This document shows, piece by piece, positions 1-64,000 of a stretch of DNA of 64,000 nt. The notes under the pieces were generated by a model, which did not search any database, was not told the origin of the DNA, and saw nothing but the letters and a program-made list of their open reading frames with translations. The position numbers and the translations under genes are program-made. The stretch spans positions 2,232,001-2,296,000 of the forward strand of contig NZ_JAUSQK010000001.1 of the NCBI RefSeq assembly GCF_030811115.1. Reading direction: 5' to 3'. Position 1 is the first letter of the stretch. Every line of letters begins with the position of its first letter. This stretch comes from Olsenella profusa DSM 13989. Its GTDB lineage: Bacteria; Actinomycetota; Coriobacteriia; Coriobacteriales; Atopobiaceae.

Positions 1-389
1 ATGGTGATGCGCCCCTTCTCCAGGTGGCGTATGGCACGACGACGGATGTAGGTCTCGGACACCTGGTGCATCTCGATGGCGCTCATGACGCGGCACTGCA
101 TGCCATTGTGCTCGAAGGTGTCCTGCAGAGCCAGACTGTTGATGACCGTGGCCAGCATGCCCATGTTGTCGCCCTGGGCGCGATCCATGCCAGCCGCCGC
201 CCCGGAGAGGCCACGGAAGATGTTGCCGCCGCCCACGACCACGGCGATCTGGACGCCCCCCTCATAGGCGGGCTTGAGCCTGTCCGCAATCCGCTGGGGG
301 ACATCCGGGTCGATGCCAAACTCCTTGGATCCCATGAGCGCCTCGCCCGAAAGCTTGAGCAACACGCGATGATACCTGTATCCAGACAC
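1..389 (-). CDS. pyrH: UMP kinase, 3' part missing (window edge)
   Basis: Phosphorylates UMP to UDP in pyrimidine nucleotide synthesis; cytoplasmic, allosteric hexamer in the family. About 129 codons are visible, roughly the N-terminal half of a ~240-residue protein; the rest lies left of the window. Start chosen at GTG 389 because GGAGGT sits 5 nt upstream (395-400). Visible family motifs are KLSGEALMG (residues 12-20), GGGNIFRG (53-60) and a methionine-rich stretch ending with the start of the aspartokinase-type fold core. It follows rpsB and tsf in the usual bacterial order rpsB-tsf-pyrH. A hairpin terminator separates it from tsf, so it may have its own promoter; a possible -10 TAGAAT lies at 444-449 but no convincing -35 is seen. 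Confidence 0.96.
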
Positions 390-508
390 TACCCACCTCC
401 GATGCGCGCAGGGACGTTGCATACGCCCGAACCAATCGCATTGATTCTACCAGAGGTGTCCTATGTGCCCTGCTCCGTTTTACCGGTAGGCAGAGCCTAC
501 AAGAACGA

Positions 509-532
509 GGGGGCCGACATCCGTCGGCCCCC
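509..532 (-). terminator. Hairpin terminator after tsf
   Basis: Perfect 10-bp stem (509-518 with 523-532) and a 4-nt loop. It lies 26 nt after the tsf stop codon on the minus strand. The following sequence is only moderately T-rich (TCGTTCTTG), so it may be a leaky terminator between tsf and pyrH. Confidence 0.65.
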
Positions 533-557
533 TCCACGAGGTGAGGTGTGCGACGCC

Positions 558-1427
558 CTACGCGCCGAAGGCGAAGCGGACGAAGGACTCGATGGTGATG
601 GTGTCGCCGCAGGCCTTGCCGACCTTCCCAGCCAGCTCGGAGATCGTCACGGAGCCATCCTTGATGAACTCCTGCTCGGTGAGGACGACCTCCTTGTAGA
701 ACTTCTCGAGCTTGCCGGTGGCGATCCTCTCCTGGATGGCCTCGGGCTTGCCGGAGTCGGCGGCCTGGGCCATGTAGATGGACTTCTCGTGCTCGATGGT
801 CTCGGCAGGCACGTCCTCGCGCTTTGCGGCGACGGGGGCGGCGGCTGCCACCTGCATCGCGACGTCATGCGCAAAGGCCTTGAACTCGTCGTTGGAAGCC
901 GTGGCCTCGCTGCCGAAGGAGAAGGCGACGATGTCGGCGAGCTTGCCGCCGAGGTGGGTGTAGGACGCGAGGGCACCCTGCTCCTGCTCGATGCGCTGGA
1001 AGCGGGCGACCTTCATGTTCTCGCCAATGACGTGGATCATCTCGGTGAGCTCGTCGGAGACGGTGCCGTCGCCCATCCTGCAGGCGAGCAGCGCATCGAC
1101 GTTCGTGGGATCCTCGTTGGCAACGACCTCGGCAAGCTGGGTCGCAAAGCCAGTGAACTTGGGATTGGTGCCCACGAAGTCAGTCTCGCAGGTGAGCTCG
1201 AGGAGGGCGCCTTTGGTGCCATCCTCCGAGACGTACGCGGCGATGGTCCCCTCGTTGGTGTCGCGGCCAGCACGCTTGACGGCCTTGGCGACCCCCATCC
1301 TGCGCAGGACGTCAACGGCCGCCTCGAGGTCGCCATCGGCCTCGACGAGGGCCTTCTTGCACTCCATCATGGGGGAGTCGGTCATCTCACGAAGCTGCTT
1401 GACCTGGGCAGCGGTGATCTTTGCCAT
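558..1427 (-). CDS. tsf: Elongation factor Ts
   Basis: Guanine nucleotide exchange factor that releases GDP from EF-Tu; cytoplasmic. 289 residues, the usual length. The protein begins MAKITAAQVKQLREMTD, followed by the diagnostic MMECKKAL stretch (about residues 20-27) of the N-terminal UBA-like domain. The core and C-terminal regions continue to FVRFAFGA. Start at ATG 1427 is supported by AGGAGG about 7 nt upstream; longer in-frame readings run into rpsB coding sequence and are discarded. It lies 40 bp after rpsB and is likely cotranscribed with it. Confidence 0.97.
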   Translation of the reverse strand: MAKITAAQVKQLREMTDSPMMECKKALVEADGDLEAAVDVLRRMGVAKAVKRAGRDTNEGTIAAYVSEDGTKGALLELTCETDFVGTNPKFTGFATQLAEVVANEDPTNVDALLACRMGDGTVSDELTEMIHVIGENMKVARFQRIEQEQGALASYTHLGGKLADIVAFSFGSEATASNDEFKAFAHDVAMQVAAAAPVAAKREDVPAETIEHEKSIYMAQAADSGKPEAIQERIATGKLEKFYKEVVLTEQEFIKDGSVTISELAGKVGKACGDTITIESFVRFAFGA

Positions 1428-1467
1428 AAGGGCCTCCTTGATCGGGAACGAAGTGGGTAGGTGAGGG

Positions 1468-2259
1468 CTACTCGGCCGCGGGGGCTTCGGAAGCGACGAC
1501 TTCGGGAACGGCGGCGTGGGTCTCCACGGCAGGGGTGGTGGCGCCGGCGGCCATCTCCTCGGCACTGATCTGCTCCTTGCCGGAGCCGGCCAGCACGGCG
1601 TCGGCCACGAGCTCGCACATGAGGTTCACGGAGCGGATGGCATCATCGTTGGCGGGGATGCCGTAGTCGACCACGTCGGGGTCGGAGTTGGTGTCGAGCA
1701 GCGAGACGACGGGGATGTGCAGGCGGTTGGCCTCGCGGATGGCGATCTCCTCGCGCTTGGAGTCGACCACGAAGAGCGCTTGGGGCAGGGCCTTGAGGTC
1801 GCGCACGCCGCCGAGGTTGCGCTGGAGCTTCTCGAGCTCCTTGGTGAGCATGGCCTGCTCCTTCTTGCCCCGCAGCGCCATGCGGCCGTCCTCGACCATG
1901 GCCTCGAGCTCCTCCATGCGATCGATGCGGGATCGCATGGTCACGAAGTTGGTGAGCATGCCGCCGAGCCAGCGCTGGTTGATGTAGGGCATGCCGCAGC
2001 GCTCAGCCTGCGTGGCGATGGGCTCCTGGGCCTGCTTCTTGGTGCCCACGAAGAGCACGCGCCCACCCTTGGCGGCGGTCTCCTTGAGGAAGGTGTACGC
2101 CTTGTCCGCATCCATGACGGTCTGCTTGAGGTCGAGGATGTAGATGCCGTTGCGCTCGCCGAAGATGTACGGGCGCATCTTGGGGTTCCAGCGACGCGTC
2201 TGGTGGCCGTAGTGGCAGCCAGCCTCGAGCAGGGTGCGGATGTTGATCTTGACAGCCAT
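1468..2259 (-). CDS. rpsB: Small ribosomal subunit protein uS2
   Basis: Structural protein of the 30S subunit. 263 residues with the typical beginning (VKINIRTLLEAGCHYGHQTRRWNPKM) visible in shortened form as GCHYGHQTRRWNP at about residues 13-25, plus IYILDLKQT and VDYGIPANDDA. An Ala/Glu-rich tail of about 35 residues follows the conserved core. Start ATG 2259 has GGAGGT 7 nt upstream. A promoter-like pair lies about 140 nt upstream, giving a long 5' leader; in other bacteria rpsB leaders bind S2 for autoregulation, but no known motif was recognised here. Confidence 0.97.
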   Translation of the reverse strand: MAVKINIRTLLEAGCHYGHQTRRWNPKMRPYIFGERNGIYILDLKQTVMDADKAYTFLKETAAKGGRVLFVGTKKQAQEPIATQAERCGMPYINQRWLGGMLTNFVTMRSRIDRMEELEAMVEDGRMALRGKKEQAMLTKELEKLQRNLGGVRDLKALPQALFVVDSKREEIAIREANRLHIPVVSLLDTNSDPDVVDYGIPANDDAIRSVNLMCELVADAVLAGSGKEQISAEEMAAGATTPAVETHAAVPEVVASEAPAAE

Positions 2260-2401
2260 GTGCCTACCTCCGTTGGTTGTGCCTCCGCGTGGTGTCGACC
2301 CCGGAACATCCACCCAAGTCATGGCTTGTGAGCCTGGGCACCATGGACACCGAGTAGTCACGCGTGCGAATTGATGCCGTGCGGACGCACGACAGCCCAG
2401 C

Positions 2402-2431
2402 ATTGTACCAGCAACCAGCAGCGTGTGCCAG
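2402..2431 (-). promoter_or_regulatory. Putative promoter of rpsB-tsf
   Basis: On the minus strand, CTGGCA (2426-2431) is separated by 18 nt from TACAAT (2402-2407). The position, between xerC and rpsB with a ~140-nt leader, is suitable for the ribosomal protein operon. Sequence match only. Confidence 0.5.
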
Positions 2432-2469
2432 CTTCGATGCGGGCACACACAACCTGCGCCATCCCTGGG

Positions 2470-3414
2470 CTACTCCGCTCGCGGATGCGCCTGCCGCGCG
2501 GCATCCTTGAGGCGCTCGATCGAGAGGTGCGTGTAGATCTGCGTCGTGGAGAGGCTGGCATGCCCCAAGAGCTCCTGCACGCTCCTGAGGTCTGCGCCGC
2601 CGCCCAGAAGCTCCGTCGCAAAGCTGTGGCGGAGGGAGTGCGGCGTCACGCTGGCGTCCAGCCCCGCCTCCCTGACCCGTCGCTCGAAGGCGTCGCGCAG
2701 CGCGTCGGCGCTCATGGCGTTGCCCCGCGTGGAGACGAAGAGGGCGTCGGTTCGCCGTCCCTTGGCATGTGAGAGCAGCTCCTGGCGCGCGCCCGCGACA
2801 TAGGCGGACAGCCGCCCCATGATCCCCTGATACAGAGGGACGATGCGCTCCTTGGAGCCCTTGCCAAAGAGGTGCAGCTGCGCTTGGGAGGCATCGATGT
2901 CCCCCACCGTCAGATGCGCCGCCTCGGCGATGCGCGCCCCGCTGGCATACAGCAGCTCTATGAGGAGCGCATCGCGCCCGCCGGCGGCATCGCCACCGCA
3001 GGCATCCAGCAGCCGGGTCACGTCCCCGTCGGAGACCGTATGGGGCAGACGTTGGGCGACTTTGGGTCCCATCAGGGCATCAGCGGCCCCATTCGCGACA
3101 AGGCCCTCGCGCTCGAGCCACGAGAAGAACGACCGCACACTCGAAAGGTGGCGGTTGATGGTCTTGGTGGCATAGCCGGCACGTGAGAGCTCGCCAAGGT
3201 ACCCCCTAAGGTCACGATGGGAGAGCGTGGCGAGCCCGAGACCCCTCCTGTGCAGCCATGCCCCAAATGCCGTGAGGTCACTGGCATAGGCACGCACCGT
3301 GTGGGGAGACAGCCTGCGGACGCGCGTCAGAAACGAGACGAAGCCATCCCGCAGGCGTGCGAACTCGTCGGTGGGGGCCAGCACTGGCTCGCGCATGGAG
3401 GTCGAGGCGGCCAT
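2470..3414 (-). CDS. xerC: Tyrosine recombinase XerC/XerD family
   Basis: Site-specific recombinase expected to resolve chromosome dimers at dif with a partner Xer protein. 314 residues: N-terminal SAM-like core-binding domain (about 15-105) and a catalytic domain. The catalytic set is complete: Arg161, Lys185, His259-x-x-Arg262, His285 and nucleophile Tyr294. Start ATG 3414 overlaps the trmFO stop codon as TGATG, so it is probably translationally coupled. The neighbourhood dprA-trmFO-xerC-rpsB matches the housekeeping XerC (CodV) location rather than a mobile-element integrase. XerC versus XerD cannot be settled from sequence alone, so the symbol follows synteny. Confidence 0.88.
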   Translation of the reverse strand: MAASTSMREPVLAPTDEFARLRDGFVSFLTRVRRLSPHTVRAYASDLTAFGAWLHRRGLGLATLSHRDLRGYLGELSRAGYATKTINRHLSSVRSFFSWLEREGLVANGAADALMGPKVAQRLPHTVSDGDVTRLLDACGGDAAGGRDALLIELLYASGARIAEAAHLTVGDIDASQAQLHLFGKGSKERIVPLYQGIMGRLSAYVAGARQELLSHAKGRRTDALFVSTRGNAMSADALRDAFERRVREAGLDASVTPHSLRHSFATELLGGGADLRSVQELLGHASLSTTQIYTHLSIERLKDAARQAHPRAE

Positions 3415-4745
3415 CAGAAGGTCCCGAAGAGGTCGGGACGCGAGGCAACGAACGCCAGGAGGTCCCTGGTGGCGCGGTCGGCATAGGCCCGGTAGCGTGC
3501 GCGCTTCTTGAGGTGAGGACCCTCAAGGGGCGGCACGAGGCCAAAGTTGACGTGCATGGGCTGATAGGGATCCGTGGCCGGGTTGGTGGCATAGGCGACG
3601 AGCGACCCGAACGCCGACGTCACGGGCAGTGCGGGACGCTCGAGCCCCTTGAGGTCGGCATAGGTGTTCAGGGCGGCAAACAGCCCCGACGCGATGGCCT
3701 CGGTGTAGCCCTCCGTGCCCGTGATCTGCCCCGCAAGGCGCACCGTCGTGCCGGGGATCGCAAAGCTCCCGTCCAGCGCACGGGGCGAGTCCACGAAGGA
3801 GTTGCGATGCATGACGCCATAGCGGAAGAACTCGGCGTGCCCAAGCCCGGGGATGAGGCGAAAGACGCGCCGCTGCTCGCCCCATGTGAGGTTGGTCTGG
3901 AAGCCAACGAGGTTATAGGCCGTGCGCCCCCTGTTCTCAGCCCTTAGTTGGACGGCCGCCCAGGGACGCCTGCCGCTGCGTGGATCCAAAAGCCCCACCG
4001 GCTTGAGGGCACCGAAGCGCAGCGCGTCACGACCGGTGCGGGCGACCTCCTCCACGGGCTGACAGGCACTGAAGAGGTCCCCCTGCTCGAAGTCCCTCAG
4101 GATCGTACGCTTGGCACCAAGCAGCTCGTCATAGAAGCGATCATACTCGCCCCTGTCCATGGGGCAGTTGAGATAGTCGCCCGCGCCGGCGTCCTCATAG
4201 CGCGACTGTACGAAGGCCACGCCTCGATCTATGGACTCCGCGTCCACGATGGGGGCGGCGGCATCAAAGAACGAGAGGGACGTCGTGCCCAGGCGACGGC
4301 AGAGCGCATCGAAGAGCGCCTGCGAGCACAGGGGCCCTGCCGCGATGACGCAGGGGCCATCCGGGACGGCGATGGCCTCGCGGCGCTCGACCTCGATGAG
4401 CTCATGCGCACTGATGGCCTGGGTCACGAGGGACGAGAAGCGTACCCTGTCCACCGCCAGGGCCCCACCAGCCGGGACGCTCGCTGCGTCCGCCAGCCCA
4501 ATGAGCGTCGACCCCATCGCCCCGAGCTCCTCCTTGAGGAGGCCCGCGGCACTGTCATGCCTCAGGGACTTGAAGGAGTTTGAGCACACGAGCTCGGCAA
4601 AGTCCGAGGTGTGATGGGCGGGTGCCACGGCATTGGGGCGCTGCTCGACAAGCGTCACGGGCACCCCCCGCCCGGCGAGCGCAAGGGCGCACTCGCTCCC
4701 CGCGAGTCCGCCGCCTATGACCGTCACCCTCCTATCGTCTGACAT
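3414..4745 (-). CDS. trmFO: tRNA m5U54 methyltransferase, folate/FAD-dependent
   Basis: Makes 5-methyluridine at position 54 of the tRNA T-loop using methylenetetrahydrofolate and FADH2. 443 residues, close to the family length. The dinucleotide-binding motif GGGLAGSE is at residues 11-18. Family cysteines appear as VCSNSFKS (Cys54) and YLNCPMDRGEYDRFYDEL (Cys194). The C-terminal part has ITGTEGYTEAIASGLFA and NFGLVPPL, typical of TrmFO and separating it from GidA/MnmG. Starts ATG 4745, overlapping the end of dprA by 22 bp; its stop overlaps the xerC start. Confidence 0.95.
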   Translation of the reverse strand: MSDDRRVTVIGGGLAGSECALALAGRGVPVTLVEQRPNAVAPAHHTSDFAELVCSNSFKSLRHDSAAGLLKEELGAMGSTLIGLADAASVPAGGALAVDRVRFSSLVTQAISAHELIEVERREAIAVPDGPCVIAAGPLCSQALFDALCRRLGTTSLSFFDAAAPIVDAESIDRGVAFVQSRYEDAGAGDYLNCPMDRGEYDRFYDELLGAKRTILRDFEQGDLFSACQPVEEVARTGRDALRFGALKPVGLLDPRSGRRPWAAVQLRAENRGRTAYNLVGFQTNLTWGEQRRVFRLIPGLGHAEFFRYGVMHRNSFVDSPRALDGSFAIPGTTVRLAGQITGTEGYTEAIASGLFAALNTYADLKGLERPALPVTSAFGSLVAYATNPATDPYQPMHVNFGLVPPLEGPHLKKRARYRAYADRATRDLLAFVASRPDLFGTF

Positions 4746-5686
4746 GACGCTCCCCCTCCGCCGTCCTGTGCCAGCTCGTCTCCATGTCGTCTGACCATTC
4801 TATCGTGTGCAAGGTAGGCCGACTCCGTCAGGCTGAACCGTCCGTCCGGAAGACGCCGCACCATGCCCTTGCTCTCATAGTCGGCGAGCGCACCGAGTAT
4901 GCCAACGACGCTCTCCCCCAAAAAGCGCGCGAGGTCATCGGCCCGTGTCGGCTCGGAGATGAGCGCGGACACGATGCGCCCCTCCGTCCTCGGCACGCCC
5001 TCGCGTACCATGCGCAGCACCCCGTAGTCCAGCGAGATGCGCTGCTCGAGGTCCATCTCGGAGGGGATGATGTACGCACCGTCCGCTATGAGCTGGTTGG
5101 CCCCCATGGATTCCGGCGAGAAGATGCTGCCTGGTATCACGTAGAGGTCACGCCCCATCTGCGCGGCCGCCATGGCCGTGGAGAACGTCCCCGAGTGACG
5201 TCCCGCCTCACAGATGACCGTGCTCTGTGAGAGCGCGGCGATGATGGGGTTGCGGCGTGGAAAGGTGTAGCGCTTGGGCGGCGCCCCCCAGGGTTCGAGA
5301 GAAATGACGGCACCATACGTTCTGGCGCGCGCGAACACGTCCTCGGAGGAGCGCGGGTAGACCTTGTCGGCACCGGTACCGCTCACCACGATCGTCGTGC
5401 CTCCCGCGTCGAGGGCCGCGCGCGCCGAGGCCGCATCGCATCCCAGCGCACCTCCGGAGACGAGCGTGATGCCACTCTCGGCAGCGACCCTGCCGGCCAG
5501 CCGTGCGGCAGCGAGGCCATAGGGCGTCGCGCGGCGGGCACCGATGACCGAGAGGCAGCTGTTCGTGAGGGTCGACCGGTCACCCATCCCATAGATGATG
5601 TCCGGGGGCTGCTCCAGGGACTCCAGGGATGGGGGCCACCCCTCCTCTCCCCTCCTGAGCTCCCACCGTTCCCCTCCATCAGGCAT
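4724..5686 (-). CDS. dprA: DNA-processing protein DprA (Smf)
   Basis: Binds incoming single-stranded DNA and loads RecA in natural transformation. 320 residues. A Rossmann-like core has VIGARRATPYG (47-57), SGGALGCDAAS (77-87) and then the RRNPIIAALSQSTVICEAG and IPGSIFSPESMGANQLI blocks. A winged-helix C-terminal region follows (about 235-300). The usual SG-ARGID--AH segment is altered here: the His is not present. Start ATG 5686 was chosen over an in-frame start 16 codons earlier because GGAGG lies just upstream and the gene overlaps comM by 8 bp. With comM beside it, the pair suggests DNA uptake competence, at least ancestrally. Confidence 0.92.
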   Translation of the reverse strand: MPDGGERWELRRGEEGWPPSLESLEQPPDIIYGMGDRSTLTNSCLSVIGARRATPYGLAAARLAGRVAAESGITLVSGGALGCDAASARAALDAGGTTIVVSGTGADKVYPRSSEDVFARARTYGAVISLEPWGAPPKRYTFPRRNPIIAALSQSTVICEAGRHSGTFSTAMAAAQMGRDLYVIPGSIFSPESMGANQLIADGAYIIPSEMDLEQRISLDYGVLRMVREGVPRTEGRIVSALISEPTRADDLARFLGESVVGILGALADYESKGMVRRLPDGRFSLTESAYLAHDRMVRRHGDELAQDGGGGASCQTIGG

Positions 5687-7181
5687 CTTGCCCTCCCTCC
5701 GCACGGTTCCTGTAGCCACTGGCCTCAAGCACATGCTCGCGCCTCACATGCTCGCTCTGCTCGACGTCGGCGATGGTCCTGGCCACACGAGCCATCTTCA
5801 CGATCGAACGTGCTCCGAGTGCGAGTCGCGACGAGATGCCCTCGAGACAGGTGGCGGCGCGGGTGTCGAAGAGCAACGAGTGAGGCAAGGCGTCAGACGC
5901 ATCCGTCTCGTGCGGGCGATGGGACGCGAACTCCCGGGCTCCCATGACCTGCTGGCACATCGTGTGGGAGTCCATGCCCGCCTCCGCGCCGATGACCGTC
6001 TGCGACGCCGGCCGCATGACGTCCACGCGCATGTCGATGCGATCCATGAGGGGGCCGCCGATTCTGCCCTGGTAGCGTTGTACCTGTGCGGGCGTGCAGC
6101 GACAGTCGTGCGCCGGGTCGCCCAGGTAGCCGCAGGGACAGGGGTTGGAGGCGGCCACAAGCTGAAAGTCGCAGGGGAAGCGATACACGCCATCCACCCG
6201 TACGATGCGCACCTCCTTGTCCTCCATGGGCTGTCGGAGCGTCTGAAGGACGTTCGTCGCAAATTCCGGCAGCTCGTCCAGGAACAGGACGCCCTTGTGA
6301 GCGAGGGACACCTCGCCTGGAAGGACGGGCCTCCCGCCGCCCACCAAGCCACCTGCGGAGACGGAGTGGTGGGGCGCACGGAAGGGCCGCACGCCACGCA
6401 TGGCGTCGTCCAAGGGCTGGCCCGCCACAGAGGTCACCAGACATACCTCCTCCAGCTCTGGCTCCGTGAGGCTGGGCAGGATGGTGGGCAGCCTCCGCGC
6501 AAGCATCGTCTTGCCCGAGCCCGGTGGCCCCACCATGAGAATCCCATGCCCACCTGCGGCGGCAATGGTAAGCGCGCGCTTCGCAGACTCCTGCCCGAAC
6601 ACGTTCGCGAAGTCGAGACCCTCCGTCCCATCGTCCTGCTCCCCTCCCGCAAGGCCATGGGGTACCTCCCCGTCGAGCGTCGAGACGCCCTCCCTGAGGT
6701 CCGCCAGCGAGCCAATCGCCAGAATCGCATGGGTCGACGCGCCCGCATGGAGCGCGTCGCGCGCACACGCGAGCGACGCGCCCAGACGATGTGCCAGATG
6801 CTGGTAGGCCACGGCGCCACGCGTGAGGGAGACCTCTCCCGCAAGGCCCAGCTCGCCCACGAGCAAACAACCGTCGAGACCCGCCAGGGGGATCTGCCCC
6901 GAGAGTGCCAGAATGCCTACCGCAATGGGCAGGTCAAAGGCGGTCCCGCTCTTACGCATCTCGGCGGGAGCGAGGTTCACGGTATAGTGCATGCGCGGGA
7001 GCTTGTAGCCGGCCGCCTTGATGGCGCAGCGAACGCGCGCCGCAACCTCCATGGTGCTCGTGCCCGTCATGCCGACGATGGTGATGCCCGGAATGCCACC
7101 GGAGGATGCCACTTCGACGGAGATGGGAAGCGCCTCGATGCCCCTCAGACAGGCCGAGGCGACCGTGATCGTGCCCACCAT
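5679..7181 (-). CDS. comM: YifB/ComM-family AAA+ Mg-chelatase-like ATPase
   Basis: ComM is a hexameric branch-migration helicase used in transformation. 500 residues, normal length. An N-terminal Lon-protease-like fold domain (about 1-170) contains NLAPAEMRKSGTAFDLPIA. It is followed by FGQESAKRAL, Walker A GPPGSGKT (218-225), Walker B VLFLDELPEF (about 297-306), and a cysteine-bearing ASNPCPCGYLGD segment characteristic of this family. The C-terminal Mg-chelatase-like domain ends at the dprA start. Start ATG 7181 overlaps the yraN stop as TGATG. Confidence 0.95.
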   Translation of the reverse strand: MVGTITVASACLRGIEALPISVEVASSGGIPGITIVGMTGTSTMEVAARVRCAIKAAGYKLPRMHYTVNLAPAEMRKSGTAFDLPIAVGILALSGQIPLAGLDGCLLVGELGLAGEVSLTRGAVAYQHLAHRLGASLACARDALHAGASTHAILAIGSLADLREGVSTLDGEVPHGLAGGEQDDGTEGLDFANVFGQESAKRALTIAAAGGHGILMVGPPGSGKTMLARRLPTILPSLTEPELEEVCLVTSVAGQPLDDAMRGVRPFRAPHHSVSAGGLVGGGRPVLPGEVSLAHKGVLFLDELPEFATNVLQTLRQPMEDKEVRIVRVDGVYRFPCDFQLVAASNPCPCGYLGDPAHDCRCTPAQVQRYQGRIGGPLMDRIDMRVDVMRPASQTVIGAEAGMDSHTMCQQVMGAREFASHRPHETDASDALPHSLLFDTRAATCLEGISSRLALGARSIVKMARVARTIADVEQSEHVRREHVLEASGYRNRAEGGQDA

Positions 7182-7747
7182 CAGAGGTCACACACGAAGG
7201 CGCCGCTGAGATGGCGCACGGTGGCGTCCCTTGCCGCCCTGACCTTGATGGCGATGACGTCAAAGCGCACGAGGCTCTCGTCCGGGTTCTCGACGAGATA
7301 CTCCAGGGCGATCTTGCGATAGCGCTCCTGCTTGCGCTTGTCGACCGCGATCTCGGGCATGACGTCATCGCCCTCTGAGTCAGCCAGGCGCGCCTTTACC
7401 TCCACCATCACGACGCAGCGCCCCTGCCGGGCGACGATGTCCGCCTCGCCTCCGCGATTGCGCATGTTGCGTTCGAGCACATGGTAGCCACGTTGCTTGA
7501 GGTACAGCTCCGCCAGGTCCTCGCCGAGCGTGCCCAGCTGCCTTGTGGTCATCTTTCGTGGATCGCCATCGGCCCCCCTCGTGCCGAGCTCGAGCGCCAT
7601 GGTCCAGGCATGCATGCCCCCATGCCGCGAATCCTCATCGAATCCGTCATCAAACGCATAGTCCTCGAAGGAGTCATCCTCCCACTCGGACGGTTCGACG
7701 CCGCCACGCCCGAAGACCGTGCGCGGCCCCCCTCTCCCATCTGCCAT
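7181..7747 (-). CDS. yraN: YraN family (UPF0102) endonuclease-fold protein with acidic N-terminal extension
   Basis: Predicted Holliday-junction-resolvase-like or restriction-endonuclease-fold protein of unknown cellular role. 188 residues from ATG 7747, which has AAGGAG 6 nt upstream. The conserved ~120-residue domain begins at TRQLGTLGEDLAELYLKQRG (about residue 68) and contains the nuclease-like RGGEADIVA and VMVEVKAR (E-x-K) segments. The first ~65 residues are strongly acidic (EWEDDSFEDYAFDDGFDED) and are not part of the usual ~120-residue family. Located between rnhB and comM, the common order for this gene. Confidence 0.88.
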   Translation of the reverse strand: MADGRGGPRTVFGRGGVEPSEWEDDSFEDYAFDDGFDEDSRHGGMHAWTMALELGTRGADGDPRKMTTRQLGTLGEDLAELYLKQRGYHVLERNMRNRGGEADIVARQGRCVVMVEVKARLADSEGDDVMPEIAVDKRKQERYRKIALEYLVENPDESLVRFDVIAIKVRAARDATVRHLSGAFVCDL

Positions 7748-7784
7748 GCCTGCTCCTTCCCGTGATGGACGAGCGAGCACTGAG

Positions 7785-7856
7785 CATGACAGGCATAGCT
7801 GGCAGAGATGCCTGCAGAAGCTGCAGGCATCTGCTGACATGGGCATGCCTGTGTCA
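7785..7856. repeat. Nested palindrome between rnhB and yraN
   Basis: The centre is a perfect inverted repeat with 12-bp arms (7806-7817 and 7821-7832) and a 3-nt loop. Outside it, TGACAGGCAT (7787-7796, read as part of catGACAGGCAT) faces ATGCCTGTGTCA (7845-7856), giving an imperfect outer stem. There is no T-run on either strand, so it does not look like an ordinary terminator. It fills much of the 180-bp gap between rnhB and yraN in an otherwise tightly packed gene string. Confidence 0.6.
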
Positions 7857-7927
7857 GATCTACCGAGGAAGGCCACCTACAGAGCGGCGCCAGAAGGGGA
7901 CAAGGAAAGCACGCGCGAACGGCCCCC

Positions 7928-8713
7928 TCAGAAGAGGGAGTGTGTCTCCAAGAAGTTCCCACAGAACGAGACGCGATGGATGGGCGTGAGCCCATGGTCA
8001 CGGATGGCCTGGATGTGCTCCGCAGAGCCATAGCCCTTGCAGGCGGCAAGGTGATAGGCCGGATACTCCCCGTCGTACTCCACCATGAGGGCGTCACGCG
8101 TGACCTTGGCCACGATGGACGCGGCCGAGATGCAGGCAATACGTGCATCCCCCCTCACGAGCGTCCTCTCGCGGGGGTGCACATGCACGGGATTTCCATC
8201 GATGAGCACGCAGTCGGGATCGACACCGGCATCCTCGATGGCGCCGGACATCGCCATCCGCAGCGCCTGGGGCATGCCCACGGCATCGATGGAGGCAGGC
8301 TCGACGTGACAGATGCCGATGGCACGGGCCACCTGGCGAATCCTGTTGGCCAGCCCGGCGCGACGGGCGGGCGCCAGCCGCTTGGAGTCGTTGATGCCCC
8401 ATACCCTGGGGTCAGGGGGAAGGGCTACCGCACACACCGTCAACGGCCCCGCAAGGGCACCGCGTCCCACCTCGTCCACACCGAGCACGAGGCCATCGCC
8501 GCCCATCTCGCCCATGAGGGCGTACATCCCCTCCACGCGCTCGCGCTGCGCCTGCTCGCGCCCGCGGCGGCGGCAGGCGACCTCGACGGCATGCCGCACC
8601 TGACGACGGGGATCATGCCCATAGCGCTCGATGAGGTCATCAAGCTCCTCGAGGGGGGCGCCAGCAAGCAGGCCGGCGACCTCCTTGGCCGTTGCGGCAT
8701 GCGACGCGCCCAT
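7928..8713 (-). CDS. rnhB: Ribonuclease HII
   Basis: Removes RNA from RNA-DNA hybrids, including single ribonucleotides misincorporated in DNA. 261 residues from ATG 8713, preceded by a GGGAGG SD. An N-terminal ~70-residue helical extension resembles that of Firmicute RnhB proteins. The catalytic core starts at GVDEVGRGALAGP (Asp80, Glu81) and continues with NDSKRLAPARR, LIDGNP and SIVAKVTRD, which supply the remaining acidic residues. Lies between rplS and yraN, a conserved arrangement; the rplS terminator sits immediately upstream of its SD. Confidence 0.95.
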   Translation of the reverse strand: MGASHAATAKEVAGLLAGAPLEELDDLIERYGHDPRRQVRHAVEVACRRRGREQAQRERVEGMYALMGEMGGDGLVLGVDEVGRGALAGPLTVCAVALPPDPRVWGINDSKRLAPARRAGLANRIRQVARAIGICHVEPASIDAVGMPQALRMAMSGAIEDAGVDPDCVLIDGNPVHVHPRERTLVRGDARIACISAASIVAKVTRDALMVEYDGEYPAYHLAACKGYGSAEHIQAIRDHGLTPIHRVSFCGNFLETHSLF

Positions 8714-8726
8714 TCGCTCCCCCTCC

Positions 8727-8756
8727 CAAAAAGACCGCCCCGCAGCCGCGGGGCGG
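8727..8756 (-). terminator. Rho-independent terminator of rplS
   Basis: Perfect 9-bp G+C stem (8735-8743 with 8748-8756), loop AGCC, followed on the minus strand by TCTTTTT. It lies 12 nt after the rplS stop and ends about 14 nt before the rnhB start codon, so rnhB needs read-through or its own promoter. Confidence 0.88.
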
Positions 8757-8768
8757 CACCGCTGGCTC

Positions 8769-9110
8769 CTAGCGCCTCTCGCGGATGCGCGCCGCCTTGC
8801 CGACGCGGTCACGCAGGTAGTAGAGCTTGGCACGATGGACGTCCCCATGGCGCACGACCTCGAGCTGGGCGATCTTGGGGCTGTGGAGGGGGAAGGTGCG
8901 CTCGACGCCGACGCCGAAGGAGATCTTGCGGACGGTGAGGGTCTCGCGGGAGGAGTCGCCGCTCATGCTGATGACGTCGCCCTGGAAGACCTGCTCGCGC
9001 TCGCGGTCGCCTTCCTTGATGCGGTAATGCACCTTGACGTTGTCACCGACACGAACCGGCGGGATGTCCTCGCGGATCTGCTGGCGCTCGATGGCGCGGA
9101 TGTAGTCCAT
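8769..9110 (-). CDS. rplS: Large ribosomal subunit protein bL19
   Basis: 50S subunit protein at the 30S-50S interface. 113 residues, the usual size. It shows the family blocks [47 protein letters not shown] and the C-terminal [16 protein letters not shown]. Start ATG 9110 is preceded by GAGGT. A strong promoter lies 65 nt upstream and a strong terminator directly downstream, so this looks like a single-gene unit. Confidence 0.97.
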
Positions 9111-9175
9111 GGTTACCTCGTCTCTAGAGGTGCCGTCGTCCCGTGAGCGGCACGTAGGCTTACACACGGCGAGTC

Positions 9176-9204
9176 ATTATATGGCATGCGCCCCGTCGGG
9201 GCAA
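9176..9204 (-). promoter_or_regulatory. Promoter of rplS
   Basis: TTGCCC (9199-9204, minus strand) and a perfect TATAAT (9176-9181) are separated by exactly 17 nt. The predicted transcript has a ~60-nt leader before rplS. Confidence 0.75.
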
Positions 9205-9264
9205 GGAGGTCCAGGTTCCCTTCCCGCGCTTGGGCACAAAGCGACCACAATGGCCGGGCGCGAG

Positions 9265-9446
9265 CTATGCCTGGGCGAGCCCCCAGCCGATGGTGCGCTC
9301 GCGCATGCCCACGGAGTCGCGGTAGATCCCCTCCTTGCGCATGTCTGGGGTCGACCGAACTCGATGTCGCTCTCGATGGTGTCATCGAAGAGGTAGACGT
9401 CCTTGAAGACCATGGAGAAGCTGGAGAGCAGGGCGTCCACCTTCCA
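9265..9446 (-). pseudogene. Remnant of an ABC-type exporter ATPase (C-terminal pieces)
   Basis: One minus-strand frame reads VDALLSSFSMVFKDVYLFDDTIESDIEFGRP around 9347-9443 (given here as SMVFKDVYLFDDTIESDI for the core), which matches the Q-loop region of ABC exporters (S-x-VFQD-x-LF-x-DTI-x-NI-x-GR). A different frame right after it reads MRKEGIYRDSVGMRERTI and ends GWGLAQA-stop at 9265, resembling the last ~25 residues of such exporters. The Walker A, signature and Walker B segments are absent, so most of the gene has been deleted and the remainder is frameshifted. Confidence 0.6.
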
Positions 9447-9507
9447 GTCGCGCACGTCGTGCGCACACACATGACGGTGGCGACAAACAGGCCGCAGCGC
9501 GGGTCAG

Positions 9508-9674
9508 TCACGGCGAGCATCCGTAGATGGCACCGGTGGTCACGCCCGCCGACGTGACGGTGCCGCGCATCGAGACACCGGAGAGGCCCCCTCGAGAAAG
9601 GCGGAGCGGGCGGAGTCGAGTATGGCCGCACGGGTGCCGCCAGCTGGGCCGTCCGTGGCCTCGACGTCGTCCAT
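9508..9674 (-). pseudogene. Remnant of a TetR-family regulator (N-terminal HTH)
   Basis: ATG 9674 opens a frame reading TRAAILDSARSAFLEG, the first helix of a TetR HTH. After a frameshift the second frame reads SGVSMRGTVTSAGVTTGAIYG, the recognition-helix part, then stops at 9508. Only the DNA-binding third of a ~190-residue regulator remains. It lies directly upstream (same strand) of the ABC exporter remnant, as expected for a decayed TetR-regulated efflux cassette. The rest of 9111-9726 shows no intact gene. Confidence 0.62.
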
Positions 9675-9726
9675 GGATCCCCCTTCCGATTGCCCCCCAG
9701 GGCACCTCATCGCGGCGTTCCCCAGC

Positions 9727-10782
9727 TCAGCCGCCAGGGCGCTGGTCGGACAGGCTCCAGGCCTTGGGCACGTTGAGCTGCTCGTAGAGCCGGATGGCGT
9801 AGCGGTCGGTCATGCTGCTCACGTAGTCTGCCGCCTGGACGTCCACGGAGTCCTCCTCGTGAGAGCGATACTCGGCCGGCATTTCGTATGGATGGCATAC
9901 GAAGTGCGCAAACAGCTCCTCCACAAGATGCGCCGCCTTGGGCTCCTCCCGCTTGGCCTCACCACGGGAGTACAGGTTCTGGAACAGGAAGCCCCTCATC
10001 CTCATCATGGCATCCCACACCACATCGGACATGGCGATCTCGCTGCGCTGGGCACTCGCGCCGACCGCGTCGTGCACCATGGTCTCTATGCGCTCGGACG
10101 AGCTTGACCCCAGGATGTTGCGCAGATCCACGGGAAGCGACTCCTCGCTCAGGATGCCGGCACGCTTGGCGTCATCCATGTCGTGGGTCACATAGGCCAT
10201 GCGATCCGCCCGGGCGACCACCTGGCCCTCGAGCGTGTGGGCCGCCGTTCCTTGGTTGTGGTTGACGATGCCATCTATGACCTCTCGGGTGAGATTGAGG
10301 CCGCGACCATCCTTCTCCAGCAAGCAGACGATGCGGGCGCTCTGCTCATTGTGATGGAAGAGCCGTGGATCATCAGGGCCGCAGTGCAGCCTGCGTGCCA
10401 TGGCGCGCTGGAGCGCCCGCTCGCCGCAGTGCCCGAAGGGCGTGTGCCCCAGGTCATGACCAAGCGCTATGGCCTCCGTGAGGTCGACGTTGAGCCCCAG
10501 GGGGAGCGCGATGGCGCAGGCGATCTGGGCGACCTCGAGGGTATGCGTCAGGCGCGTGCGATAGTGATCCCCCTCTGGCGCCAGGAAGACCTGCGTCTTG
10601 TTGGCAAGGCGCCTGAAGCTCTTGCTGTGCAGGATCCTGTCGCGGTCGCACTGGAAACAGGTGCGCAGGGGATCCGGCGTCTCCTCCCGCACGCGGCCGG
10701 AGCTCTCGTCGGAATGGCAGGCCCGGGGGCTGAGCAGCTCGTGCTCGCGTCGCTCCAGGGTCTCTCGGTCGATGACGTCCAT
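9727..10782 (-). CDS. dgt: dGTP triphosphohydrolase-like HD protein
   Basis: HD-domain phosphohydrolase that splits dNTPs (typically dGTP) into nucleoside and triphosphate. 351 residues from ATG 10782 (GGGAGG 5 nt upstream). The N-terminal CDRDRILHSKSFRRLANKTQV block is characteristic (residues ~42-62), followed by RTRLTHTLEVAQIA (metal His), ALGHDLGHTPFGHCGE (HD motif) and MAYVTHDMDDA. The shorter length and sequence place it with the type 2 dGTPase-like group. Encoded downstream of ppdK, separated by a terminator. Confidence 0.92.
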   Translation of the reverse strand: MDVIDRETLERREHELLSPRACHSDESSGRVREETPDPLRTCFQCDRDRILHSKSFRRLANKTQVFLAPEGDHYRTRLTHTLEVAQIACAIALPLGLNVDLTEAIALGHDLGHTPFGHCGERALQRAMARRLHCGPDDPRLFHHNEQSARIVCLLEKDGRGLNLTREVIDGIVNHNQGTAAHTLEGQVVARADRMAYVTHDMDDAKRAGILSEESLPVDLRNILGSSSSERIETMVHDAVGASAQRSEIAMSDVVWDAMMRMRGFLFQNLYSRGEAKREEPKAAHLVEELFAHFVCHPYEMPAEYRSHEEDSVDVQAADYVSSMTDRYAIRLYEQLNVPKAWSLSDQRPGG

Positions 10783-10797
10783 ACATGCCTCCCGCAA

Positions 10798-10836
10798 AAA
10801 GGCAGGGGGAGAGGCCCCAAAAAGCCCCTCCCCCGT
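10798..10836 (-). terminator. Rho-independent terminator of ppdK
   Basis: A G+C-rich imperfect stem-loop read on the minus strand, with a T-rich loop (TTTTT at 10819-10823 on the complement) and a second T-run at 10797-10801 immediately after the stem. It lies about 25 nt after the ppdK stop codon. Confidence 0.75.
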
Positions 10837-10860
10837 CACAACGGCTCAGACCACGTGACC

Positions 10861-13626
10861 CTAGGCGAGCTTCCGGGGCCCGCCGTTGGAGCGAATCTTG
10901 GCCTGGGCGCCCGCAAGTCGTGCGATGGGCACGCGGTAGGGCGAGCAGGACACGTAGTCAAGGCCGATGTCATAGTACATCTGGATGGAGTCGGGGTCAC
11001 CGCCGGTCTCGCCGCACACGCCGCAGACGATGGTGTCGTTGGCGGCATGGCCACCCTTGACGCCCGTCTCGACCAGCTTTGCGACGCCGGGATCCAGCGT
11101 CTCGAACGGGTTGGCCTTGAGGATCTTCTTGGCAAGGTACTGCGGGATGAACGCAGACTCGACATCGTCGCGTGAGAAGCCAAAGGTGGTCTGCGTGAGG
11201 TCATTGGTGCCAAAGGAGAAGAAGTCGGCATACCTGCCGATCTCGTCGGCAGTCACGGCAGCGCGCGGAAGCTCGATCATGCAGCCGATGGGAATGGAGA
11301 GCTCGACGCCCTCGGCCTCCTCGATGGACCCGACGACCTTCTCGATCTGCTCGCGGACGAGCTTGAGCTCCTCGACGGTGGAGATGAGCGGCACCATGAT
11401 CTCGGGCTTGGGGTCGAGGCCCAGCTTCCTGAGCTTGGCGGCAGCACCGGCGATGGCGCGAACCTGCATGTCGTTGAGCTCGGGATAGACGATGCCCAGG
11501 CGGCAGCCGCGCAGGCCGAGCATGGGGTTGGCCTCCTGGAAGGAGTCCAGGCGGGCGAGACGCTCGCGCATGGCCGCAATCTGGGTCTCATTCTCGCCAC
11601 GACCCTCAGCATGGGCGATCTCGACGGCGAGCTCGCGCGGGTCATCGAGAAACTCATGCAGGGGCGGGTCGAGGAGGCGGACGATGACGGCCCTGCCGTC
11701 CATGGCCTTGAACATGCCCTCGAAGTCGCCGGTCTGCGCCTTGAGGAGCTGACCCAGGGCCTGCTGCTTCTGGCCGTCGGTGTCCGCGAGGATGAAGGAC
11801 TGGATGATCTGCTTGCGCTCGCCCAAAAACATGTGCTCCGTGCGGTCCAGGCCGATACCCTCGGCGCCGAAGTCCACGGAGAGCTGGGCATCCTCGGGAT
11901 TGTCGGCATTGGTGCGCACGCCGAAGATGCGGCCGCGGGAGGCATCGTGACGGACGTCATCGGCCCATTCGAGCATGGTCTCGAGGTCACCGGTGAGCTC
12001 GGGACGCGTCAGGGGCACCTCGCCCACGATGATGTCGCCCGTGGTGCCATTGATGGAGATGATGTCACCCTCGTGCAGGGTGACGCCCGTGCCGGAGATG
12101 GTGACCTCCTTCTTGTCGGCGTCGATCTTGAGCGCCTCGGCACCGCACACGCAGGGGGCACCCATGCCACGGGCGATGACGGCCGCATGGGACGTCTTGC
12201 CACCGTGGGAGGTGAGGATGCCCTCGGCGGCGACCATGCCCTTGAGATCGTCGGGCGTGGTCTCCCAGCGCACGAGGATGCAGGGCTTCTCGATGTGCTG
12301 GTAGTGAACGGCCGCGTCGGAGGAGAACACCACGGCACCCACGGCGGCACCGGGGCTGGCATTCATGCCCTTGGCCACGACGTCATAGGTGGCCTTGGGG
12401 TCGAACTGGGGGTGCAGCAGCTGATCAAGCTGATCGGGGGCGACGCGCAGGATGGCCTGCTCCTTGGAGATGCGACCCTCCTCGACCATCTGCATGGCCA
12501 CCTTGAGCGCGGAGAGCGCGGTGCGCTTGCCCACGCGGGTCTGCAGCATCCAGAGCTTGCCCTCCTGGATGGTGAACTCGAGATCCATCATGTCCGCGTA
12601 GTGGTCCTCGAGGATCTCGAACACGTGATAGAGGTCCCTGCCCGCCTGCTCGAGGCCCTTGACCTTGGGGAGGTCGGAGATGGGCTCGGTATTGCGGATG
12701 CCCGCCACGACGTCCTCGCCCTGGGCGTTGACCAAGAAGTCGCCATAGCGCTCGTTGGTGCCGTCTGCGGGGTTGCGTGTGAAGGCGACGCCGGTGGCGG
12801 AGGTGTCACCCATGTTGCCGAAGACCATCACCTGCACGTTGACGGCGGTGCCGAGGGAGTCGTCGATCTTGTTCTGCTTGCGGTACAGGACGGCGCGCTC
12901 GGTGTTCCAGGAGCCGAAGACGGCCTGCTCGGCGAGGCGCAGCTGCAGCAGGGGATCCTGGGGGAACGAGGCCTGGCCACCCGGCGCGACCTCGGGGTGG
13001 GCCTGGGAGTCGACGTTCTTGGCGAAGATGCCCTTGAAGGTCTCCGTGAGGCCCTTGAGGTCCTCGGCCGTGAGGTCGGTGTCGAGCCTGACGCCCCTCT
13101 CTGCCTTCTTCTCGTTGATGGCATCCTCGAAGAGCTGGCCGTCGACACCCATGACGACGTTGGAGAACATCTGGATGAAGCGACGGTAGGAGTCCCACCC
13201 GAAGCGCTCGTTGTTGGTCTTCTTGATGAGGCCCAGGACGGACTCATCGTTGAGGCCCAGGTTGAGGACCGTGTCCATCATGCCAGGCATCGAGAACGGC
13301 GCACCGGAGCGCACGGAGACGAGCAGCGGGTCGTCCGCGTCGCCGATCTTCTTGCCCATGCGCCGCTCGAGGTCGCGACGGTACTCGTCGATCTCGTCGA
13401 GCACGCCCTCGGGCCACACGTTGCCCGCGCTGGAGTAGGCAACGCAGGTCTGGCAGGTGATGGAGAATCCCGGAGGCACGGGAAGGCCGATGTTGGCCAT
13501 CTCGGCAAGGTTGGCACCCTTGCCACCCGTGATCCACTTGGCCTCATTGACAGTCTTGCCGGCGACCTCGGTCACGTTGTTACCGTTTTCGTCAACGCCG
13601 AAACGGTATACGTGCTTCTCAGCCAT
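10861..13626 (-). CDS. ppdK: Pyruvate, phosphate dikinase
   Basis: Interconverts pyruvate, ATP and phosphate with PEP, AMP and PPi; in anaerobes it can run glycolytically. 921 residues. The N-terminal nucleotide-binding domain starts FGVDENGNNVTE and has ITGGKGANLAEM. The central phosphohistidine domain has GGKTSHAAVIARGMGAPCV with the catalytic His. The C-terminal PEP/pyruvate TIM barrel carries GLRGCRLGI and CGETGGDP. Start ATG 13626 is preceded by GAGGGG. A PEP-forming enzyme feeds the shikimate operon in this window. A possible -10 TAAAAT lies at 13723-13728 without a clear -35. The gene for its usual regulator, immediately upstream, is truncated. Confidence 0.97.
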   Translation of the reverse strand: MAEKHVYRFGVDENGNNVTEVAGKTVNEAKWITGGKGANLAEMANIGLPVPPGFSITCQTCVAYSSAGNVWPEGVLDEIDEYRRDLERRMGKKIGDADDPLLVSVRSGAPFSMPGMMDTVLNLGLNDESVLGLIKKTNNERFGWDSYRRFIQMFSNVVMGVDGQLFEDAINEKKAERGVRLDTDLTAEDLKGLTETFKGIFAKNVDSQAHPEVAPGGQASFPQDPLLQLRLAEQAVFGSWNTERAVLYRKQNKIDDSLGTAVNVQVMVFGNMGDTSATGVAFTRNPADGTNERYGDFLVNAQGEDVVAGIRNTEPISDLPKVKGLEQAGRDLYHVFEILEDHYADMMDLEFTIQEGKLWMLQTRVGKRTALSALKVAMQMVEEGRISKEQAILRVAPDQLDQLLHPQFDPKATYDVVAKGMNASPGAAVGAVVFSSDAAVHYQHIEKPCILVRWETTPDDLKGMVAAEGILTSHGGKTSHAAVIARGMGAPCVCGAEALKIDADKKEVTISGTGVTLHEGDIISINGTTGDIIVGEVPLTRPELTGDLETMLEWADDVRHDASRGRIFGVRTNADNPEDAQLSVDFGAEGIGLDRTEHMFLGERKQIIQSFILADTDGQKQQALGQLLKAQTGDFEGMFKAMDGRAVIVRLLDPPLHEFLDDPRELAVEIAHAEGRGENETQIAAMRERLARLDSFQEANPMLGLRGCRLGIVYPELNDMQVRAIAGAAAKLRKLGLDPKPEIMVPLISTVEELKLVREQIEKVVGSIEEAEGVELSIPIGCMIELPRAAVTADEIGRYADFFSFGTNDLTQTTFGFSRDDVESAFIPQYLAKKILKANPFETLDPGVAKLVETGVKGGHAANDTIVCGVCGETGGDPDSIQMYYDIGLDYVSCSPYRVPIARLAGAQAKIRSNGGPRKLA

Positions 13627-13816
13627 ATAACACCCCTCATCGTCTCTTGGGCGCATGCTCATGCGTCCCCCCTTATGTGAGGAACTGCCCCGGCAAGGCC
13701 AGAGGCAGCTCCCGTGTGCCACATTTTATTCTTTCTCAGCCCACATGCCACTCTCCCGTCACATCTCTGGACGGGCGAAATAGGCGGCGGGCGACAACGA
13801 GCTCCAGAGAGCCAGC

Positions 13817-14224
13817 CTACTGGACGGTGGGAGCCTCGTTGTTGGAGCGACGGCCCGCCTGGTACTTGGGTTCGGTGTCCGTAAGCGTCGAGATGATCGT
13901 GATGGCAGGTCCCAAGAGGTCGATGCTGGGAACGCCCCTGCCATCAAGCTCGCGGCGTATGTCCCTGCGGAGGTTGCGGTTCACGATCGTGTGAAAGACG
14001 GCAACCGGAACACCGGGAACGATGTTGTCATCAAGGAACTTGGCAACCATGTCCACGGTCTTCACGTTGCCCAGCCGAAGAATCTGGATGCAGCCATCGT
14101 CAAACTGGTCGGCGGCGGCCTCCACGACACTCGCGGCGGTCTTGCCACGCGCATCGGAGATGACCAGCACGACAGGCGTGGCGTTCTCGTTGGAGCGTGT
14201 AGTCTCGAGCGTGTCCTCAGGCAT
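13817..14224 (-). CDS. Truncated PPDK regulatory protein-like (DUF299), N-terminal half only
   Basis: The family (PDRP/PpsR) is a ~270-residue kinase/pyrophosphorylase that switches PPDK or PEP synthase on and off. This frame is only 135 residues. It matches the family's N-terminal half: VVLVISDARGKTAASVVEAA, then RRDIRRELDGRGVPSIDLLG and PAITIISTLTDTEP. The P-loop kinase half, including the VGVSRTSKTP region, is absent, and no frame in the 190 bp before ppdK restores it. The start at ATG 14224 has GGGAGG 8 nt upstream, so it may still be translated. Located directly upstream of ppdK, the expected partner gene. Either a pseudogene or a retained partial-domain protein. Confidence 0.72.
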   Translation of the reverse strand: MPEDTLETTRSNENATPVVLVISDARGKTAASVVEAAADQFDDGCIQILRLGNVKTVDMVAKFLDDNIVPGVPVAVFHTIVNRNLRRDIRRELDGRGVPSIDLLGPAITIISTLTDTEPKYQAGRRSNNEAPTVQ

Positions 14225-14269
14225 TGGTGAAGCCTCCCAAATTCGTACCCCGGTGTTGCCAGGAACCAT

Positions 14270-16369
14270 CTACCCCTTCGTGCGGGAGAGGAAGCCGATG
14301 TCTGCCACATCGGCGAAGACGGCGGCAAAGCGATTGAGCAGGCGCAGTCGGTTCTCCCGTAGCCCAGTGTCCTCGTCCATGACAAGTACGTCATCAAAGA
14401 ATCGGTCGATGGGCCCTCTTAGTTCCGCAAGTGCTGCACAGGCCTCCCCATAGGCACCCGTGCTCAACGCATTCTTCACATTCCGGTCACCCCGTTCGCA
14501 CGCATCGAGCAGAGCGCGCTCCGCTGAACCGAGCCTGCGGACATCGACGGCGGTGCCCAGGGAGGCATCCGCCAGATGGGCGGCGCGGGTATAGGCGGTC
14601 GCGAGGTCCTCGAAGACCTCGCGGGCACCGTCATGCGCGTCCTGCAGCGCACGCCCACGGGCAAGGAACTCGGCGGGGTCGATGACGTCCACGGCCGAGA
14701 CGGCATCGATGATGTCGGGGGAGATGCCCTCGTCGCGCGCGATGATGCGCAGGCGGCCCTTGAAGAAGTCGCGCACCCTGCCCGCGGCCTCGGCCTTGTC
14801 GAACGAGAGGCCCTGCTCGAGATAGGCATCGAGCGACGTGGAGACGAGCCTTGCGAGCGAGACCGTGGGAAGCTCCCTCAGCAGGGCGACGCACCCGATG
14901 GCGGCACGACGCACGGCAAAGGGGTCGGAGGAACCGGTTGGTGCCTCGTCGATGGCAAAGATGCCACAGACGGTGTCGAGCTTGTCGGCAATGGCGACCG
15001 CCTTGCCCACGCGGCCGGAAGGCAGCTCGTCACCGGCGAAGCGGGGTCGATAGTGCTCGCGAATGGCGCGCGCGACCTCGTCCGGCTCGCCCTGCGCCCG
15101 CGCGTAGTAGCCGCCCATGACCCCCTGCTGGTTTGTGAACTCCACGACGGCCTGGCTGACGAGGTCGGCCTTGGACAGGTGTGCGGCACGGGCGGCGAGG
15201 GGGGCATCCTCCGCATGGCCGGCACCCTCCATGACGGCGGGCGCGATGCGCTCCATGCGATGGGTCTTCTGCAGGACGGTGCCCAGCCTCTCCTGGAACG
15301 TCACCGTGGAGAGGCGTTCGACGAAGTCCTCGAGCGGATGCTTGAGATCCTCCTCGAAGAAGAACTTGGCGTCGTCGAGGCGGGCGCGCACGACGCGCTC
15401 GTTGCCATCGATGACGGTGGAATCCACGGCGGGGTCGGCGTTGGACACGACGACGAACTCACGGGTGAGCATACCGTTCGCATCATAGAGGGGAAAGTAG
15501 CGTTGGTTGGAGAGCATGGAGTCACAGATGATCTCCGGCGGCACATCAAGGAAACCCTCGTCGAAGGTGCCCACAAGCACATGGGGCCACTCGGTGAGGT
15601 TGACGACCTCGTCAAAGATGCGCCTGGGCATGTCCACATGGGCGCCACCACGTGCCGCTTCGACCTCGGCGACGCCGGCTCGGATGACCTCGCCACGCTC
15701 ACGCTCGCCCATGACGTATGCGTCGTGCAGCACGTCCACATAGTGGGCCGCGTCGGGCACGACATGCTCGCCCGGCCCCATCACGCGATGGCCGCGGGTG
15801 GTGTTGGAGCTCTCGACTCCTGCATAGCGCACGGGCACGACGTCCGTGCCCAGAAGGCAGCAGATCCACCGAATGGGGCGCACGAAGCCCTGATGCTCGT
15901 TCCCCCAACGCTGACTGCGGTAGTTGGGCCACTCGAGGGAGGCGATGGCATCCTCGCAGAGCGCGGAGAGCAGGGGTGCCGCGGGCCTCGAGGCCACGCG
16001 ATGCTCCGCAAACACGTACTCACGCCCGTCATCGTCAACGCGCCTGATGAGGTCGATGGGATCGACGCCCATCTTGCGGGCAAAGCCCTGGGCGGCCTTC
16101 GTGGGCGTGCCGTCCTCGGCAAAGGCGATCCGTGTCGCCGGGCCACGGTTGGTCTCGCTGATCTCCTCCGTGGCCGTGGCGACAGCCGCCACCATCACGG
16201 TCAGGCGGCGGGGCGTGGAGAGGGTGCTCACCGCACCGTGTGCGAGGCCCGCATCCGTAAGGGCCCCGTCAACCAGCTCACCGAGCTGCCGCTGCGCATG
16301 CATGAGCGGGGCGGAGGGCATCTCCTCGCAGCCGATCTCCAGCAGGAGGTCCTTGGTCGTCTCTGCCAT
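14270..16369 (-). CDS. glyS: Glycyl-tRNA synthetase beta subunit
   Basis: Forms the alpha2beta2 glycyl-tRNA synthetase with GlyQ and contributes tRNA recognition. 699 residues, full length. It starts TTKDLLLEIGCEEMPS, a signature of the family, and contains GHRVMGPGEH, an HD-like central region (about 330-400) and a C-terminal anticodon-binding domain. The start codon ATG 16369 directly abuts the glyQ stop codon, so translation is coupled. Followed by the truncated PDRP gene after 45 bp. Confidence 0.97.
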   Translation of the reverse strand: MAETTKDLLLEIGCEEMPSAPLMHAQRQLGELVDGALTDAGLAHGAVSTLSTPRRLTVMVAAVATATEEISETNRGPATRIAFAEDGTPTKAAQGFARKMGVDPIDLIRRVDDDGREYVFAEHRVASRPAAPLLSALCEDAIASLEWPNYRSQRWGNEHQGFVRPIRWICCLLGTDVVPVRYAGVESSNTTRGHRVMGPGEHVVPDAAHYVDVLHDAYVMGERERGEVIRAGVAEVEAARGGAHVDMPRRIFDEVVNLTEWPHVLVGTFDEGFLDVPPEIICDSMLSNQRYFPLYDANGMLTREFVVVSNADPAVDSTVIDGNERVVRARLDDAKFFFEEDLKHPLEDFVERLSTVTFQERLGTVLQKTHRMERIAPAVMEGAGHAEDAPLAARAAHLSKADLVSQAVVEFTNQQGVMGGYYARAQGEPDEVARAIREHYRPRFAGDELPSGRVGKAVAIADKLDTVCGIFAIDEAPTGSSDPFAVRRAAIGCVALLRELPTVSLARLVSTSLDAYLEQGLSFDKAEAAGRVRDFFKGRLRIIARDEGISPDIIDAVSAVDVIDPAEFLARGRALQDAHDGAREVFEDLATAYTRAAHLADASLGTAVDVRRLGSAERALLDACERGDRNVKNALSTGAYGEACAALAELRGPIDRFFDDVLVMDEDTGLRENRLRLLNRFAAVFADVADIGFLSRTKG

Positions 16370-17281
16370 CTAGGCCACCTCCCTCGTGGAGGCGGACGCA
16401 GGCGTCTTCGACGCCACCTCCGCGAGGTAGGCCTCGCAGCATGCCTTGGCCACGGCGCGCACGCGCAGGATGTAGTTGGCACGCTCGGTTGCCGAGATGG
16501 CGCCGCGCGAATCGAGCAGGTTGAAGGCGTGACTGCACTTCATGACGCAGTCGTAGGCCGGAAGGGGCAGCCTGCGGTCGAGGCAGGCGTGGCACTCGGC
16601 CTCGTACTCGTCGAACTTCTCTCGCATGAGCGCGACGTTGGCCACCTCGAAGTTGTAGGTCGAGAACTCGCGCTCGTTCTCGAGGAAGACGTCACCGTAC
16701 GTCATGGGCATGCCATCGGGCAGGTGGCTCCACACGATGTCGTAGACGGAGTCGACGCCCTGGGCGTACATGGCGATGCGCTCGAGGCCGTAGGTGACCT
16801 CCACGGGCACGGGGTCGACCTCGATACCGCCCACCTGCTGGAAGTAGGTGAACTGGGTGACCTCCATGCCGTCCATCCACACCTCCCAGCCGAGACCCCA
16901 GGCACCCAGCGTGGGACTCTCCCAGTCGTCCTCCACGAAGCGGACGTCGTGCTCGGCGGGATCGAGGCCGATGGCACGAAGCGATCCCAGGTAGAGGTCC
17001 TGGGAGTCGACCGGGGACGGCTTGAGGATCACCTGGTACTGATAGTAGTGCTGCATGCGGTTGGGGTTCTCGCCGTAGCGACCGTCGGTGGGGCGGCGGC
17101 AGGGCTGCGCGTAGCAGGTGCGCCAGGCATCGGGTCCCAGCGAGCGCAGGAGCGTGGCCGTATGGAAGGTGCCCGCGCCCACCTCGCTGTCGTAGGGCTG
17201 CATGACGGTGCAACCCTGCGCGGCCCAATAGTGCTCAAGGGCCAAGATCATATCCTGAAAGGTAAGTGGCTGTACGCTCAT
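16370..17281 (-). CDS. glyQ: Glycyl-tRNA synthetase alpha subunit
   Basis: Catalytic (class II aminoacyl-tRNA synthetase) subunit. 303 residues. Strongly conserved segments are [57 protein letters not shown] (here [19 protein letters not shown]) and [20 protein letters not shown]. Start ATG 17281 is preceded by an A+G-rich AGAGGA SD; an in-frame upstream start would overlap lepB. Lies 22 bp after lepB and directly before glyS. Confidence 0.98.
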
Positions 17282-17303
17282 GTGCTCGTCCTCTCCCCCT
17301 CCG

Positions 17304-17879
17304 CTAGAGGGTGCGGAGGTCGTCAAAGGGCCAATAGATGAGTATGGCGCGCGATGTCACGCTCGCGATGGGGACGGCACCAAAGTAGCGTGAGTCGAGC
17401 GAGTTGGTGCGGTTGTCCCCCATGACCCAGATGCAGCCATCAGGCACCACGTAGGGATAGGAGATGGGACCAGAGAGATTGCTGGCATGCTCCTCCAGCG
17501 GCATGGAGGCCCTGCCTTCGGTATAGCTCTCGTCGCATGCCTGATCGTCCACATACACCGTGCCGCCCCTGAGGTCGACCGTCTGGCCCGACATGGCGAT
17601 GACGCGCTTGATGAGCGTCTCCCCCGAGCCCGCAGGGTCAAGAAACGTGACGACGTCACCCTGACGAGGCGCACCGAAGCGATAGGAGACCTTCTCCCCC
17701 ACCACACGGTCCCCCAGTTGGATGGTGTCGAGCATGGATCCCGAGGGAACATAGAAGACGCCAAGGACGAAGGTGAAGAGCAGCCACATGACGAGCACGG
17801 TGCCGCCCACCGTCACCAGCCACCAGAGTGCCCCGCCGTCCGCAGGCGTCTCCGTCTCATGCTGCCTGTCATGCCTCAT
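17304..17879 (-). CDS. lepB: Signal peptidase I
   Basis: Membrane serine protease removing signal peptides from exported proteins. 191 residues. A single N-terminal membrane segment (about residues 20-43) is followed by [17 protein letters not shown] with the catalytic Ser, and by [15 protein letters not shown] with the catalytic Lys. [20 protein letters not shown] is box D/E of the family. Start ATG 17879 lies 13 nt after the trmD stop, with a G-rich SD inside the end of trmD. Embedded in the rpsP-trmD operon rather than next to rnhB. Confidence 0.95.
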
Positions 17880-17892
17880 CCTAGCCCACCCC

Positions 17893-18621
17893 CTAGGGTG
17901 CCGTCCCCACCGATGCCACAAACGCCCGCTCCTCATCCGTGAGGGATGCCCCTTCCAAAAGATCGGGGCGCCAGCGGGCCGTACGTTCGAGGGCACTCCT
18001 GCGCCGCCACGCATCCACCGCGCCGTGGTCGCCAGAGAGCAGGACGTCGGGAACGGACATGCCCCTGAACGTGGCGGGGCGCGTGTACTGAGCATACTCG
18101 AGGAGCCCCTCCGAGAAGGACTCGTCCTTGGAACTCATCTCGTCACCGAGCGTCCCCGGCAGGAGGCGCACGACGGCATCGATCACCACGAGCGCGGCAA
18201 GCTCCCCACCCGTCAGGACAAAGTCCCCTAGGGAGAGCGTCTCGTCCGCCAACGCATAGGCTCGCTCGTCCATGCCCTCATAGCGTCCGCACACAAGGAG
18301 GATGCGCTCCTCACATGCGAGTCGCTCGGCACGACGCTCGTCAAAGGCGCGCCCACAGGGGGAAAGGAACACTACATGGGGATGGGATGGGCCCCTGCTC
18401 GAGAGATCCTCGACAGCCTCGAAGACCGGCTCGCACTTCATGAGCATGCCCTGGCCACCGCCAAAGGGGGCATCGTCCACCGTATTGTGACGGTCGTGCG
18501 TCCAATCCCTGAGGTCATAGGCCTCGAAGTCGAAGATATGCCGTCTGCGGGCACGCCCCAGTATGGACTCGTTGACATAGGAGTCAAAGACCTGGGGAAC
18601 CACCGACAGCGCCTCAAGCAT
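17893..18621 (-). CDS. trmD: tRNA (guanine37-N1)-methyltransferase
   Basis: SAM-dependent SPOUT methyltransferase that makes m1G37 to prevent +1 frameshifting. 242 residues. Key stretches are LSVVPQVFDSYVNESILGRA, DDAPFGGGQGMLM, LVCGRYEGMDERA and LSLGDFVLTGGELAALVVID, which form the trefoil-knot SAM site. Start ATG 18621 overlaps the rimM stop as TGATG. Order rpsP-khpA-rimM-trmD is the classic operon. Confidence 0.98.
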   Translation of the reverse strand: MLEALSVVPQVFDSYVNESILGRARRRHIFDFEAYDLRDWTHDRHNTVDDAPFGGGQGMLMKCEPVFEAVEDLSSRGPSHPHVVFLSPCGRAFDERRAERLACEERILLVCGRYEGMDERAYALADETLSLGDFVLTGGELAALVVIDAVVRLLPGTLGDEMSSKDESFSEGLLEYAQYTRPATFRGMSVPDVLLSGDHGAVDAWRRRSALERTARWRPDLLEGASLTDEERAFVASVGTAP

Positions 18622-19142
18622 CACGAGGCATTCACCTCCACCAGCCCCCTTGGAAGTCGCACCAGCCACCTTCCCTGCTCGTCCTGTCCCATGACGATGT
18701 CCCCTACGACGGGCACGAGCACCTCGCCATAGGGTCCGCGCACGGACCACAGGTCGTTTGCGGGCGTCTCGAGCACGTCCTCGATGGTGCCCACCACGCC
18801 GCGGGCTCCGTCGACAACCTCCCTGCCCATCACGACACGCAGGTCGTCCCGGCCCAGGTCGCCGGGCAGGTCATCCTCACGTGCGAGTAGCGAGCGGCCA
18901 ACGAGGTGGGAGGCGGCATCCATGTCGGTGACGCCCGAGAGGGAGAGCCTCAGGCGCTCGCCCTGTGCCGCGACGCCCGTGATCACAAGCGTCCGTGGCC
19001 CCTTGAGGCGGGGTGGCACGAGCCATACGCGCAGACCCTCATGCAGATAGGGGGAGAGGCTGTGGACAACACCTGCCACGACCTCCCCATCTCTGCCATG
19101 CGTCCTGCCAATGCGGGCTATGGTCCAATAACGCGTACGCAC
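18621..19142 (-). CDS. rimM: Ribosome maturation factor RimM
   Basis: Assists 30S head assembly by binding uS19. 173 residues. The N-terminal domain begins TIARIGRTHGRDGEVVAGVV, and the C-terminal PRC-barrel domain contains GTIEDVLETPANDLWSVRG and VLVPVVGDIV. The start codon is GTG 19142, 3 nt after the khpA stop, with a GGGGG-type SD. Weakly conserved family, so the call also rests on its position between khpA and trmD. Confidence 0.93.
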   Translation of the reverse strand: MRTRYWTIARIGRTHGRDGEVVAGVVHSLSPYLHEGLRVWLVPPRLKGPRTLVITGVAAQGERLRLSLSGVTDMDAASHLVGRSLLAREDDLPGDLGRDDLRVVMGREVVDGARGVVGTIEDVLETPANDLWSVRGPYGEVLVPVVGDIVMGQDEQGRWLVRLPRGLVEVNAS

Positions 19143-19145
19143 AAG

Positions 19146-19448
19146 CTACCCCCGCACCTCCACCTCGACGGAGGTGCCAACGCGCGATCCGAGCGCCCGC
19201 GCCAAGGTCCGTATGGCCTTGATCGTGCGACCACGCCTGCCAATGACACGCCCGGCATCATCCGTGGCGCAGCTGATCTCTATCAGGGAGGAGCCCTCGC
19301 CATCCGTGACGTCCAACGAGACGGCCCCCTCGTCCGTCACCAAGCCGCATACGATGTACTCGACAAGGTCGGCCACCTGGTCAGACGGCAGCTCGGAGGA
19401 TGGGGTCGCGACCCCGGCCATGCCGGATTCGACGCTCTGGTCAGCCAC
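19146..19448 (-). CDS. khpA: KH-domain RNA-binding protein KhpA
   Basis: Small RNA-binding protein that partners with KhpB/Jag in many Gram-positive bacteria and influences cell elongation. 100 residues when started at GTG 19448, which has GGAG 8 nt upstream and lies 5 nt after the rpsP stop; ATG 19421 lacks an SD. The KH motif is GRVIGRRGRTIKAIRTLA (GxxG loop IGRRGR), preceded by DQVADLVEYIVCGLV. Conserved position between rpsP and rimM. Confidence 0.92.
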   Translation of the reverse strand: MADQSVESGMAGVATPSSELPSDQVADLVEYIVCGLVTDEGAVSLDVTDGEGSSLIEISCATDDAGRVIGRRGRTIKAIRTLARALGSRVGTSVEVEVRG

Positions 19449-19453
19449 GATGC

Positions 19454-19759
19454 CTACTCCGCGCTCTCGGCTGCAACGGCCTTCTTGGAGAGCTTCCGCT
19501 TCTTCTCGGGTGCGGGGGCGCCACCTCTCGCGATGTCGATGAGGTGAGAGACGGTGGTGGAGGGCTGGGCGCCCCTGCCAATCCACTCGTCGATCTTCTC
19601 GACGTCAAGGTCGATGGTCTTAGGGTCGGTCAGAGGGTCATAGCGACCAACGAGCTCGATGTAGCGACCATCACGCGGCATGCGGCCGTCAGCGACGACA
19701 ACGCGGTAGTACGGACGCTTCCTGGCGCCATGACGGGAGAGACGGATCTTGACTGCCAA
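19454..19759 (-). CDS. rpsP: Small ribosomal subunit protein bS16
   Basis: 30S assembly protein. 101 residues, beginning [20 protein letters not shown] and containing [18 protein letters not shown] Lys/Ala-rich tail of about 20 residues follows the core. The start is TTG 19759: AAGGAG lies 7 nt upstream and the AVKIRL beginning aligns exactly with the family N-terminus, while upstream in-frame starts have no family similarity. First gene of the rpsP-khpA-rimM-trmD-lepB-glyQS string. Confidence 0.96.
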
Positions 19760-19833
19760 CGTAGGACTCCTTCTATCGTGCGGCGCGTCTGCTGGATAGG
19801 TGGGGCGCCGCAGTACCACACAAGCAGCTCTAC

Positions 19834-19861
19834 ATGATACGTCATGCGCGAACAGGCGCAA
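19834..19861 (-). promoter_or_regulatory. Putative promoter of rpsP operon
   Basis: TTGCGC (19856-19861, minus strand) and TATCAT (19834-19839) separated by 16 nt, about 75 nt upstream of the rpsP start. The surrounding 19760-20037 gap is A+T-richer than its flanks and separates divergent operons. Confidence 0.42.
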
Positions 19862-20037
19862 GACAGAGTTTGCAAGAACCAGAATTACACACGGGGACGT
19901 TCCGCCGTCTTTAAGGTACGTCCCAAGGAAAAGCTATCTACGTGACGTATGGTCATATGTAGCCTTGTCACAAAGAGACTTGTGCTATGAATGAGTACCA
20001 TGGATTTCAAGTTCCTGATAGACCAAAGGAGGGTCCT

Positions 20038-20718
<681 letters not shown>

Positions 20719-20748
20719 CGGCCGGTAGCCAGGCAGCAGAGGGGCACG

Positions 20749-22011
20749 ATGCTCGCATCGCTCAAGAGAAAGCTCGTCATTGCCATGGTGACGCTCGTGG
20801 GACTCGTGCTCACGGGCGTCCTGGTTTCTTCGCTCATCACCGTCTACACCTCCTACCAGCGCGCCATCGACCAGGCCCTCGACTGGGCCATGGACTCCCC
20901 CCTCGACAACTCCCAGATCGTGGGCGGTGCCGTGGAGGGCGACCAGCGCTTGGGATCGGGCATGCTCGTCATGGGCGTCGAGGTCGCCAGCGATGGCGTG
21001 GTGCTGCAGACGTCCAAGCTCCCCCAGTCCATGGATGCGGGCACGCTCGACCAGGTGATTGGCGAGGCACTCTCAAGTGGCACCAACCAGGGCTATCTCT
21101 CCGATGCGCAGATCGCATGGAAGTCAAAGGACCTCGGCGACTCGGGCGGCAAGCGCATCGTCATGGTCAACACCTCCGACGTACACTCGGCATGGCGCTA
21201 TCAGGCCATACGAAACGGCATCGCCTTCGCCCTGGCGCTGGGCGCCGTCATCATCATCGCCTTCTCGTTCGCGGACTGGGCCCTCATACCCGTCAGACAG
21301 TCCATGGAACAGCAGCGCCGCTTCGTGGGAGACGCCTCCCACGAGCTCAAGACGCCGCTCGCCGTCATCATCGCCAACACCGAGATCCTCCAGAGGTCGC
21401 CGGACGTCCCCCAACGGGAGCGACGCTGGATAGAGAGCACGGCCCAGGAATCCCACTTCATGCGTGAGCTCATCGGTGAGCTCCTCCAGCTCGAACGCAC
21501 GGACGAGGGCATCGACGGGGCCGAGTTCGCCTTCAGGCACGACGACATAGACCTCTCGGAGCTCGTCGAATCGTCTGCCCTGGAGTTTGATGCCGTCGCC
21601 TTCGAGAAGGGCTGTGTCATCGATCTCACGAGCACCGACGGCATCCATGTGAGGGGCGACGCCGAATGGCTCGGCCGCGTCGTGAGGATCTTTCTGGACA
21701 ACGCCTGCAAGTATGCGGCACCCAACACGACGATCGCCGTGACGCTCGCCCCACAGCATCACCACAGGGCATCGGTGGTGCAGCTCAGCGTCACCGATCG
21801 TGGCACGCCCATCCCCCCCGAGGACCTGCCCCACATCTTCGACCGCTTCTATCGTGCGGACGCATCGCGCACCAAGGGCGATGGGCCCGGCGGGTTCGGC
21901 CTCGGGCTCTCCATCGCCAAGGGTATCGTCGAGGCCCATGGGGGTACGGCAGGCGCAACGAGCACAAGGGAGCAGGGCACGACCTTCACCGTGAGGCTAC
22001 CGACCATCTAG
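20749..22011 (+). CDS. Membrane sensor histidine kinase
   Basis: Sensor partner of the preceding regulator. 420 residues. Membrane segments are at about 9-33 and 155-178, enclosing an extracellular sensor of ~120 residues without a recognised fold. The second membrane segment runs straight into the dimerisation helix without a clear HAMP domain. H-box FVGDASHELKTPLAV has phosphoacceptor His198. The ATPase domain has the N-box FLDNACKYA, DRGTPIPPEDLPHIFDRFYR and GFGLGLSIAKGIVEAHGG. Lies 30 bp downstream of the regulator; SD GAGGGG. Confidence 0.93.
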   Translation: MLASLKRKLVIAMVTLVGLVLTGVLVSSLITVYTSYQRAIDQALDWAMDSPLDNSQIVGGAVEGDQRLGSGMLVMGVEVASDGVVLQTSKLPQSMDAGTLDQVIGEALSSGTNQGYLSDAQIAWKSKDLGDSGGKRIVMVNTSDVHSAWRYQAIRNGIAFALALGAVIIIAFSFADWALIPVRQSMEQQRRFVGDASHELKTPLAVIIANTEILQRSPDVPQRERRWIESTAQESHFMRELIGELLQLERTDEGIDGAEFAFRHDDIDLSELVESSALEFDAVAFEKGCVIDLTSTDGIHVRGDAEWLGRVVRIFLDNACKYAAPNTTIAVTLAPQHHHRASVVQLSVTDRGTPIPPEDLPHIFDRFYRADASRTKGDGPGGFGLGLSIAKGIVEAHGGTAGATSTREQGTTFTVRLPTI

Positions 22012-22032
22012 CTCCTTGGGTAGACTGGGGGC

Positions 22033-23313
22033 ATGGGCAGCTCCACGCACACCACGACACCACGCGCCTCCTGGTCGGGACCGGCCATCGGCCTGCTCGA
22101 CCTGGATGCCTTCTTCGCCTCCGTCGAGCAGCTCGACCATCCCGCATGGCGCGGCAAGCCCGTCATCGTGGGTGGGGACGCCGGGAGCAGGGGGGTGGTC
22201 TCCACGGCATCCTATGAGGCGAGGCCGTATGGGGTGCACTCGGCCATGCCCTCGGCACAGGCGCGCAGGCTCTGCCCCGACGCCATCTGGACATGCGGCC
22301 ACTTCGACCGCTATCGGGCCGTGTCGCACCGCGTGATGGCTCTCATCGAGCGGGAGACTCCCCTCATCGAGCAGGTCTCCATCGACGAGGCCTTCTTCGA
22401 CGTCTCCCCGGGGCGCTATGCCAACGAGAGCCCCATCGCCATCTGCCAGAGGATACAGGCCTCCGTGGCCAAGCTGGGAGTCACCTGCTCCATCGGGCTG
22501 GGTGCCAACAAGACCGTGGCAAAGGTCGCCTCCGAGCGCGAAAAGCCGCGTGGCTTGTGCGTGATCCCCCCATCGATGACGGCTGAGTTCTTGGCGCCGC
22601 TCCCCATCCGTGCCATGAGCGGCATAGGCCCGCGCACCGCAGGGCGGCTGAGGGGAATGGGCATCGATACGCTGGGACAGCTCGCCGCGGCGGACGTGGA
22701 GGCCATGAGGCGGACCTTCGGCAGCATGGGACCCAAGCTCGTGCTCCGCGCCTCGGGCAGGGAGACGAGCACCGTCCCGCCAGCCACCTACCACGAGGAC
22801 GCAAAGTCCGTCTCCAACGAGCGGACGTTCGCCCATGACCTTGAGGGACGGGACGCCGTGGAGGCGGCCATAGACCATGTGGGCTCACTCGTAGGGCGCA
22901 GGCTGCGGGCACAGGGCATCGTGGGATCGGTGGTCACGCTCAAGCTCAAGACCGACTATGCCCATGGCCACACGGCCCAGCAGCGTCTCGTGGAACCCAC
23001 CGACGACGAACACGAGTTCTGTGCCGTGGCACGCAGGTTGCTCGACCGCGTATGGGCTGAGGGGGAGCCCGTGCGGCTCGTGGGCGTGGGGATGAGCAGG
23101 CTGTCCGCCCCCACGCAGACCCAGCTCTCGCTCTTTGGGGAGCGGGATGCCCCTGAGGCAGAAAGCCGCAGGCTACGGGAGCAGCGCCGCAGCCTGAGCG
23201 CCGTCGAGGACGAGATTCGCGCCCGCTTTGGCAGGGACTCCCTCAGCATGGGACGTGACCTGCGCCTCAAGAGCTCGGGCACGCTCCCCTCCTCCATGCG
23301 GGGCAAGGGCTAG
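22033..23313 (+). CDS. dinB: DNA polymerase IV (Y family)
   Basis: Error-prone translesion polymerase. 426 residues. Palm catalytic carboxylates are in LLDLDAFFASVEQ (Asp23) and SIDEAFFDVSPG. Little-finger domain follows GIGPRTAGRLRGMGIDTLG. The segment QTQLSLFG near residue 360 is a beta-clamp-binding motif (QLSLF). The SD is weak (GGGGG before ATG 22033). It begins 21 bp after the histidine kinase, so it could be read with that system. Convergent with rsfS. Confidence 0.95.
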   Translation: MGSSTHTTTPRASWSGPAIGLLDLDAFFASVEQLDHPAWRGKPVIVGGDAGSRGVVSTASYEARPYGVHSAMPSAQARRLCPDAIWTCGHFDRYRAVSHRVMALIERETPLIEQVSIDEAFFDVSPGRYANESPIAICQRIQASVAKLGVTCSIGLGANKTVAKVASEREKPRGLCVIPPSMTAEFLAPLPIRAMSGIGPRTAGRLRGMGIDTLGQLAAADVEAMRRTFGSMGPKLVLRASGRETSTVPPATYHEDAKSVSNERTFAHDLEGRDAVEAAIDHVGSLVGRRLRAQGIVGSVVTLKLKTDYAHGHTAQQRLVEPTDDEHEFCAVARRLLDRVWAEGEPVRLVGVGMSRLSAPTQTQLSLFGERDAPEAESRRLREQRRSLSAVEDEIRARFGRDSLSMGRDLRLKSSGTLPSSMRGKG

Positions 23314-23337
23314 GCCCAACGCGCCCCCTCGGCACCC

Positions 23338-23745
23338 TCAGCGCTCCCCCACGGCGTCATCCAGGCTCCCGACAGGCGCTGCCGTCGCCCCCTTGAGATC
23401 GAGCGGAATCCGTGGCGCCTCTCCCCACAGTCGCTCGAGTCTGAAGTGGTCGCGCGCCTCAGGCCTGAAGACGTGTGCCACCAGCGAGCCGTAATCCATG
23501 ACGACCCAGGTGCCGCCCTCGCGCCCCTCCGTCGAGATGGGCTTGATGCCACAGATGGCAGCCACGCTCTCGCGGATGCCCTCGAGGACGGAATCCATCT
23601 GGGGGCCGTTGGCCACCGTACAGATGAGGAAGTAGTCGCATACATCCGAGATCCCGGTGAGGTCGATGAGCACGATGTCGGTTGCCTTCCTGCCGTCGGC
23701 CGCCGCGGCGGCAACCCGAGCGATGGCGAGGGGTGTCTGGGCCAT
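23338..23745 (-). CDS. rsfS: Ribosomal silencing factor RsfS
   Basis: Binds bL14 and blocks subunit joining when nutrients are scarce. 135 residues. The family stretch ATDIVLIDLTGISDVCDYFL is followed by EGREGGTWVVMDYGSLVAHVF (shown here as GTWVVMDYGSLVAHVF) and FRLERLWGEA. Start ATG 23745 has GGGAGG 6-7 nt upstream. Last gene of the obgE-proB-nadD-yqeK-rsfS run. The C-terminal ~20 residues are an unconserved tail. Confidence 0.95.
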   Translation of the reverse strand: MAQTPLAIARVAAAAADGRKATDIVLIDLTGISDVCDYFLICTVANGPQMDSVLEGIRESVAAICGIKPISTEGREGGTWVVMDYGSLVAHVFRPEARDHFRLERLWGEAPRIPLDLKGATAAPVGSLDDAVGER

Positions 23746-23757
23746 GGTGATGCCTCC

Positions 23758-24390
23758 CTAGTGAGTCCTTGCGGCTTCGCGCCGGGTGAGGACCAGGTGA
23801 TTGTAGATGTCCAGCGTCTTGGGGTAGAGGTAGCGTCGCGTGCGGATGACGTACTCGACGCCCGAGCAGAAGCAGGAGGCATAGGCCTCGGCGAGCGGGG
23901 CGCCGGCGCGCACGAGGGCCCGAACCTGGTCGATGCCCTCGCTCGAGGGCCTCAGGGGCTCGATGGCGTCGGCCACGAAGACGATCATGTCAAGGGGCCG
24001 CATGTCAGTCGAGCCTAGGGTGTGGAGGGCGATGGCCCGCAGCACCGCATCGGAGAGCCCGGGAACCTCCTCACGCAGGTGCCCCGCCGCCGTGATGCCA
24101 TGCAGGAGGGGGCACACCAGCTCGAGGTCGACACCCATATCGACGCCCTGCCGACGGGCGAGCGCAAGCTGCTCGTCGTTGGAGAGCACCTTGTCCCAGT
24201 CATGCAACGTCCCTGCCACACGTGCCTCGAAGGGATCCTGCGCGTAGCGCAGGGCCATGTCCTCGGCCGTGCGCGCGACCGAGAGCGAGTGCTCGTAGCG
24301 CCGCGGCTCGGCCCTCTGCATGTGATCACGCAGGGCCTGTTCGATGCGCCCCAGGAAGCGCCGCTGCTCAACCGTATAGGAGACAGGCAT
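23758..24390 (-). CDS. yqeK: YqeK-type HD hydrolase (diadenosine tetraphosphatase)
   Basis: Family members hydrolyse Ap4A symmetrically to ADP. 210 residues. HD-domain ligands are His34 in RRYEHSLSVA, His63-Asp64 in GTLHDWDK, the LLHGITAAGH His pair, and Asp in FVADAIEPLR. Start ATG 24390 overlaps the nadD stop as TGATG. The position between nadD and rsfS is the standard one. Confidence 0.93.
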   Translation of the reverse strand: MPVSYTVEQRRFLGRIEQALRDHMQRAEPRRYEHSLSVARTAEDMALRYAQDPFEARVAGTLHDWDKVLSNDEQLALARRQGVDMGVDLELVCPLLHGITAAGHLREEVPGLSDAVLRAIALHTLGSTDMRPLDMIVFVADAIEPLRPSSEGIDQVRALVRAGAPLAEAYASCFCSGVEYVIRTRRYLYPKTLDIYNHLVLTRREAARTH

Positions 24391-25109
24391 CACTCACCGT
24401 CCCTCTGTCCATAGCTCGTGCTCCGCGCACCGTACAGCCTATGCTTGTGGATGTACCCCGTCACGGCATCCGGGGTGAGGTACCGGAGGCTCTGCTGGGC
24501 CTTCACGCGCTGCCTGAGATGGCTCGAGGAGATGGCAAGTGCGGGCACCTCGAGATAGATGACCGTGAAGTCATAGGGCGAGCTGTCTATGATCCGCTGT
24601 GCGCGCGCGAGGTCGTACCCCGGGCGCGTCACCGCAACGAGCGAGGCGAGGCGGGCCATCTTGTCGGCGTTGCGCCACGAGACGATCTCTGCGACCGCGT
24701 CGGCGCCCGTGATGAAGTAGAGCTCCACGTTGTCGGGATACATGGCATGCAGCAGTTCGAGCGTGTCTGCCGTGTAGGTGACGCCCTCGCGGTCGATCTC
24801 GAAGCGGGAGACCAGGAAGTGTGGGTTGTCTGACGTCGCCAGCAGGGTCATGGCATAGCGGTCGGATCCCAGGCTCACCTGCTTGTCCCGCTTGAAGGCG
24901 GGGATGCCCGCCGGCATGAACACGACGACATCGAGGCCGAGCTCGTCGAACGCCGTCTCCGCGGCGACGAGGTGGCCGTTGTGGATGGGGTCGAAGGTGC
25001 CGCCCATGATGCCAAGACGATAGGTGCGCGTGGGATCCCTCCCAAGAAGAGGCAGGTCAGATGTATCGATGACACCCTGCGTGATCCGTTCGAGAACCTG
25101 ATCCTCCAT
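24390..25109 (-). CDS. nadD: Nicotinate-nucleotide adenylyltransferase
   Basis: Makes deamido-NAD from nicotinate mononucleotide and ATP. 239 residues. GGTFDPIHNGHL (36-47) is the nucleotidyltransferase T/HxGH signature; ISSSHLRQRV (about 202-211) is the second ATP-binding motif. An N-terminal extension of ~30 residues precedes the core. Start ATG 25109 follows the proB stop by 8 nt. Confidence 0.95.
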   Translation of the reverse strand: MEDQVLERITQGVIDTSDLPLLGRDPTRTYRLGIMGGTFDPIHNGHLVAAETAFDELGLDVVVFMPAGIPAFKRDKQVSLGSDRYAMTLLATSDNPHFLVSRFEIDREGVTYTADTLELLHAMYPDNVELYFITGADAVAEIVSWRNADKMARLASLVAVTRPGYDLARAQRIIDSSPYDFTVIYLEVPALAISSSHLRQRVKAQQSLRYLTPDAVTGYIHKHRLYGARSTSYGQRDGE

Positions 25110-25117
25110 GGCACCCC

Positions 25118-27666
<2,549 letters not shown>

Positions 27667-27674
27667 TCATGGTA

Positions 27675-28421
27675 CTAGAAGAGGACGCCCAGGGTCACGA
27701 TGGCCACCGCCGCCGATGCCACCAGCACGTCCGGCATCCCAAAGGGATAGCGCCTGCTCGATGACGTGCGCGAGCGAAGGTAGAACCCGCGCTCCTCGGC
27801 CGCCAGCGCCGTGTCGTCCGCCTTGGCGACCGACGAGATGAGCAGCGGCGCAATGAGGGGCAGCATGAGGCGCAGTCGCCGGAGGGGGTTGGGCGAGTCG
27901 AATGCCACGCCGCGCGCCGTCTGGGCCTCCATGATCTGCCCCATCTGCTCCGAGAAGATGGGGACGAAGCGCAGTGCCGTGGTGATGGTGAAGGCGTAGC
28001 GATAGGGCACGTGCAGGACCTCGACGGCCGCGTTGGCCAGATCCGTCAGGCGCGTCACCATGAGCATCATCACGAGCGGGAGAGCGAAGGCGACGAGCCG
28101 GAGCGCCACATGCGCGCCCATGTCCAACCCCCTGTCGGTGACCCAGAGGAAGAGCACCGTGCCCTGGCGGACGAGGGCCGTCTGTACGACGAGCATGAGG
28201 GTGCCCAAGCCGGCAAAGGCCCCCAGGAGCCTGAGCGTGTCCGAGGCGATGCCTGCATAGCCGCCCACCAACACGAGCAGGACGATGATACCCACGAGCA
28301 TGGGGTAGCCGCCTGCCAGGAGCGTCGCCACGCAGACGCAGACGGCAAAGGCGACCTTGGTGATGGGATTCGCCCGGTGCAGGAGCGTCGCTCCCTCATG
28401 ATAGTCAAGAACGGATGTCAC
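27675..28421 (-). CDS. ecfT: ECF transporter transmembrane component EcfT
   Basis: Membrane scaffold linking the ATPases to the substrate-binding S component. 248 residues with about five or six membrane segments. It shows the two coupling signatures: EAQTARGVAFD (A-R-G motif 1) and ALAAEERGFY (A-R-G motif 2). The start is GTG 28421, directly after the ecfA stop codon. Its operon partners ecfA and the S component lie just upstream, so this looks like a dedicated module. Confidence 0.93.
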   Translation of the reverse strand: MTSVLDYHEGATLLHRANPITKVAFAVCVCVATLLAGGYPMLVGIIVLLVLVGGYAGIASDTLRLLGAFAGLGTLMLVVQTALVRQGTVLFLWVTDRGLDMGAHVALRLVAFALPLVMMLMVTRLTDLANAAVEVLHVPYRYAFTITTALRFVPIFSEQMGQIMEAQTARGVAFDSPNPLRRLRLMLPLIAPLLISSVAKADDTALAAEERGFYLRSRTSSSRRYPFGMPDVLVASAAVAIVTLGVLF

Positions 28422-30188
28422 CTAGCCCACCAGCCCCTTCGTGATGGAGACGATGTCCGATACCTCCGTGGCCCCCGAAAACGCCGGGGAGACTCGAGCG
28501 TCCAGAGCACGGGCGATGCGCATGACCTCGGGGGCGTCCACGAAGGCCTGGCGCATGAGGGCGTCATCGGAGAACACGCGTCGCGTGTCCCCGTCGGCCA
28601 CGATGCGCCCCTGCGCCATCACGACGAGGCGGGAGGCGAAGTCGGAGACGACCTCCATGTCGTGACAGACCATGATGACGGCACAGCCCTGCTCGCGCGC
28701 CGCCTCGACGGCATCCATGACGACCATGCATTCGTGATAGTCGAGGCCACTGGTGGGCTCGTCCAGGATGAGGACGCGCGGATTGGTGACGACCACTGAG
28801 GCGAGCGCCACGATCTGTCGCTGGCCCCGACCCAGTGAGAAGGGGGCGGCGTCGCCCGGCAGCGAGAAGTGCCCGACCGTATCTTCCGCGCGGCGCAGCG
28901 CCTCGTCATGGTCGATGCCCAGAAGGCCCAGTGAGAAGGCGACCTCCTCCACGACCGTGTCCTTGCAGATCTGGCGGTTGGGATCCTGGAAGAGCGTGGA
29001 GACATGCTGGGCCAGCTCGCTGGTACGCACCTGGCGCGTGTCAAGCCCACAGATGGTGACCGACCCCTCGTCGGGCTTCAGAAGGCCATTCATGAGCTTG
29101 GTCATGGTGGTCTTTCCCGCCCCGTTCTGGCCAATGACGGCAAGGAGCTCCTGGGGACGCACGTCAAAGGTGAGCCCCCGCACCGAGGCCGTGTTGCCGG
29201 GATAGGCGAATCCCACCTGCGCAAAGGACAGCACGGGGTCGCATGTCGTGGAGGAGGCGAAAGATACCACCGACGCGGGCGAGCCCCCCCGCTGCGCCGC
29301 GGACGGCGCCGACGCATCCTCCCCCACCACGTGCGCGATGGCGTCTTCGACCTCGGGTGGCGTGAGACACACTTCCCCCTCGGCAAGCAGACCGAGCGAT
29401 GCGAGCCTGTTGGAGATGCGGGTGGAACGGGGGCTGTCCACGCCCACACGCCGCAGCTCGCCGGCGTGCGCAAACACCTCGCGCGGCGTGCCGATGCGCT
29501 CCACGCGCCCGTCCGCGAGCACGCAGAGGCGCGAGCAGAACTCCGCGAGCAGGGCGACCTTCTGCTCCACGACAAGGACCGTGATGCCCTCGTCGTGGTT
29601 GAGCTCGCGCAGCGTCTCGAACACGGCGCGTGACGACACGGGATCGAGGGCCGCCGTCGGCTCGTCGAGCACGAGGATCTGTGGTCGCAGCGCAAGGATG
29701 GCGGCGATGGCCACCTTCTGCTTCTGCCCGCCCGAGAGGGTCGAGATGTCACGATGCAAGAGCTCGGCGATGCCGCAGACATGCAGCGCCCACAAGACGC
29801 GCGCGGGGATGTCCCCATGGGGCACACCAAAGTTCTCCAGCCCATAGAGCATCTCGTCCTCGACGTTGGAGGCGACCATCTGGGCATCGATGTCCTGCAG
29901 GACCGATCCCAGGACCCGAGAGACGTCCGTCAGTCCCACCGTGCAGGTGTCCCGGCCGTCTACGGTGCAGACGCCCTGGAACGTACCGGAGAAGTGATGC
30001 GGCACCGCCCCCGAAAGCACATGGGTAAGCGTCGTCTTGCCAGCACCGGAGGGACCGATGATGCCCAGGAACTCCCCGCGCCCCACCGTGAGGGAGACGT
30101 CATCCAGGGCAGCGTGGGCGGCACCCTCATAGCTAAAGGACACCCGGTCGAGCGAGACTATCGTTGCTGCGCGCTCCGTACGAGCCAC
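28422..30188 (-). CDS. ecfA: ECF transporter ATPase, two ABC domains in one chain
   Basis: Energises uptake through EcfT. 588 residues with two fused ABC domains. Domain 1: Walker A GPSGAGKT (45-52), signature LSGGQKQK (151-158), Walker B ILVLDEP (171-177). Domain 2: Walker A GQNGAGKT (353-360), a degenerate signature SLGRGQRQ (451-458), Walker B VLILDEP (472-478). A ~70-residue linker joins them. GTG 30188 is the only credible start, though its SD (GGGAGG) is very close. Other systems usually encode EcfA1 and EcfA2 separately. Confidence 0.92.
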
Positions 30189-30242
30189 CGCCTCCCGTCA
30201 CAGGCCACCGCGGCGCCCGCGCACCGCGGCGACACATGACCC

Positions 30243-30803
30243 CTATCGCTTTGCCGCCTTCTTGAGAGGCAGGTAGAGCACCTGCACGACGATGGCATTG
30301 GCCAAGGCCGTGCCAAAGACGATGGGGAGCTTGAGGGCGATAGTCGCAGGGTCAGCCCCCATGGCGAAGGTGCCCACGACCGCAAAGATGAGGCCGGAGA
30401 CCGTGGTGGTGAGAAAGGCGCCCACGAACGGCAGCACGGACGCCTTGCCCCTCCTGTCCACGGCGCGCGCGAACGCAAGCATCACCAGGATGGCGGGTAG
30501 GTCACAGAGATACTCCACGCCCGGGATGGACGTGGTGACCTGGATGACGGTCGCCGCGAGCACGGCAATCACGAGCGCCTGTGGAACGGTTGGGATGAGG
30601 ATGATGGTCGCGAGACAGTAGGCCGAGATGATGAACTCGGGCTGGATGCCCGTGATGGCCAGCGCCTTGCCTACCGTGAGGTTAAGCACGAACCCCGCCG
30701 CCAGCAGGATGGCCACGAGCACCAGGGAGGTCACGTCGAGCTTGCCCGAACGATCCTTGGAGCTGGTGGTGACGGTGCGGGGCTCGCGCTGTTCGTTGTC
30801 CAT
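30243..30803 (-). CDS. Putative ECF S component, TrpP-like
   Basis: Small membrane protein of 186 residues with about five or six hydrophobic helices, encoded upstream of ecfA and ecfT; this layout argues for a substrate-binding S component. The segments PEFIISAYCLATIILIPTVP, LVIAVLAATVIQVTTSIPG and LTTTVSGLIFAVVGTF resemble the TrpP tryptophan-transporter family (similarity judged by eye). Tryptophan as substrate is therefore a suggestion. Start ATG 30803 has a modest SD (GAAAGG, 10 nt). A terminator hairpin lies about 75 nt upstream. Confidence 0.68.
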   Translation of the reverse strand: MDNEQREPRTVTTSSKDRSGKLDVTSLVLVAILLAAGFVLNLTVGKALAITGIQPEFIISAYCLATIILIPTVPQALVIAVLAATVIQVTTSIPGVEYLCDLPAILVMLAFARAVDRRGKASVLPFVGAFLTTTVSGLIFAVVGTFAMGADPATIALKLPIVFGTALANAIVVQVLYLPLKKAAKR

Positions 30804-30873
30804 GGGGGCAGTGCCTTTCTCTGAGGGGGCGGATGGCCGCGCGGGCACGGGGTATGGCCGTGGCCACGGCGAG

Positions 30874-30904
30874 GACAAAAAGGCTCCCGGTCAACCCGGG
30901 AGCC
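30874..30904 (-). terminator. Rho-independent terminator between rpmA and the ECF genes
   Basis: Perfect 9-bp stem (30882-30890 with 30896-30904), 5-nt loop, followed on the minus strand by TTTTTGTC. It lies about 130 nt after rpmA and about 75 nt before the S-component start, so it could end the rplU-rpmA transcript or act as a leader terminator for the ECF operon. No recognised riboswitch fold was found in 30905-31031. Confidence 0.85.
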
Positions 30905-31031
30905 GCTGTGGTGCCTATGCATAGGGTAGGTGCACGCCCTCGTCATGACAAGCCCGCAGGCGCAGGCGTACCCATCTTGAAACATAGCCACGGGAGGGGC
31001 CTCCGAGGAGACTCATCAGACATGGGAGGGA

Positions 31032-31283
31032 CTAGGCGGTCGTACGCACATGCACGTAGTGCTTCTTGCCCCTCTTGAACTCGACGATGCCATCGGCAAG
31101 CGCAAAGAGGGTGTCATCCCTGCCACGACCCACATTCTCCCCAGGGGTGATGTGAGTGCCGCGCTGACGGACTATGATCTGGCCGGCCTTGATGGCCTGA
31201 CCACCAAAGACCTTGGTGCCCAGACGCTGGGAGTTGGAGTCACGACCGTTACGGGAAGTGCCCTGGCCTTTCTTGTGAGCCAT
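31032..31283 (-). CDS. rpmA: Large ribosomal subunit protein bL27
   Basis: 50S protein whose N-terminus reaches the peptidyl transferase centre. 83 residues: [20 protein letters not shown] at the start and [19 protein letters not shown]. It begins directly AHKKG, without the cleavable N-terminal extension found in Firmicutes, in line with the absence of a prp protease gene between rplU and rpmA. Start ATG 31283. Confidence 0.98.
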
Positions 31284-31317
31284 AGCGTACCTGCCTATCT
31301 CTGTCTCTATGCCTACG

Positions 31318-31656
31318 TTACTCGGGCTTCTCGGACGAAGCGGCCGCCATGCGGGGCAGCGAGGAGACCTCGAGTCTGGTGAGCTGCTGACGATGGCCCT
31401 TGGTGCGGTGGTAGCGCTTGCGCTTCTTGAGCTTGAAGACGAGCACCTTCTCGTCCTTGAGGTGCTCAAGCACCTCGCAGGTGACCTTCTTCCTCCCGAG
31501 GTCGGCAGTGCCAGTGACCGTCTGCGTGCCGTCGCTCAGCATGAGTACGTCAAGCTTGACCTTGTCGCCAGGTTGCGCATCGAGCCTCTCGACGTCGATG
31601 ACGTCACCCTTGGCAACCTTATACTGCTTGCCCCCAGTGGTAACGATTGCGTACAT
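31318..31656 (-). CDS. rplU: Large ribosomal subunit protein bL21
   Basis: 50S protein. 112 residues beginning [18 protein letters not shown] and containing [20 protein letters not shown] ~10-residue Ala/Ser tail is added after the conserved C-terminus. Start ATG 31656 has AAAGGT 6 nt upstream. Cotranscribed with rpmA from the promoter just upstream. Confidence 0.98.
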
Positions 31657-31696
31657 GTTCTACCTTTCTTGGTGCCTGTAAGTGCAACAGCCAGTG

Positions 31697-31725
31697 ATGT
31701 TACCAGCGCAGGGGCGCCCCGTCAA
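31697..31725 (-). promoter_or_regulatory. Promoter of rplU-rpmA
   Basis: TTGACG (31720-31725, minus strand) and TAACAT (31697-31702) separated by exactly 17 nt, giving a ~35-nt leader before rplU. Confidence 0.72.
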
Positions 31726-31762
31726 CAACAATCGGCCTTCACATGCTTACCGTGCCCTGCGC

Positions 31763-32605
31763 TCACACGGCTCGGCGGGCACAACCCCTCGTGGCGTGGT
31801 GACGCCCATCCACCACGTGGCCGACGATGCATCCAAGCGCCATGCCCGTGACAATGCTGCCCGCATAGCCCACGACACCCCTGAGCGCCCAACCGAGGGG
31901 TCCCGTGGGCTGTGGGAGCCTGCGTGCCACCTGCCGATAGACGAGGCCAGCGCCAATGACCCCAACCAGCACCAACGCGTCCCGAACGTCCGATTCCAGC
32001 CCATGCGCCGCCAGGACCTCAAAGGCCATGCGCAGCTGATTGGCCGTCATGACCGGCATGTCGGCACCGGGGATGAGCGGCAGGGCACCCACGGCGGCAT
32101 TCTCACGGGCGCAGCGCGCGATGAAACGGCGCGTCGCCTCGGGACGGCAGAAGGGGAAGCTCGCCGCCAGGGCAAGCTCGCGATGGGCCATGGCGGCAAG
32201 GAGCCACGCGGCAAGCGACGGCGCCACCTGGCGCGCATCCGCACAGGGTATGGGCGTCACCTGCGGCGACGCGACGGGTGTCGCCCGCCGCGATGCCGGC
32301 AGGAGCACACAGAGCGGGGTCGTGGTCTGCCCCACCTGCGGCAGGGCCCCTGCGGACAGCACGATGCACGCATCCCCTGCCGGCATCAGCGGCGCCGTGC
32401 CCAGCGGGCGCACGCCGACATGGGCGCCCGTCCGCTCGGGAACGAGCACGTCCCTCACCGCCGCGGCCAGCCATGCGGGCGTGCGGGGGTCGACGAGCAC
32501 GCTGATGGTGACATCCTCCCCCGCCCTCGCGAAGACGCGCCTGCCCGTGCCGAGCGCATCAACGACGAGGCCGGGCGCCACGGACTTCCTCCTGCGCTTT
32601 GTCAC
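31763..32605 (-). CDS. DUF697-like membrane protein of unknown function
   Basis: 280 residues, start GTG 32605 (AGGGGT upstream), 10 nt after rodA. The N-terminal half contains a possible degenerate nucleotide-binding-like region with no P-loop. The C-terminal half (about 175-280) reads GADMPVMTANQLRMAFEVLA, DALVLVGVIGAGLVYRQVAR and LRGVVGYAGSIVTGMALG, which resembles the DUF697 domain and has two or three hydrophobic helices. Last gene of the mre-rodA string, so a link to envelope growth is possible but unproven. Confidence 0.6.
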   Translation of the reverse strand: MTKRRRKSVAPGLVVDALGTGRRVFARAGEDVTISVLVDPRTPAWLAAAVRDVLVPERTGAHVGVRPLGTAPLMPAGDACIVLSAGALPQVGQTTTPLCVLLPASRRATPVASPQVTPIPCADARQVAPSLAAWLLAAMAHRELALAASFPFCRPEATRRFIARCARENAAVGALPLIPGADMPVMTANQLRMAFEVLAAHGLESDVRDALVLVGVIGAGLVYRQVARRLPQPTGPLGWALRGVVGYAGSIVTGMALGCIVGHVVDGRHHATRGCARRAV

Positions 32606-32615
32606 GAGATCACCC

Positions 32616-33857
32616 CTATGCCGTCTTGGGAATGTGGTGCCATACCGACTGCACCAGCCCCACCGTCATGAGCTGCATGATCATGGACGAGGAGCCGAAG
32701 CTGATGAAGGGCAGCGGAATGCCGGTGATGGGCATGATGCCAATGCACATGCCCACGTTCTGCAGGAGCTGGAAGGACCACATCGTCGCGATGCCCACGA
32801 GCACGAGCTTGCCAAAGGGAGCCTCGACGCGCTGGGCGAGCGCGATGGTCGAAAAGATGAGCATGCCGAAGAGGCCCAGAAGGACGATGGTTCCGACAAA
32901 GCCGAACTCCTCTGCGAGCAGGGCAAAGACGAAATCGGTCTGCGCCTCGGGCAGAAAGCCGCTCCCCGCCTGGGAGGCGTTGCCGATGCCCTTGCCCAGA
33001 AAGCCACCGGAACCCACGGCAATCTTGGCCTGTTGGAGGTTGTAGCCATTGCCCGAGGGATCGACGGAGGGGTCGACGAAGACGATGAGTCGATTGAGCT
33101 GATACTGCTTCAGCACGTGAGGCAGTCCCGGCGTCACGGAGGTGGCGATGAGGAGCGTCGCAAAGAGCACGATGAGCGCGATCGTCACCAGCACCCAACT
33201 GCGCTTGGCACCGGCACAGATGATGATCGCAGCACCCATGACCAGCACGATGAGACCCGTTCCGAGGTCGGGCTGAAGCAGGATGAGCATGAACGGGACG
33301 AGCAGCACGCCACAGAGCTTGACGTAGTCGCGCAACGAAGTCATGCGCCCGTTGTACTCGGACGCGAGGGAGGCCATGAGGAGGATCGTGACGATCTTGG
33401 CAAACTCGGACGGCTGGAACGTCAGGGGGACGAGCGGCACCTTGACCCAGCCCGTGGCCCCGTTGACGTTATGGCTGAGTCCTGGCACCAGCGGCATGAT
33501 CATGAGCGCGCAGTCAATGACAAAGAGCACCTTGGACATGTTGACAAGCGCGCGGTAGTCATAGCGCCACAGTCCCAGGGCGAGGATGAGGCCGATGACG
33601 ATGCCCACCATCTGGCGTGGGAACGATGCCGCGGGAATGGTGAGGGAGGCCGACCAGATGACCACCGCCCCATATATCGTAAGCGCGAGCGCCGCAAGCA
33701 GCTGGGGCCGGTAGAAGTTGGAGCGGCGGGAGGAGCTGGCGGCGGAGACGCGTGGGCTCCTCAGGTTCTTGGAGAGCGCGCCTGAGATGCCCGTGGCGAT
33801 GCCGTGGACGACGGTGCCTAGGGAATGGCCCAGATTGTTGTCGGATCCCGATGCCAT
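32616..33857 (-). CDS. rodA: Peptidoglycan glycosyltransferase RodA (SEDS family)
   Basis: Polymerises lipid II for sidewall growth together with the class B PBP encoded next to it. 413 residues, about ten membrane helices. Family stretches are TGWVKVPLVPLTFQPSEFAK, LQPDLGTGLIVLVMG, DPSGNGYNLQQAKIAVGSGG and LPEAQTDFVFALLAEEFG. An N-terminal ~45-residue Ser-rich cytoplasmic tail precedes helix 1. Start ATG 33857, 3 nt after mrdA. The mreBCD-mrdA-rodA order is a complete elongasome cluster. Confidence 0.96.
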   Translation of the reverse strand: MASGSDNNLGHSLGTVVHGIATGISGALSKNLRSPRVSAASSSRRSNFYRPQLLAALALTIYGAVVIWSASLTIPAASFPRQMVGIVIGLILALGLWRYDYRALVNMSKVLFVIDCALMIMPLVPGLSHNVNGATGWVKVPLVPLTFQPSEFAKIVTILLMASLASEYNGRMTSLRDYVKLCGVLLVPFMLILLQPDLGTGLIVLVMGAAIIICAGAKRSWVLVTIALIVLFATLLIATSVTPGLPHVLKQYQLNRLIVFVDPSVDPSGNGYNLQQAKIAVGSGGFLGKGIGNASQAGSGFLPEAQTDFVFALLAEEFGFVGTIVLLGLFGMLIFSTIALAQRVEAPFGKLVLVGIATMWSFQLLQNVGMCIGIMPITGIPLPFISFGSSSMIMQLMTVGLVQSVWHHIPKTA

Positions 33858-33860
33858 GGG

Positions 33861-35894
33861 CTACCTCACCCCACTCGAGTCGACGGCCGTCGAGGTGTCG
33901 GGCTCACCGTATATGGTACCAAGAACGTCACGCACCACATAGAGCGCACCGTCGCTGCCATAGCCACTGTGCTCGATGGTGGCAGCGACGACATACTGGG
34001 GGTTGTCGATGGGGCAGTACGCCACAAACCATCCCGTGGGCGTGCCATTGGTCACCTCGGCCGTACCCGTCTTGCCCGCAACCTGCACCGAGAGGTTCGT
34101 GAAGTGCGACGCCTGCGCCTCGGACTCATCGTAGATGACGCCCTTGAGGCCGGCATGCACGAGGTCGATATACGTCTTGTCGACATCTATCTGGTAGTTG
34201 ACCTGATTCCTGTACGCAATGACGCTCCCCGACCCCACGTCGGAACGCACGGACTTGAGCAGGTGGGGCTTCCAGACGATGCCACTCAGAGAGAGCCCCG
34301 CATAGACGCAGGCCATCTGGAGCGGCGTCACGAGCAGGTCACCCTGGCCGATGGCGAGGTTCGTGTCATCACCACCCTGCCAGGCGCGGGCGTCCGCGGA
34401 TGACGAGGAGAAGTACTCCTCCTTCCATTCGGGCGTGGGCACGCGCCCGTAGCCCTCGTTGGGAAGGTCTATGCCCTCACGCGAGCCCAGCCCCCACTGC
34501 CTCAGGGTGTCCTGCAGTGCCTCCGGGTCGTCCGAGTAGTAGAACCCCTTGCCGATCTCGTAGAAGACGACGTCGCAGGAGTAGGTGATGCCCGTCTGCA
34601 CATTGACGGCGCCATGCCCGGTCTTCTTCCAGCAGTACTGGCCATAGCCACTGCCAAAGCCCGTCCAATACCCCGTACAGTAATAGGATGACTCAGGCGT
34701 GGCGATGCCGTTCTTGAGGGCTGCCAGCGCCGTGAGGGGCTTGATGGTCGATGCCGAGGGATACTGGCCGGAGATGGCACGATTGAGCAGTGGGTTGTTC
34801 GCCGCATCCGAGGAGAGCGCATCCCAGTCATCCGCCGAGATGCCACCCACGAAGATGTTTGGGGAGTACGTGGGGTAGCTTGCCATGGCAAGCACCTCGC
34901 CCGTGGTGACGTCCATCGCGATGCAGCTGCCGCCGTTGCAGTCGGAGTGCTGGGCGCGCAGCTTGGAGATCCGGTCCGACAGCGCCTTCTCGGCCGCGGC
35001 CTGGATGTCTGCGTCGATGGTGAGCGTCACGTCGGAGCCCGCGCGTGGGTCGACCGCAGAGGCATAGCTGAGGACGGTGCCGTCGGCATCCACATAGACA
35101 TTCTGCTCGCCCTTGACACCCTGGAGCACGCTCTCATACTCATACTCGACGCCCGCCTGGCCGACGGTGTCCCCCATCTCGTACGCTATGGAACCATCGT
35201 CTGATGAGCCCATGGCCTTCACCTGGTCGGACGTGATGGCGCCCGTATAGCCGAGCACATGCGCCGCAAGGCTGCCCCTGGGATAGAGCCGCTGCGTGCG
35301 TTGCACGACCTCCACGTCGGGAAACACGTGCGGATGGGCCTCGATGTAGGCAACGACGCGACGTGAGACGTCCTGTGCCACCGTGCGCATGCTCTGCGCG
35401 CCACCCGTCGCGTCCTGGATGTTGCGGCGCACGGCCGTGGGGGGCATGCCAATGAGGTTGGCCAAAAGGGTGACGGTCATGTCGTTGTCAGCCACGTCGG
35501 ACTTGGCGACGACGCAGAGGCTGGCGCGGTTGGTGACCAGCTCCTTGCCATTGCGATCGAGGATGCGGCCGCGCGGTGCCGTGACCGAGATGGTGCGCGT
35601 ACGGTTCCTCTCGGCCTGTGCGCTGTACTCGTCCTGGGAGACAAGCTGCATGGACCACAGGCGTGCCAGCAGGATCGCGAGAATGGAGCCAGAGAAGACG
35701 TGCAGCCCCGACAGACGTGACTTGAAGCCCGACTCGCTGGAGGTGTCGGAGCCGCCCGACGCCGTGGGAACACCGCCGCCGATGTCCAGCTTGAAGTGCT
35801 CGTCTGAGCGGCGCCCCAGGAGGAGGAAGGCCGCGATGAGCGCCACGAGGAGAACCACGAGCACGATTATGACGATGACGATGGGACTCACCAT
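33861..35894 (-). CDS. mrdA: Penicillin-binding protein 2 (elongasome transpeptidase)
   Basis: Class B transpeptidase cross-linking sidewall peptidoglycan. 677 residues. A very hydrophobic N-terminal segment (2-27) is followed by a linker and a second hydrophobic segment (65-85), one more than the usual single anchor. The dimerisation domain starts APRGRILDRNGKELV (106-120). Transpeptidase motifs: S382-T-I-K385, YSCD (SxN-type, as in other PBP2s) near 438, and KTGTAE near 603. Encoded between mreD and rodA with tiny spacers. Confidence 0.96.
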   Translation of the reverse strand: MVSPIVIVIIVLVVLLVALIAAFLLLGRRSDEHFKLDIGGGVPTASGGSDTSSESGFKSRLSGLHVFSGSILAILLARLWSMQLVSQDEYSAQAERNRTRTISVTAPRGRILDRNGKELVTNRASLCVVAKSDVADNDMTVTLLANLIGMPPTAVRRNIQDATGGAQSMRTVAQDVSRRVVAYIEAHPHVFPDVEVVQRTQRLYPRGSLAAHVLGYTGAITSDQVKAMGSSDDGSIAYEMGDTVGQAGVEYEYESVLQGVKGEQNVYVDADGTVLSYASAVDPRAGSDVTLTIDADIQAAAEKALSDRISKLRAQHSDCNGGSCIAMDVTTGEVLAMASYPTYSPNIFVGGISADDWDALSSDAANNPLLNRAISGQYPSASTIKPLTALAALKNGIATPESSYYCTGYWTGFGSGYGQYCWKKTGHGAVNVQTGITYSCDVVFYEIGKGFYYSDDPEALQDTLRQWGLGSREGIDLPNEGYGRVPTPEWKEEYFSSSSADARAWQGGDDTNLAIGQGDLLVTPLQMACVYAGLSLSGIVWKPHLLKSVRSDVGSGSVIAYRNQVNYQIDVDKTYIDLVHAGLKGVIYDESEAQASHFTNLSVQVAGKTGTAEVTNGTPTGWFVAYCPIDNPQYVVAATIEHSGYGSDGALYVVRDVLGTIYGEPDTSTAVDSSGVR

Positions 35895-35900
35895 GCGCCC

Positions 35901-36458
35901 CTAGAGCCTACCCAGACTGTACCTGCCCGAATGGCGCGTATGCCGGGCACCAAGGGGGCCATGGTGGGAGGGGCCACGCGAAAAGAGGTACGCGAACGGT
36001 ATGAAGGCGATGCACGTCAGGAAAAAGGTGGGCAGGCTGCGGTACACGAACATGTCAACCACGGAGGCAGCCTGGCCCACGAGGAGCATGGCGAGGTTGT
36101 AGGCGAGGCTCACGGCGGCGCACACGATCACAAAGAGGATGATGGCGGCGGAGGTGTCGTCCTGCAGGCGGTTGCGGCTCTCCATCCCCATCAGGAACGC
36201 GGCGATGGTGAGCAGCAGCGCCATGAGGCCGATCGGACCTGTCGTGCAGAGGTCGAAGACGAGGCCGGCCACAAAGCCGAGCGCCACGCCAAAGCGGCCA
36301 CCAACGGTGAGCGAGACGATGGCGCAGTAGATGAACGCGAAGTTGATGTGCCCGTTGGCGACGGAGAGGTAGGGCGCAAATCCCACCTGCAGCACAAGAC
36401 ACACGATGGCGAGGATGAGGCCATCGTGTCGATGCTTGTTGGAGTCATTGACCTGCAC
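35901..36458 (-). CDS. mreD: Rod shape-determining protein MreD
   Basis: Membrane component of the elongasome. 185 residues with about five hydrophobic helices; HINFAFIYCAIVSLTVGGRF and FVAGLVFDLCTTGPIGLMAL match the family pattern. The last ~25 residues are His/Arg-rich and not membrane-like. The start codon is GTG 36458, 11 nt after mreC. Weakly conserved, so the call rests partly on position. Confidence 0.88.
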   Translation of the reverse strand: MQVNDSNKHRHDGLILAIVCLVLQVGFAPYLSVANGHINFAFIYCAIVSLTVGGRFGVALGFVAGLVFDLCTTGPIGLMALLLTIAAFLMGMESRNRLQDDTSAAIILFVIVCAAVSLAYNLAMLLVGQAASVVDMFVYRSLPTFFLTCIAFIPFAYLFSRGPSHHGPLGARHTRHSGRYSLGRL

Positions 36459-36469
36459 GCTGCCCTCCC

Positions 36470-37483
36470 CTACTGTCCCGACGTGCGCTTGGGGCCCGAG
36501 GCGGCATCCGTCCCCGACGCACCCGGGGACGCGGGGGAATCGCTGCCGGACGAGTCGCCACCCACGACGGCCGCATCCTGGGAGTCGGCCTCGGCGATGT
36601 CTTGCGAGCTGGCCTCCTGCTCCTCGGTGAGCGACGTGATGACGAGAACCTCCTCGAAGTTCTCCGTCGACGAGGCCGGGGTGACCTCGATGTCATAGTA
36701 GAGCGCGCCATCGGAACGGTTGACGCTCGCGACCTTGCCAAGGGGCAGCCCCTTGGGGAACACCCCACCCAGCCCGCTCGTGACGATCGTGTCCCCCACA
36801 TTGACCGTTTGGTCGGTGGAGATGAGCGTGAGGTGCAGCGTGCCATCGGTGGACCCCTTGAGCATGCCCTGGGCGCGTGAGGATTGCACCATGGCCGAGA
36901 CGTCCGAGTTCTCGTCCGTGACGAGGCGTACCGTCGAGGAGGCCGCATCGCATTCGATGATCTGGCCGATGGCACCACCCGCGTCGGTGACGGGCATGCC
37001 CACGGCCAGGCCCGAGCTCGTCCCCCTGTCAATGACGACCGTGCGCGTCCAGGAGTCCGTGGACGCAGAGATGATGCGAGCGGCCTGGCTCTGAAGGTTG
37101 TACGCGTTCTTGAGCTCGAGGAGCTGCTGCAGGCGCGTGGCTGCCTGTGCCTCCTCCTCGAGCTCGGCATTCCTGCTCGCGAGCCTCTCGTTCTCTGCCC
37201 TGAGGTCGGAAAGCGACTCCTGGTTCGCGGTCAGGTTGGAGAACACGTTGCCGAGGCCCTGAAAGGGAAGGGACGCGACGGAGCCCACGATGCGAATGGG
37301 CGTCGTGACCGTCATGAAGGCACCGCGGACGGTGGTGAGGGCACCCGAGCCGTCCTCGCGCACGCTCATCGTGAACATGACGAGGGACACGATGACAAGC
37401 ATGATGAACAGCCTGCCACCTGATCCCGAATCGCGCCTTTTGATCCCTGGTGCCTCGTCACGCCCAGAGCCAAAGAAAGCCAT
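36470..37483 (-). CDS. mreC: Cell shape-determining protein MreC
   Basis: Periplasmic or extracellular scaffold of the elongasome. 337 residues: one membrane helix (about 25-41), a coiled coil (about 85-128), then the beta-domain with IGQIIECDAASSTVRLVTD and SGLGGVFPKGLPLGKVASV. A Ser/Asp/Gly-rich tail (about 290-337) is unconserved. Start ATG 37483 has GGGAG upstream; a longer reading overlaps mreB and lacks support. Confidence 0.95.
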   Translation of the reverse strand: MAFFGSGRDEAPGIKRRDSGSGGRLFIMLVIVSLVMFTMSVREDGSGALTTVRGAFMTVTTPIRIVGSVASLPFQGLGNVFSNLTANQESLSDLRAENERLASRNAELEEEAQAATRLQQLLELKNAYNLQSQAARIISASTDSWTRTVVIDRGTSSGLAVGMPVTDAGGAIGQIIECDAASSTVRLVTDENSDVSAMVQSSRAQGMLKGSTDGTLHLTLISTDQTVNVGDTIVTSGLGGVFPKGLPLGKVASVNRSDGALYYDIEVTPASSTENFEEVLVITSLTEEQEASSQDIAEADSQDAAVVGGDSSGSDSPASPGASGTDAASGPKRTSGQ

Positions 37484-37494
37484 GGTCGCTCCCG

Positions 37495-38541
37495 TTACAG
37501 GTTGGCGCTCTGGACGAAGCCGCCAGACAGTGCATTGGCCTCGAGGACCTTGGCACATCCGTTGACGACGTTCTCGAGCGCGGTAGGGCTCACGTTGACG
37601 GGGACGCCCGTCTCGTCTCGCAGGCGCTGGTCGAGCCCGCGCAGGAGCCCTCCGCCGCCCGTGAGGAGCACGCCATAGTACATGAGGTCGCTTGCCAGGT
37701 CGGGTGGCGTCACGTCGAGGGCGTCCTTGACAGCCTTCGTGACCTCATCGAGAGGCCTGTCGAGCGCGCGGCGAATCTCCTCGGACTCGATACGCACCGT
37801 CTTGGGCATGCCCGTAAGCACGTCGCGACCGTTGACCTCAACGTCCAGCTCCTCGGCAAGGGGCGCCGCCGAGCCAACCTTGATCTTGATGTCCTCGGCC
37901 GTCCGCTCGCCGATGGAGAGGTTGTACGCGTCACGGACGTGCTCGAGGATCGTCTGGTCGAACTCGTCCCCCGCAGTGCGGATGGACTGTGAGACCACGA
38001 TGCCGCCCATGGCGATGACGGCCACCTCGGTGGTGCCACCGCCGATGTCTACGACCATGGAGCCCGTGGGGTCCTCGATGGGCAGGTCGGCACCGATGGC
38101 GGCGGCCATGGGCTCCTCGATGAGGTAGGCCTGGCGGGCGCCTGCCGAGATGGTGGCCTCGAACACGGCACGCTTCTCCACGGACGTGACGCCCGAGGGC
38201 ACGCAGACAACGACGCGCGGGCGCGGTGACCACGGATAGCGACGTACGCCGCGCGCCTTCTCGATGAAGTAGCGAAGCATGACCTCGGTGACGTCGAAGT
38301 CGGCGATGACGCCGTCCTTGAGGGGCCGTTCGGCGATGATGGAGCCAGGCGTGCGGCCGATCATGCGCTTCGCATCCGCGCCGACGGCGAGCACGCGATC
38401 CGCGCTTTGGTCGATGGCGACCACGGAGGGCTCGTTGAGTACGATGCCCTGGCCACGGGCGGCCACCAGCGTGTTGGCCGTACCGAGGTCGATTGCCAGA
38501 TCGCCGTCATACTCGCCAAAGAGGGAATCGAGAATCGACAT
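37495..38541 (-). CDS. mreB: Actin-like MreB
   Basis: Cytoskeletal filament organising sidewall synthesis. 348 residues. Actin-fold phosphate loops: AIDLGTANTLV (16-26), VDIGGGTTEVAVIAMGG (about 163-179), and adenosine motif LLTGGGGLLRGLD. CVPSGVTSVEKRAV is also typical. Eleven nt before mreC. With mreC, mreD, mrdA and rodA it implies a rod or short-rod shaped ancestor. Confidence 0.97.
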   Translation of the reverse strand: MSILDSLFGEYDGDLAIDLGTANTLVAARGQGIVLNEPSVVAIDQSADRVLAVGADAKRMIGRTPGSIIAERPLKDGVIADFDVTEVMLRYFIEKARGVRRYPWSPRPRVVVCVPSGVTSVEKRAVFEATISAGARQAYLIEEPMAAAIGADLPIEDPTGSMVVDIGGGTTEVAVIAMGGIVVSQSIRTAGDEFDQTILEHVRDAYNLSIGERTAEDIKIKVGSAAPLAEELDVEVNGRDVLTGMPKTVRIESEEIRRALDRPLDEVTKAVKDALDVTPPDLASDLMYYGVLLTGGGGLLRGLDQRLRDETGVPVNVSPTALENVVNGCAKVLEANALSGGFVQSANL

Positions 38542-38588
38542 GTCTCACATTTCCAATCACGGGCCGGGGTGCCCCGGGCTCCAGGATC

Positions 38589-39992
38589 CTAGTCGTTGCC
38601 GTTGCCAGAGCCGCCGTCGTCGGATGTGCCATTCGACGATATGGTACCAGCCTGAGCGCCGCCCTGCGCAGACGGCGCGTCCGAAATGCTGGGCGAATCA
38701 GAGCCCTGCGACGCATACACGGTGGAGATGTCGGATATCTTCCAGCCGATGCCATCACGCTTGAGCTCGACCTTGTACTGCTGCTCGCCACCGGCAGGCA
38801 GCTTGACGCTCACGATCATGGTGGAGGACTGCATGGACTGGTCCTGGCCCTTGATCTCGACACTCGACCCTGAGGTGGGCAGAAGCCGCCTCATCTGCTC
38901 GCGGTCATCGCTCGAGACGCTCGAGGCGACGTACTGCGAGACGTCGCCGCCATTCGCGGTGGTCTGGAAGAAGCCCTGGACGACGCTCTCTTGGGTGGGC
39001 CAGCCATACCCACGGTAGTAGGCGTAGCCCGCACCGGCGGCGGCGAGCACCAGCAGGATGAGGATGACCAGGAACACCCTGAGGCCACGATGGCCGTGCT
39101 TGCGCCTGGCCTTGCGCTCCCTCTTGGCCTGGGCGACGATGTCCTCCTCGCTGATGGAGAAGAAGCCCGTGTCCTCGGGCGAGGGCATGACCTCGCCCGT
39201 CTTGCCCGTGGGGTCGAGCGGGTCGATGGCGTTGGCGCCTGCGTAGCCGGCGGCCGCCAGGAAGGCGTCGGTCTCGGATGGGTCTCCCCCATCGGCGGCA
39301 TCGACGGACTTGCGCGCGGCCTCATAGGCGGCCTGCGCTTCGGGCCTCAGCGTGAAGCCCGGCGTCGCGAGGGCATGGCCAAACGAATCGACGGCCTCGC
39401 TCATGCGGTTGGCGGCCACGTATGCCAAGCCCAGATCGGCATAGATGGCGGACTTCTCGTCGCTCGCCGCCACGAAGTCGAGGGCGGTGCGATAGGCCTC
39501 GACGGCATCGACCGCACGCCCCAGTGACAGGAAGCAGCCACCCAGGTCTTGGAGGGCGCGCGAGGGATTGGGGTTGGCCTCGTCGATGGCGGCGCTCCTG
39601 AAGGCGACCGCCGCATCGCGGATGTTGCCCAGGGCCCGGTTGGCGTTGCCCAGGGCCGTGTAGGCCTTGTAGGGCGTCCTATAGGACTCGTCCTTGGTGG
39701 CCACTACGAGGGCCGCGACGGCCTCCTGGGGCCTGCCCGCGGCCAGAAGCGCGCGGCCCCTGTTGCAGGAGAGGGCACCCTTGTGACCATAGGAGGCGTC
39801 ATGCAGCGCATCGGCATAGTCGCGGGCGGCATCGTCAAAGCGGTTGAGCCGCATCATGCAGTTGCCCAGCATGTGATCGATGGCACCGGAGACCTCGCCG
39901 GGGTCCTTGGCCTCCGCGAGGAGCTGCGCGGCCGAAAGGATGTCCCCCTGCTGATAGGCTGCCTTGCCTGCCTCGAATTTCTCTTGATTCAC
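38589..39992 (-). CDS. TPR-repeat single-pass membrane protein, function unknown
   Basis: 467 residues from GTG 39992, chosen because GGGAGG lies 8 nt upstream; a TTG two codons earlier is too close to the SD. Residues 1-230 are tandem TPR-like helical repeats (for example AIDHMLGNCMMRLNRFDDAA, IYADLGLAYVAANRMSEAVD). A basic stretch RERKARRKHGHRG and one membrane helix (about 302-323) follow. An extracellular domain of ~110 residues then ends in a Ser/Gly/Asn-rich tail. The orientation suggests cytoplasmic TPRs. Encoded just upstream of mreB, so a role in envelope growth is possible. Not assigned to a named family. Confidence 0.72.
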   Translation of the reverse strand: MNQEKFEAGKAAYQQGDILSAAQLLAEAKDPGEVSGAIDHMLGNCMMRLNRFDDAARDYADALHDASYGHKGALSCNRGRALLAAGRPQEAVAALVVATKDESYRTPYKAYTALGNANRALGNIRDAAVAFRSAAIDEANPNPSRALQDLGGCFLSLGRAVDAVEAYRTALDFVAASDEKSAIYADLGLAYVAANRMSEAVDSFGHALATPGFTLRPEAQAAYEAARKSVDAADGGDPSETDAFLAAAGYAGANAIDPLDPTGKTGEVMPSPEDTGFFSISEEDIVAQAKRERKARRKHGHRGLRVFLVILILLVLAAAGAGYAYYRGYGWPTQESVVQGFFQTTANGGDVSQYVASSVSSDDREQMRRLLPTSGSSVEIKGQDQSMQSSTMIVSVKLPAGGEQQYKVELKRDGIGWKISDISTVYASQGSDSPSISDAPSAQGGAQAGTISSNGTSDDGGSGNGND

Positions 39993-40025
39993 GATCAAAA
40001 CCTCCCGTATGGGTGTTCCTGGGCG

Positions 40026-40571
40026 CTAGGCCTGCTCGATGCGCACGGACTCGATGACGTCGCCCGCACGGAGCCGGGAGATGACGTCGAGGCCAGCGAT
40101 GGTCTGTCCGAAGACGGTGTAGCCTAAGTCCAGCGCGTGCTGGGGCCCCAGGCAGAAGTAGAACTGCGAACCCGCGGAGTCAGGGTCCTGGGAGCGCGCC
40201 ATGGCAAGCGCCCCGTCATCGTGGCTGTTGCGGGGGTTGGTGGAGAACTCCTGCCGTATGGAGTAGCCAGGGCCACCCGTGCCGGGCATCCCATCGGGGC
40301 CGGGCCGGCCAGCCGCCACATCCTCGCACGACATCGCGCGCGTGGTGGGACAGCCTCCCTGGATGACAAAGCCCGGTACGTAGCGATGGAACTTGAGCCC
40401 ATCGTAGAAGCCCGCGGACGCAAGCTCACAGAAGTTTGCCACATGGATGGGCGCGCCCTCGGCGTCGAGCCGAGCACGGATCTCGCCCTTCGAGGTCCTG
40501 AAGACGGCGACCTCGGCACCCGTGGGCGTATAGCTGGGTGTATGGAGCGCGTTGTTCCCACAGAGACCCAT
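40026..40571 (-). CDS. Cyclophilin-type peptidyl-prolyl cis-trans isomerase
   Basis: Catalyses proline isomerisation in protein folding; no signal peptide, so cytoplasmic. 181 residues. FHRYVPGFVIQGGCP carries the catalytic Arg-Phe region, followed by GSQFYFCLG (FFI-type block) and YTVFGQTIAGLDVISRL. The Trp/His of eukaryotic cyclophilins is not present, as usual in bacterial forms. Start ATG 40571 has GGGGAGGG 3-5 nt upstream. A possible promoter (TAGAAT at 40623-40628, minus strand) lies upstream. Confidence 0.93.
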   Translation of the reverse strand: MGLCGNNALHTPSYTPTGAEVAVFRTSKGEIRARLDAEGAPIHVANFCELASAGFYDGLKFHRYVPGFVIQGGCPTTRAMSCEDVAAGRPGPDGMPGTGGPGYSIRQEFSTNPRNSHDDGALAMARSQDPDSAGSQFYFCLGPQHALDLGYTVFGQTIAGLDVISRLRAGDVIESVRIEQA

Positions 40572-40676
40572 AGGCCCTCCCCTCATGAGCATGCGACGTT
40601 TCTGGGTGCATTCATCCGATTCATTCTATCAGCAGCGATATTATTTCACACATTCGGCAGACCCACCAGGGCCCAC

Positions 40677-41723
40677 CTACTTCTCTTGGGGCTTCCATCC
40701 GTCGTAGTGCTCGTCGAACTGCCTCTTGTACGAGTCGCCGTCGCGCAGATAGCCATCGATCTCCTGCGCATGGGAGGAAGGATTCGCCATCTGCATGGCC
40801 TTCTTCCAGGCGCTGTTCAGCACATCGGTGCGGTTGCGGAGCCAATTGGCAAGGGTCTTCATGTTATCGAGGTCGTCGGCGTAGGTCCCCGACGTGACAT
40901 CGATGTCCGAGAGGCTCGATATGAGGTTGCTCACGTCGAGGGAGAGCTGGTAGGCCTCGTTTCGGGCATTCGTGCGCTCGTCTGAGTCTGCGGTGGCCGC
41001 AAGCGTCCGGTAGCTCTGCTCGTCCGCATCGGCACGCTCCTCGAGATCCTTGAGCCGACCATACACATCGCTGAGCTTCCTGTAGGTGGTGGCATCGCCA
41101 CTCTCCACCTCGCCGGCATCCGTGGAACCACCATCCTGGCCCTTGAGCTCCGTCACGATGCCGGGAAAGCCCGCCATGGAGGTGTCCGCCTCTGACTTGG
41201 CGCGGGAGTCGGAGGCGTTGGGGTCCCAGGGGTGCGTGAGGAAGAGCACGCCGCCACCCACGAAGAGCAGCGCTGCCGCTAGGGCCACCACCAGGGTGCG
41301 CACGCGCAGCGCACCGGCACGCTGCAGCCCGTCGTTGCCCGAGACGGGCTCGGCCGGCAGGGCGCTCACGATGCGCGGCACGAAGGCGGTGTCCTCACTC
41401 TCAAAGCGCTCGTCAGCCACGTCCTCGTCGGGTTGAGGGGCGTCGGTGTCGTCCGCGGGCGCCTCGTCGGCGTCGGTACCTTCCCCCTCGCCGCTCACGA
41501 TCTTGAGGCGCGACACGTCAGACGCGCGAGCATGCTTGGGACGCGCGACGGGCATGCCACAGTGCGGGCACACGTCCTCGCCGTCGGGGACCAGGGAGCC
41601 ACAGCTGGGACACCAGGTGCCCTGAGGGGGCACCACAGATGCGATCCGCCCCATGTCGGCATGGCAGGCAGGGCAGCGCACGGCATCGTCCGGGACGCTT
41701 GTACCGCAGTTGGGGCAGATCAC
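40677..41723 (-). CDS. Double zinc-ribbon single-pass membrane protein
   Basis: 348 residues from GTG 41723 (AGGAG 6 nt upstream). The N-terminus holds two zinc ribbons: Cys3/Cys6 with Cys17/Cys20, and Cys38/Cys41 with Cys52/Cys55. An acidic disordered region (about 65-130) is followed by one membrane helix (143-163) and an extracellular, mostly helical domain (about 185-345) with coiled-coil character. No enzymatic motif is seen. Lies 22 bp downstream of acnA. Function unknown. Confidence 0.7.
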   Translation of the reverse strand: MICPNCGTSVPDDAVRCPACHADMGRIASVVPPQGTWCPSCGSLVPDGEDVCPHCGMPVARPKHARASDVSRLKIVSGEGEGTDADEAPADDTDAPQPDEDVADERFESEDTAFVPRIVSALPAEPVSGNDGLQRAGALRVRTLVVALAAALLFVGGGVLFLTHPWDPNASDSRAKSEADTSMAGFPGIVTELKGQDGGSTDAGEVESGDATTYRKLSDVYGRLKDLEERADADEQSYRTLAATADSDERTNARNEAYQLSLDVSNLISSLSDIDVTSGTYADDLDNMKTLANWLRNRTDVLNSAWKKAMQMANPSSHAQEIDGYLRDGDSYKRQFDEHYDGWKPQEK

Positions 41724-41745
41724 ACGTGACTCCTCTCTCCCTGCG

Positions 41746-44436
41746 CTACGCCGGACACGCACCCGTCATGCGCTCAAGGATATAGGGAAGGATACCCCCA
41801 AACGCCAGGAACCTGCCCTCGGTGGGCGTGTCCACGCGCACGATGCAGCCGAAGCGCGTCACCTTCCCGTCCCCCGCCGTGGCCGTCACCTGACAGACGG
41901 GGTGCCTGGGAAGCCCCTCGGTGAGGTCGACCTCCTCGATGTCGTAGCGCTCCCGCCCCGTGAGTCCCAGCGAGCGTGCGGAGTCACCATCCATGAACTG
42001 CAGGGGAAGCACGCCCATCTGCACGAGGTTGGAGCGATGGATGCGCTCGAAGCTCTCCGCGATGACGGCGCGCACCCCCAGCAGCAGCGGGCCCTTGGCT
42101 GCCCAGTCACGGCTCGAGCCAGATCCATACATCCTGCCCGCCACCACGATGGCGTCCACGCCACGCTCCCGGTAGTGCTCCGCGGCCGCGAAGATCGTGG
42201 CCGCCTCGCCCGTGAGCAGATCCTCGGTCCACCAGCCCCGGACGCCTCCCGCCAGGGCGTTCTCCAGGCGCACGTTGGCAAAGGTGCCCCTCGTCATGAC
42301 CTCGTGGTTGCCCCGCCTGGAGCCATAGGTGTTGAAGTCCCCCTCGGCGACGCCGTGGGCACGCAGGTAGTCCGCCGCCGGTGCCGTGGGAGAGATGGCG
42401 CCGGCGGGAGAGATGTGGTCGGTCGTGACGAAGTCCCCCAGGAAGGCGAGGGTGCGGGCGCCCGAAGCCCCCCGCATGGGCTCGTGCCGGGCAATCTCGA
42501 AGTAGGGGGCACGACGGACGTAGGTGGAGGCGGGGTCCCACGAGAACGTGTCGCCCTCTGCGACCTTGAGCTCCCTCCAGGCGGGGGAGCCCTCGAAGAG
42601 CCCACGCGCACCCTCCTCGAAGAGCTCGGTCGTAAGCACGCCCGCAAGCGCGGCGCTCACCTCGTCGTTCGTGGGCATGAGGTCGTCGAGCATGACCTCC
42701 TCGCCCTGGGCGCCTCTGCCCACCGGCGTGTGCGAGAGGTCGACGTCGAGGGTGCCGACGAGCGCATAGGCCACCACGAGCGCAGGGGCGGCAAGGTAGT
42801 TCTGCGCCACGTCGGGCGAGATCCTCCCGTCGAAGTTGCGATTGCCCGAGAGGATGCTTGTGAGCTCCATGTCCCCGGCCCGCTCACTGAGACCCACGGC
42901 GATCCCGCCCGAGTTGCCGATGCAGCTCATGCATCCGAACCCGCAGGTATAGAACCCAAGCTCGAAGACGTGGCGGGCGAGGCCCGTGCGCTCGAGCAGA
43001 AGCTCGGTGGCATGGCTGCCCGGCGCCAGGATGCGCTTGACCCATGGCTTGGCGGAAAGCCCGTGCTCGCGGGCCTTCTTGGCCAGCAGCCCCGCGGCGA
43101 CCATCATCGCCGGGTCGGTCGCCGTCGTACAGCTCGTGATGGCGGCAATGGCAAGGGCGCCCCGATGGAGCTGATGGGTCTCCCCCGCCATGGTGATCTC
43201 GAAGGTCTCGTCGAAGTCGCCCAGGCCGTGCGCCTCTGCCGTATGTCGCACGGCATCTTGCAGCGTTGCGGGCGTCACATGGTTGTGGGGCCGCGACGGG
43301 CCAGCCAGCGAGGTCCCCACGGTGGCGAGGTCGAGCGTGAGCGTGCGGGCGTAGCGACGCTCCCCGCCCGCGCCAAAGACGCCCTCCGCCTCGAAGTAGG
43401 CACGAACGAGATCGACCTGATCGTGAGCGCGCCCTGTCAGGCGCAGGTAATCGAGGACGTTCTCGTCCACGGGGAACAGCGTGGTGGTGCAGCCATACTC
43501 AGGTGTCATGTTGGCGACGCAGGCGCGCTGCGTGGGCGTGAGCGACGAGACGCCGGGCCCTGTGACCTCAACGAGGTTGCCAACCACCTGGGCGTCACGC
43601 AGTAGCTTGGCGACCGTGAGGGCGACATCCATGCCCGAGACGCCGTCATGGAGCGCGCCCGTGAGCCTCAGCTCCACGACGGCGGGAACCAGCAGGGAGA
43701 TGGGCTGGCCGAGCGACGCCGCCTCCGCCTCGATGCCGCCCACGCCCCAGCCCAGCACGCCCAGGCCATTGGCCGTCGTCGTGTGGGAGTCGGTGCCCAC
43801 GAGCGTGTCAAAGCAGGCCATGGACCGCTCGGAAAGGGCGTCCGTCGTGACGACCTCACTGAAGCGCTCTATGTTGAGCTGGTGGCAGATGCCTCCCCCG
43901 GGCGGCACGATGCGCACGTTGCCAAACGAGCGGCTCGCCCATTTGAGGAAGGCGAAGCGCTCGGCGTTGCGCTCGGCCTCACGTGCCTCGTTCTCGCGCC
44001 TGGCATCGGAACGTCCCGCGCAATCGGCGGTCACGGAGTGGTCCACGACGAGCGTGCAGGGTATGCGTGGGTTCACCGTCCTGGGGTCTCCCCCCCGCTC
44101 GACCATGGCGTCGCGCATGGCCGCGAAGTCCACGAACACGGGCACGCCGGTAAAGTCCTGGAAGAGCACGCGGGCAGGCATGAACTCGATCTCGTCGCCC
44201 TGCTCGCCGGAGAGGCCGGCGGACACGATGGCATGGACGAGCTCTCGTGCGCGCTCGTCGCTCTCGGCCCGGCGGATGCAGTTCTCCAGGAGCACCACAA
44301 GCGCCCGTGGCAGAAGGCCCACGCCCGGAATCCCGCTCACGTCATAGAACGACACGGTCCGTGAGCCGACCCGCATGTCCTTGGGCATGCGGGCGGCTCG
44401 GACTGCGACGTCAAGCTCATTCTGGCCCAGCTTCAT
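41746..44436 (-). CDS. acnA: Aconitate hydratase AcnA
   Basis: Iron-sulfur enzyme interconverting citrate and isocitrate. 896 residues, the AcnA length. The [4Fe-4S] ligands are in GFGCMSCIGNSGG (about 495-507) with an upstream Cys in ITSCTTATDP. TDSHTTTANGLGVLGWGVGG and SRDWAAKG (swivel domain, about 766) are family signatures. This domain order separates it from LeuC/LeuD. No citrate synthase or isocitrate dehydrogenase is in the window. Start ATG 44436 has GGAGGGGGAG upstream. Confidence 0.95.
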   Translation of the reverse strand: MKLGQNELDVAVRAARMPKDMRVGSRTVSFYDVSGIPGVGLLPRALVVLLENCIRRAESDERARELVHAIVSAGLSGEQGDEIEFMPARVLFQDFTGVPVFVDFAAMRDAMVERGGDPRTVNPRIPCTLVVDHSVTADCAGRSDARRENEAREAERNAERFAFLKWASRSFGNVRIVPPGGGICHQLNIERFSEVVTTDALSERSMACFDTLVGTDSHTTTANGLGVLGWGVGGIEAEAASLGQPISLLVPAVVELRLTGALHDGVSGMDVALTVAKLLRDAQVVGNLVEVTGPGVSSLTPTQRACVANMTPEYGCTTTLFPVDENVLDYLRLTGRAHDQVDLVRAYFEAEGVFGAGGERRYARTLTLDLATVGTSLAGPSRPHNHVTPATLQDAVRHTAEAHGLGDFDETFEITMAGETHQLHRGALAIAAITSCTTATDPAMMVAAGLLAKKAREHGLSAKPWVKRILAPGSHATELLLERTGLARHVFELGFYTCGFGCMSCIGNSGGIAVGLSERAGDMELTSILSGNRNFDGRISPDVAQNYLAAPALVVAYALVGTLDVDLSHTPVGRGAQGEEVMLDDLMPTNDEVSAALAGVLTTELFEEGARGLFEGSPAWRELKVAEGDTFSWDPASTYVRRAPYFEIARHEPMRGASGARTLAFLGDFVTTDHISPAGAISPTAPAADYLRAHGVAEGDFNTYGSRRGNHEVMTRGTFANVRLENALAGGVRGWWTEDLLTGEAATIFAAAEHYRERGVDAIVVAGRMYGSGSSRDWAAKGPLLLGVRAVIAESFERIHRSNLVQMGVLPLQFMDGDSARSLGLTGRERYDIEEVDLTEGLPRHPVCQVTATAGDGKVTRFGCIVRVDTPTEGRFLAFGGILPYILERMTGACPA

Positions 44437-44535
44437 AGCGCGTCTCCCCCTCCTGGCGACATCCGCACCGACATGTTTCAGGCTAGCTTGTTTTCGAGAT
44501 TATCCCGCATCGTCGAGACGCCGCGGCACATTCGC

Positions 44536-44541
44536 TATAAT
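44536..44541 (+). promoter_or_regulatory. -10 element of tRNA-Arg (possibly also aro operon)
   Basis: A perfect TATAAT ends 10 nt before the mature tRNA 5' end. No good -35 is seen at 16-18 nt spacing. No separate promoter was recognised between the tRNA and the DAHP synthase gene, so the aromatic operon may be read through from here. Confidence 0.55.
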
Positions 44542-44551
44542 TGGCAACAAT

Positions 44552-44628
44552 GGCCCCATAGCTCAGTGGATGAGAGCGTTCGCCTCCGGAGCGAAAGGTC
44601 GTGGGTTCGAATCCCCCTGGGGTCACCA
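44552..44628 (+). tRNA. tRNA-Arg (anticodon CCG)
   Basis: 77-nt cloverleaf with 7-bp acceptor stem (44552-44558 with 44618-44624, one G-U), D arm GCTC, anticodon stem TTCGC/GCGAA around loop CTCCGGA with anticodon CCG, T loop TTCGAAT, and an encoded CCA end. The T stem has one mismatch. Reads CGG codons, which fits a G+C-rich genome. Confidence 0.93.
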
Positions 44629-44638
44629 GCACCTGGCC

Positions 44639-44668
44639 GGCCGATGCCTTCGGGCACCGGCCTTCTTA
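44639..44668 (+). terminator. Hairpin after tRNA-Arg
   Basis: 10-bp stem with one mismatch (44639-44648 with 44653-44662) capped by a stable TTCG tetraloop, followed by TTCTTA. Terminator or processing hairpin between the tRNA and the aromatic operon. A second perfect 6-bp hairpin (44677-44682 with 44688-44693) ends 2-3 nt before the SD of the next gene. Confidence 0.6.
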
Positions 44669-44709
44669 CTATCTACCTGGGCATCCCGCCCAGCCAAGGA
44701 GCCTTTTGC

Positions 44710-45732
44710 ATGATCACCATCGTCAAGGAGTCGGCAACGCCCGCACAACTCGAGCACTTCGTGAGCTGGACACAGGATCGCGGCTTCAGGACCAACGTCT
44801 CCCAGGGCGAGAACGAGACCATCGTGGGCATCATCGGTGACACGAGCAGGATCGATCCCCTCCTTCTGGAGCCCATGGGCATCGTGGAGGAGGTGCGCTG
44901 CGTCTCCGACCCCTTCAAGAAGGCGAACCGCACGTTCCACCCCGAGGACACCGCCATCGACTGCGGCCATGGCGTGCGCATCGGTGGCGGCAACTTCCAC
45001 GTCATCGCCGATCCCCGCTGCGTCGAGGGCGAGAGCATCCACCGCATTGCCGAGGTGGCCAAGGCCGCGAGAGCCACGCTGCTCCGGGGCAGCCCCTATC
45101 GTTCGAGCACGAATCCCTACTCGTACCAGGGCATGGGTGCGGCAGGGCTCGGGCTGCTCGCGCGGGTGGGCCACGACGTGGGCATGCCCATCATGGACGA
45201 GGTCATGGACACACACGACGTGGGGCTCTTCGTGGACAAGGGCATCGACGTCATGCAGATCGGCACGAGGAACGCCCAGGACTTCGCGCTCCTGCGGGAG
45301 GTGGGCAGGACACGGGTGCCCGTGCTCCTCAAGCGCGGAAGGTCCGAGACCATAGACGAGTTACTCATGGTGACGGAGCACGTGATGAGCGAGGGCAACT
45401 CCAGGGTCATGCTCTGCGAGCGAGGCATCCGCACCTTCGAGGCGCGCACCCGCTACACCTTTGACGTCAACGCCATCCCCACCCTCCATCGCCTCTCGCA
45501 CCTCCCCGTCATCGCCGACCCCAGCCACGCCGCCGGCTCCCGGCGCTACGCCGCGCCCGTCGCCCCTGCGGCGTGCGCCGCCGGGGCGGACGGCCTCATG
45601 GTCGAGGTGCACGACAACCCCAACGAGGCACGGTCGGGCGGGGCCACGGCGCTCACGCCCGAGGGGTTCGCCACGACCATGCGACGCGTCTCCCTCGTGA
45701 GGGATGCCGTCACGACCAGGCTGGAGGCATAG
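44710..45732 (+). CDS. aroF: DAHP synthase, type I-beta-like, with altered metal-site residues
   Basis: Condenses PEP and erythrose 4-phosphate, the first shikimate step. 340 residues from ATG 44710 (AAGGAG 8 nt upstream). An N-terminal ferredoxin-like regulatory domain (1-80) is followed by the TIM barrel. Conserved: MQIGTRNAQDFALL, VPVLLKRG, MLCERGIRTFE, ADPSHAAG (His273), MVEVH (Glu299). Odd: the usual G-P-C-x-V-E metal-binding Cys motif reads DPRCVE (101-106), shifting the Cys by one. The S-D-G Asp ligand near 310 is Gly. The PEP-site Lys region reads SPYRSSTNPYSYQG with Arg for Lys. Activity is therefore likely but not certain. Head of the aromatic operon. Confidence 0.87.
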   Translation: MITIVKESATPAQLEHFVSWTQDRGFRTNVSQGENETIVGIIGDTSRIDPLLLEPMGIVEEVRCVSDPFKKANRTFHPEDTAIDCGHGVRIGGGNFHVIADPRCVEGESIHRIAEVAKAARATLLRGSPYRSSTNPYSYQGMGAAGLGLLARVGHDVGMPIMDEVMDTHDVGLFVDKGIDVMQIGTRNAQDFALLREVGRTRVPVLLKRGRSETIDELLMVTEHVMSEGNSRVMLCERGIRTFEARTRYTFDVNAIPTLHRLSHLPVIADPSHAAGSRRYAAPVAPAACAAGADGLMVEVHDNPNEARSGGATALTPEGFATTMRRVSLVRDAVTTRLEA

Positions 45733-45735
45733 CGC

Positions 45736-46620
45736 ATGGGTACGCGGGAGAGAGGGCACGTCGGAACGTTCGTGAGCGGCCGCGTGGGCATCGTGGGGCT
45801 GGGGCTCATGGGGGGTTCGTTCGCACGTGCCCTGCACCAGGGCGGCCGCGAGGTCTATGCCAGCAACCGCACGCGGGCCACGCTCGAGCTCGCCATGATC
45901 GACACCGTGGACGCGGAGCTCACCAATGACACCATTGGGACCTGCGAGCTCGTCATCCTCGCCGGCTATCCGCAGATGACCATCGACTGGATCGTTGGTC
46001 ATCAGGACCTCGTGGCACCCAACGCCATCGTCATAGACACCGTGGGCGTCAAGCGCACCATCTGCTCCGCCTGCTTCAGGATCGCCCGGGGGCATGCCTG
46101 GCACTTCGTAGGCTGCCATCCCATGGCAGGCACGCAGTACTCCGGCTATGCCCACTCGCGCGCCAACATGTTCAAGGGTGCCCCCATGGTGATGGTGCCA
46201 CCCGAGGACCTGGATGACCTTGCCCGCCTCGACCTCCTCGACCGTGTCGAGCGGCTGCTCGAGCCGTGCGGCTTCGGTCGCTTCACGGTGACGAGCGCCG
46301 AGCGGCACGACGAGGTCATCGCCTTCACCTCGCAGCTTGCCCATGTGGTCTCCAACGCCTACGTGAAGAGCCCCTCGGCCCGCGACCACAAGGGATTCTC
46401 GGCAGGGTCCTATCGCGACCTCACCCGCGTGGCGCGCCTCAACGCGTCCATGTGGCGAGAGCTCATGCTTGACGACGCCGACAACCTCTCGACGGAGATC
46501 GGCATGCTCATAGACAACCTCGCCGCCTACAGGCAGGCGCTCGATACGCACGATGGCGAGCGGCTCGAGGAGCTGCTCTCTGAGGGTGACCGCATCAAGA
46601 GGAAGATTGAGGGACGATGA
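45736..46620 (+). CDS. tyrA: Prephenate dehydrogenase
   Basis: Oxidatively decarboxylates prephenate to 4-hydroxyphenylpyruvate for tyrosine. 294 residues. The NAD-binding motif is VGIVGLGLMGGSFARAL (17-33). VGCHPMAGTQYSGYAHS holds the catalytic His. The C-terminal helical dimerisation domain contains VSNAYVKS and DLTRVARLNASMW. No ACT domain. Start ATG 45736 has GGAGG 8 nt upstream, 3 nt after the DAHP synthase stop; its end overlaps aroB by 4 nt. Confidence 0.95.
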   Translation: MGTRERGHVGTFVSGRVGIVGLGLMGGSFARALHQGGREVYASNRTRATLELAMIDTVDAELTNDTIGTCELVILAGYPQMTIDWIVGHQDLVAPNAIVIDTVGVKRTICSACFRIARGHAWHFVGCHPMAGTQYSGYAHSRANMFKGAPMVMVPPEDLDDLARLDLLDRVERLLEPCGFGRFTVTSAERHDEVIAFTSQLAHVVSNAYVKSPSARDHKGFSAGSYRDLTRVARLNASMWRELMLDDADNLSTEIGMLIDNLAAYRQALDTHDGERLEELLSEGDRIKRKIEGR

Positions 46621-47711
46621 GCGATACCAGGGTCATCCAAGTGGACACGCCGTCCAGGTCCTACGAGGTCCTCGTGGGCCAGGGCATCCTCGGCGAGGTG
46701 GGACCGCGCGCCGCCAGGCTCATCAGGGGTCGCAGGGCGCACGTCATCTCCGACTCCAACGTCGCCCCCCTCTATGCCGATGATGTCACCGGCTCGCTGC
46801 GGAGGGCGGGCTTCACGACGGACGTGCAGGTCTTCGAGGCGGGCGAGGCCAGCAAGGACATCCATACCCTCTCCGCCCTTCTCGAGGGCCTCGCCGCTGC
46901 CGAACTCACCCGCGATGACGTGGTCGTCGCCGTGGGCGGTGGCGTGACGGGCGACATCGCAGGCCTTGCCGCAGCCCTGTACCTGCGAGGGTGTGCCGTC
47001 ATACAGGTGCCTACCTCGCTCTTGGCAATGGTCGACTCCTCGGTGGGTGGCAAGTGTGCCATCGACCTCGCAGCCGGGAAGAACCTCGCGGGAGCGTTCT
47101 TCCAGCCAACGCTCGTCATCGCCGACGTCGAGTGCCTGGATACGCTCACCCACGAGCAGCTCACCGATTCGTGCGGCGAGATGATCAAGCACGGGGTCAT
47201 CCGTGACGCGACGCTGTTCAGGAAGCTCGCCGAGCAGCCCCTCAACGCCGACGGCGCCAGGCATGCCATGCGCGCGGCCCTCATCGCCCGCAACGTCGAG
47301 ATCAAGCGCGACGTCGTCGACGCGGACGAGCGCGAGGGTGGCGTGCGGCAGATCCTCAACTTTGGACACACCATCGGCCACGCCATCGAGGCGGCAAGCG
47401 ACTTCACCCTCGGGCACGGCTCGAGCGTGGCGGCAGGCATGTGCTGCATGGCGCGCGCCGCGGCTGCGTGCGGATGGTGCCCGCAGGACGTGGCGGACGA
47501 CATCGAGCGTGTCGTGGATGCCTACGGGCTTCCCACGGACACCAGGCTCTCCCATGGACGCATCATGTCGCTCGTGCTGCACGACAAGAAGCGCCATGGG
47601 GACTCCTTCAACGTCGTGGTGCCGCGCGCCATCGGCGTGGTGGAGATCAGGACGGTCAGTGCCCAGGAGCTCGCCGACCTGGTTGACCTGGGCTGCGGTG
47701 TGTCGCGATGA
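46617..47711 (+). CDS. aroB: 3-dehydroquinate synthase
   Basis: Second shikimate step, NAD-dependent cyclisation of DAHP. 364 residues. VVAVGGGVTGDIAGLAAALYLRG, VPTSLLAMVDSSVGGKCAID and ILNFGHTIGHAIEA (metal His residues) are diagnostic. GEMIKHGVIRD supplies another active-site block. ATGA overlap with tyrA upstream and ATGAG overlap with aroA downstream indicate translational coupling. Confidence 0.97.
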   Translation: MSDTRVIQVDTPSRSYEVLVGQGILGEVGPRAARLIRGRRAHVISDSNVAPLYADDVTGSLRRAGFTTDVQVFEAGEASKDIHTLSALLEGLAAAELTRDDVVVAVGGGVTGDIAGLAAALYLRGCAVIQVPTSLLAMVDSSVGGKCAIDLAAGKNLAGAFFQPTLVIADVECLDTLTHEQLTDSCGEMIKHGVIRDATLFRKLAEQPLNADGARHAMRAALIARNVEIKRDVVDADEREGGVRQILNFGHTIGHAIEAASDFTLGHGSSVAAGMCCMARAAAACGWCPQDVADDIERVVDAYGLPTDTRLSHGRIMSLVLHDKKRHGDSFNVVVPRAIGVVEIRTVSAQELADLVDLGCGVSR

Positions 47712-49009
47712 GGGTCACCATCGAGCCCTCCCCCCTCGCTGGGACGATAGGGGCTATCGTCTCGAAGTCCGTGGCGCATCGCCTGCTCGTGCTCGCCGCG
47801 CTCAGGGATAGGACGACCACGCTGCTCTGCCCCACCACATCAAGGGACATCGACGCCACGGCTACCTGCCTGTCGGCATTGGGCGCACGCGTCACGCGCA
47901 CGCGCATCGGCTTTCGCGTGGTGCCGATCCCCCGAGACGGGGCGGGGCTGAGGATTCCCGAAGGGGCACACCTCGACTGCGGCGAGTCCGGCTCCACGCT
48001 GCGCTTCATGCTCCCTGTGCTCTGCGCTCTCGGGGGCGGCAGCATCCAGGGACACGGCAGGCTGGCCAAGCGTCCGCTCTCGCCGCTATGGGAGGAGCTC
48101 TGCGCGCACCATGCCCGCCTCTCGGCACCGGGGTCGTTTCCCCTCACCGTCTCGGGCCCACTCACCGGTGGCACGTTCACGCTCCCCGGCACGGTCTCGT
48201 CGCAGTTCGTGACAGGTCTCCTGCTCGCCGCGTGCATACTCACCGAACGCGTGACGATACTCGTGGAGCGGCCCATCGAGTCGCTCTCCTACATCAGGCT
48301 CACGCTGGATGCCCTGGGCACCTTTGGCGTGGGCGTCACGGAGGCGGAGACGTCACGTGGTGGCAGGGACTACCTCTCGCTCACCATCGCCGCGGACGCG
48401 CGCCCCGCAGGTCCCGACGAGGTGCGGGTGGAGGGCGATTGGTCCTGTGCGGCCTCCTGGCTCTGCGCTGGCGCCCTCGGCCGTGGCATACGGGTCTCCG
48501 GGCTGGAGGGGCGCTCCCACCAGGGAGACCGCGCCATCCTCCTGACGCTGGCCTCGCTGGGCGCGCACGTGCGGCAGGAGGGCACGACGGCCGAGGCGCG
48601 CGGAGGCGCGCTCACGGGTCGCACCATCGACGCCGCCGACGTGCCCGACCTCGTACCGCCCCTCGCGGCGGTGGCATCCACGTGCACGGGGACCACACGC
48701 ATCATCCATGCCGAGCGTCTGAGGCTCAAGGAGTCAGACCGCCTCGAGACCGTCTCGTCAGCCCTGAACGCGATGGGTGGCATGGTCTCCATCAATGGGG
48801 ACGGCCTTGCCATCCACGGCGTCCCACGCCTCAGAGGGGGCATCGTGGATGCGGCCAATGACCATCGCATCGCCATGATGGCGGCCGTGGCCGGCGCCAC
48901 CGCCACAGGCCCCACCACCATCCTGGGCGCAGAGTGCGTACGGAAATCCTACCCCGCCTTCTTCGATGACTTCAGACGCCTTGGCGGCACGGCGACGGAA
49001 AGTGAGTAG
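47708..49009 (+). CDS. aroA: EPSP synthase
   Basis: 3-phosphoshikimate 1-carboxyvinyltransferase. 433 residues. SKSVAHRLLVLAAL (phosphate-binding Lys), LDCGESGSTLRFMLPV, VSSQFVTGLLLA, LRLKESDRL and ANDHRIAMMAAV are the conserved blocks of the two inverse alpha-beta domains. Overlaps the aroB end by 4 nt. Consumes PEP, as does the first enzyme of the operon. Confidence 0.96.
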   Translation: MRVTIEPSPLAGTIGAIVSKSVAHRLLVLAALRDRTTTLLCPTTSRDIDATATCLSALGARVTRTRIGFRVVPIPRDGAGLRIPEGAHLDCGESGSTLRFMLPVLCALGGGSIQGHGRLAKRPLSPLWEELCAHHARLSAPGSFPLTVSGPLTGGTFTLPGTVSSQFVTGLLLAACILTERVTILVERPIESLSYIRLTLDALGTFGVGVTEAETSRGGRDYLSLTIAADARPAGPDEVRVEGDWSCAASWLCAGALGRGIRVSGLEGRSHQGDRAILLTLASLGAHVRQEGTTAEARGGALTGRTIDAADVPDLVPPLAAVASTCTGTTRIIHAERLRLKESDRLETVSSALNAMGGMVSINGDGLAIHGVPRLRGGIVDAANDHRIAMMAAVAGATATGPTTILGAECVRKSYPAFFDDFRRLGGTATESE

Positions 49010-49013
49010 CAGC

Positions 49014-50132
49014 ATGCCATCCTCCTTTGGGAACACCCTGCGCGTGAGCATCTTTGGGCAGTCACACTCGGCTGGGATCGGCTGCGTGGTGGAGGGGCTC
49101 CCCTCCGGCCATCACGTCGACCTCGATGCGCTTGCCGCCTTCATGGCGCGCAGGGCGCCCGGACAGGGCAGCTGGACCACGCCGCGCGCGGAGCCCGATG
49201 CCGTCAAGGTCGTCGCTGGGCTCAATGTGCGGGGAGACACCTGCGGCGCACCGCTTGCCCTGCTCATAGAGAACACCAACACCCGCTCGCAGGACTATGA
49301 TAGGCTCCTCACCCATCCCCGGCCCGGTCACGCGGACTGGCCTGCCCAGGCGAAATGGGGCGGCAGCCAGGACGTCCGCGGTGGCGGGCACTTCTCGGGC
49401 AGGCTCACGGCGCCACTGTGTGCCGCAGGTGGGATCGCCCGTGCCATCCTGGGCGAACGCGGCGTGCGTGTGGCGGCACACCTTGCGAGCATTGCGGAGG
49501 TGGAAGACGAGCCCTTCGCCCCCCTGCCCGGCACCGTGCTCGACCGACAGCTGGAGGCGGTGACCGCGGCGCGGCCCCTCACCACCATCGACTCTGCCGT
49601 GGCGAGGCGCATGGCGCAGGCCATCGATGCCGCGCGCGGGGACCAGGACTCCGTTGGCGGGACCATCGAATGCGTGGCCACCGGACTTCCCGCGGGTGTG
49701 GGCTCGCCCATGTTCGACGGCCTGGAGAACCTGCTTGCCCGGGCGCTCTTTGGCATCCCCGCCATCAAGGGCGTGGAATTCGGTGCGGGCTTTGCAGCGG
49801 CCCGCCTGCGCGGCAGCGAGGACAACGACCCCTGGCACACCGATGGGTCCGAGGTGATGCCCACGAGCAACAACGCGGGGGGCATCCTGGGGGGCCTCAG
49901 CACCGGTGCCCCCATCATCCTGCGCGTCGCCATCAAGCCCACCTCGAGCATCAGCCGTCCCCAGCAGACGATTGACATGGTGCGCGGAAAGGATGACACC
50001 GTGGAGGTCGCCGGGCGCCACGACCCCTGCATCGCACCGCGCGCCGTCCCCGTGGTGGAGGCCACCTGCGCGCTTGCCCTGCTGGACGCCTGGCTCTCCT
50101 TCCCTCCCGAGCACGCCCGACGCAACGCCTAA
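49014..50132 (+). CDS. aroC: Chorismate synthase
   Basis: FMN-dependent elimination giving chorismate. 372 residues. FGNTLRVSIFGQSHSAGIGC, RPGHADWPAQAKWGG, RGGGHFSGRLTA, HTDGSEVMPTSNNAGGILGG and RHDPCIAPRAVPVVEA are family blocks; the GGHFSGRLTA version is the one seen in anaerobic Gram-positives. Start ATG 49014 lies 4 nt after the aroA stop; the SD is weak. Confidence 0.96.
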   Translation: MPSSFGNTLRVSIFGQSHSAGIGCVVEGLPSGHHVDLDALAAFMARRAPGQGSWTTPRAEPDAVKVVAGLNVRGDTCGAPLALLIENTNTRSQDYDRLLTHPRPGHADWPAQAKWGGSQDVRGGGHFSGRLTAPLCAAGGIARAILGERGVRVAAHLASIAEVEDEPFAPLPGTVLDRQLEAVTAARPLTTIDSAVARRMAQAIDAARGDQDSVGGTIECVATGLPAGVGSPMFDGLENLLARALFGIPAIKGVEFGAGFAAARLRGSEDNDPWHTDGSEVMPTSNNAGGILGGLSTGAPIILRVAIKPTSSISRPQQTIDMVRGKDDTVEVAGRHDPCIAPRAVPVVEATCALALLDAWLSFPPEHARRNA

Positions 50133-50141
50133 GGAGCACCT

Positions 50142-51287
50142 GTGGAAGACCTCCGACAGATTCGCCAGGATATCGATAGGATCGACCGCCAGATGGTGGA
50201 TCTCCTCGTAGAGCGCATGGACTGCGCCGACAGGGTTGCGGCATACAAGGCGGCCCATGGCATCCCCGTGCTCGACCGCTCGCGTGAGCGTGCCGTCGTG
50301 CGCTGCGCCATGCAGCGCGCCCCAGAGGGCCTCAAGGACCAGACGGCCGTCCTGATGGAGCTGCTCATGTCCATCTCCCGTGCCCGACAGTCCCAGCACC
50401 TGGGCACCGACACGCACATCTCCGATGCCATCACCCAGGCCCTCGGCGCCATGCCGCGATCGTTTCCCACCAGCGCGTTCGTGGCGACGCAGGGTAGCGA
50501 GGGCGCCTACCAGCAAATCGCCGCCGATCGTCTCTTCCGCCATGCGGACATCACCTACTTCGACAGCTTCGAGGGCGTCTTCAAGGTTGTCGAGGAGGGC
50601 CTCTGCCAATACGGCATACTGCCCTTGGAAAACAGCACGGCCGGTTCGGTCAACCAGGTCTTTGACCTCATGATGCGCCACGACTTCCACATCGCGCGCA
50701 GCTGTCGCGTGAAGATAGACCACAACCTGCTCGCCAAGCCCGGCTGCACCCTGGCGGACATCACGGACGTCTACAGCCATGAGCAGGCCATCAGACAGTG
50801 CGAGGGGTTCCTCGCGGGGCTCGGGGGCGTGTGCGTCCATGCCTGCGAGAACACCGCCTCGGCCTCGCGCAGGGTCGCAGAGAGCCCGGACAGGGGCATC
50901 GCCGCGCTGGCGTCGCGGGCGTGCGCCGACCTCTACGGGCTCAACGTGCTCGCCCGCAACGTGCAGGACCAGGACAACAACTACACGCGCTTCGCGTGCA
51001 TCGCCAAGGACCTCGTCATCTACCCGGGCGCGGACAAGACGACGCTCATGCTCGTGCTTGACCACGAGCCAGGCGCCCTCTACAAGGTGCTCGGCACCTT
51101 CTATGCGCTCGACATCAACATCACCAAGCTGGAGAGCCGTCCCATCCCCGACCGCGACTTCGAGTTCATGTTCTACTTCGACCTTGCCGCAGATGCGACG
51201 TCCCCCGAGTTCCTCAGGCTCATGCGCACCCTCGAGGGCAGCTGCCAGGAACTGCGCTATCTGGGTAGCTATGCGGAGGTCATCTGA
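50142..51287 (+). CDS. pheA: Bifunctional chorismate mutase / prephenate dehydratase
   Basis: Converts chorismate to prephenate and on to phenylpyruvate. 381 residues: AroQ-type chorismate mutase helices (1-85, RQIRQDIDRIDRQMVDLLVE), prephenate dehydratase (about 110-290, FVATQGSEGAYQQIAADRLF and GILPLENSTAGSVNQV, DNNYTRFACIA), and a C-terminal ACT domain (about 295-378) that binds Phe in the family. The chorismate mutase activity also supplies tyrA. The start is GTG 50142 with AAGGAG 6 nt upstream. Confidence 0.96.
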   Translation: MEDLRQIRQDIDRIDRQMVDLLVERMDCADRVAAYKAAHGIPVLDRSRERAVVRCAMQRAPEGLKDQTAVLMELLMSISRARQSQHLGTDTHISDAITQALGAMPRSFPTSAFVATQGSEGAYQQIAADRLFRHADITYFDSFEGVFKVVEEGLCQYGILPLENSTAGSVNQVFDLMMRHDFHIARSCRVKIDHNLLAKPGCTLADITDVYSHEQAIRQCEGFLAGLGGVCVHACENTASASRRVAESPDRGIAALASRACADLYGLNVLARNVQDQDNNYTRFACIAKDLVIYPGADKTTLMLVLDHEPGALYKVLGTFYALDINITKLESRPIPDRDFEFMFYFDLAADATSPEFLRLMRTLEGSCQELRYLGSYAEVI

Positions 51288-52591
51288 TGCCCGCCGAGAG
51301 CCCATCGTCCCAAGTGGATGCGCCCTTTGGCCTTCTGGGTCGTACGCTGGGGCACAGTTGGTCGCCAGCCATTCACACGGAGCTGGGGTCGGCCCCCTAT
51401 GAGCTCTTCGAGCGTGAGCCCGAGGACGTCGAGTCATTCGTCCGCGCCGGAAGCTGGCGTGGCATCAACGTGACCATACCCTACAAGCGCAGGGCCTTCG
51501 AGCTTGCCGACGAGGCAAGCGTGCGGGCGCGACGCCTCGGTGTGGCCAACACGCTCGTGCGGAGGCCTGACGGCAGCATCTATGCCGACAACACGGACTA
51601 CGCCGGCTTCGCGTGGATGCTCGACAGGTTCGCCCGTCGCGTGTGGGGGGCTCCCGCCGAAGGGGCGCTCGCGGGCACAAGGGCGCTCGTGTTGGGATCG
51701 GGGGGGGCGAGCCAGGCCGTCCAGGCCGCGCTTTCCGATGCCGGCGCCCACGTGACGGTCATCTCCCGCACGGGCGCGAACACCTACGACACCCTCGTCG
51801 AGCGACAGGGTAACACGACCCTCGTGGTCAACGCAACGCCCGTGGGCATGTGTCCCACCTGCCCCGCCTCGCCGCTCTCAAGGCACCATCTGGATGGACT
51901 GCCCCATCTCGGCGGCATCCTGGACGTGGTCTACAACCCCCTGCGCACGGGGCTCTGCCTCATGGCGGAGGAGCGCGGCATCCCCTGCGAGTCGGGCCTT
52001 GCCATGCTGGTGGGGCAGGCCGTCCGATCCAGCGAGCTCTTCCAAGGAGGCACGATTCCAGGCAAGCGCATGGATGCCCTGGTCGCCTCCCTGCGCGCAC
52101 GCCGCCTCAACGTGGCCCTCATAGGCATGCCTGGCTCAGGGAAGAGCAGCACGGGCAGGAGCCTGGCCCGTCTGATGAGGCGCCCCTTTGTCGACCTCGA
52201 CGAGGCCATCCGGCTCAGGCAGGCATCGCCCGAGGACATCATCAAGCGTGACGGCGAGGATGCCTTCAGGGCCATCGAGACTGCCGTCGCCAGCAACTAT
52301 GGTGCCCGCTCGGGCATGGTGATCGCCTGTGGTGGCGGCATCGTCACGCGTCCCGAGAACTATTGGCTCCTTCACCAGAACGCGACCATCGTTCTCATCA
52401 GACGCCCGCTTGACGAGCTCTCGAGCGAGGGCCGCCCCCTCTCCATCTCGCGGGGCATCGAGGCCCTGGCCGCCGAGCGCACGGCCCTCTACGAGCGATG
52501 GGCGGACGTCACGATCGACTGCACGGGGTCGGCCGCATCGGACGCGCAACTCATACAGAGACTCCTCTCCCATCCCTCATCTGCGTTTTGA
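51287..52591 (+). CDS. aroE/aroK: Shikimate dehydrogenase-shikimate kinase fusion
   Basis: Two consecutive-step enzymes in one 434-residue chain. AroE part (about 1-268): LGRTLGHSWSPAIHTELG, NVTIPYKR (Lys67), ADNTDYAGF (Asp104), VLGSGGASQAV, VNATPVGM and SGLAMLVGQA. AroK part (about 273-434): Walker A GMPGSGKS (280-287), FVDLDEAIR (303-305 Asp pair), FRAIET (Arg328), IACGGGIV, and RPLSISRG in the lid. The pheA stop overlaps its ATG start (TGATG). Both active sites look intact. Shikimate made by AroE can be phosphorylated by the same molecule. Confidence 0.95.
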   Translation: MPAESPSSQVDAPFGLLGRTLGHSWSPAIHTELGSAPYELFEREPEDVESFVRAGSWRGINVTIPYKRRAFELADEASVRARRLGVANTLVRRPDGSIYADNTDYAGFAWMLDRFARRVWGAPAEGALAGTRALVLGSGGASQAVQAALSDAGAHVTVISRTGANTYDTLVERQGNTTLVVNATPVGMCPTCPASPLSRHHLDGLPHLGGILDVVYNPLRTGLCLMAEERGIPCESGLAMLVGQAVRSSELFQGGTIPGKRMDALVASLRARRLNVALIGMPGSGKSSTGRSLARLMRRPFVDLDEAIRLRQASPEDIIKRDGEDAFRAIETAVASNYGARSGMVIACGGGIVTRPENYWLLHQNATIVLIRRPLDELSSEGRPLSISRGIEALAAERTALYERWADVTIDCTGSAASDAQLIQRLLSHPSSAF

Positions 52592-52687
52592 GACCCCGAC
52601 GCTCGCCGAAAGTATGACAAGGTACCTTTGCGGCGCTGCCTATACTCGGAACGGTGACGGTACGCATGAATGGCGGAGGTGCCCGGT

Positions 52688-53647
52688 ATGGATGTGGATG
52701 CAGTGGCGAGCAAGGTGCTCCAAAGCGTTGGCGGCGCACAGAACGTCGTCTCCAGCACGCTCTGCATGACACGCCTGAGGCTGGCACTCGTCGACCCAGA
52801 CAAGGTTGACCAGACGGCCCTCTTTGACGTCCCTGGCGTGCTGGGCATAACCAAGCGGGGGCACAGCGGCATAGAGGTGGTCTTTGGCCCCAATGCGGTG
52901 CACAGCGTGTACGACGCCGTGTCACAGCTCTGCGGGACGAATGGGGGCGTGGACACCGAGGATGCCCCGGCCAACCAGGAGCACCGTCTCAAGGTGAGCG
53001 TCATTCGAGGGTCGCATGGCGAGGAGGACGTCGGGACACTCGTCTCCTCCACGCTTGATGCGGACGACGAGGACGACGCCCATGACGAGGTGGACTTCCT
53101 TGCGTCGCTGCTGGCGGACGTCGAGGAGGAAGAGGACGAGGGCGAGCCCACGGGGCGGCCCGCCCTGCTTGTCGTGAACGGCCCCAACATCAACATGCTG
53201 GGCATTAGGGAGCCCGACCTCTACGGTAGCGAGAGCTTTGACACCCTCCTCGAACTGTGCCACACGACGGCGCACGAGGCTGGGTTCGCTCGCTGCACCT
53301 GCTTCCAGTCAAACCATGAGGGAGACATCGTTGATACCATCCAGGACGCCTATGGCGTCTTTGATGGCATCGTCATCAACCCCGCAGCGTACACGCACAC
53401 CTCGGTTGCCCTCCTTGACGCCCTCAGGGCTGTCTCGATACCCACCATAGAGGTTCACATCTCACGGGTGGATATGCGAGAGGACTTTCGACAGGTCTCC
53501 TACCTGCGTTCCGCCTGTCTCGAGACCATCGCGGGCGAGGGCATCCAAGGCTATGCGCACGCCATCAGAAGCCTTGCCGACCATCTGGGGGACGCACGGG
53601 AGGGTGGCAGCCCCCTCACGCCGCATCCCCACACGGGCAGGGGCTAG
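52688..53647 (+). CDS. aroQ: PTS EIIB-like domain fused to type II 3-dehydroquinate dehydratase
   Basis: 319 residues from ATG 52688 (GGAGGT 7 nt upstream; the ATG at 52670 has no SD). Residues 1-80 form a glucose-family PTS EIIB-like domain: VASKVLQSVGGAQNVVSS, then LCMTRLRLALVDPDKVD with Cys26 at the phosphorylatable position, and VVFGPNAVHSVYDAV. Residues 85-155 are an acidic linker. Residues 157-300 are a complete AroQ: NGPNINMLGIREPDLYG (Arg174, Tyr179), QSNHEGDIVD, NPAAYTHTSVALLD (Asn231), and TIEVHISRVDMREDF (Glu255, His257). Last gene of the aromatic operon after a 96-nt gap with a possible -10 TATACT (52641-52646). Dehydratase activity is well supported; a regulatory role of the EIIB domain is inference. 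Confidence 0.9.
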   Translation: MDVDAVASKVLQSVGGAQNVVSSTLCMTRLRLALVDPDKVDQTALFDVPGVLGITKRGHSGIEVVFGPNAVHSVYDAVSQLCGTNGGVDTEDAPANQEHRLKVSVIRGSHGEEDVGTLVSSTLDADDEDDAHDEVDFLASLLADVEEEEDEGEPTGRPALLVVNGPNINMLGIREPDLYGSESFDTLLELCHTTAHEAGFARCTCFQSNHEGDIVDTIQDAYGVFDGIVINPAAYTHTSVALLDALRAVSIPTIEVHISRVDMREDFRQVSYLRSACLETIAGEGIQGYAHAIRSLADHLGDAREGGSPLTPHPHTGRG

Positions 53648-54258
53648 GCCAGATCGTGCTTCCTGCGGCACTGCCAGATGGCGGCATCGCTCACGAGCAT
53701 GTCGACAGGCACGTCGTGCGCTTCTATGGGAAGGGGGCTCCCGCTTACCTGCAGGCTGCGGGCGACGCCCACCTTAAGTCCGGGATACCACCTCAGGAAG
53801 TTGTCATAGTAGCCTGCGCCGTAGCCTATGCGATAGCCGCGCGCGTCAAAGACCAGACCGGGCACGAGGCAGACCGACTCCCTGTCATTCGTGTCCAGAG
53901 GCTCACTGTGACGTGGGTGCGGCTCGAGGAAGCCACGAGGGCCCCGCCTGAGATGGGAGAGGGAGTCCACCCGCACAAACCTCAGCGACCGCTCGTCGTT
54001 GGTTGCCTTGGGCAACCCGACGGCAACGCCCCGAGAGAGGGCGTCCTCCATGACGGGCATGCAATCGACCTCGCCGCGATAGGGGACATAGCCCAAGAGC
54101 ACATGCGCACGGCGCAGTTCGGAGAGGTTGATCAGATGGACGAGAAGCTCGCTGTCCATACGCTTGCGTATGCGGGACGAAAGGCCATCGCACGCAGTGA
54201 TGTAACCATTACGCAACGCATCCTTGCTGGCGTCCTCACCCCGAGAGCTTGCCATCAT
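53644..54258 (-). CDS. 5-formyltetrahydrofolate cyclo-ligase
   Basis: Converts 5-formyl-THF to 5,10-methenyl-THF with ATP. 204 residues from ATG 54258 (AGGAG 5 nt upstream). The P-loop-like basic N-terminus (SSRIRKRMDSELLV) and LVPGLVFDARGYRIGYGAGYYDNFL (core: RIGYGAGYYDNFL) are diagnostic. VLLGYVPYRGEVDCMPVMEDAL matches the central block. Its stop codon overlaps the aroQ stop on the opposite strand within CTAG. Confidence 0.9.
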   Translation of the reverse strand: MMASSRGEDASKDALRNGYITACDGLSSRIRKRMDSELLVHLINLSELRRAHVLLGYVPYRGEVDCMPVMEDALSRGVAVGLPKATNDERSLRFVRVDSLSHLRRGPRGFLEPHPRHSEPLDTNDRESVCLVPGLVFDARGYRIGYGAGYYDNFLRWYPGLKVGVARSLQVSGSPLPIEAHDVPVDMLVSDAAIWQCRRKHDLA

Positions 54259-54289
54259 CCCATCTCCTACGCAATGTACAAAACAATTG

Positions 54290-54329
54290 AGGCTACGATA
54301 GCCTAGACTCCTGATCAAAGTTCTGTCAA
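54290..54329 (-). promoter_or_regulatory. Promoter with overlapping palindrome, upstream of folate cyclo-ligase
   Basis: A consensus TTGACA (54324-54329, minus strand) is followed by 18 nt and TAGGCT (54300-54305). A perfect inverted repeat AGGCTA-CGA-TAGCCT (54290-54304) overlaps the -10, as an operator would. The divergent gene starts at or just after 54330. Confidence 0.5.
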
Positions 54330-55079
54330 ATGGCGAAGCACACGAAAAGATGGTCAATGGTCGCATGTGGTGGGACAGAGCGCGAGCGCATGGTTCGCAT
54401 GGGCCCCTATGACGTAGCGCTCCATCGTGGCGGCGTGCGCCACATCAACATGCGCGTGCGTCCCGACGGCACGCTCCGCATCAGCGCGCCTCTGCGCGTG
54501 GGTGCGCAAGACCTTGAGCGCATGGTGATGGGGCACGCCGATTGGATTGACGGGCGACTTCGGGAGATGAGGGACCGCTCCCTGCACGAGCGAACGCGCT
54601 GGCAGAATGGTAGCCGCATAGTCCTGCTCGGAACCACGTACGTCCTCTCGGTTCAGGTGGCGCCACGCCGCCTCGCGCGATTGGATGGGGATGTGCTGTG
54701 GGTGGGTCTCCCCGAGGGGAGCCCATACGTGGACGGCGTCCGCGCCACCGTCGACGCGCTGGCCAAGCGCATGCTCGCGGACAGGCTCAAGGAGCTCTTC
54801 TATCGGTATGAGCGCGCGATGGACGTACGTCACGCACGCACGCGCATACGTCGCATGACGAGCCGCTGGGGTTCCTGCAACGTACGCACGGGCGACATCA
54901 CCATCAACCTTGAGCTGGCCTACCGCGAGCCCCCCTGCCTGGAGTCCGTGGTCGTCCACGAGCTCTGCCACCTGCTTGAACCCAGCCACGACCAGAACTT
55001 CTACAGGCTCATGGGCCTATACCATCCCCATTGGAGCGAGGCGCGCGCCCAGCTGCGCGACGATCCCCCGCAGCGATGA
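54330..55079 (+). CDS. YgjP-like (DUF45) zinc metallopeptidase
   Basis: Predicted M48-like metal-dependent hydrolase. Up to 249 residues. Key C-terminal sequence: RIRRMTSRWGSCNVRTGDI, NLELAYREPPCLESVVVHEL and HELCHLLEPSHDQNFYRLM, giving the HExxH-like HELCH site with the downstream His. The N-terminal start is uncertain: ATG 54330 has no SD, and ATG 54390 or 54399, close to the start of the conserved region (GPYDVALHRGG), are alternatives. Substrate unknown. Followed by trpS after 66 bp. Confidence 0.85.
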   Translation: MAKHTKRWSMVACGGTERERMVRMGPYDVALHRGGVRHINMRVRPDGTLRISAPLRVGAQDLERMVMGHADWIDGRLREMRDRSLHERTRWQNGSRIVLLGTTYVLSVQVAPRRLARLDGDVLWVGLPEGSPYVDGVRATVDALAKRMLADRLKELFYRYERAMDVRHARTRIRRMTSRWGSCNVRTGDITINLELAYREPPCLESVVVHELCHLLEPSHDQNFYRLMGLYHPHWSEARAQLRDDPPQR

Positions 55080-55145
55080 GGGCGCATCGCTGCCTCCGGT
55101 GCCGTATCATGGGGAGCGTCGCACATCGGATGACGAGGAGCATAC

Positions 55146-56195
55146 ATGCCAAACGAGGGCAGCTACGAGGCGGCATTGCGCCGCAGCAACCAGATCCGGG
55201 ACGACCTCGGGGCCAACCCCGACAGGTACCGCGTGCTCACGGGCGACCGTCCCACCGGACGACTCCATCTTGGCCACTACTTTGGCACCATCAAGGAGCG
55301 CGTTCGCCTGCAGGACCTGGGTGTCAGCACCAGCATCATCATCGCGGACTACCAGGTCATCACCGACCGTGACACCACCGAACACGTCCGGGACAACGTC
55401 TATAACATGGTCATGGACTACCTCGCCTGCGGCATCGACCCCGCCAGGACCATGATCTTCACGCACTCTGCCGTGCCGGCGGCAAACCAGCTCATGCTGC
55501 CGTTCCTCTCGCTCGTGACCGAGACGGAGATGAGGCGCAACCCCACCGTCAAGGCCGAGCAGGCGGCATCGGGCCACGCCCTCACGGGACTCCTGCTCAC
55601 CTACCCCGTGCACCAGGCCTGCGACATCCTGTTCTGCAAGGGCAACATCGTGCCGGTGGGACGCGACCAGCTCCCCCACATCGAGATGGCGGCAAGGATC
55701 GCCCGCCGCTTCAACGAGCGCTATGGCAGGGTCTTCCCCGACGTGGCGGGCCTCCTCACGTCGACGCCGCTCATCCCCGGCCTCGACGGCCGTAAGATGA
55801 GCAAGAGCTATGGCAACGCCATCTCCATCAGCATGACGCCAGAGGAGACGGCCAGGCTCATCAGGAAGTCCAAGACCGACTCCGAGCGCACCATCACGTT
55901 CGATCCCGAGAACCGTCCCGGCGTGTCCGCACTGCTCACCACTGCCGGCATCTGTACCAACCGCGACCCCGCAGACATTGCCGCGGAGATCGGTGGGGGC
56001 GGTGCCGGTCAGCTCAAGCAGTACGTGACGCAGGCCGTGAATGACTGCTTCGCCCCCATCCGCGAGCGGCGCCACCAGTACGAGGGCGACCTGGACTACG
56101 TCAGGGACGTGATCCATGACGGCAACCGCCGTGCCAACGAGATTGCCACCAGGACGCTCGACGAGGTGCGCGAGGTCATGGGCATGGTGTACTAG
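55146..56195 (+). CDS. trpS: Tryptophanyl-tRNA synthetase
   Basis: Class I aminoacyl-tRNA synthetase charging tRNA-Trp. 349 residues. HIGH motif as GRLHLGHYFG (38-47), substrate pocket stretch VGRDQLPHIEMAARIARRFN, and KMSKS in LDGRKMSKSYGNAI (about 213-226). Start ATG 55146 is preceded by GAGGAG. Single-gene unit between ygjP-like and the LacI-type regulator. Confidence 0.97.
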   Translation: MPNEGSYEAALRRSNQIRDDLGANPDRYRVLTGDRPTGRLHLGHYFGTIKERVRLQDLGVSTSIIIADYQVITDRDTTEHVRDNVYNMVMDYLACGIDPARTMIFTHSAVPAANQLMLPFLSLVTETEMRRNPTVKAEQAASGHALTGLLLTYPVHQACDILFCKGNIVPVGRDQLPHIEMAARIARRFNERYGRVFPDVAGLLTSTPLIPGLDGRKMSKSYGNAISISMTPEETARLIRKSKTDSERTITFDPENRPGVSALLTTAGICTNRDPADIAAEIGGGGAGQLKQYVTQAVNDCFAPIRERRHQYEGDLDYVRDVIHDGNRRANEIATRTLDEVREVMGMVY

Positions 56196-56247
56196 GGCAT
56201 GAGCCGTGGGCCTTCGATGCCGCGGGCCTGCTCCGCTCGATAGGGTA

Positions 56248-56276
56248 CAGTGTAGTAAACACTGATATAAACGTTT
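56248..56276 (+). promoter_or_regulatory. Operator-like repeats upstream of the LacI-type gene
   Basis: A locally A+T-rich patch carries the perfect inverted repeat CAGTGT-AGTAA-ACACTG (56248-56264) and, five bases on, the palindrome AAACGTTT (56269-56276), whose central CG fits LacI-family operators. It overlaps the promoter/leader just before ATG 56290, consistent with autoregulation. Confidence 0.5.
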
Positions 56277-56289
56277 TTTGGACTGAATC

Positions 56290-57288
56290 ATGGGCGTCTC
56301 GATCCGCGACATAGCCAGAGAGACCGGCTTCTCGCCGGCAACGGTCTCCAACGCGCTCAACCATAAGCACGGCGTGAGGCGAGAGACCTCCAAGGCCATC
56401 CTCAGCGCTGCGCAAAGGCTGAGATACAACCTCCCAAGCCGTCTCACGCGCATCCAGTTCGTGATCGTCCGAAAAAGCGGCCTCGTCCTCGACGAGTCGG
56501 ACTTCCATCCTGCGGTCATCAATGGCGTCGAGCGTGAGGCCCGAAAGAATGGCCTGGGCACGGGCTATGTGACCATAGACCTGAGCGATCCCGACTCCTC
56601 CCTGCAGATGCGACGGCTGTGCCAGGATGTCGGTTCGGGCATCGTCCTCTTGGGAACCGAGATGGACGAGGAGGACTACAGGCCGCTTCACAGCCCATCC
56701 GTTCCACTTGTCATCGTTGACGGTTGGTGCTACCACGACTTCATCGAGTCCATCGTCATCTCGAACGAGAGCTCCTCGTACCGTGCGGTGCGCTACCTCA
56801 TCTCCCACGGGCACGAGCGCATCGGCTACCTCAAGGGCGACCCCGTCATCCGCAACTTCCCCCTGCGCGAGCGAGGCTGCAGGCATGCCCTCGCCGAGGT
56901 TGGCCTGTCCTTTGATGACAGGTACTGCGTGACCGTGGGCACCACGCTCTCCCTGGCCTATCGGGACTCCAAGAGGTGGCTGGACACCAACCCCGAACTC
57001 CCGACGGCGTTCTTCGCTGAAAACGACGTCATGGCCTGTGGCATGATGCGCGCCCTGCTCGAGCGAGGCATCCGCGTTCCCGAGGATGTCTCGCTGGTGG
57101 GCTTCGACGACCTGCCCATTGCCACCGTCATGCTTCCCGCCCTCACGACGATCCACGTTCCCAAGCACGACATGGGGATCATGGCCGTACAGAAGCTCAT
57201 GGCACAGGTCAAGAGCCCCCAGAGCTTTGTGTGCACAACCCACATCTCGACCTCGTTCGTCGAGCGGGACAGCGTGAGAACCCTCTAG
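56290..57288 (+). CDS. LacI/GalR-family transcriptional regulator
   Basis: 332 residues: N-terminal HTH (SIRDIARETGFSPATVSNAL, residues 4-23) with hinge, then a periplasmic-binding-protein-like sugar domain (about 57-330) including GHERIGYLKGD, AFFAENDVMACGMMRAL and VSLVGFDDLPIA. The SD is poor. It faces the arabinose operon tail-to-tail (25 bp between stops), so it is the likely arabinose-responsive regulator, although that link is by position only. Confidence 0.9.
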   Translation: MGVSIRDIARETGFSPATVSNALNHKHGVRRETSKAILSAAQRLRYNLPSRLTRIQFVIVRKSGLVLDESDFHPAVINGVEREARKNGLGTGYVTIDLSDPDSSLQMRRLCQDVGSGIVLLGTEMDEEDYRPLHSPSVPLVIVDGWCYHDFIESIVISNESSSYRAVRYLISHGHERIGYLKGDPVIRNFPLRERGCRHALAEVGLSFDDRYCVTVGTTLSLAYRDSKRWLDTNPELPTAFFAENDVMACGMMRALLERGIRVPEDVSLVGFDDLPIATVMLPALTTIHVPKHDMGIMAVQKLMAQVKSPQSFVCTTHISTSFVERDSVRTL

Positions 57289-57313
57289 CACACGAGCCTG
57301 TGACGAGTCGGCC

Positions 57314-58921
57314 TCAGGCAAAGTGTCGTTCGGCGGCCTTCTCGACCTCGTTGCCCTTCGTGAAGTCCTTCAGAAAGGTTCTGTAACCCGCCACATCGTC
57401 CGCGTCGGGCCCAATCGTGACGCTCTCCATGTTCGAGAAGACGCGCCGGGACAGGAAGTCGGCGAGAGACTCTCCCTCTCCCCCATTGAGCATGTAGGAT
57501 GCGGCTAGCGCCTGACCCCAGGCACCGCCCTCCCCTGCCGTCGCCATCACGGTCACGGGCACGTCAAGCGCGGCCGCGAGGATCGTCTGGGCGACCCCGG
57601 GCGTCTTGAACATGCCACCATGCGCATAGAGCCTGTCGATCCGCACGTCCTCGGCCTTGAGGGCCTCATGGCCTACCGCAAGCGCCCCGAAGGCGGCCAT
57701 GACGTTCATGCGCATGAAGTTCGCGATGGTGAAGCGTGCGTTTCGCTTGCGCATGAAGAGCGGGTGGCCCGTCCGCACGCCCATGACCGTCTCTCCGGAA
57801 ACGAACGGCAGACTCACGAGGCCACCCGCGTCCCTGTCGGCGCCAAGCGCCGCATTGAAGAGCGTGGTGTAGACGTCGTCCCTGTCCACGGGGGTTCCCA
57901 TGGTCTGGGAGTAGTCCATCAGGAACTCGACCCAGTCGTTTATGTCGGACGTGCAGTTGTTGCAGTGAATCATCGCAACGGGATCGCCAACGGGCGTCGC
58001 CACCAGGTCGATCTGGGACAGCGTCGCATCCCTGAGGGGATGCTCCAACACCACCATCGAGAAGACCGACGTGCCTGCGGACACGTTGCCCGTACGCCGG
58101 GCGACGGAGTTCGTGGCCATCATACCGGTGCCGGCGTCTCCCTCCGGTGGACAGAGGGGACAGCCCGCCTCGAGGTCACCCCCCACATCCAGGAGGTGTG
58201 CGCCCGCATCGCTCAGGCGCCCCGCCTCTGACCCCGCAGTCAGTACTTCGGGCAGCAGGTCCCCGAAGCTCTGCCTGACCCCCCTCTGGGCCAGGGCCCT
58301 GTCAAGGCTGTCCAGCATCGCTGCATCGTAGTCCCTGGTGAGGGAATCGATGGGGAACATGCCCGAGGCGTCACCAACGGAAAGCACCCGCTTGCCCGTA
58401 AGCCTCCAATGGGCATACCCCGCGAGCGTCGTGAGGAAGGAGACGTGCGGCACATGCGCCTCCCCATCAAGCACCGCCTGATAGAAGTGGCTGACGCTCC
58501 AGCGCTCGGGCACATGGAACCGAAGGAGGTCGGACAGCTCGCGGGCCGCCTGGGCCGCAGTCGTGTTGCGCCAGGTGCGAAAGGGAACCAGCAGCGTGCC
58601 CTCGGCGTCAAAGGGCAGGTACCCATGCATCATGGCCGAGATGCCCATGGCCCCGATGCGGCGGAGCGTCATCCCGTAACGAGCCTTGACATCCGCCTTG
58701 AGGGAGGCGTAGGCGGCTTGCATGCCACCCAGCAGCTCCTTTTCAGGGTAGGTCCAGTAGGTGCCGTCAAAGCTGTTTTGCCAGTCGAAGGTGCCTATGG
58801 CCACTGGTTCGTTGGCAGAGTCGATGAGCACCGCCTTGATGCGCGTGGAGCCATACTCCAAGCCGAGAACGCACGTGCCCGCGTCGAGGTCGTACTTGAT
58901 GTCCTGACTGTCTCGTGCCAT
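57314..58921 (-). CDS. araB: FGGY-family sugar kinase, probable ribulokinase
   Basis: Phosphorylates L-ribulose after AraA. 535 residues from ATG 58921 (AAGGAGGAGG upstream). The ATPase fold starts VLGLEYGSTRIKAVLID, with GMFPIDSLTRDYDAAML in the sugar domain, and GTSVFSMVVLE and YAHGGMFKTPGVAQ blocks in the second domain. The assignment to L-ribulose rests on the adjacent araA; sequence alone would allow a xylulokinase-like activity. No araD (ribulose-5-P epimerase) is in the window. Confidence 0.82.
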   Translation of the reverse strand: MARDSQDIKYDLDAGTCVLGLEYGSTRIKAVLIDSANEPVAIGTFDWQNSFDGTYWTYPEKELLGGMQAAYASLKADVKARYGMTLRRIGAMGISAMMHGYLPFDAEGTLLVPFRTWRNTTAAQAARELSDLLRFHVPERWSVSHFYQAVLDGEAHVPHVSFLTTLAGYAHWRLTGKRVLSVGDASGMFPIDSLTRDYDAAMLDSLDRALAQRGVRQSFGDLLPEVLTAGSEAGRLSDAGAHLLDVGGDLEAGCPLCPPEGDAGTGMMATNSVARRTGNVSAGTSVFSMVVLEHPLRDATLSQIDLVATPVGDPVAMIHCNNCTSDINDWVEFLMDYSQTMGTPVDRDDVYTTLFNAALGADRDAGGLVSLPFVSGETVMGVRTGHPLFMRKRNARFTIANFMRMNVMAAFGALAVGHEALKAEDVRIDRLYAHGGMFKTPGVAQTILAAALDVPVTVMATAGEGGAWGQALAASYMLNGGEGESLADFLSRRVFSNMESVTIGPDADDVAGYRTFLKDFTKGNEVEKAAERHFA

Positions 58922-59007
58922 AGTCCTCCTCCTTGTGGAAGGGACCGCGTCCCAGGGGGGAGCGCGGCCGGGGATGTGCTCAAGCCGCCATGCGAGCGAT
59001 CCAGGGC

Positions 59008-60504
59008 CTAGCGGTAGCAGATCTCGCCCAACTTGAGGTCGCGCTGAAAGTCGCGCAGGTTGGTGTTGGCGTCGATGATGACGGGCTCGATGCCCATGAG
59101 CTCCGCCCAGTCGGCCATCTGATCGGCAGAGAGGTCGAAGGACATGGCCGTATGGTGGGCGCCGCCCGCATAGATCCAGGCCGTGGTACCCACCCTGAGG
59201 TTGGGGCGAGGCTCCCAGAACAGGGTGCCGGTCGGCAGCAGGGGCATGGGCCTCTCGACCTTCTTGCAATCGACGTCCTGAATGATGAGACGGAAGCGGT
59301 TACCCATGTCAACGAGGGACGTGGCGATGGCAGGCCCCGTCTTTCCCGTGAAGATGAGGCGTGCGGGGTCCTCGCGCTCGCCCATGGAGAGTGGGGTCAC
59401 GCGCATGGCGATCCTCCCCTCCGCAACGGAGGGATCGACCTCTGCCATGTGGGACTCGAGGATGCCCTCCTTGCCTCTGACCAGGTTGTAGGTGTAGTCC
59501 TCCATCAACGCAGAGCCGCGCCCACCCTTCATGCCGGCCGTCATGACCTTCATGAGGCGAACCATGGCGGGCGTCTTCCAGTCGCCCTCGGGGCCAAAGC
59601 CAAACCCCTTCTGCATGAGACGCTGTATGGCCAGGGACGGGAGCTGCCTGAGGGCTCCAAGGTCACCGAAGTGATCGGAGAAGGCGTTGTAATCGTGCTC
59701 CGTCAGGAAGCGCTCGATGCCGATCTCCTGGGCCGCCTGCACCTCGACGTGACGGCGGAACTCCTTGAGGTCGCGACCATCGAGCACAAGGTCATAGGTC
59801 TCGTAGTACTCGTCGGCAAGGGCCCTTGCCTCGGCATCGGAGACGGATTCGACGTAGGGGGCGAGGTCGTTCACGGGCCAGGCGTCAACGGTCCATCCCA
59901 GCTTGACCTCGGCCTCGACCTTGTCGCCGTCGGTCACCGCCACGTTGCGCATGGTGTCCGCAAAGCGGCACACGCGGATGGCACGGCTCTCGTTGACGCC
60001 AACGGCGACGCGCATCCAGCGGCCCAGGTCCGCCTGGACGTCACGATCCCTCCAATGTCCAAAGACCACCTTGTGCGCCCAGCGCATGCGGGCAAAGATA
60101 TGGCCCAGCTCGCGTTCGCCGTGAGCTGCCTGGTTCTCGTTCATGAAGTCCATGTCTATGGTGTCCCAGGGAATCTCCTCATTGTATTGGGTCGCAAACT
60201 GGCAGAGGGGCTTCCTCAGGTCCTGCAGGCCGTGGATGTAGGACTTTGCCGGCGAGAAGGTATGCGCCCAGGTGATGATGCCGGCACACGAGTCATCGGC
60301 GTTCGCAGCATCGAAGGTGGCCTGGATGACGTCGGAGGTCAGCAGGTTGGGCTTGAGCACGACCTCATAGGGAACCTCGTCGCTGGCATTGAGGGCACCG
60401 ACGACCTCGGCGGAGTGCTCCGCGACGTGGGCGAGGACCTCATCGCCATAGAGATCCTGCGTGCAGGGGCAGAACCAGAACTGATACCTCTTGATGCCAA
60501 GCAT
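59008..60504 (-). CDS. araA: L-arabinose isomerase
   Basis: Converts L-arabinose to L-ribulose; Mn-dependent. 498 residues, family length. FWFCPCTQDLYGDEVLAHV, GIITWAHTFSPAKSYIHGL, LCQFATQYNEEIPWDTIDMD, GFGFGPEGDWKTPAMVRLMK and HMAEVDPSVAEG (metal Glu/His sites) are family blocks. Start ATG 60504 has AGGAGG 7 nt upstream. 86 bp before araB and 68 bp after the permease gene. Confidence 0.96.
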   Translation of the reverse strand: MLGIKRYQFWFCPCTQDLYGDEVLAHVAEHSAEVVGALNASDEVPYEVVLKPNLLTSDVIQATFDAANADDSCAGIITWAHTFSPAKSYIHGLQDLRKPLCQFATQYNEEIPWDTIDMDFMNENQAAHGERELGHIFARMRWAHKVVFGHWRDRDVQADLGRWMRVAVGVNESRAIRVCRFADTMRNVAVTDGDKVEAEVKLGWTVDAWPVNDLAPYVESVSDAEARALADEYYETYDLVLDGRDLKEFRRHVEVQAAQEIGIERFLTEHDYNAFSDHFGDLGALRQLPSLAIQRLMQKGFGFGPEGDWKTPAMVRLMKVMTAGMKGGRGSALMEDYTYNLVRGKEGILESHMAEVDPSVAEGRIAMRVTPLSMGEREDPARLIFTGKTGPAIATSLVDMGNRFRLIIQDVDCKKVERPMPLLPTGTLFWEPRPNLRVGTTAWIYAGGAHHTAMSFDLSADQMADWAELMGIEPVIIDANTNLRDFQRDLKLGEICYR

Positions 60505-60572
60505 GACAATACCTCCTGGTGACAGATGCATACGAGATGACATCACCCGTCTGGGCGATGGGCGACAGATGG

Positions 60573-61562
60573 CTACTTGATGACCTGGTTGGCCTCGCGA
60601 TCGGAGAAGAGGGCAAGAAACACCAGAAAGACGATGCCCATGACGAGCTGCTTGGGAGCAGCCTCAAGCCCCATCATCGACAGGCCACGGTCGAGGATGC
60701 AGTATGTGAGGACACCGACGACGATGTTGGAGAAACGTACCTTCGCACCACCCGAGATGGGCAGGCCGCCCAGCACCAATGCCAGCATTATCTGCGTCTC
60801 CATCATGCTGCCGCCTGTGGCGGTCACCGAGCCGTTGCGAATGGCGAGGACGAACGCCGCGAAGCCGGTGATGGCACCCGCGGCGATGTAGACGAGGGCC
60901 TTGGTGCGCGGCACATTGACACTCGCAAAGCGTGCGGCGGTCTGTCCAGCACCGATGGCCTTGAGGCTGGCCCCCAGGGGGGTGAAGGTAAAGGCCAGGT
61001 AGAAGACCACGAGGCAGCCGATGGTGATTGCCAGGAGCAGCGTGGGGTCATTGAGTTGGCTCTGCAGGTAGCCAGCGCCCTGAGCGGGCGAGTTCGTCGT
61101 CAGGAAGGCGACCACGCCACGAAGCAGGAACATGGTGCAGATCGTGACGATAAACGATGCTATCTGGCGACGCACGTGGAAGTAGGCGTTGACGGCGCCG
61201 ATGAGAGCACCGGTCGCCACGCCACCCACGACGGCAAGGATTGGGTTGACGTTGGACAGTGTGCACACCACGATGCAGGACACGCCGATCATGGAGCCCT
61301 GTGAGAAGTCGAGCGATCCCATGGACATGATCATGAACACGCCGATGGAGGCGATCATGAGCGCATAGGTCGAGTTGAGGATGAGCCTCACGTTCTTGGG
61401 ATGAACGATGGAACCCCCCGTCGCCACGGCAAAGAATCCGAGGATGAGCAGAAAGCCCAACAGCGGCAGGACGGAACGGACGTTGATCCGCGAGAGGATG
61501 CCCCCCTTGCCGTCCTGGGGGTCCCCGGCGACGGTCACCGAGGCGGTCTTGGTGTCAGTCAT
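60573..61562 (-). CDS. Sugar ABC transporter permease (RbsC-like)
   Basis: Membrane subunit of a pentose-type importer. 329 residues, about nine hydrophobic helices. FMIMSMGSLDFSQGSMIGVS matches the SIGSLDLSVG-type block of RbsC proteins. FTPLGASLKAIGAGQTAARF is the cytoplasmic coupling loop and ALVLGGLPISGGAKVRFSN another family block. Start ATG 61562 has AGGAGG 7 nt upstream, within the end of the ATPase gene. It differs clearly from the second permease at the window edge. Confidence 0.92.
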   Translation of the reverse strand: MTDTKTASVTVAGDPQDGKGGILSRINVRSVLPLLGFLLILGFFAVATGGSIVHPKNVRLILNSTYALMIASIGVFMIMSMGSLDFSQGSMIGVSCIVVCTLSNVNPILAVVGGVATGALIGAVNAYFHVRRQIASFIVTICTMFLLRGVVAFLTTNSPAQGAGYLQSQLNDPTLLLAITIGCLVVFYLAFTFTPLGASLKAIGAGQTAARFASVNVPRTKALVYIAAGAITGFAAFVLAIRNGSVTATGGSMMETQIMLALVLGGLPISGGAKVRFSNIVVGVLTYCILDRGLSMMGLEAAPKQLVMGIVFLVFLALFSDREANQVIK

Positions 61563-61574
61563 CTCGTGTGCCTC

Positions 61575-63068
61575 CTAAACCATCAGGGAGATGAGGTCTT
61601 GCTCGGTCATGTCCTTGGAGCGTGCGAGCTCGCCGGCGACCCTGTGGTCCCTCATCACGAGAATGCGATCGCACATGCCGATGAGCTCCATGATCTCCTC
61701 GGAGATCACGAGGATGGCCTTGCCCTCCCTGCGCATCTGGTCGAGCAGGTCGTATATGTCGGCCTTGACCTTGATGTCTATGCCGCGCGTGGGAGAGTCG
61801 AGCAGGAGGACGTCGGACTCGGCGCCCAGCCAGCGGGCAAGGACCACCTTCTGCCTGTTGCCACCCGAGAGCGCCGAGACGAACTGGCTCACGTCCACCA
61901 TCTTGACCGACATCTCCCTGGCATACCTCTCGGCGAACGCGCGCTGCCGCGTGCCAAGGAGGGGCAGCCCCATCTTGCGTAGGGAGGGCAGCGTGATGTT
62001 GTCCTGAATGGTGTCGGCGATGAGCAGAGACTCGTTGTCACGGTCCTTGGAGGCATAGGCGATGGAGTGGTCGATGGCAGTGTCGATGCCGTCGACCGGT
62101 GTGCCGTCTGCGAGCGTGACCTCGCCGCTGCGGTCATAGGAGGCACCAAAGAGCGCCTTGCCGACCTCGTGCATGCCGCACTCGGAGAGGCCGCCGATGC
62201 CCAGGATCTCTCCCCTGTGCAGATCGAGCGAGACGTCCTCGAGCTCGCCGGGGACGCTCACGTTGCGCATCGAGAGCGCCACGTCGCTCGCCAGGGACTC
62301 GCCATAGTCCTCTCGATAGTAATGAGCGCTCATCCGGCGACCGACCATGAGGGTCTTGAGATCGTCCTCGGTGACGTCCCTGGCCGACACGGTCTTGACG
62401 AACTCCCCATCGCGCAGGATGGAGATCGTGTCGGACATCGCCAGGACCTCGGTCATGTCATGGCTGATGAAGATGACCGTACGGCCATCGTCACGGATGG
62501 AGTTCACGATGTCGAAGAGCTTGTGGCGGCCGTTCTGGCTGAGGGCCGTCGTCGTCTCGTCCACGACGAGCACCTTGGGCTTGAACCAGGTGGACTTCAC
62601 GATCTCGACGAGCTTGCGGTCCTCGAACGCATAGTGCTCGATGGGGTCGGCTGCCCGTATGTGGCTCAGCCCATAGTCGTCGAGCAGCTCCTGGGCCCTT
62701 TTGAGCATGGCGGCGGCGTTCTTGATGCCACCCTTCATGAACTGTCCCTCGTCGCCCAAGAACATGTTCTCGGCCACGGTCAGGCCGTCGAGGGTGCCCT
62801 GCTCCTGAACGATGACGGCGGCACCGTGATGGTTCGCGTCAACCTGGTTCTTGGGAGCGATCCTCTCCCCGTCCAGCTCGAAGCTGCCCTCCCCGATGGG
62901 GATGATGCCCGTGAGCATGTTCGTGAACGTGGACTTGCCGGAACCGTTCTCACCGATGAGCGCGTGGATCTCTCCCTTGTGGAAGTCAAGAGAGACGTGA
63001 TCCACGGCATGGGTAGGGCCAAACCGCCTGTCGATGCCCACCGCACGAAGCATGACGTCGTGTGCCAT
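61575..63068 (-). CDS. Sugar ABC transporter ATPase (RbsA/AraG-like, two domains)
   Basis: 497 residues with two ABC domains. Domain 1: Walker A GENGSGKST (about 38-46), Walker B VLVVDETTTAL, with a degenerate signature (YAFEDRKL). Domain 2: degenerate Walker A region (GGLSECGMHEVGKAL), good signature LSGGNRQKVVLARWL, Walker B VLLLDSPTRGID. Such complementary degeneration is normal for the RbsA family, where one composite site may hydrolyse ATP. Start ATG 63068 with GGAGGA upstream. Probably imports L-arabinose, by context. Confidence 0.94.
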   Translation of the reverse strand: MAHDVMLRAVGIDRRFGPTHAVDHVSLDFHKGEIHALIGENGSGKSTFTNMLTGIIPIGEGSFELDGERIAPKNQVDANHHGAAVIVQEQGTLDGLTVAENMFLGDEGQFMKGGIKNAAAMLKRAQELLDDYGLSHIRAADPIEHYAFEDRKLVEIVKSTWFKPKVLVVDETTTALSQNGRHKLFDIVNSIRDDGRTVIFISHDMTEVLAMSDTISILRDGEFVKTVSARDVTEDDLKTLMVGRRMSAHYYREDYGESLASDVALSMRNVSVPGELEDVSLDLHRGEILGIGGLSECGMHEVGKALFGASYDRSGEVTLADGTPVDGIDTAIDHSIAYASKDRDNESLLIADTIQDNITLPSLRKMGLPLLGTRQRAFAERYAREMSVKMVDVSQFVSALSGGNRQKVVLARWLGAESDVLLLDSPTRGIDIKVKADIYDLLDQMRREGKAILVISEEIMELIGMCDRILVMRDHRVAGELARSKDMTEQDLISLMV

Positions 63069-63084
63069 GATGCGTCCTCCCCTC

Positions 63085-64000
63085 CTACTTGACGACGGCG
63101 CCGTTGCGACGCCTGGTGGTGAGCGTGACGATGACCAGGAGCGTGGCGCCGGTCACGATGTTGTTGACGGTGGTGGGCATGCCAAGCGCGACGAAGCCCG
63201 CAAAGATCATGGCCACGATGTACTCGCCGATGAGGATGGAGATCACGGGGTGCCCGTACTTCCTGAATGCGAGGCCGAAGAACGTGCCCATGAGCGGCTG
63301 GAAGTTGAGCGCCTGGGAGAGCATGCCCGTCAGTGGGGTCTGTGCCGTACCGTAGCCCAGGTACAGGATGGACATGATGCCCATGAAGGTACCGCACAGC
63401 ATGAAGGCGATCGCCTTGTAGCGATCCACATCGACGCCCATGTTCCTTGCGACGAGCTCGTTGGCGCCGATGGCGTTGGTGTAGGTGCCCACCTTGGTGT
63501 ACTTGAGGATGAACCAACACAGCAGATAGGCAGCGACGGCCACGATCAGGTTCCAGGGGTAGGCGCCAAAGAGCTTGAACGAGTCGGAAAGGCGGGTGCC
63601 GTTGATGTTGGCGACCCACACCGAGAGGCTCTCATAGATGAGCGAGAGGCCCGTCGTGACGATGATCGAGGGGATATGCATCTTGATGTATGCCAGCCCG
63701 TTGAGGGTGCCTAGGACGAGACCGGTCAGGATGGGGATGACGATGATGGCCACCCATCCCAGCTGGGGAATGAAGGCGATGGCCAGCAGCTCGGAGAGTA
63801 CGAGCATCGAGCCGATCGAGAAGTCGAAGAGGCCCATGACGCAGATGAAGTACAGACCACAGCCACCGATGGCGTAGATGAGGGCCGACTGGAGGTATGA
63901 CATGAGCTTGTCGGGCGCACCAAACGTATCCGGCGCGGCGACCTTGAAGACGACCCAAAGCAGAAGCGCAATGAGAAGCAGCAACCCCACGCCATGCCAC
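63085..64000 (-). CDS. Second sugar ABC transporter permease, 5' end beyond window
   Basis: At least 305 residues are open to the right edge without a stop. Highly hydrophobic, RbsC-like: ICVMGLFDFSIGSMLVLSEL, NGLAYIKMHIPSIIVTTGLS, and GMLSQALNFQPLMGTFFGLA. Only 16 bp separate it from the ATPase gene. A heterodimeric permease (this plus the one at 60573-61562) would serve one ATPase. The binding-protein gene is expected upstream, outside the window. Confidence 0.88.
   Translation of the reverse strand, partial: WHGVGLLLLIALLLWVVFKVAAPDTFGAPDKLMSYLQSALIYAIGGCGLYFICVMGLFDFSIGSMLVLSELLAIAFIPQLGWVAIIVIPILTGLVLGTLNGLAYIKMHIPSIIVTTGLSLIYESLSVWVANINGTRLSDSFKLFGAYPWNLIVAVAAYLLCWFILKYTKVGTYTNAIGANELVARNMGVDVDRYKAIAFMLCGTFMGIMSILYLGYGTAQTPLTGMLSQALNFQPLMGTFFGLAFRKYGHPVISILIGEYIVAMIFAGFVALGMPTTVNNIVTGATLLVIVTLTTRRRNGAVVK

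Follow-up and report, generated by a model that had tools for sequence, protein, structure and literature searches.

Immediately upstream of the pyruvate phosphate dikinase gene, ppdK, of Olsenella profusa DSM 13989 lies a gene that encodes only the first half of a regulatory protein of the PDRP (DUF299) family. According to the accessible part of PMC8100219, PDRP uses ADP to phosphorylate one residue of pyruvate phosphate dikinase (PPDK), and Pi to remove the phosphate again. This locus immediately raises two questions. First, is the half gene decaying, or is it maintained? Second, if it is maintained, what could a PDRP do after its catalytic half has gone, and to which partner? The window, by which we mean the whole stretch of 64,000 nucleotides that was analysed, contains the following relevant features.

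13817–14224, minus strand: stand-alone PDRP N-terminal domain gene (the half gene); ORF of 135 aa plus stop, with a Shine-Dalgarno sequence; PF03618
14233–14238, minus strand: Shine-Dalgarno sequence GGGAGG, 8 nt before the ATG of the half gene, read from the sequence
14135–14158, minus strand: loop SDARGKTA, codons 23–30 of the half gene, aligned to SDGTGWTA of maize PDRP (5d0n_A)
13627–13816, minus strand: 190-bp gap between the half gene and ppdK, with no C-domain remnant by tblastn
10861–13626, minus strand: ppdK, pyruvate phosphate dikinase, 921 aa, the presumed partner; PF01326, PF00391 and PF02896; TIGR01828 at 1201.7 bits
12166–12204, minus strand: PPDK codons 475–487, GGKTSHAAVIARG, with Thr 478 (the PDRP target) and His 480 (catalytic), both assigned from the maize enzyme
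14270–16369, minus strand: glyS, the next gene upstream, separated from the half gene by 45 bp; adjoins the half or PDRP gene in 50 slot loci
16370–17281, minus strand: glyQ, next to glyS
9727–10839, minus strand: dgt-like HD phosphohydrolase gene downstream of ppdK, start uncertain; PF01966 and PF13286; assigned with synteny

A PDRP N-terminal domain without its catalytic half

The half gene starts with the ATG at 14224 and stays open for 135 codons down to 13817. Residues 19–128 of its product match positions 1–108 of the 256 positions of PF03618 above the cut-off (57.5 bits against 23.5; E 2.1e-15), whereas the cut-off of the whole-protein model NF003742 is not reached (57.3 of 225 bits). 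The preliminary description, which had noted a clean Shine-Dalgarno sequence and reading frame and only the first ~135 residues of a DUF299 protein beside ppdK, is borne out on both points. The HDDG and G..R..KTP motifs, which hold the catalytic residues of the PDRP C-domain, occur unchanged in all 11 full-length relatives that were aligned and are absent from the half protein, whose C-domain is missing. The half gene is thus a PDRP/DUF299 N-terminal domain without the catalytic half. Compared with PDRP/PpsR, the regulator of PPDK or PEP synthetase (DUF299, PF03618, NF003742), to which it is homologous over PF03618 positions 1–108 and with which it shares the glyS/ppdK slot, it gives a product of 135 aa in place of about 280–300 aa and lacks the C-terminal catalytic domain with its HDDG and GVSRTxKTP-type motifs. 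PDRP itself is already known; what is new here is a PDRP without its catalytic half. The GC3 of the half gene is 0.785, and that of its neighbours 0.82–0.90.

The half gene occupies the slot that holds a full-length PDRP gene in relatives. The loci that were read have the order glyQ-glyS-PDRP or half gene-ppdK, mostly followed by dgt, and the same glyQ-glyS-PDRP-ppdK slot is found in the outgroup loci L088 (family f10) and L089 (family f2). A scan of positions 13400–14500 for promoters and terminators gave one promoter-like site at 13751–13723 on the minus strand, with 0.4 expected, and no terminator, with 0.8 expected. A regulatory RNA in the 190-bp gap was considered and rejected, as Rfam gave no match there at the gathering score; the window has one tRNA elsewhere.

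Loss of the catalytic half and selection on the remainder

A PF03618 match is present in 131 of 140 genomes of the GTDB family of the window, Atopobiaceae, whose members live in the gut and mouth. Only 15 genomes, from 10 of the 35 genera, have a whole-profile match, and the other matches, among those listed, end at profile positions 105–133. The remaining 116 of the 131 positive genomes (the weakest rows are not among the matches listed) include G082, in which the match is shortened only by a contig end. Two high-quality genomes, G071 and G030, give no PF03618 match at E<=0.001. Since G071 has a weak PF03618 fragment at a contig end, and about 346 bases lie between a contig end and the start of ppdK in G030, the half gene may be missing only from these assemblies. 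In a scan of named genomes, 80 loci were kept of 125 found, with 76 being of half length (123–137 aa) and 4 of full length; Olsenella, Parafannyhessea, Thermophilibacter, Tractidigestivibacter, Olegusella and Atopobium are among the genera. The comparison with close relatives that had been proposed for this locus hence gives a half form and a slot that are common across Atopobiaceae, and the recent local loss that the preliminary description implied does not stand: the truncation runs through the family and is no peculiarity of the O. profusa genome.

Outside the family, the PF03618 matches in a sample of 297 genomes of the order are full length among the matches listed. In the phylum sample, profile A4 finds matches in 48 of 396 genomes, and each of the 38 matches that are not from Atopobiaceae sits in a reading frame open for 268 aa or more. 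Halves in G231, G234 and G249 are only apparent, as they run into contig ends. Within the samples searched, all from one phylum, the half form is seen only in Atopobiaceae. In L188 (G280, of another family, 99% complete), the N- and C-terminal parts of PDRP are in different frames.

Is the catalytic half hidden somewhere else? When seven C-terminal domains were compared by tblastn with the region from −450 to +1200 of the stop codon in 134 half loci, paralogues included, only two weak matches were obtained (E 0.037 and 0.092), both in the paralogue locus L071, while the positive control recovered the C-domain in 18 of 18 full-length loci. The O. profusa genome (G000; 2.6 Mb, one contig, 99.96% complete) contains no second PF03618 match at E<=0.001, and a C-domain query finds nothing in it at E<=10, with all four control genomes matched at E<=1e-51; a catalytic half split off into a separate gene is accordingly rejected for this genome. 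It had been stated that the kinase/pyrophosphorylase half is not recoverable from the 190 bp before ppdK, and a search for a full-length PDRP elsewhere had been recommended; the first agrees with the tblastn result at this locus, and the second came back empty. A sequencing or assembly error that conceals a full-length gene, the one objection that had been raised in advance, is excluded because the half gene of O. profusa F0195 (L105) is 100% identical and the same half-length match occurs in many genomes.

The half genes have a median dN/dS of 0.085 (range 0.015–0.267; Nei-Gojobori, 41 pairs), which compares with 0.067 for ppdK (36 pairs) and 0.139 for glyS (40 pairs). The pairs have proteins at least 75% alike and dS of 0.15–1.5, and use no locus twice; some genomes enter twice, and L049–L057 and L121–L124 are the same genome pair. 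The half gene is under strong purifying selection, and with such a low dN/dS it is not decaying; neither of the marks of a pseudogene that were looked for, relaxed selection and catalytic-domain debris, is found in it. A decaying remnant or an assembly artefact would account for a protein of half the family's length, but it is already contradicted by the dN/dS values, the lack of debris at the half loci, and the half-length match both in the F0195 assembly and in most PF03618-positive genomes of the family, and we give it practically no credence.

How often was the catalytic domain lost? In a tree of GlyQ, GlyS and PPDK from 51 loci (37 half, 14 full), built by a quick method without bootstrap, 5 changes of the half/full label are required, and branches with an SH-aLRT of 95 or more impose 4 of them. 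Outside the main half group stand L053 and L054, the latter on a long branch; nested inside it are the full-length L093 and L094, from fragmented MAGs, which may reflect regain by recombination or further losses. In a tree of the N-domain, which is short, with few columns and an unsettled bootstrap, the main halves, L054 included, group together (85/91), L053 stands apart, and the half-length paralogues described below form a separate branch (99/99). The tree topologies suggest that the catalytic domain was lost more than once.

Conserved loop and predicted fold

The SDxxGxT loop is kept in the halves: Ser23, Asp24 and Gly27 are present in 100%, and Thr29 in 99%, of 112 half rows, into which some genomes enter twice. 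Arg26 (95%), Arg87 (99%) and Arg91 (88%) are typical of the halves and not of the 18 full-length rows. The half protein is predicted by AlphaFold2 to be an alpha/beta domain; the mean pLDDT is 83.6, and 77 of its 135 residues reach 90 or above. The model superposes on residues 126–231 of maize PDRP (5d0n) with a Z of 8.9 and an rmsd of 5.4 over 95 residues at 22% identity. In the fold search, scores like that of 5d0n are also reached by designed P-loop and Rossmann proteins, and the predicted fold alone assigns no function to the half protein. By sequence, the half profile A3 finds residues 125–232 of 5d0n_A, the N-domain of maize PDRP, with E 1.1e-7; the single half protein reaches only E 0.037. 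Different from maize PDRP1 (5d0n, 5d1f), in which the N-domain is part of a two-domain enzyme, the O. profusa half stands alone.

The title of the 5d0n entry reads 'maize PDRP bound with AMP' and does not give the location of the ligand. Jiang et al. are said to have located the AMP in the N-domain in 2016. As described in the accessible part of PMC9138534, the two domains of PDRP have a common fold, each with a P-loop; the one active site belongs to the C-domain, and an allosteric role has been proposed for the N-domain. No sequence alignment is obtained between the profiles of the N- and C-domains (hhalign probability 0.4), so that the equivalence of the loops in the two domains rests on the literature. 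The disulfide pair Cys165/Cys171 of maize PDRP, reported in the accessible part of PMC6019023, is unmatched here, as the half protein of the window has a single cysteine (45) and the half consensus has none.

Two full-length PDRPs, L066:8582-9415 and L067:8596-9429 (G058 and G059), carry the P-loop GLSGSAKTPLA instead of GVSRTSKTPLS, which may be another way in which PDRP catalysis was lost. In both genomes ppdK is also elsewhere, and it falls outside the family group in the tree.

Possible partners of the half protein

The presumed partner is PPDK. Its gene is within the same fetched locus in 45 of the 50 slot loci. In G017, G024, G025 and G026, the half gene stays by glyS while ppdK is elsewhere in the genome; the relocated ppdK is native by its tree position in G017, G024 and G026, the three tested, and in L218 (G024) and L215 (G026) dgt has moved together with ppdK and left the half gene behind by glyQS. 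The linkage of the half gene to glyS is therefore more stable than that to ppdK. A mirror-tree comparison (42 loci after thinning from 65) gave partial r values with the half of 0.58 for dgt, 0.19 for PPDK, 0.08 for glyQ and 0.02 for glyS; it did not single out PPDK as partner, dgt being highest.

The threonine of PPDK that PDRP modifies and the catalytic histidine are Thr527 and His529 in maize, as given in the accessible part of PMC9138534. The corresponding segment GGKTSHAAVIARG does not vary among the half loci (35 of 35) or among the full-length loci with sequence there (10 of 11). Such conservation of the threonine says little, because it is kept in the full-length loci too and lies two residues from the catalytic histidine. 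Thirteen PPDK positions separate the half from the full lineages; at residue 457, upstream of the regulatory threonine, L053 and those full-length loci that have data have N, and the 34 other half rows T. These 13 positions follow the phylogeny too closely, and no co-adaptation of PPDK is claimed from them. The PPDK of L079 has an insertion of 23 residues after residue 411 of the window PPDK, and in other loci, e.g. L068 and L046, the PPDK matches are longer by a similar amount.

Some genomes carry further half-length copies of 123–146 aa with an SDxxGxT-type loop, which are 33–48% identical to the half protein of the window and lie in other operons; no copy of the two types described here is found in O. 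profusa G000 at E<=0.001. Type C copies (L036, L040, L047, L069, L071, L080, L082, L096–L100 and L102) lie directly downstream of a glycyl-radical activase gene and divergent from a glycyl-radical enzyme gene in 13 of 13 loci. The neighbour families are TIGR02494 and TIGR01774 (from L040), the enzyme is of the PFL2/glycerol-dehydratase type, and a fructose-6-phosphate-aldolase-like gene is present in 12 of the 13, the contig ending first in L099. Type B copies are near deoC (TIGR00126, from L041) in all five distinct loci: directly downstream of it in L034, L041, L042 and L045, and about 1 kb away in L048; a GntR regulator is present in 4 of the 5. For the further copies L039, L051 and L101 no partner was recognised. 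The reuse of the stand-alone N-domain in other carbon-metabolism operons argues for a function of its own, and PPDK need not be its sole partner.

We propose, tentatively and with somewhat less than even confidence, that the half protein is a working regulatory N-domain that acts in trans as a ligand-sensing partner of PPDK, the covalent control by PDRP having gone. In the ancestors from which most Atopobiaceae descend, a clean deletion close to the boundary between the two domains would have removed the C-terminal kinase/pyrophosphorylase domain, with the N-domain remaining beside glyQS and, as a rule, ppdK. PPDK would thereby escape ADP/Pi-dependent covalent control by PDRP and be tuned instead by the half protein as a nucleotide-sensing binding partner; the paralogues beside the glycyl-radical activase and deoC could be the same module serving other enzymes. 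The earlier suggestion that PPDK has lost reversible phosphorylation control is upheld in part: the PDRP catalytic domain is gone from the genome, but the target threonine is kept at every half locus compared. Likewise, a role for the half is favoured by its family-wide presence, purifying selection and paralogue operons, but the role need not be new, as it may be the old regulation by the N-domain.

The main rival, which we regard as somewhat unlikely, holds that the half protein is functional as a general small-molecule-binding module whose partner is not PPDK, the adjacency to ppdK being inherited from the full-length gene. The four genomes in which the half gene stays with glyS, the paralogues with glycyl-radical enzyme, activase and aldolase genes or with deoC, and the strongest co-divergence being with dgt all speak for it. 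Against it stand the frequent presence of ppdK in the slot loci and the finding of a TIGR01828 match in all 101 high-quality genomes of the family at E<=0.001, a threshold that admits weak paralogues.

Could another kinase phosphorylate Thr478, with the half protein as its adaptor? The conserved threonine would fit, but its equal conservation in the full-length loci and its closeness to the catalytic histidine leave this argument little force, and kinase candidates were looked for via PF03618 only; we hold such an adaptor improbable. Still further down, and very improbable, is a minimal enzyme in which a P-loop-like lysine gained in the loop (SDARGKT) lets the half protein itself transfer phosphate. 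Lys28 occurs in the half protein of the window and in 27% of the 112 half rows, where the 18 full-length rows mostly have D or E; however, position 28 is E in 58% of the half rows, and the HDDG motif of the C-domain has no counterpart in the half protein.

To extend the trans-acting partner of PPDK to all the copies is more speculative, and we consider it rather doubtful: the stand-alone PDRP N-domains may together be a new regulator family, small and non-catalytic, that senses adenine nucleotides. Its members would have arisen as the kinase domain was repeatedly deleted, and duplication would have spread them; by binding in trans they would control PPDK, the glycyl-radical enzyme and its activase, and the deoC operon, so that allostery replaces covalent control. 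A stand-alone PDRP N-domain appears in no title or abstract among the literature matches listed, in a search with most subscription papers outside its scope.

Most of Atopobiaceae thus offers a natural domain-deletion experiment, in which the non-catalytic domain of PDRP has been retained, usually beside the same target, and has also been reused beside other carbon-metabolism enzymes. So far the role of this second, non-catalytic domain has only been proposed, as far as the accessible part of PMC9138534 goes. Because the N-domain is kept here without catalysis, its role can be tested directly with a 135-residue protein; and with the catalytic domain absent, a kinase/pyrophosphorylase label would mislead metabolic models of these bacteria.
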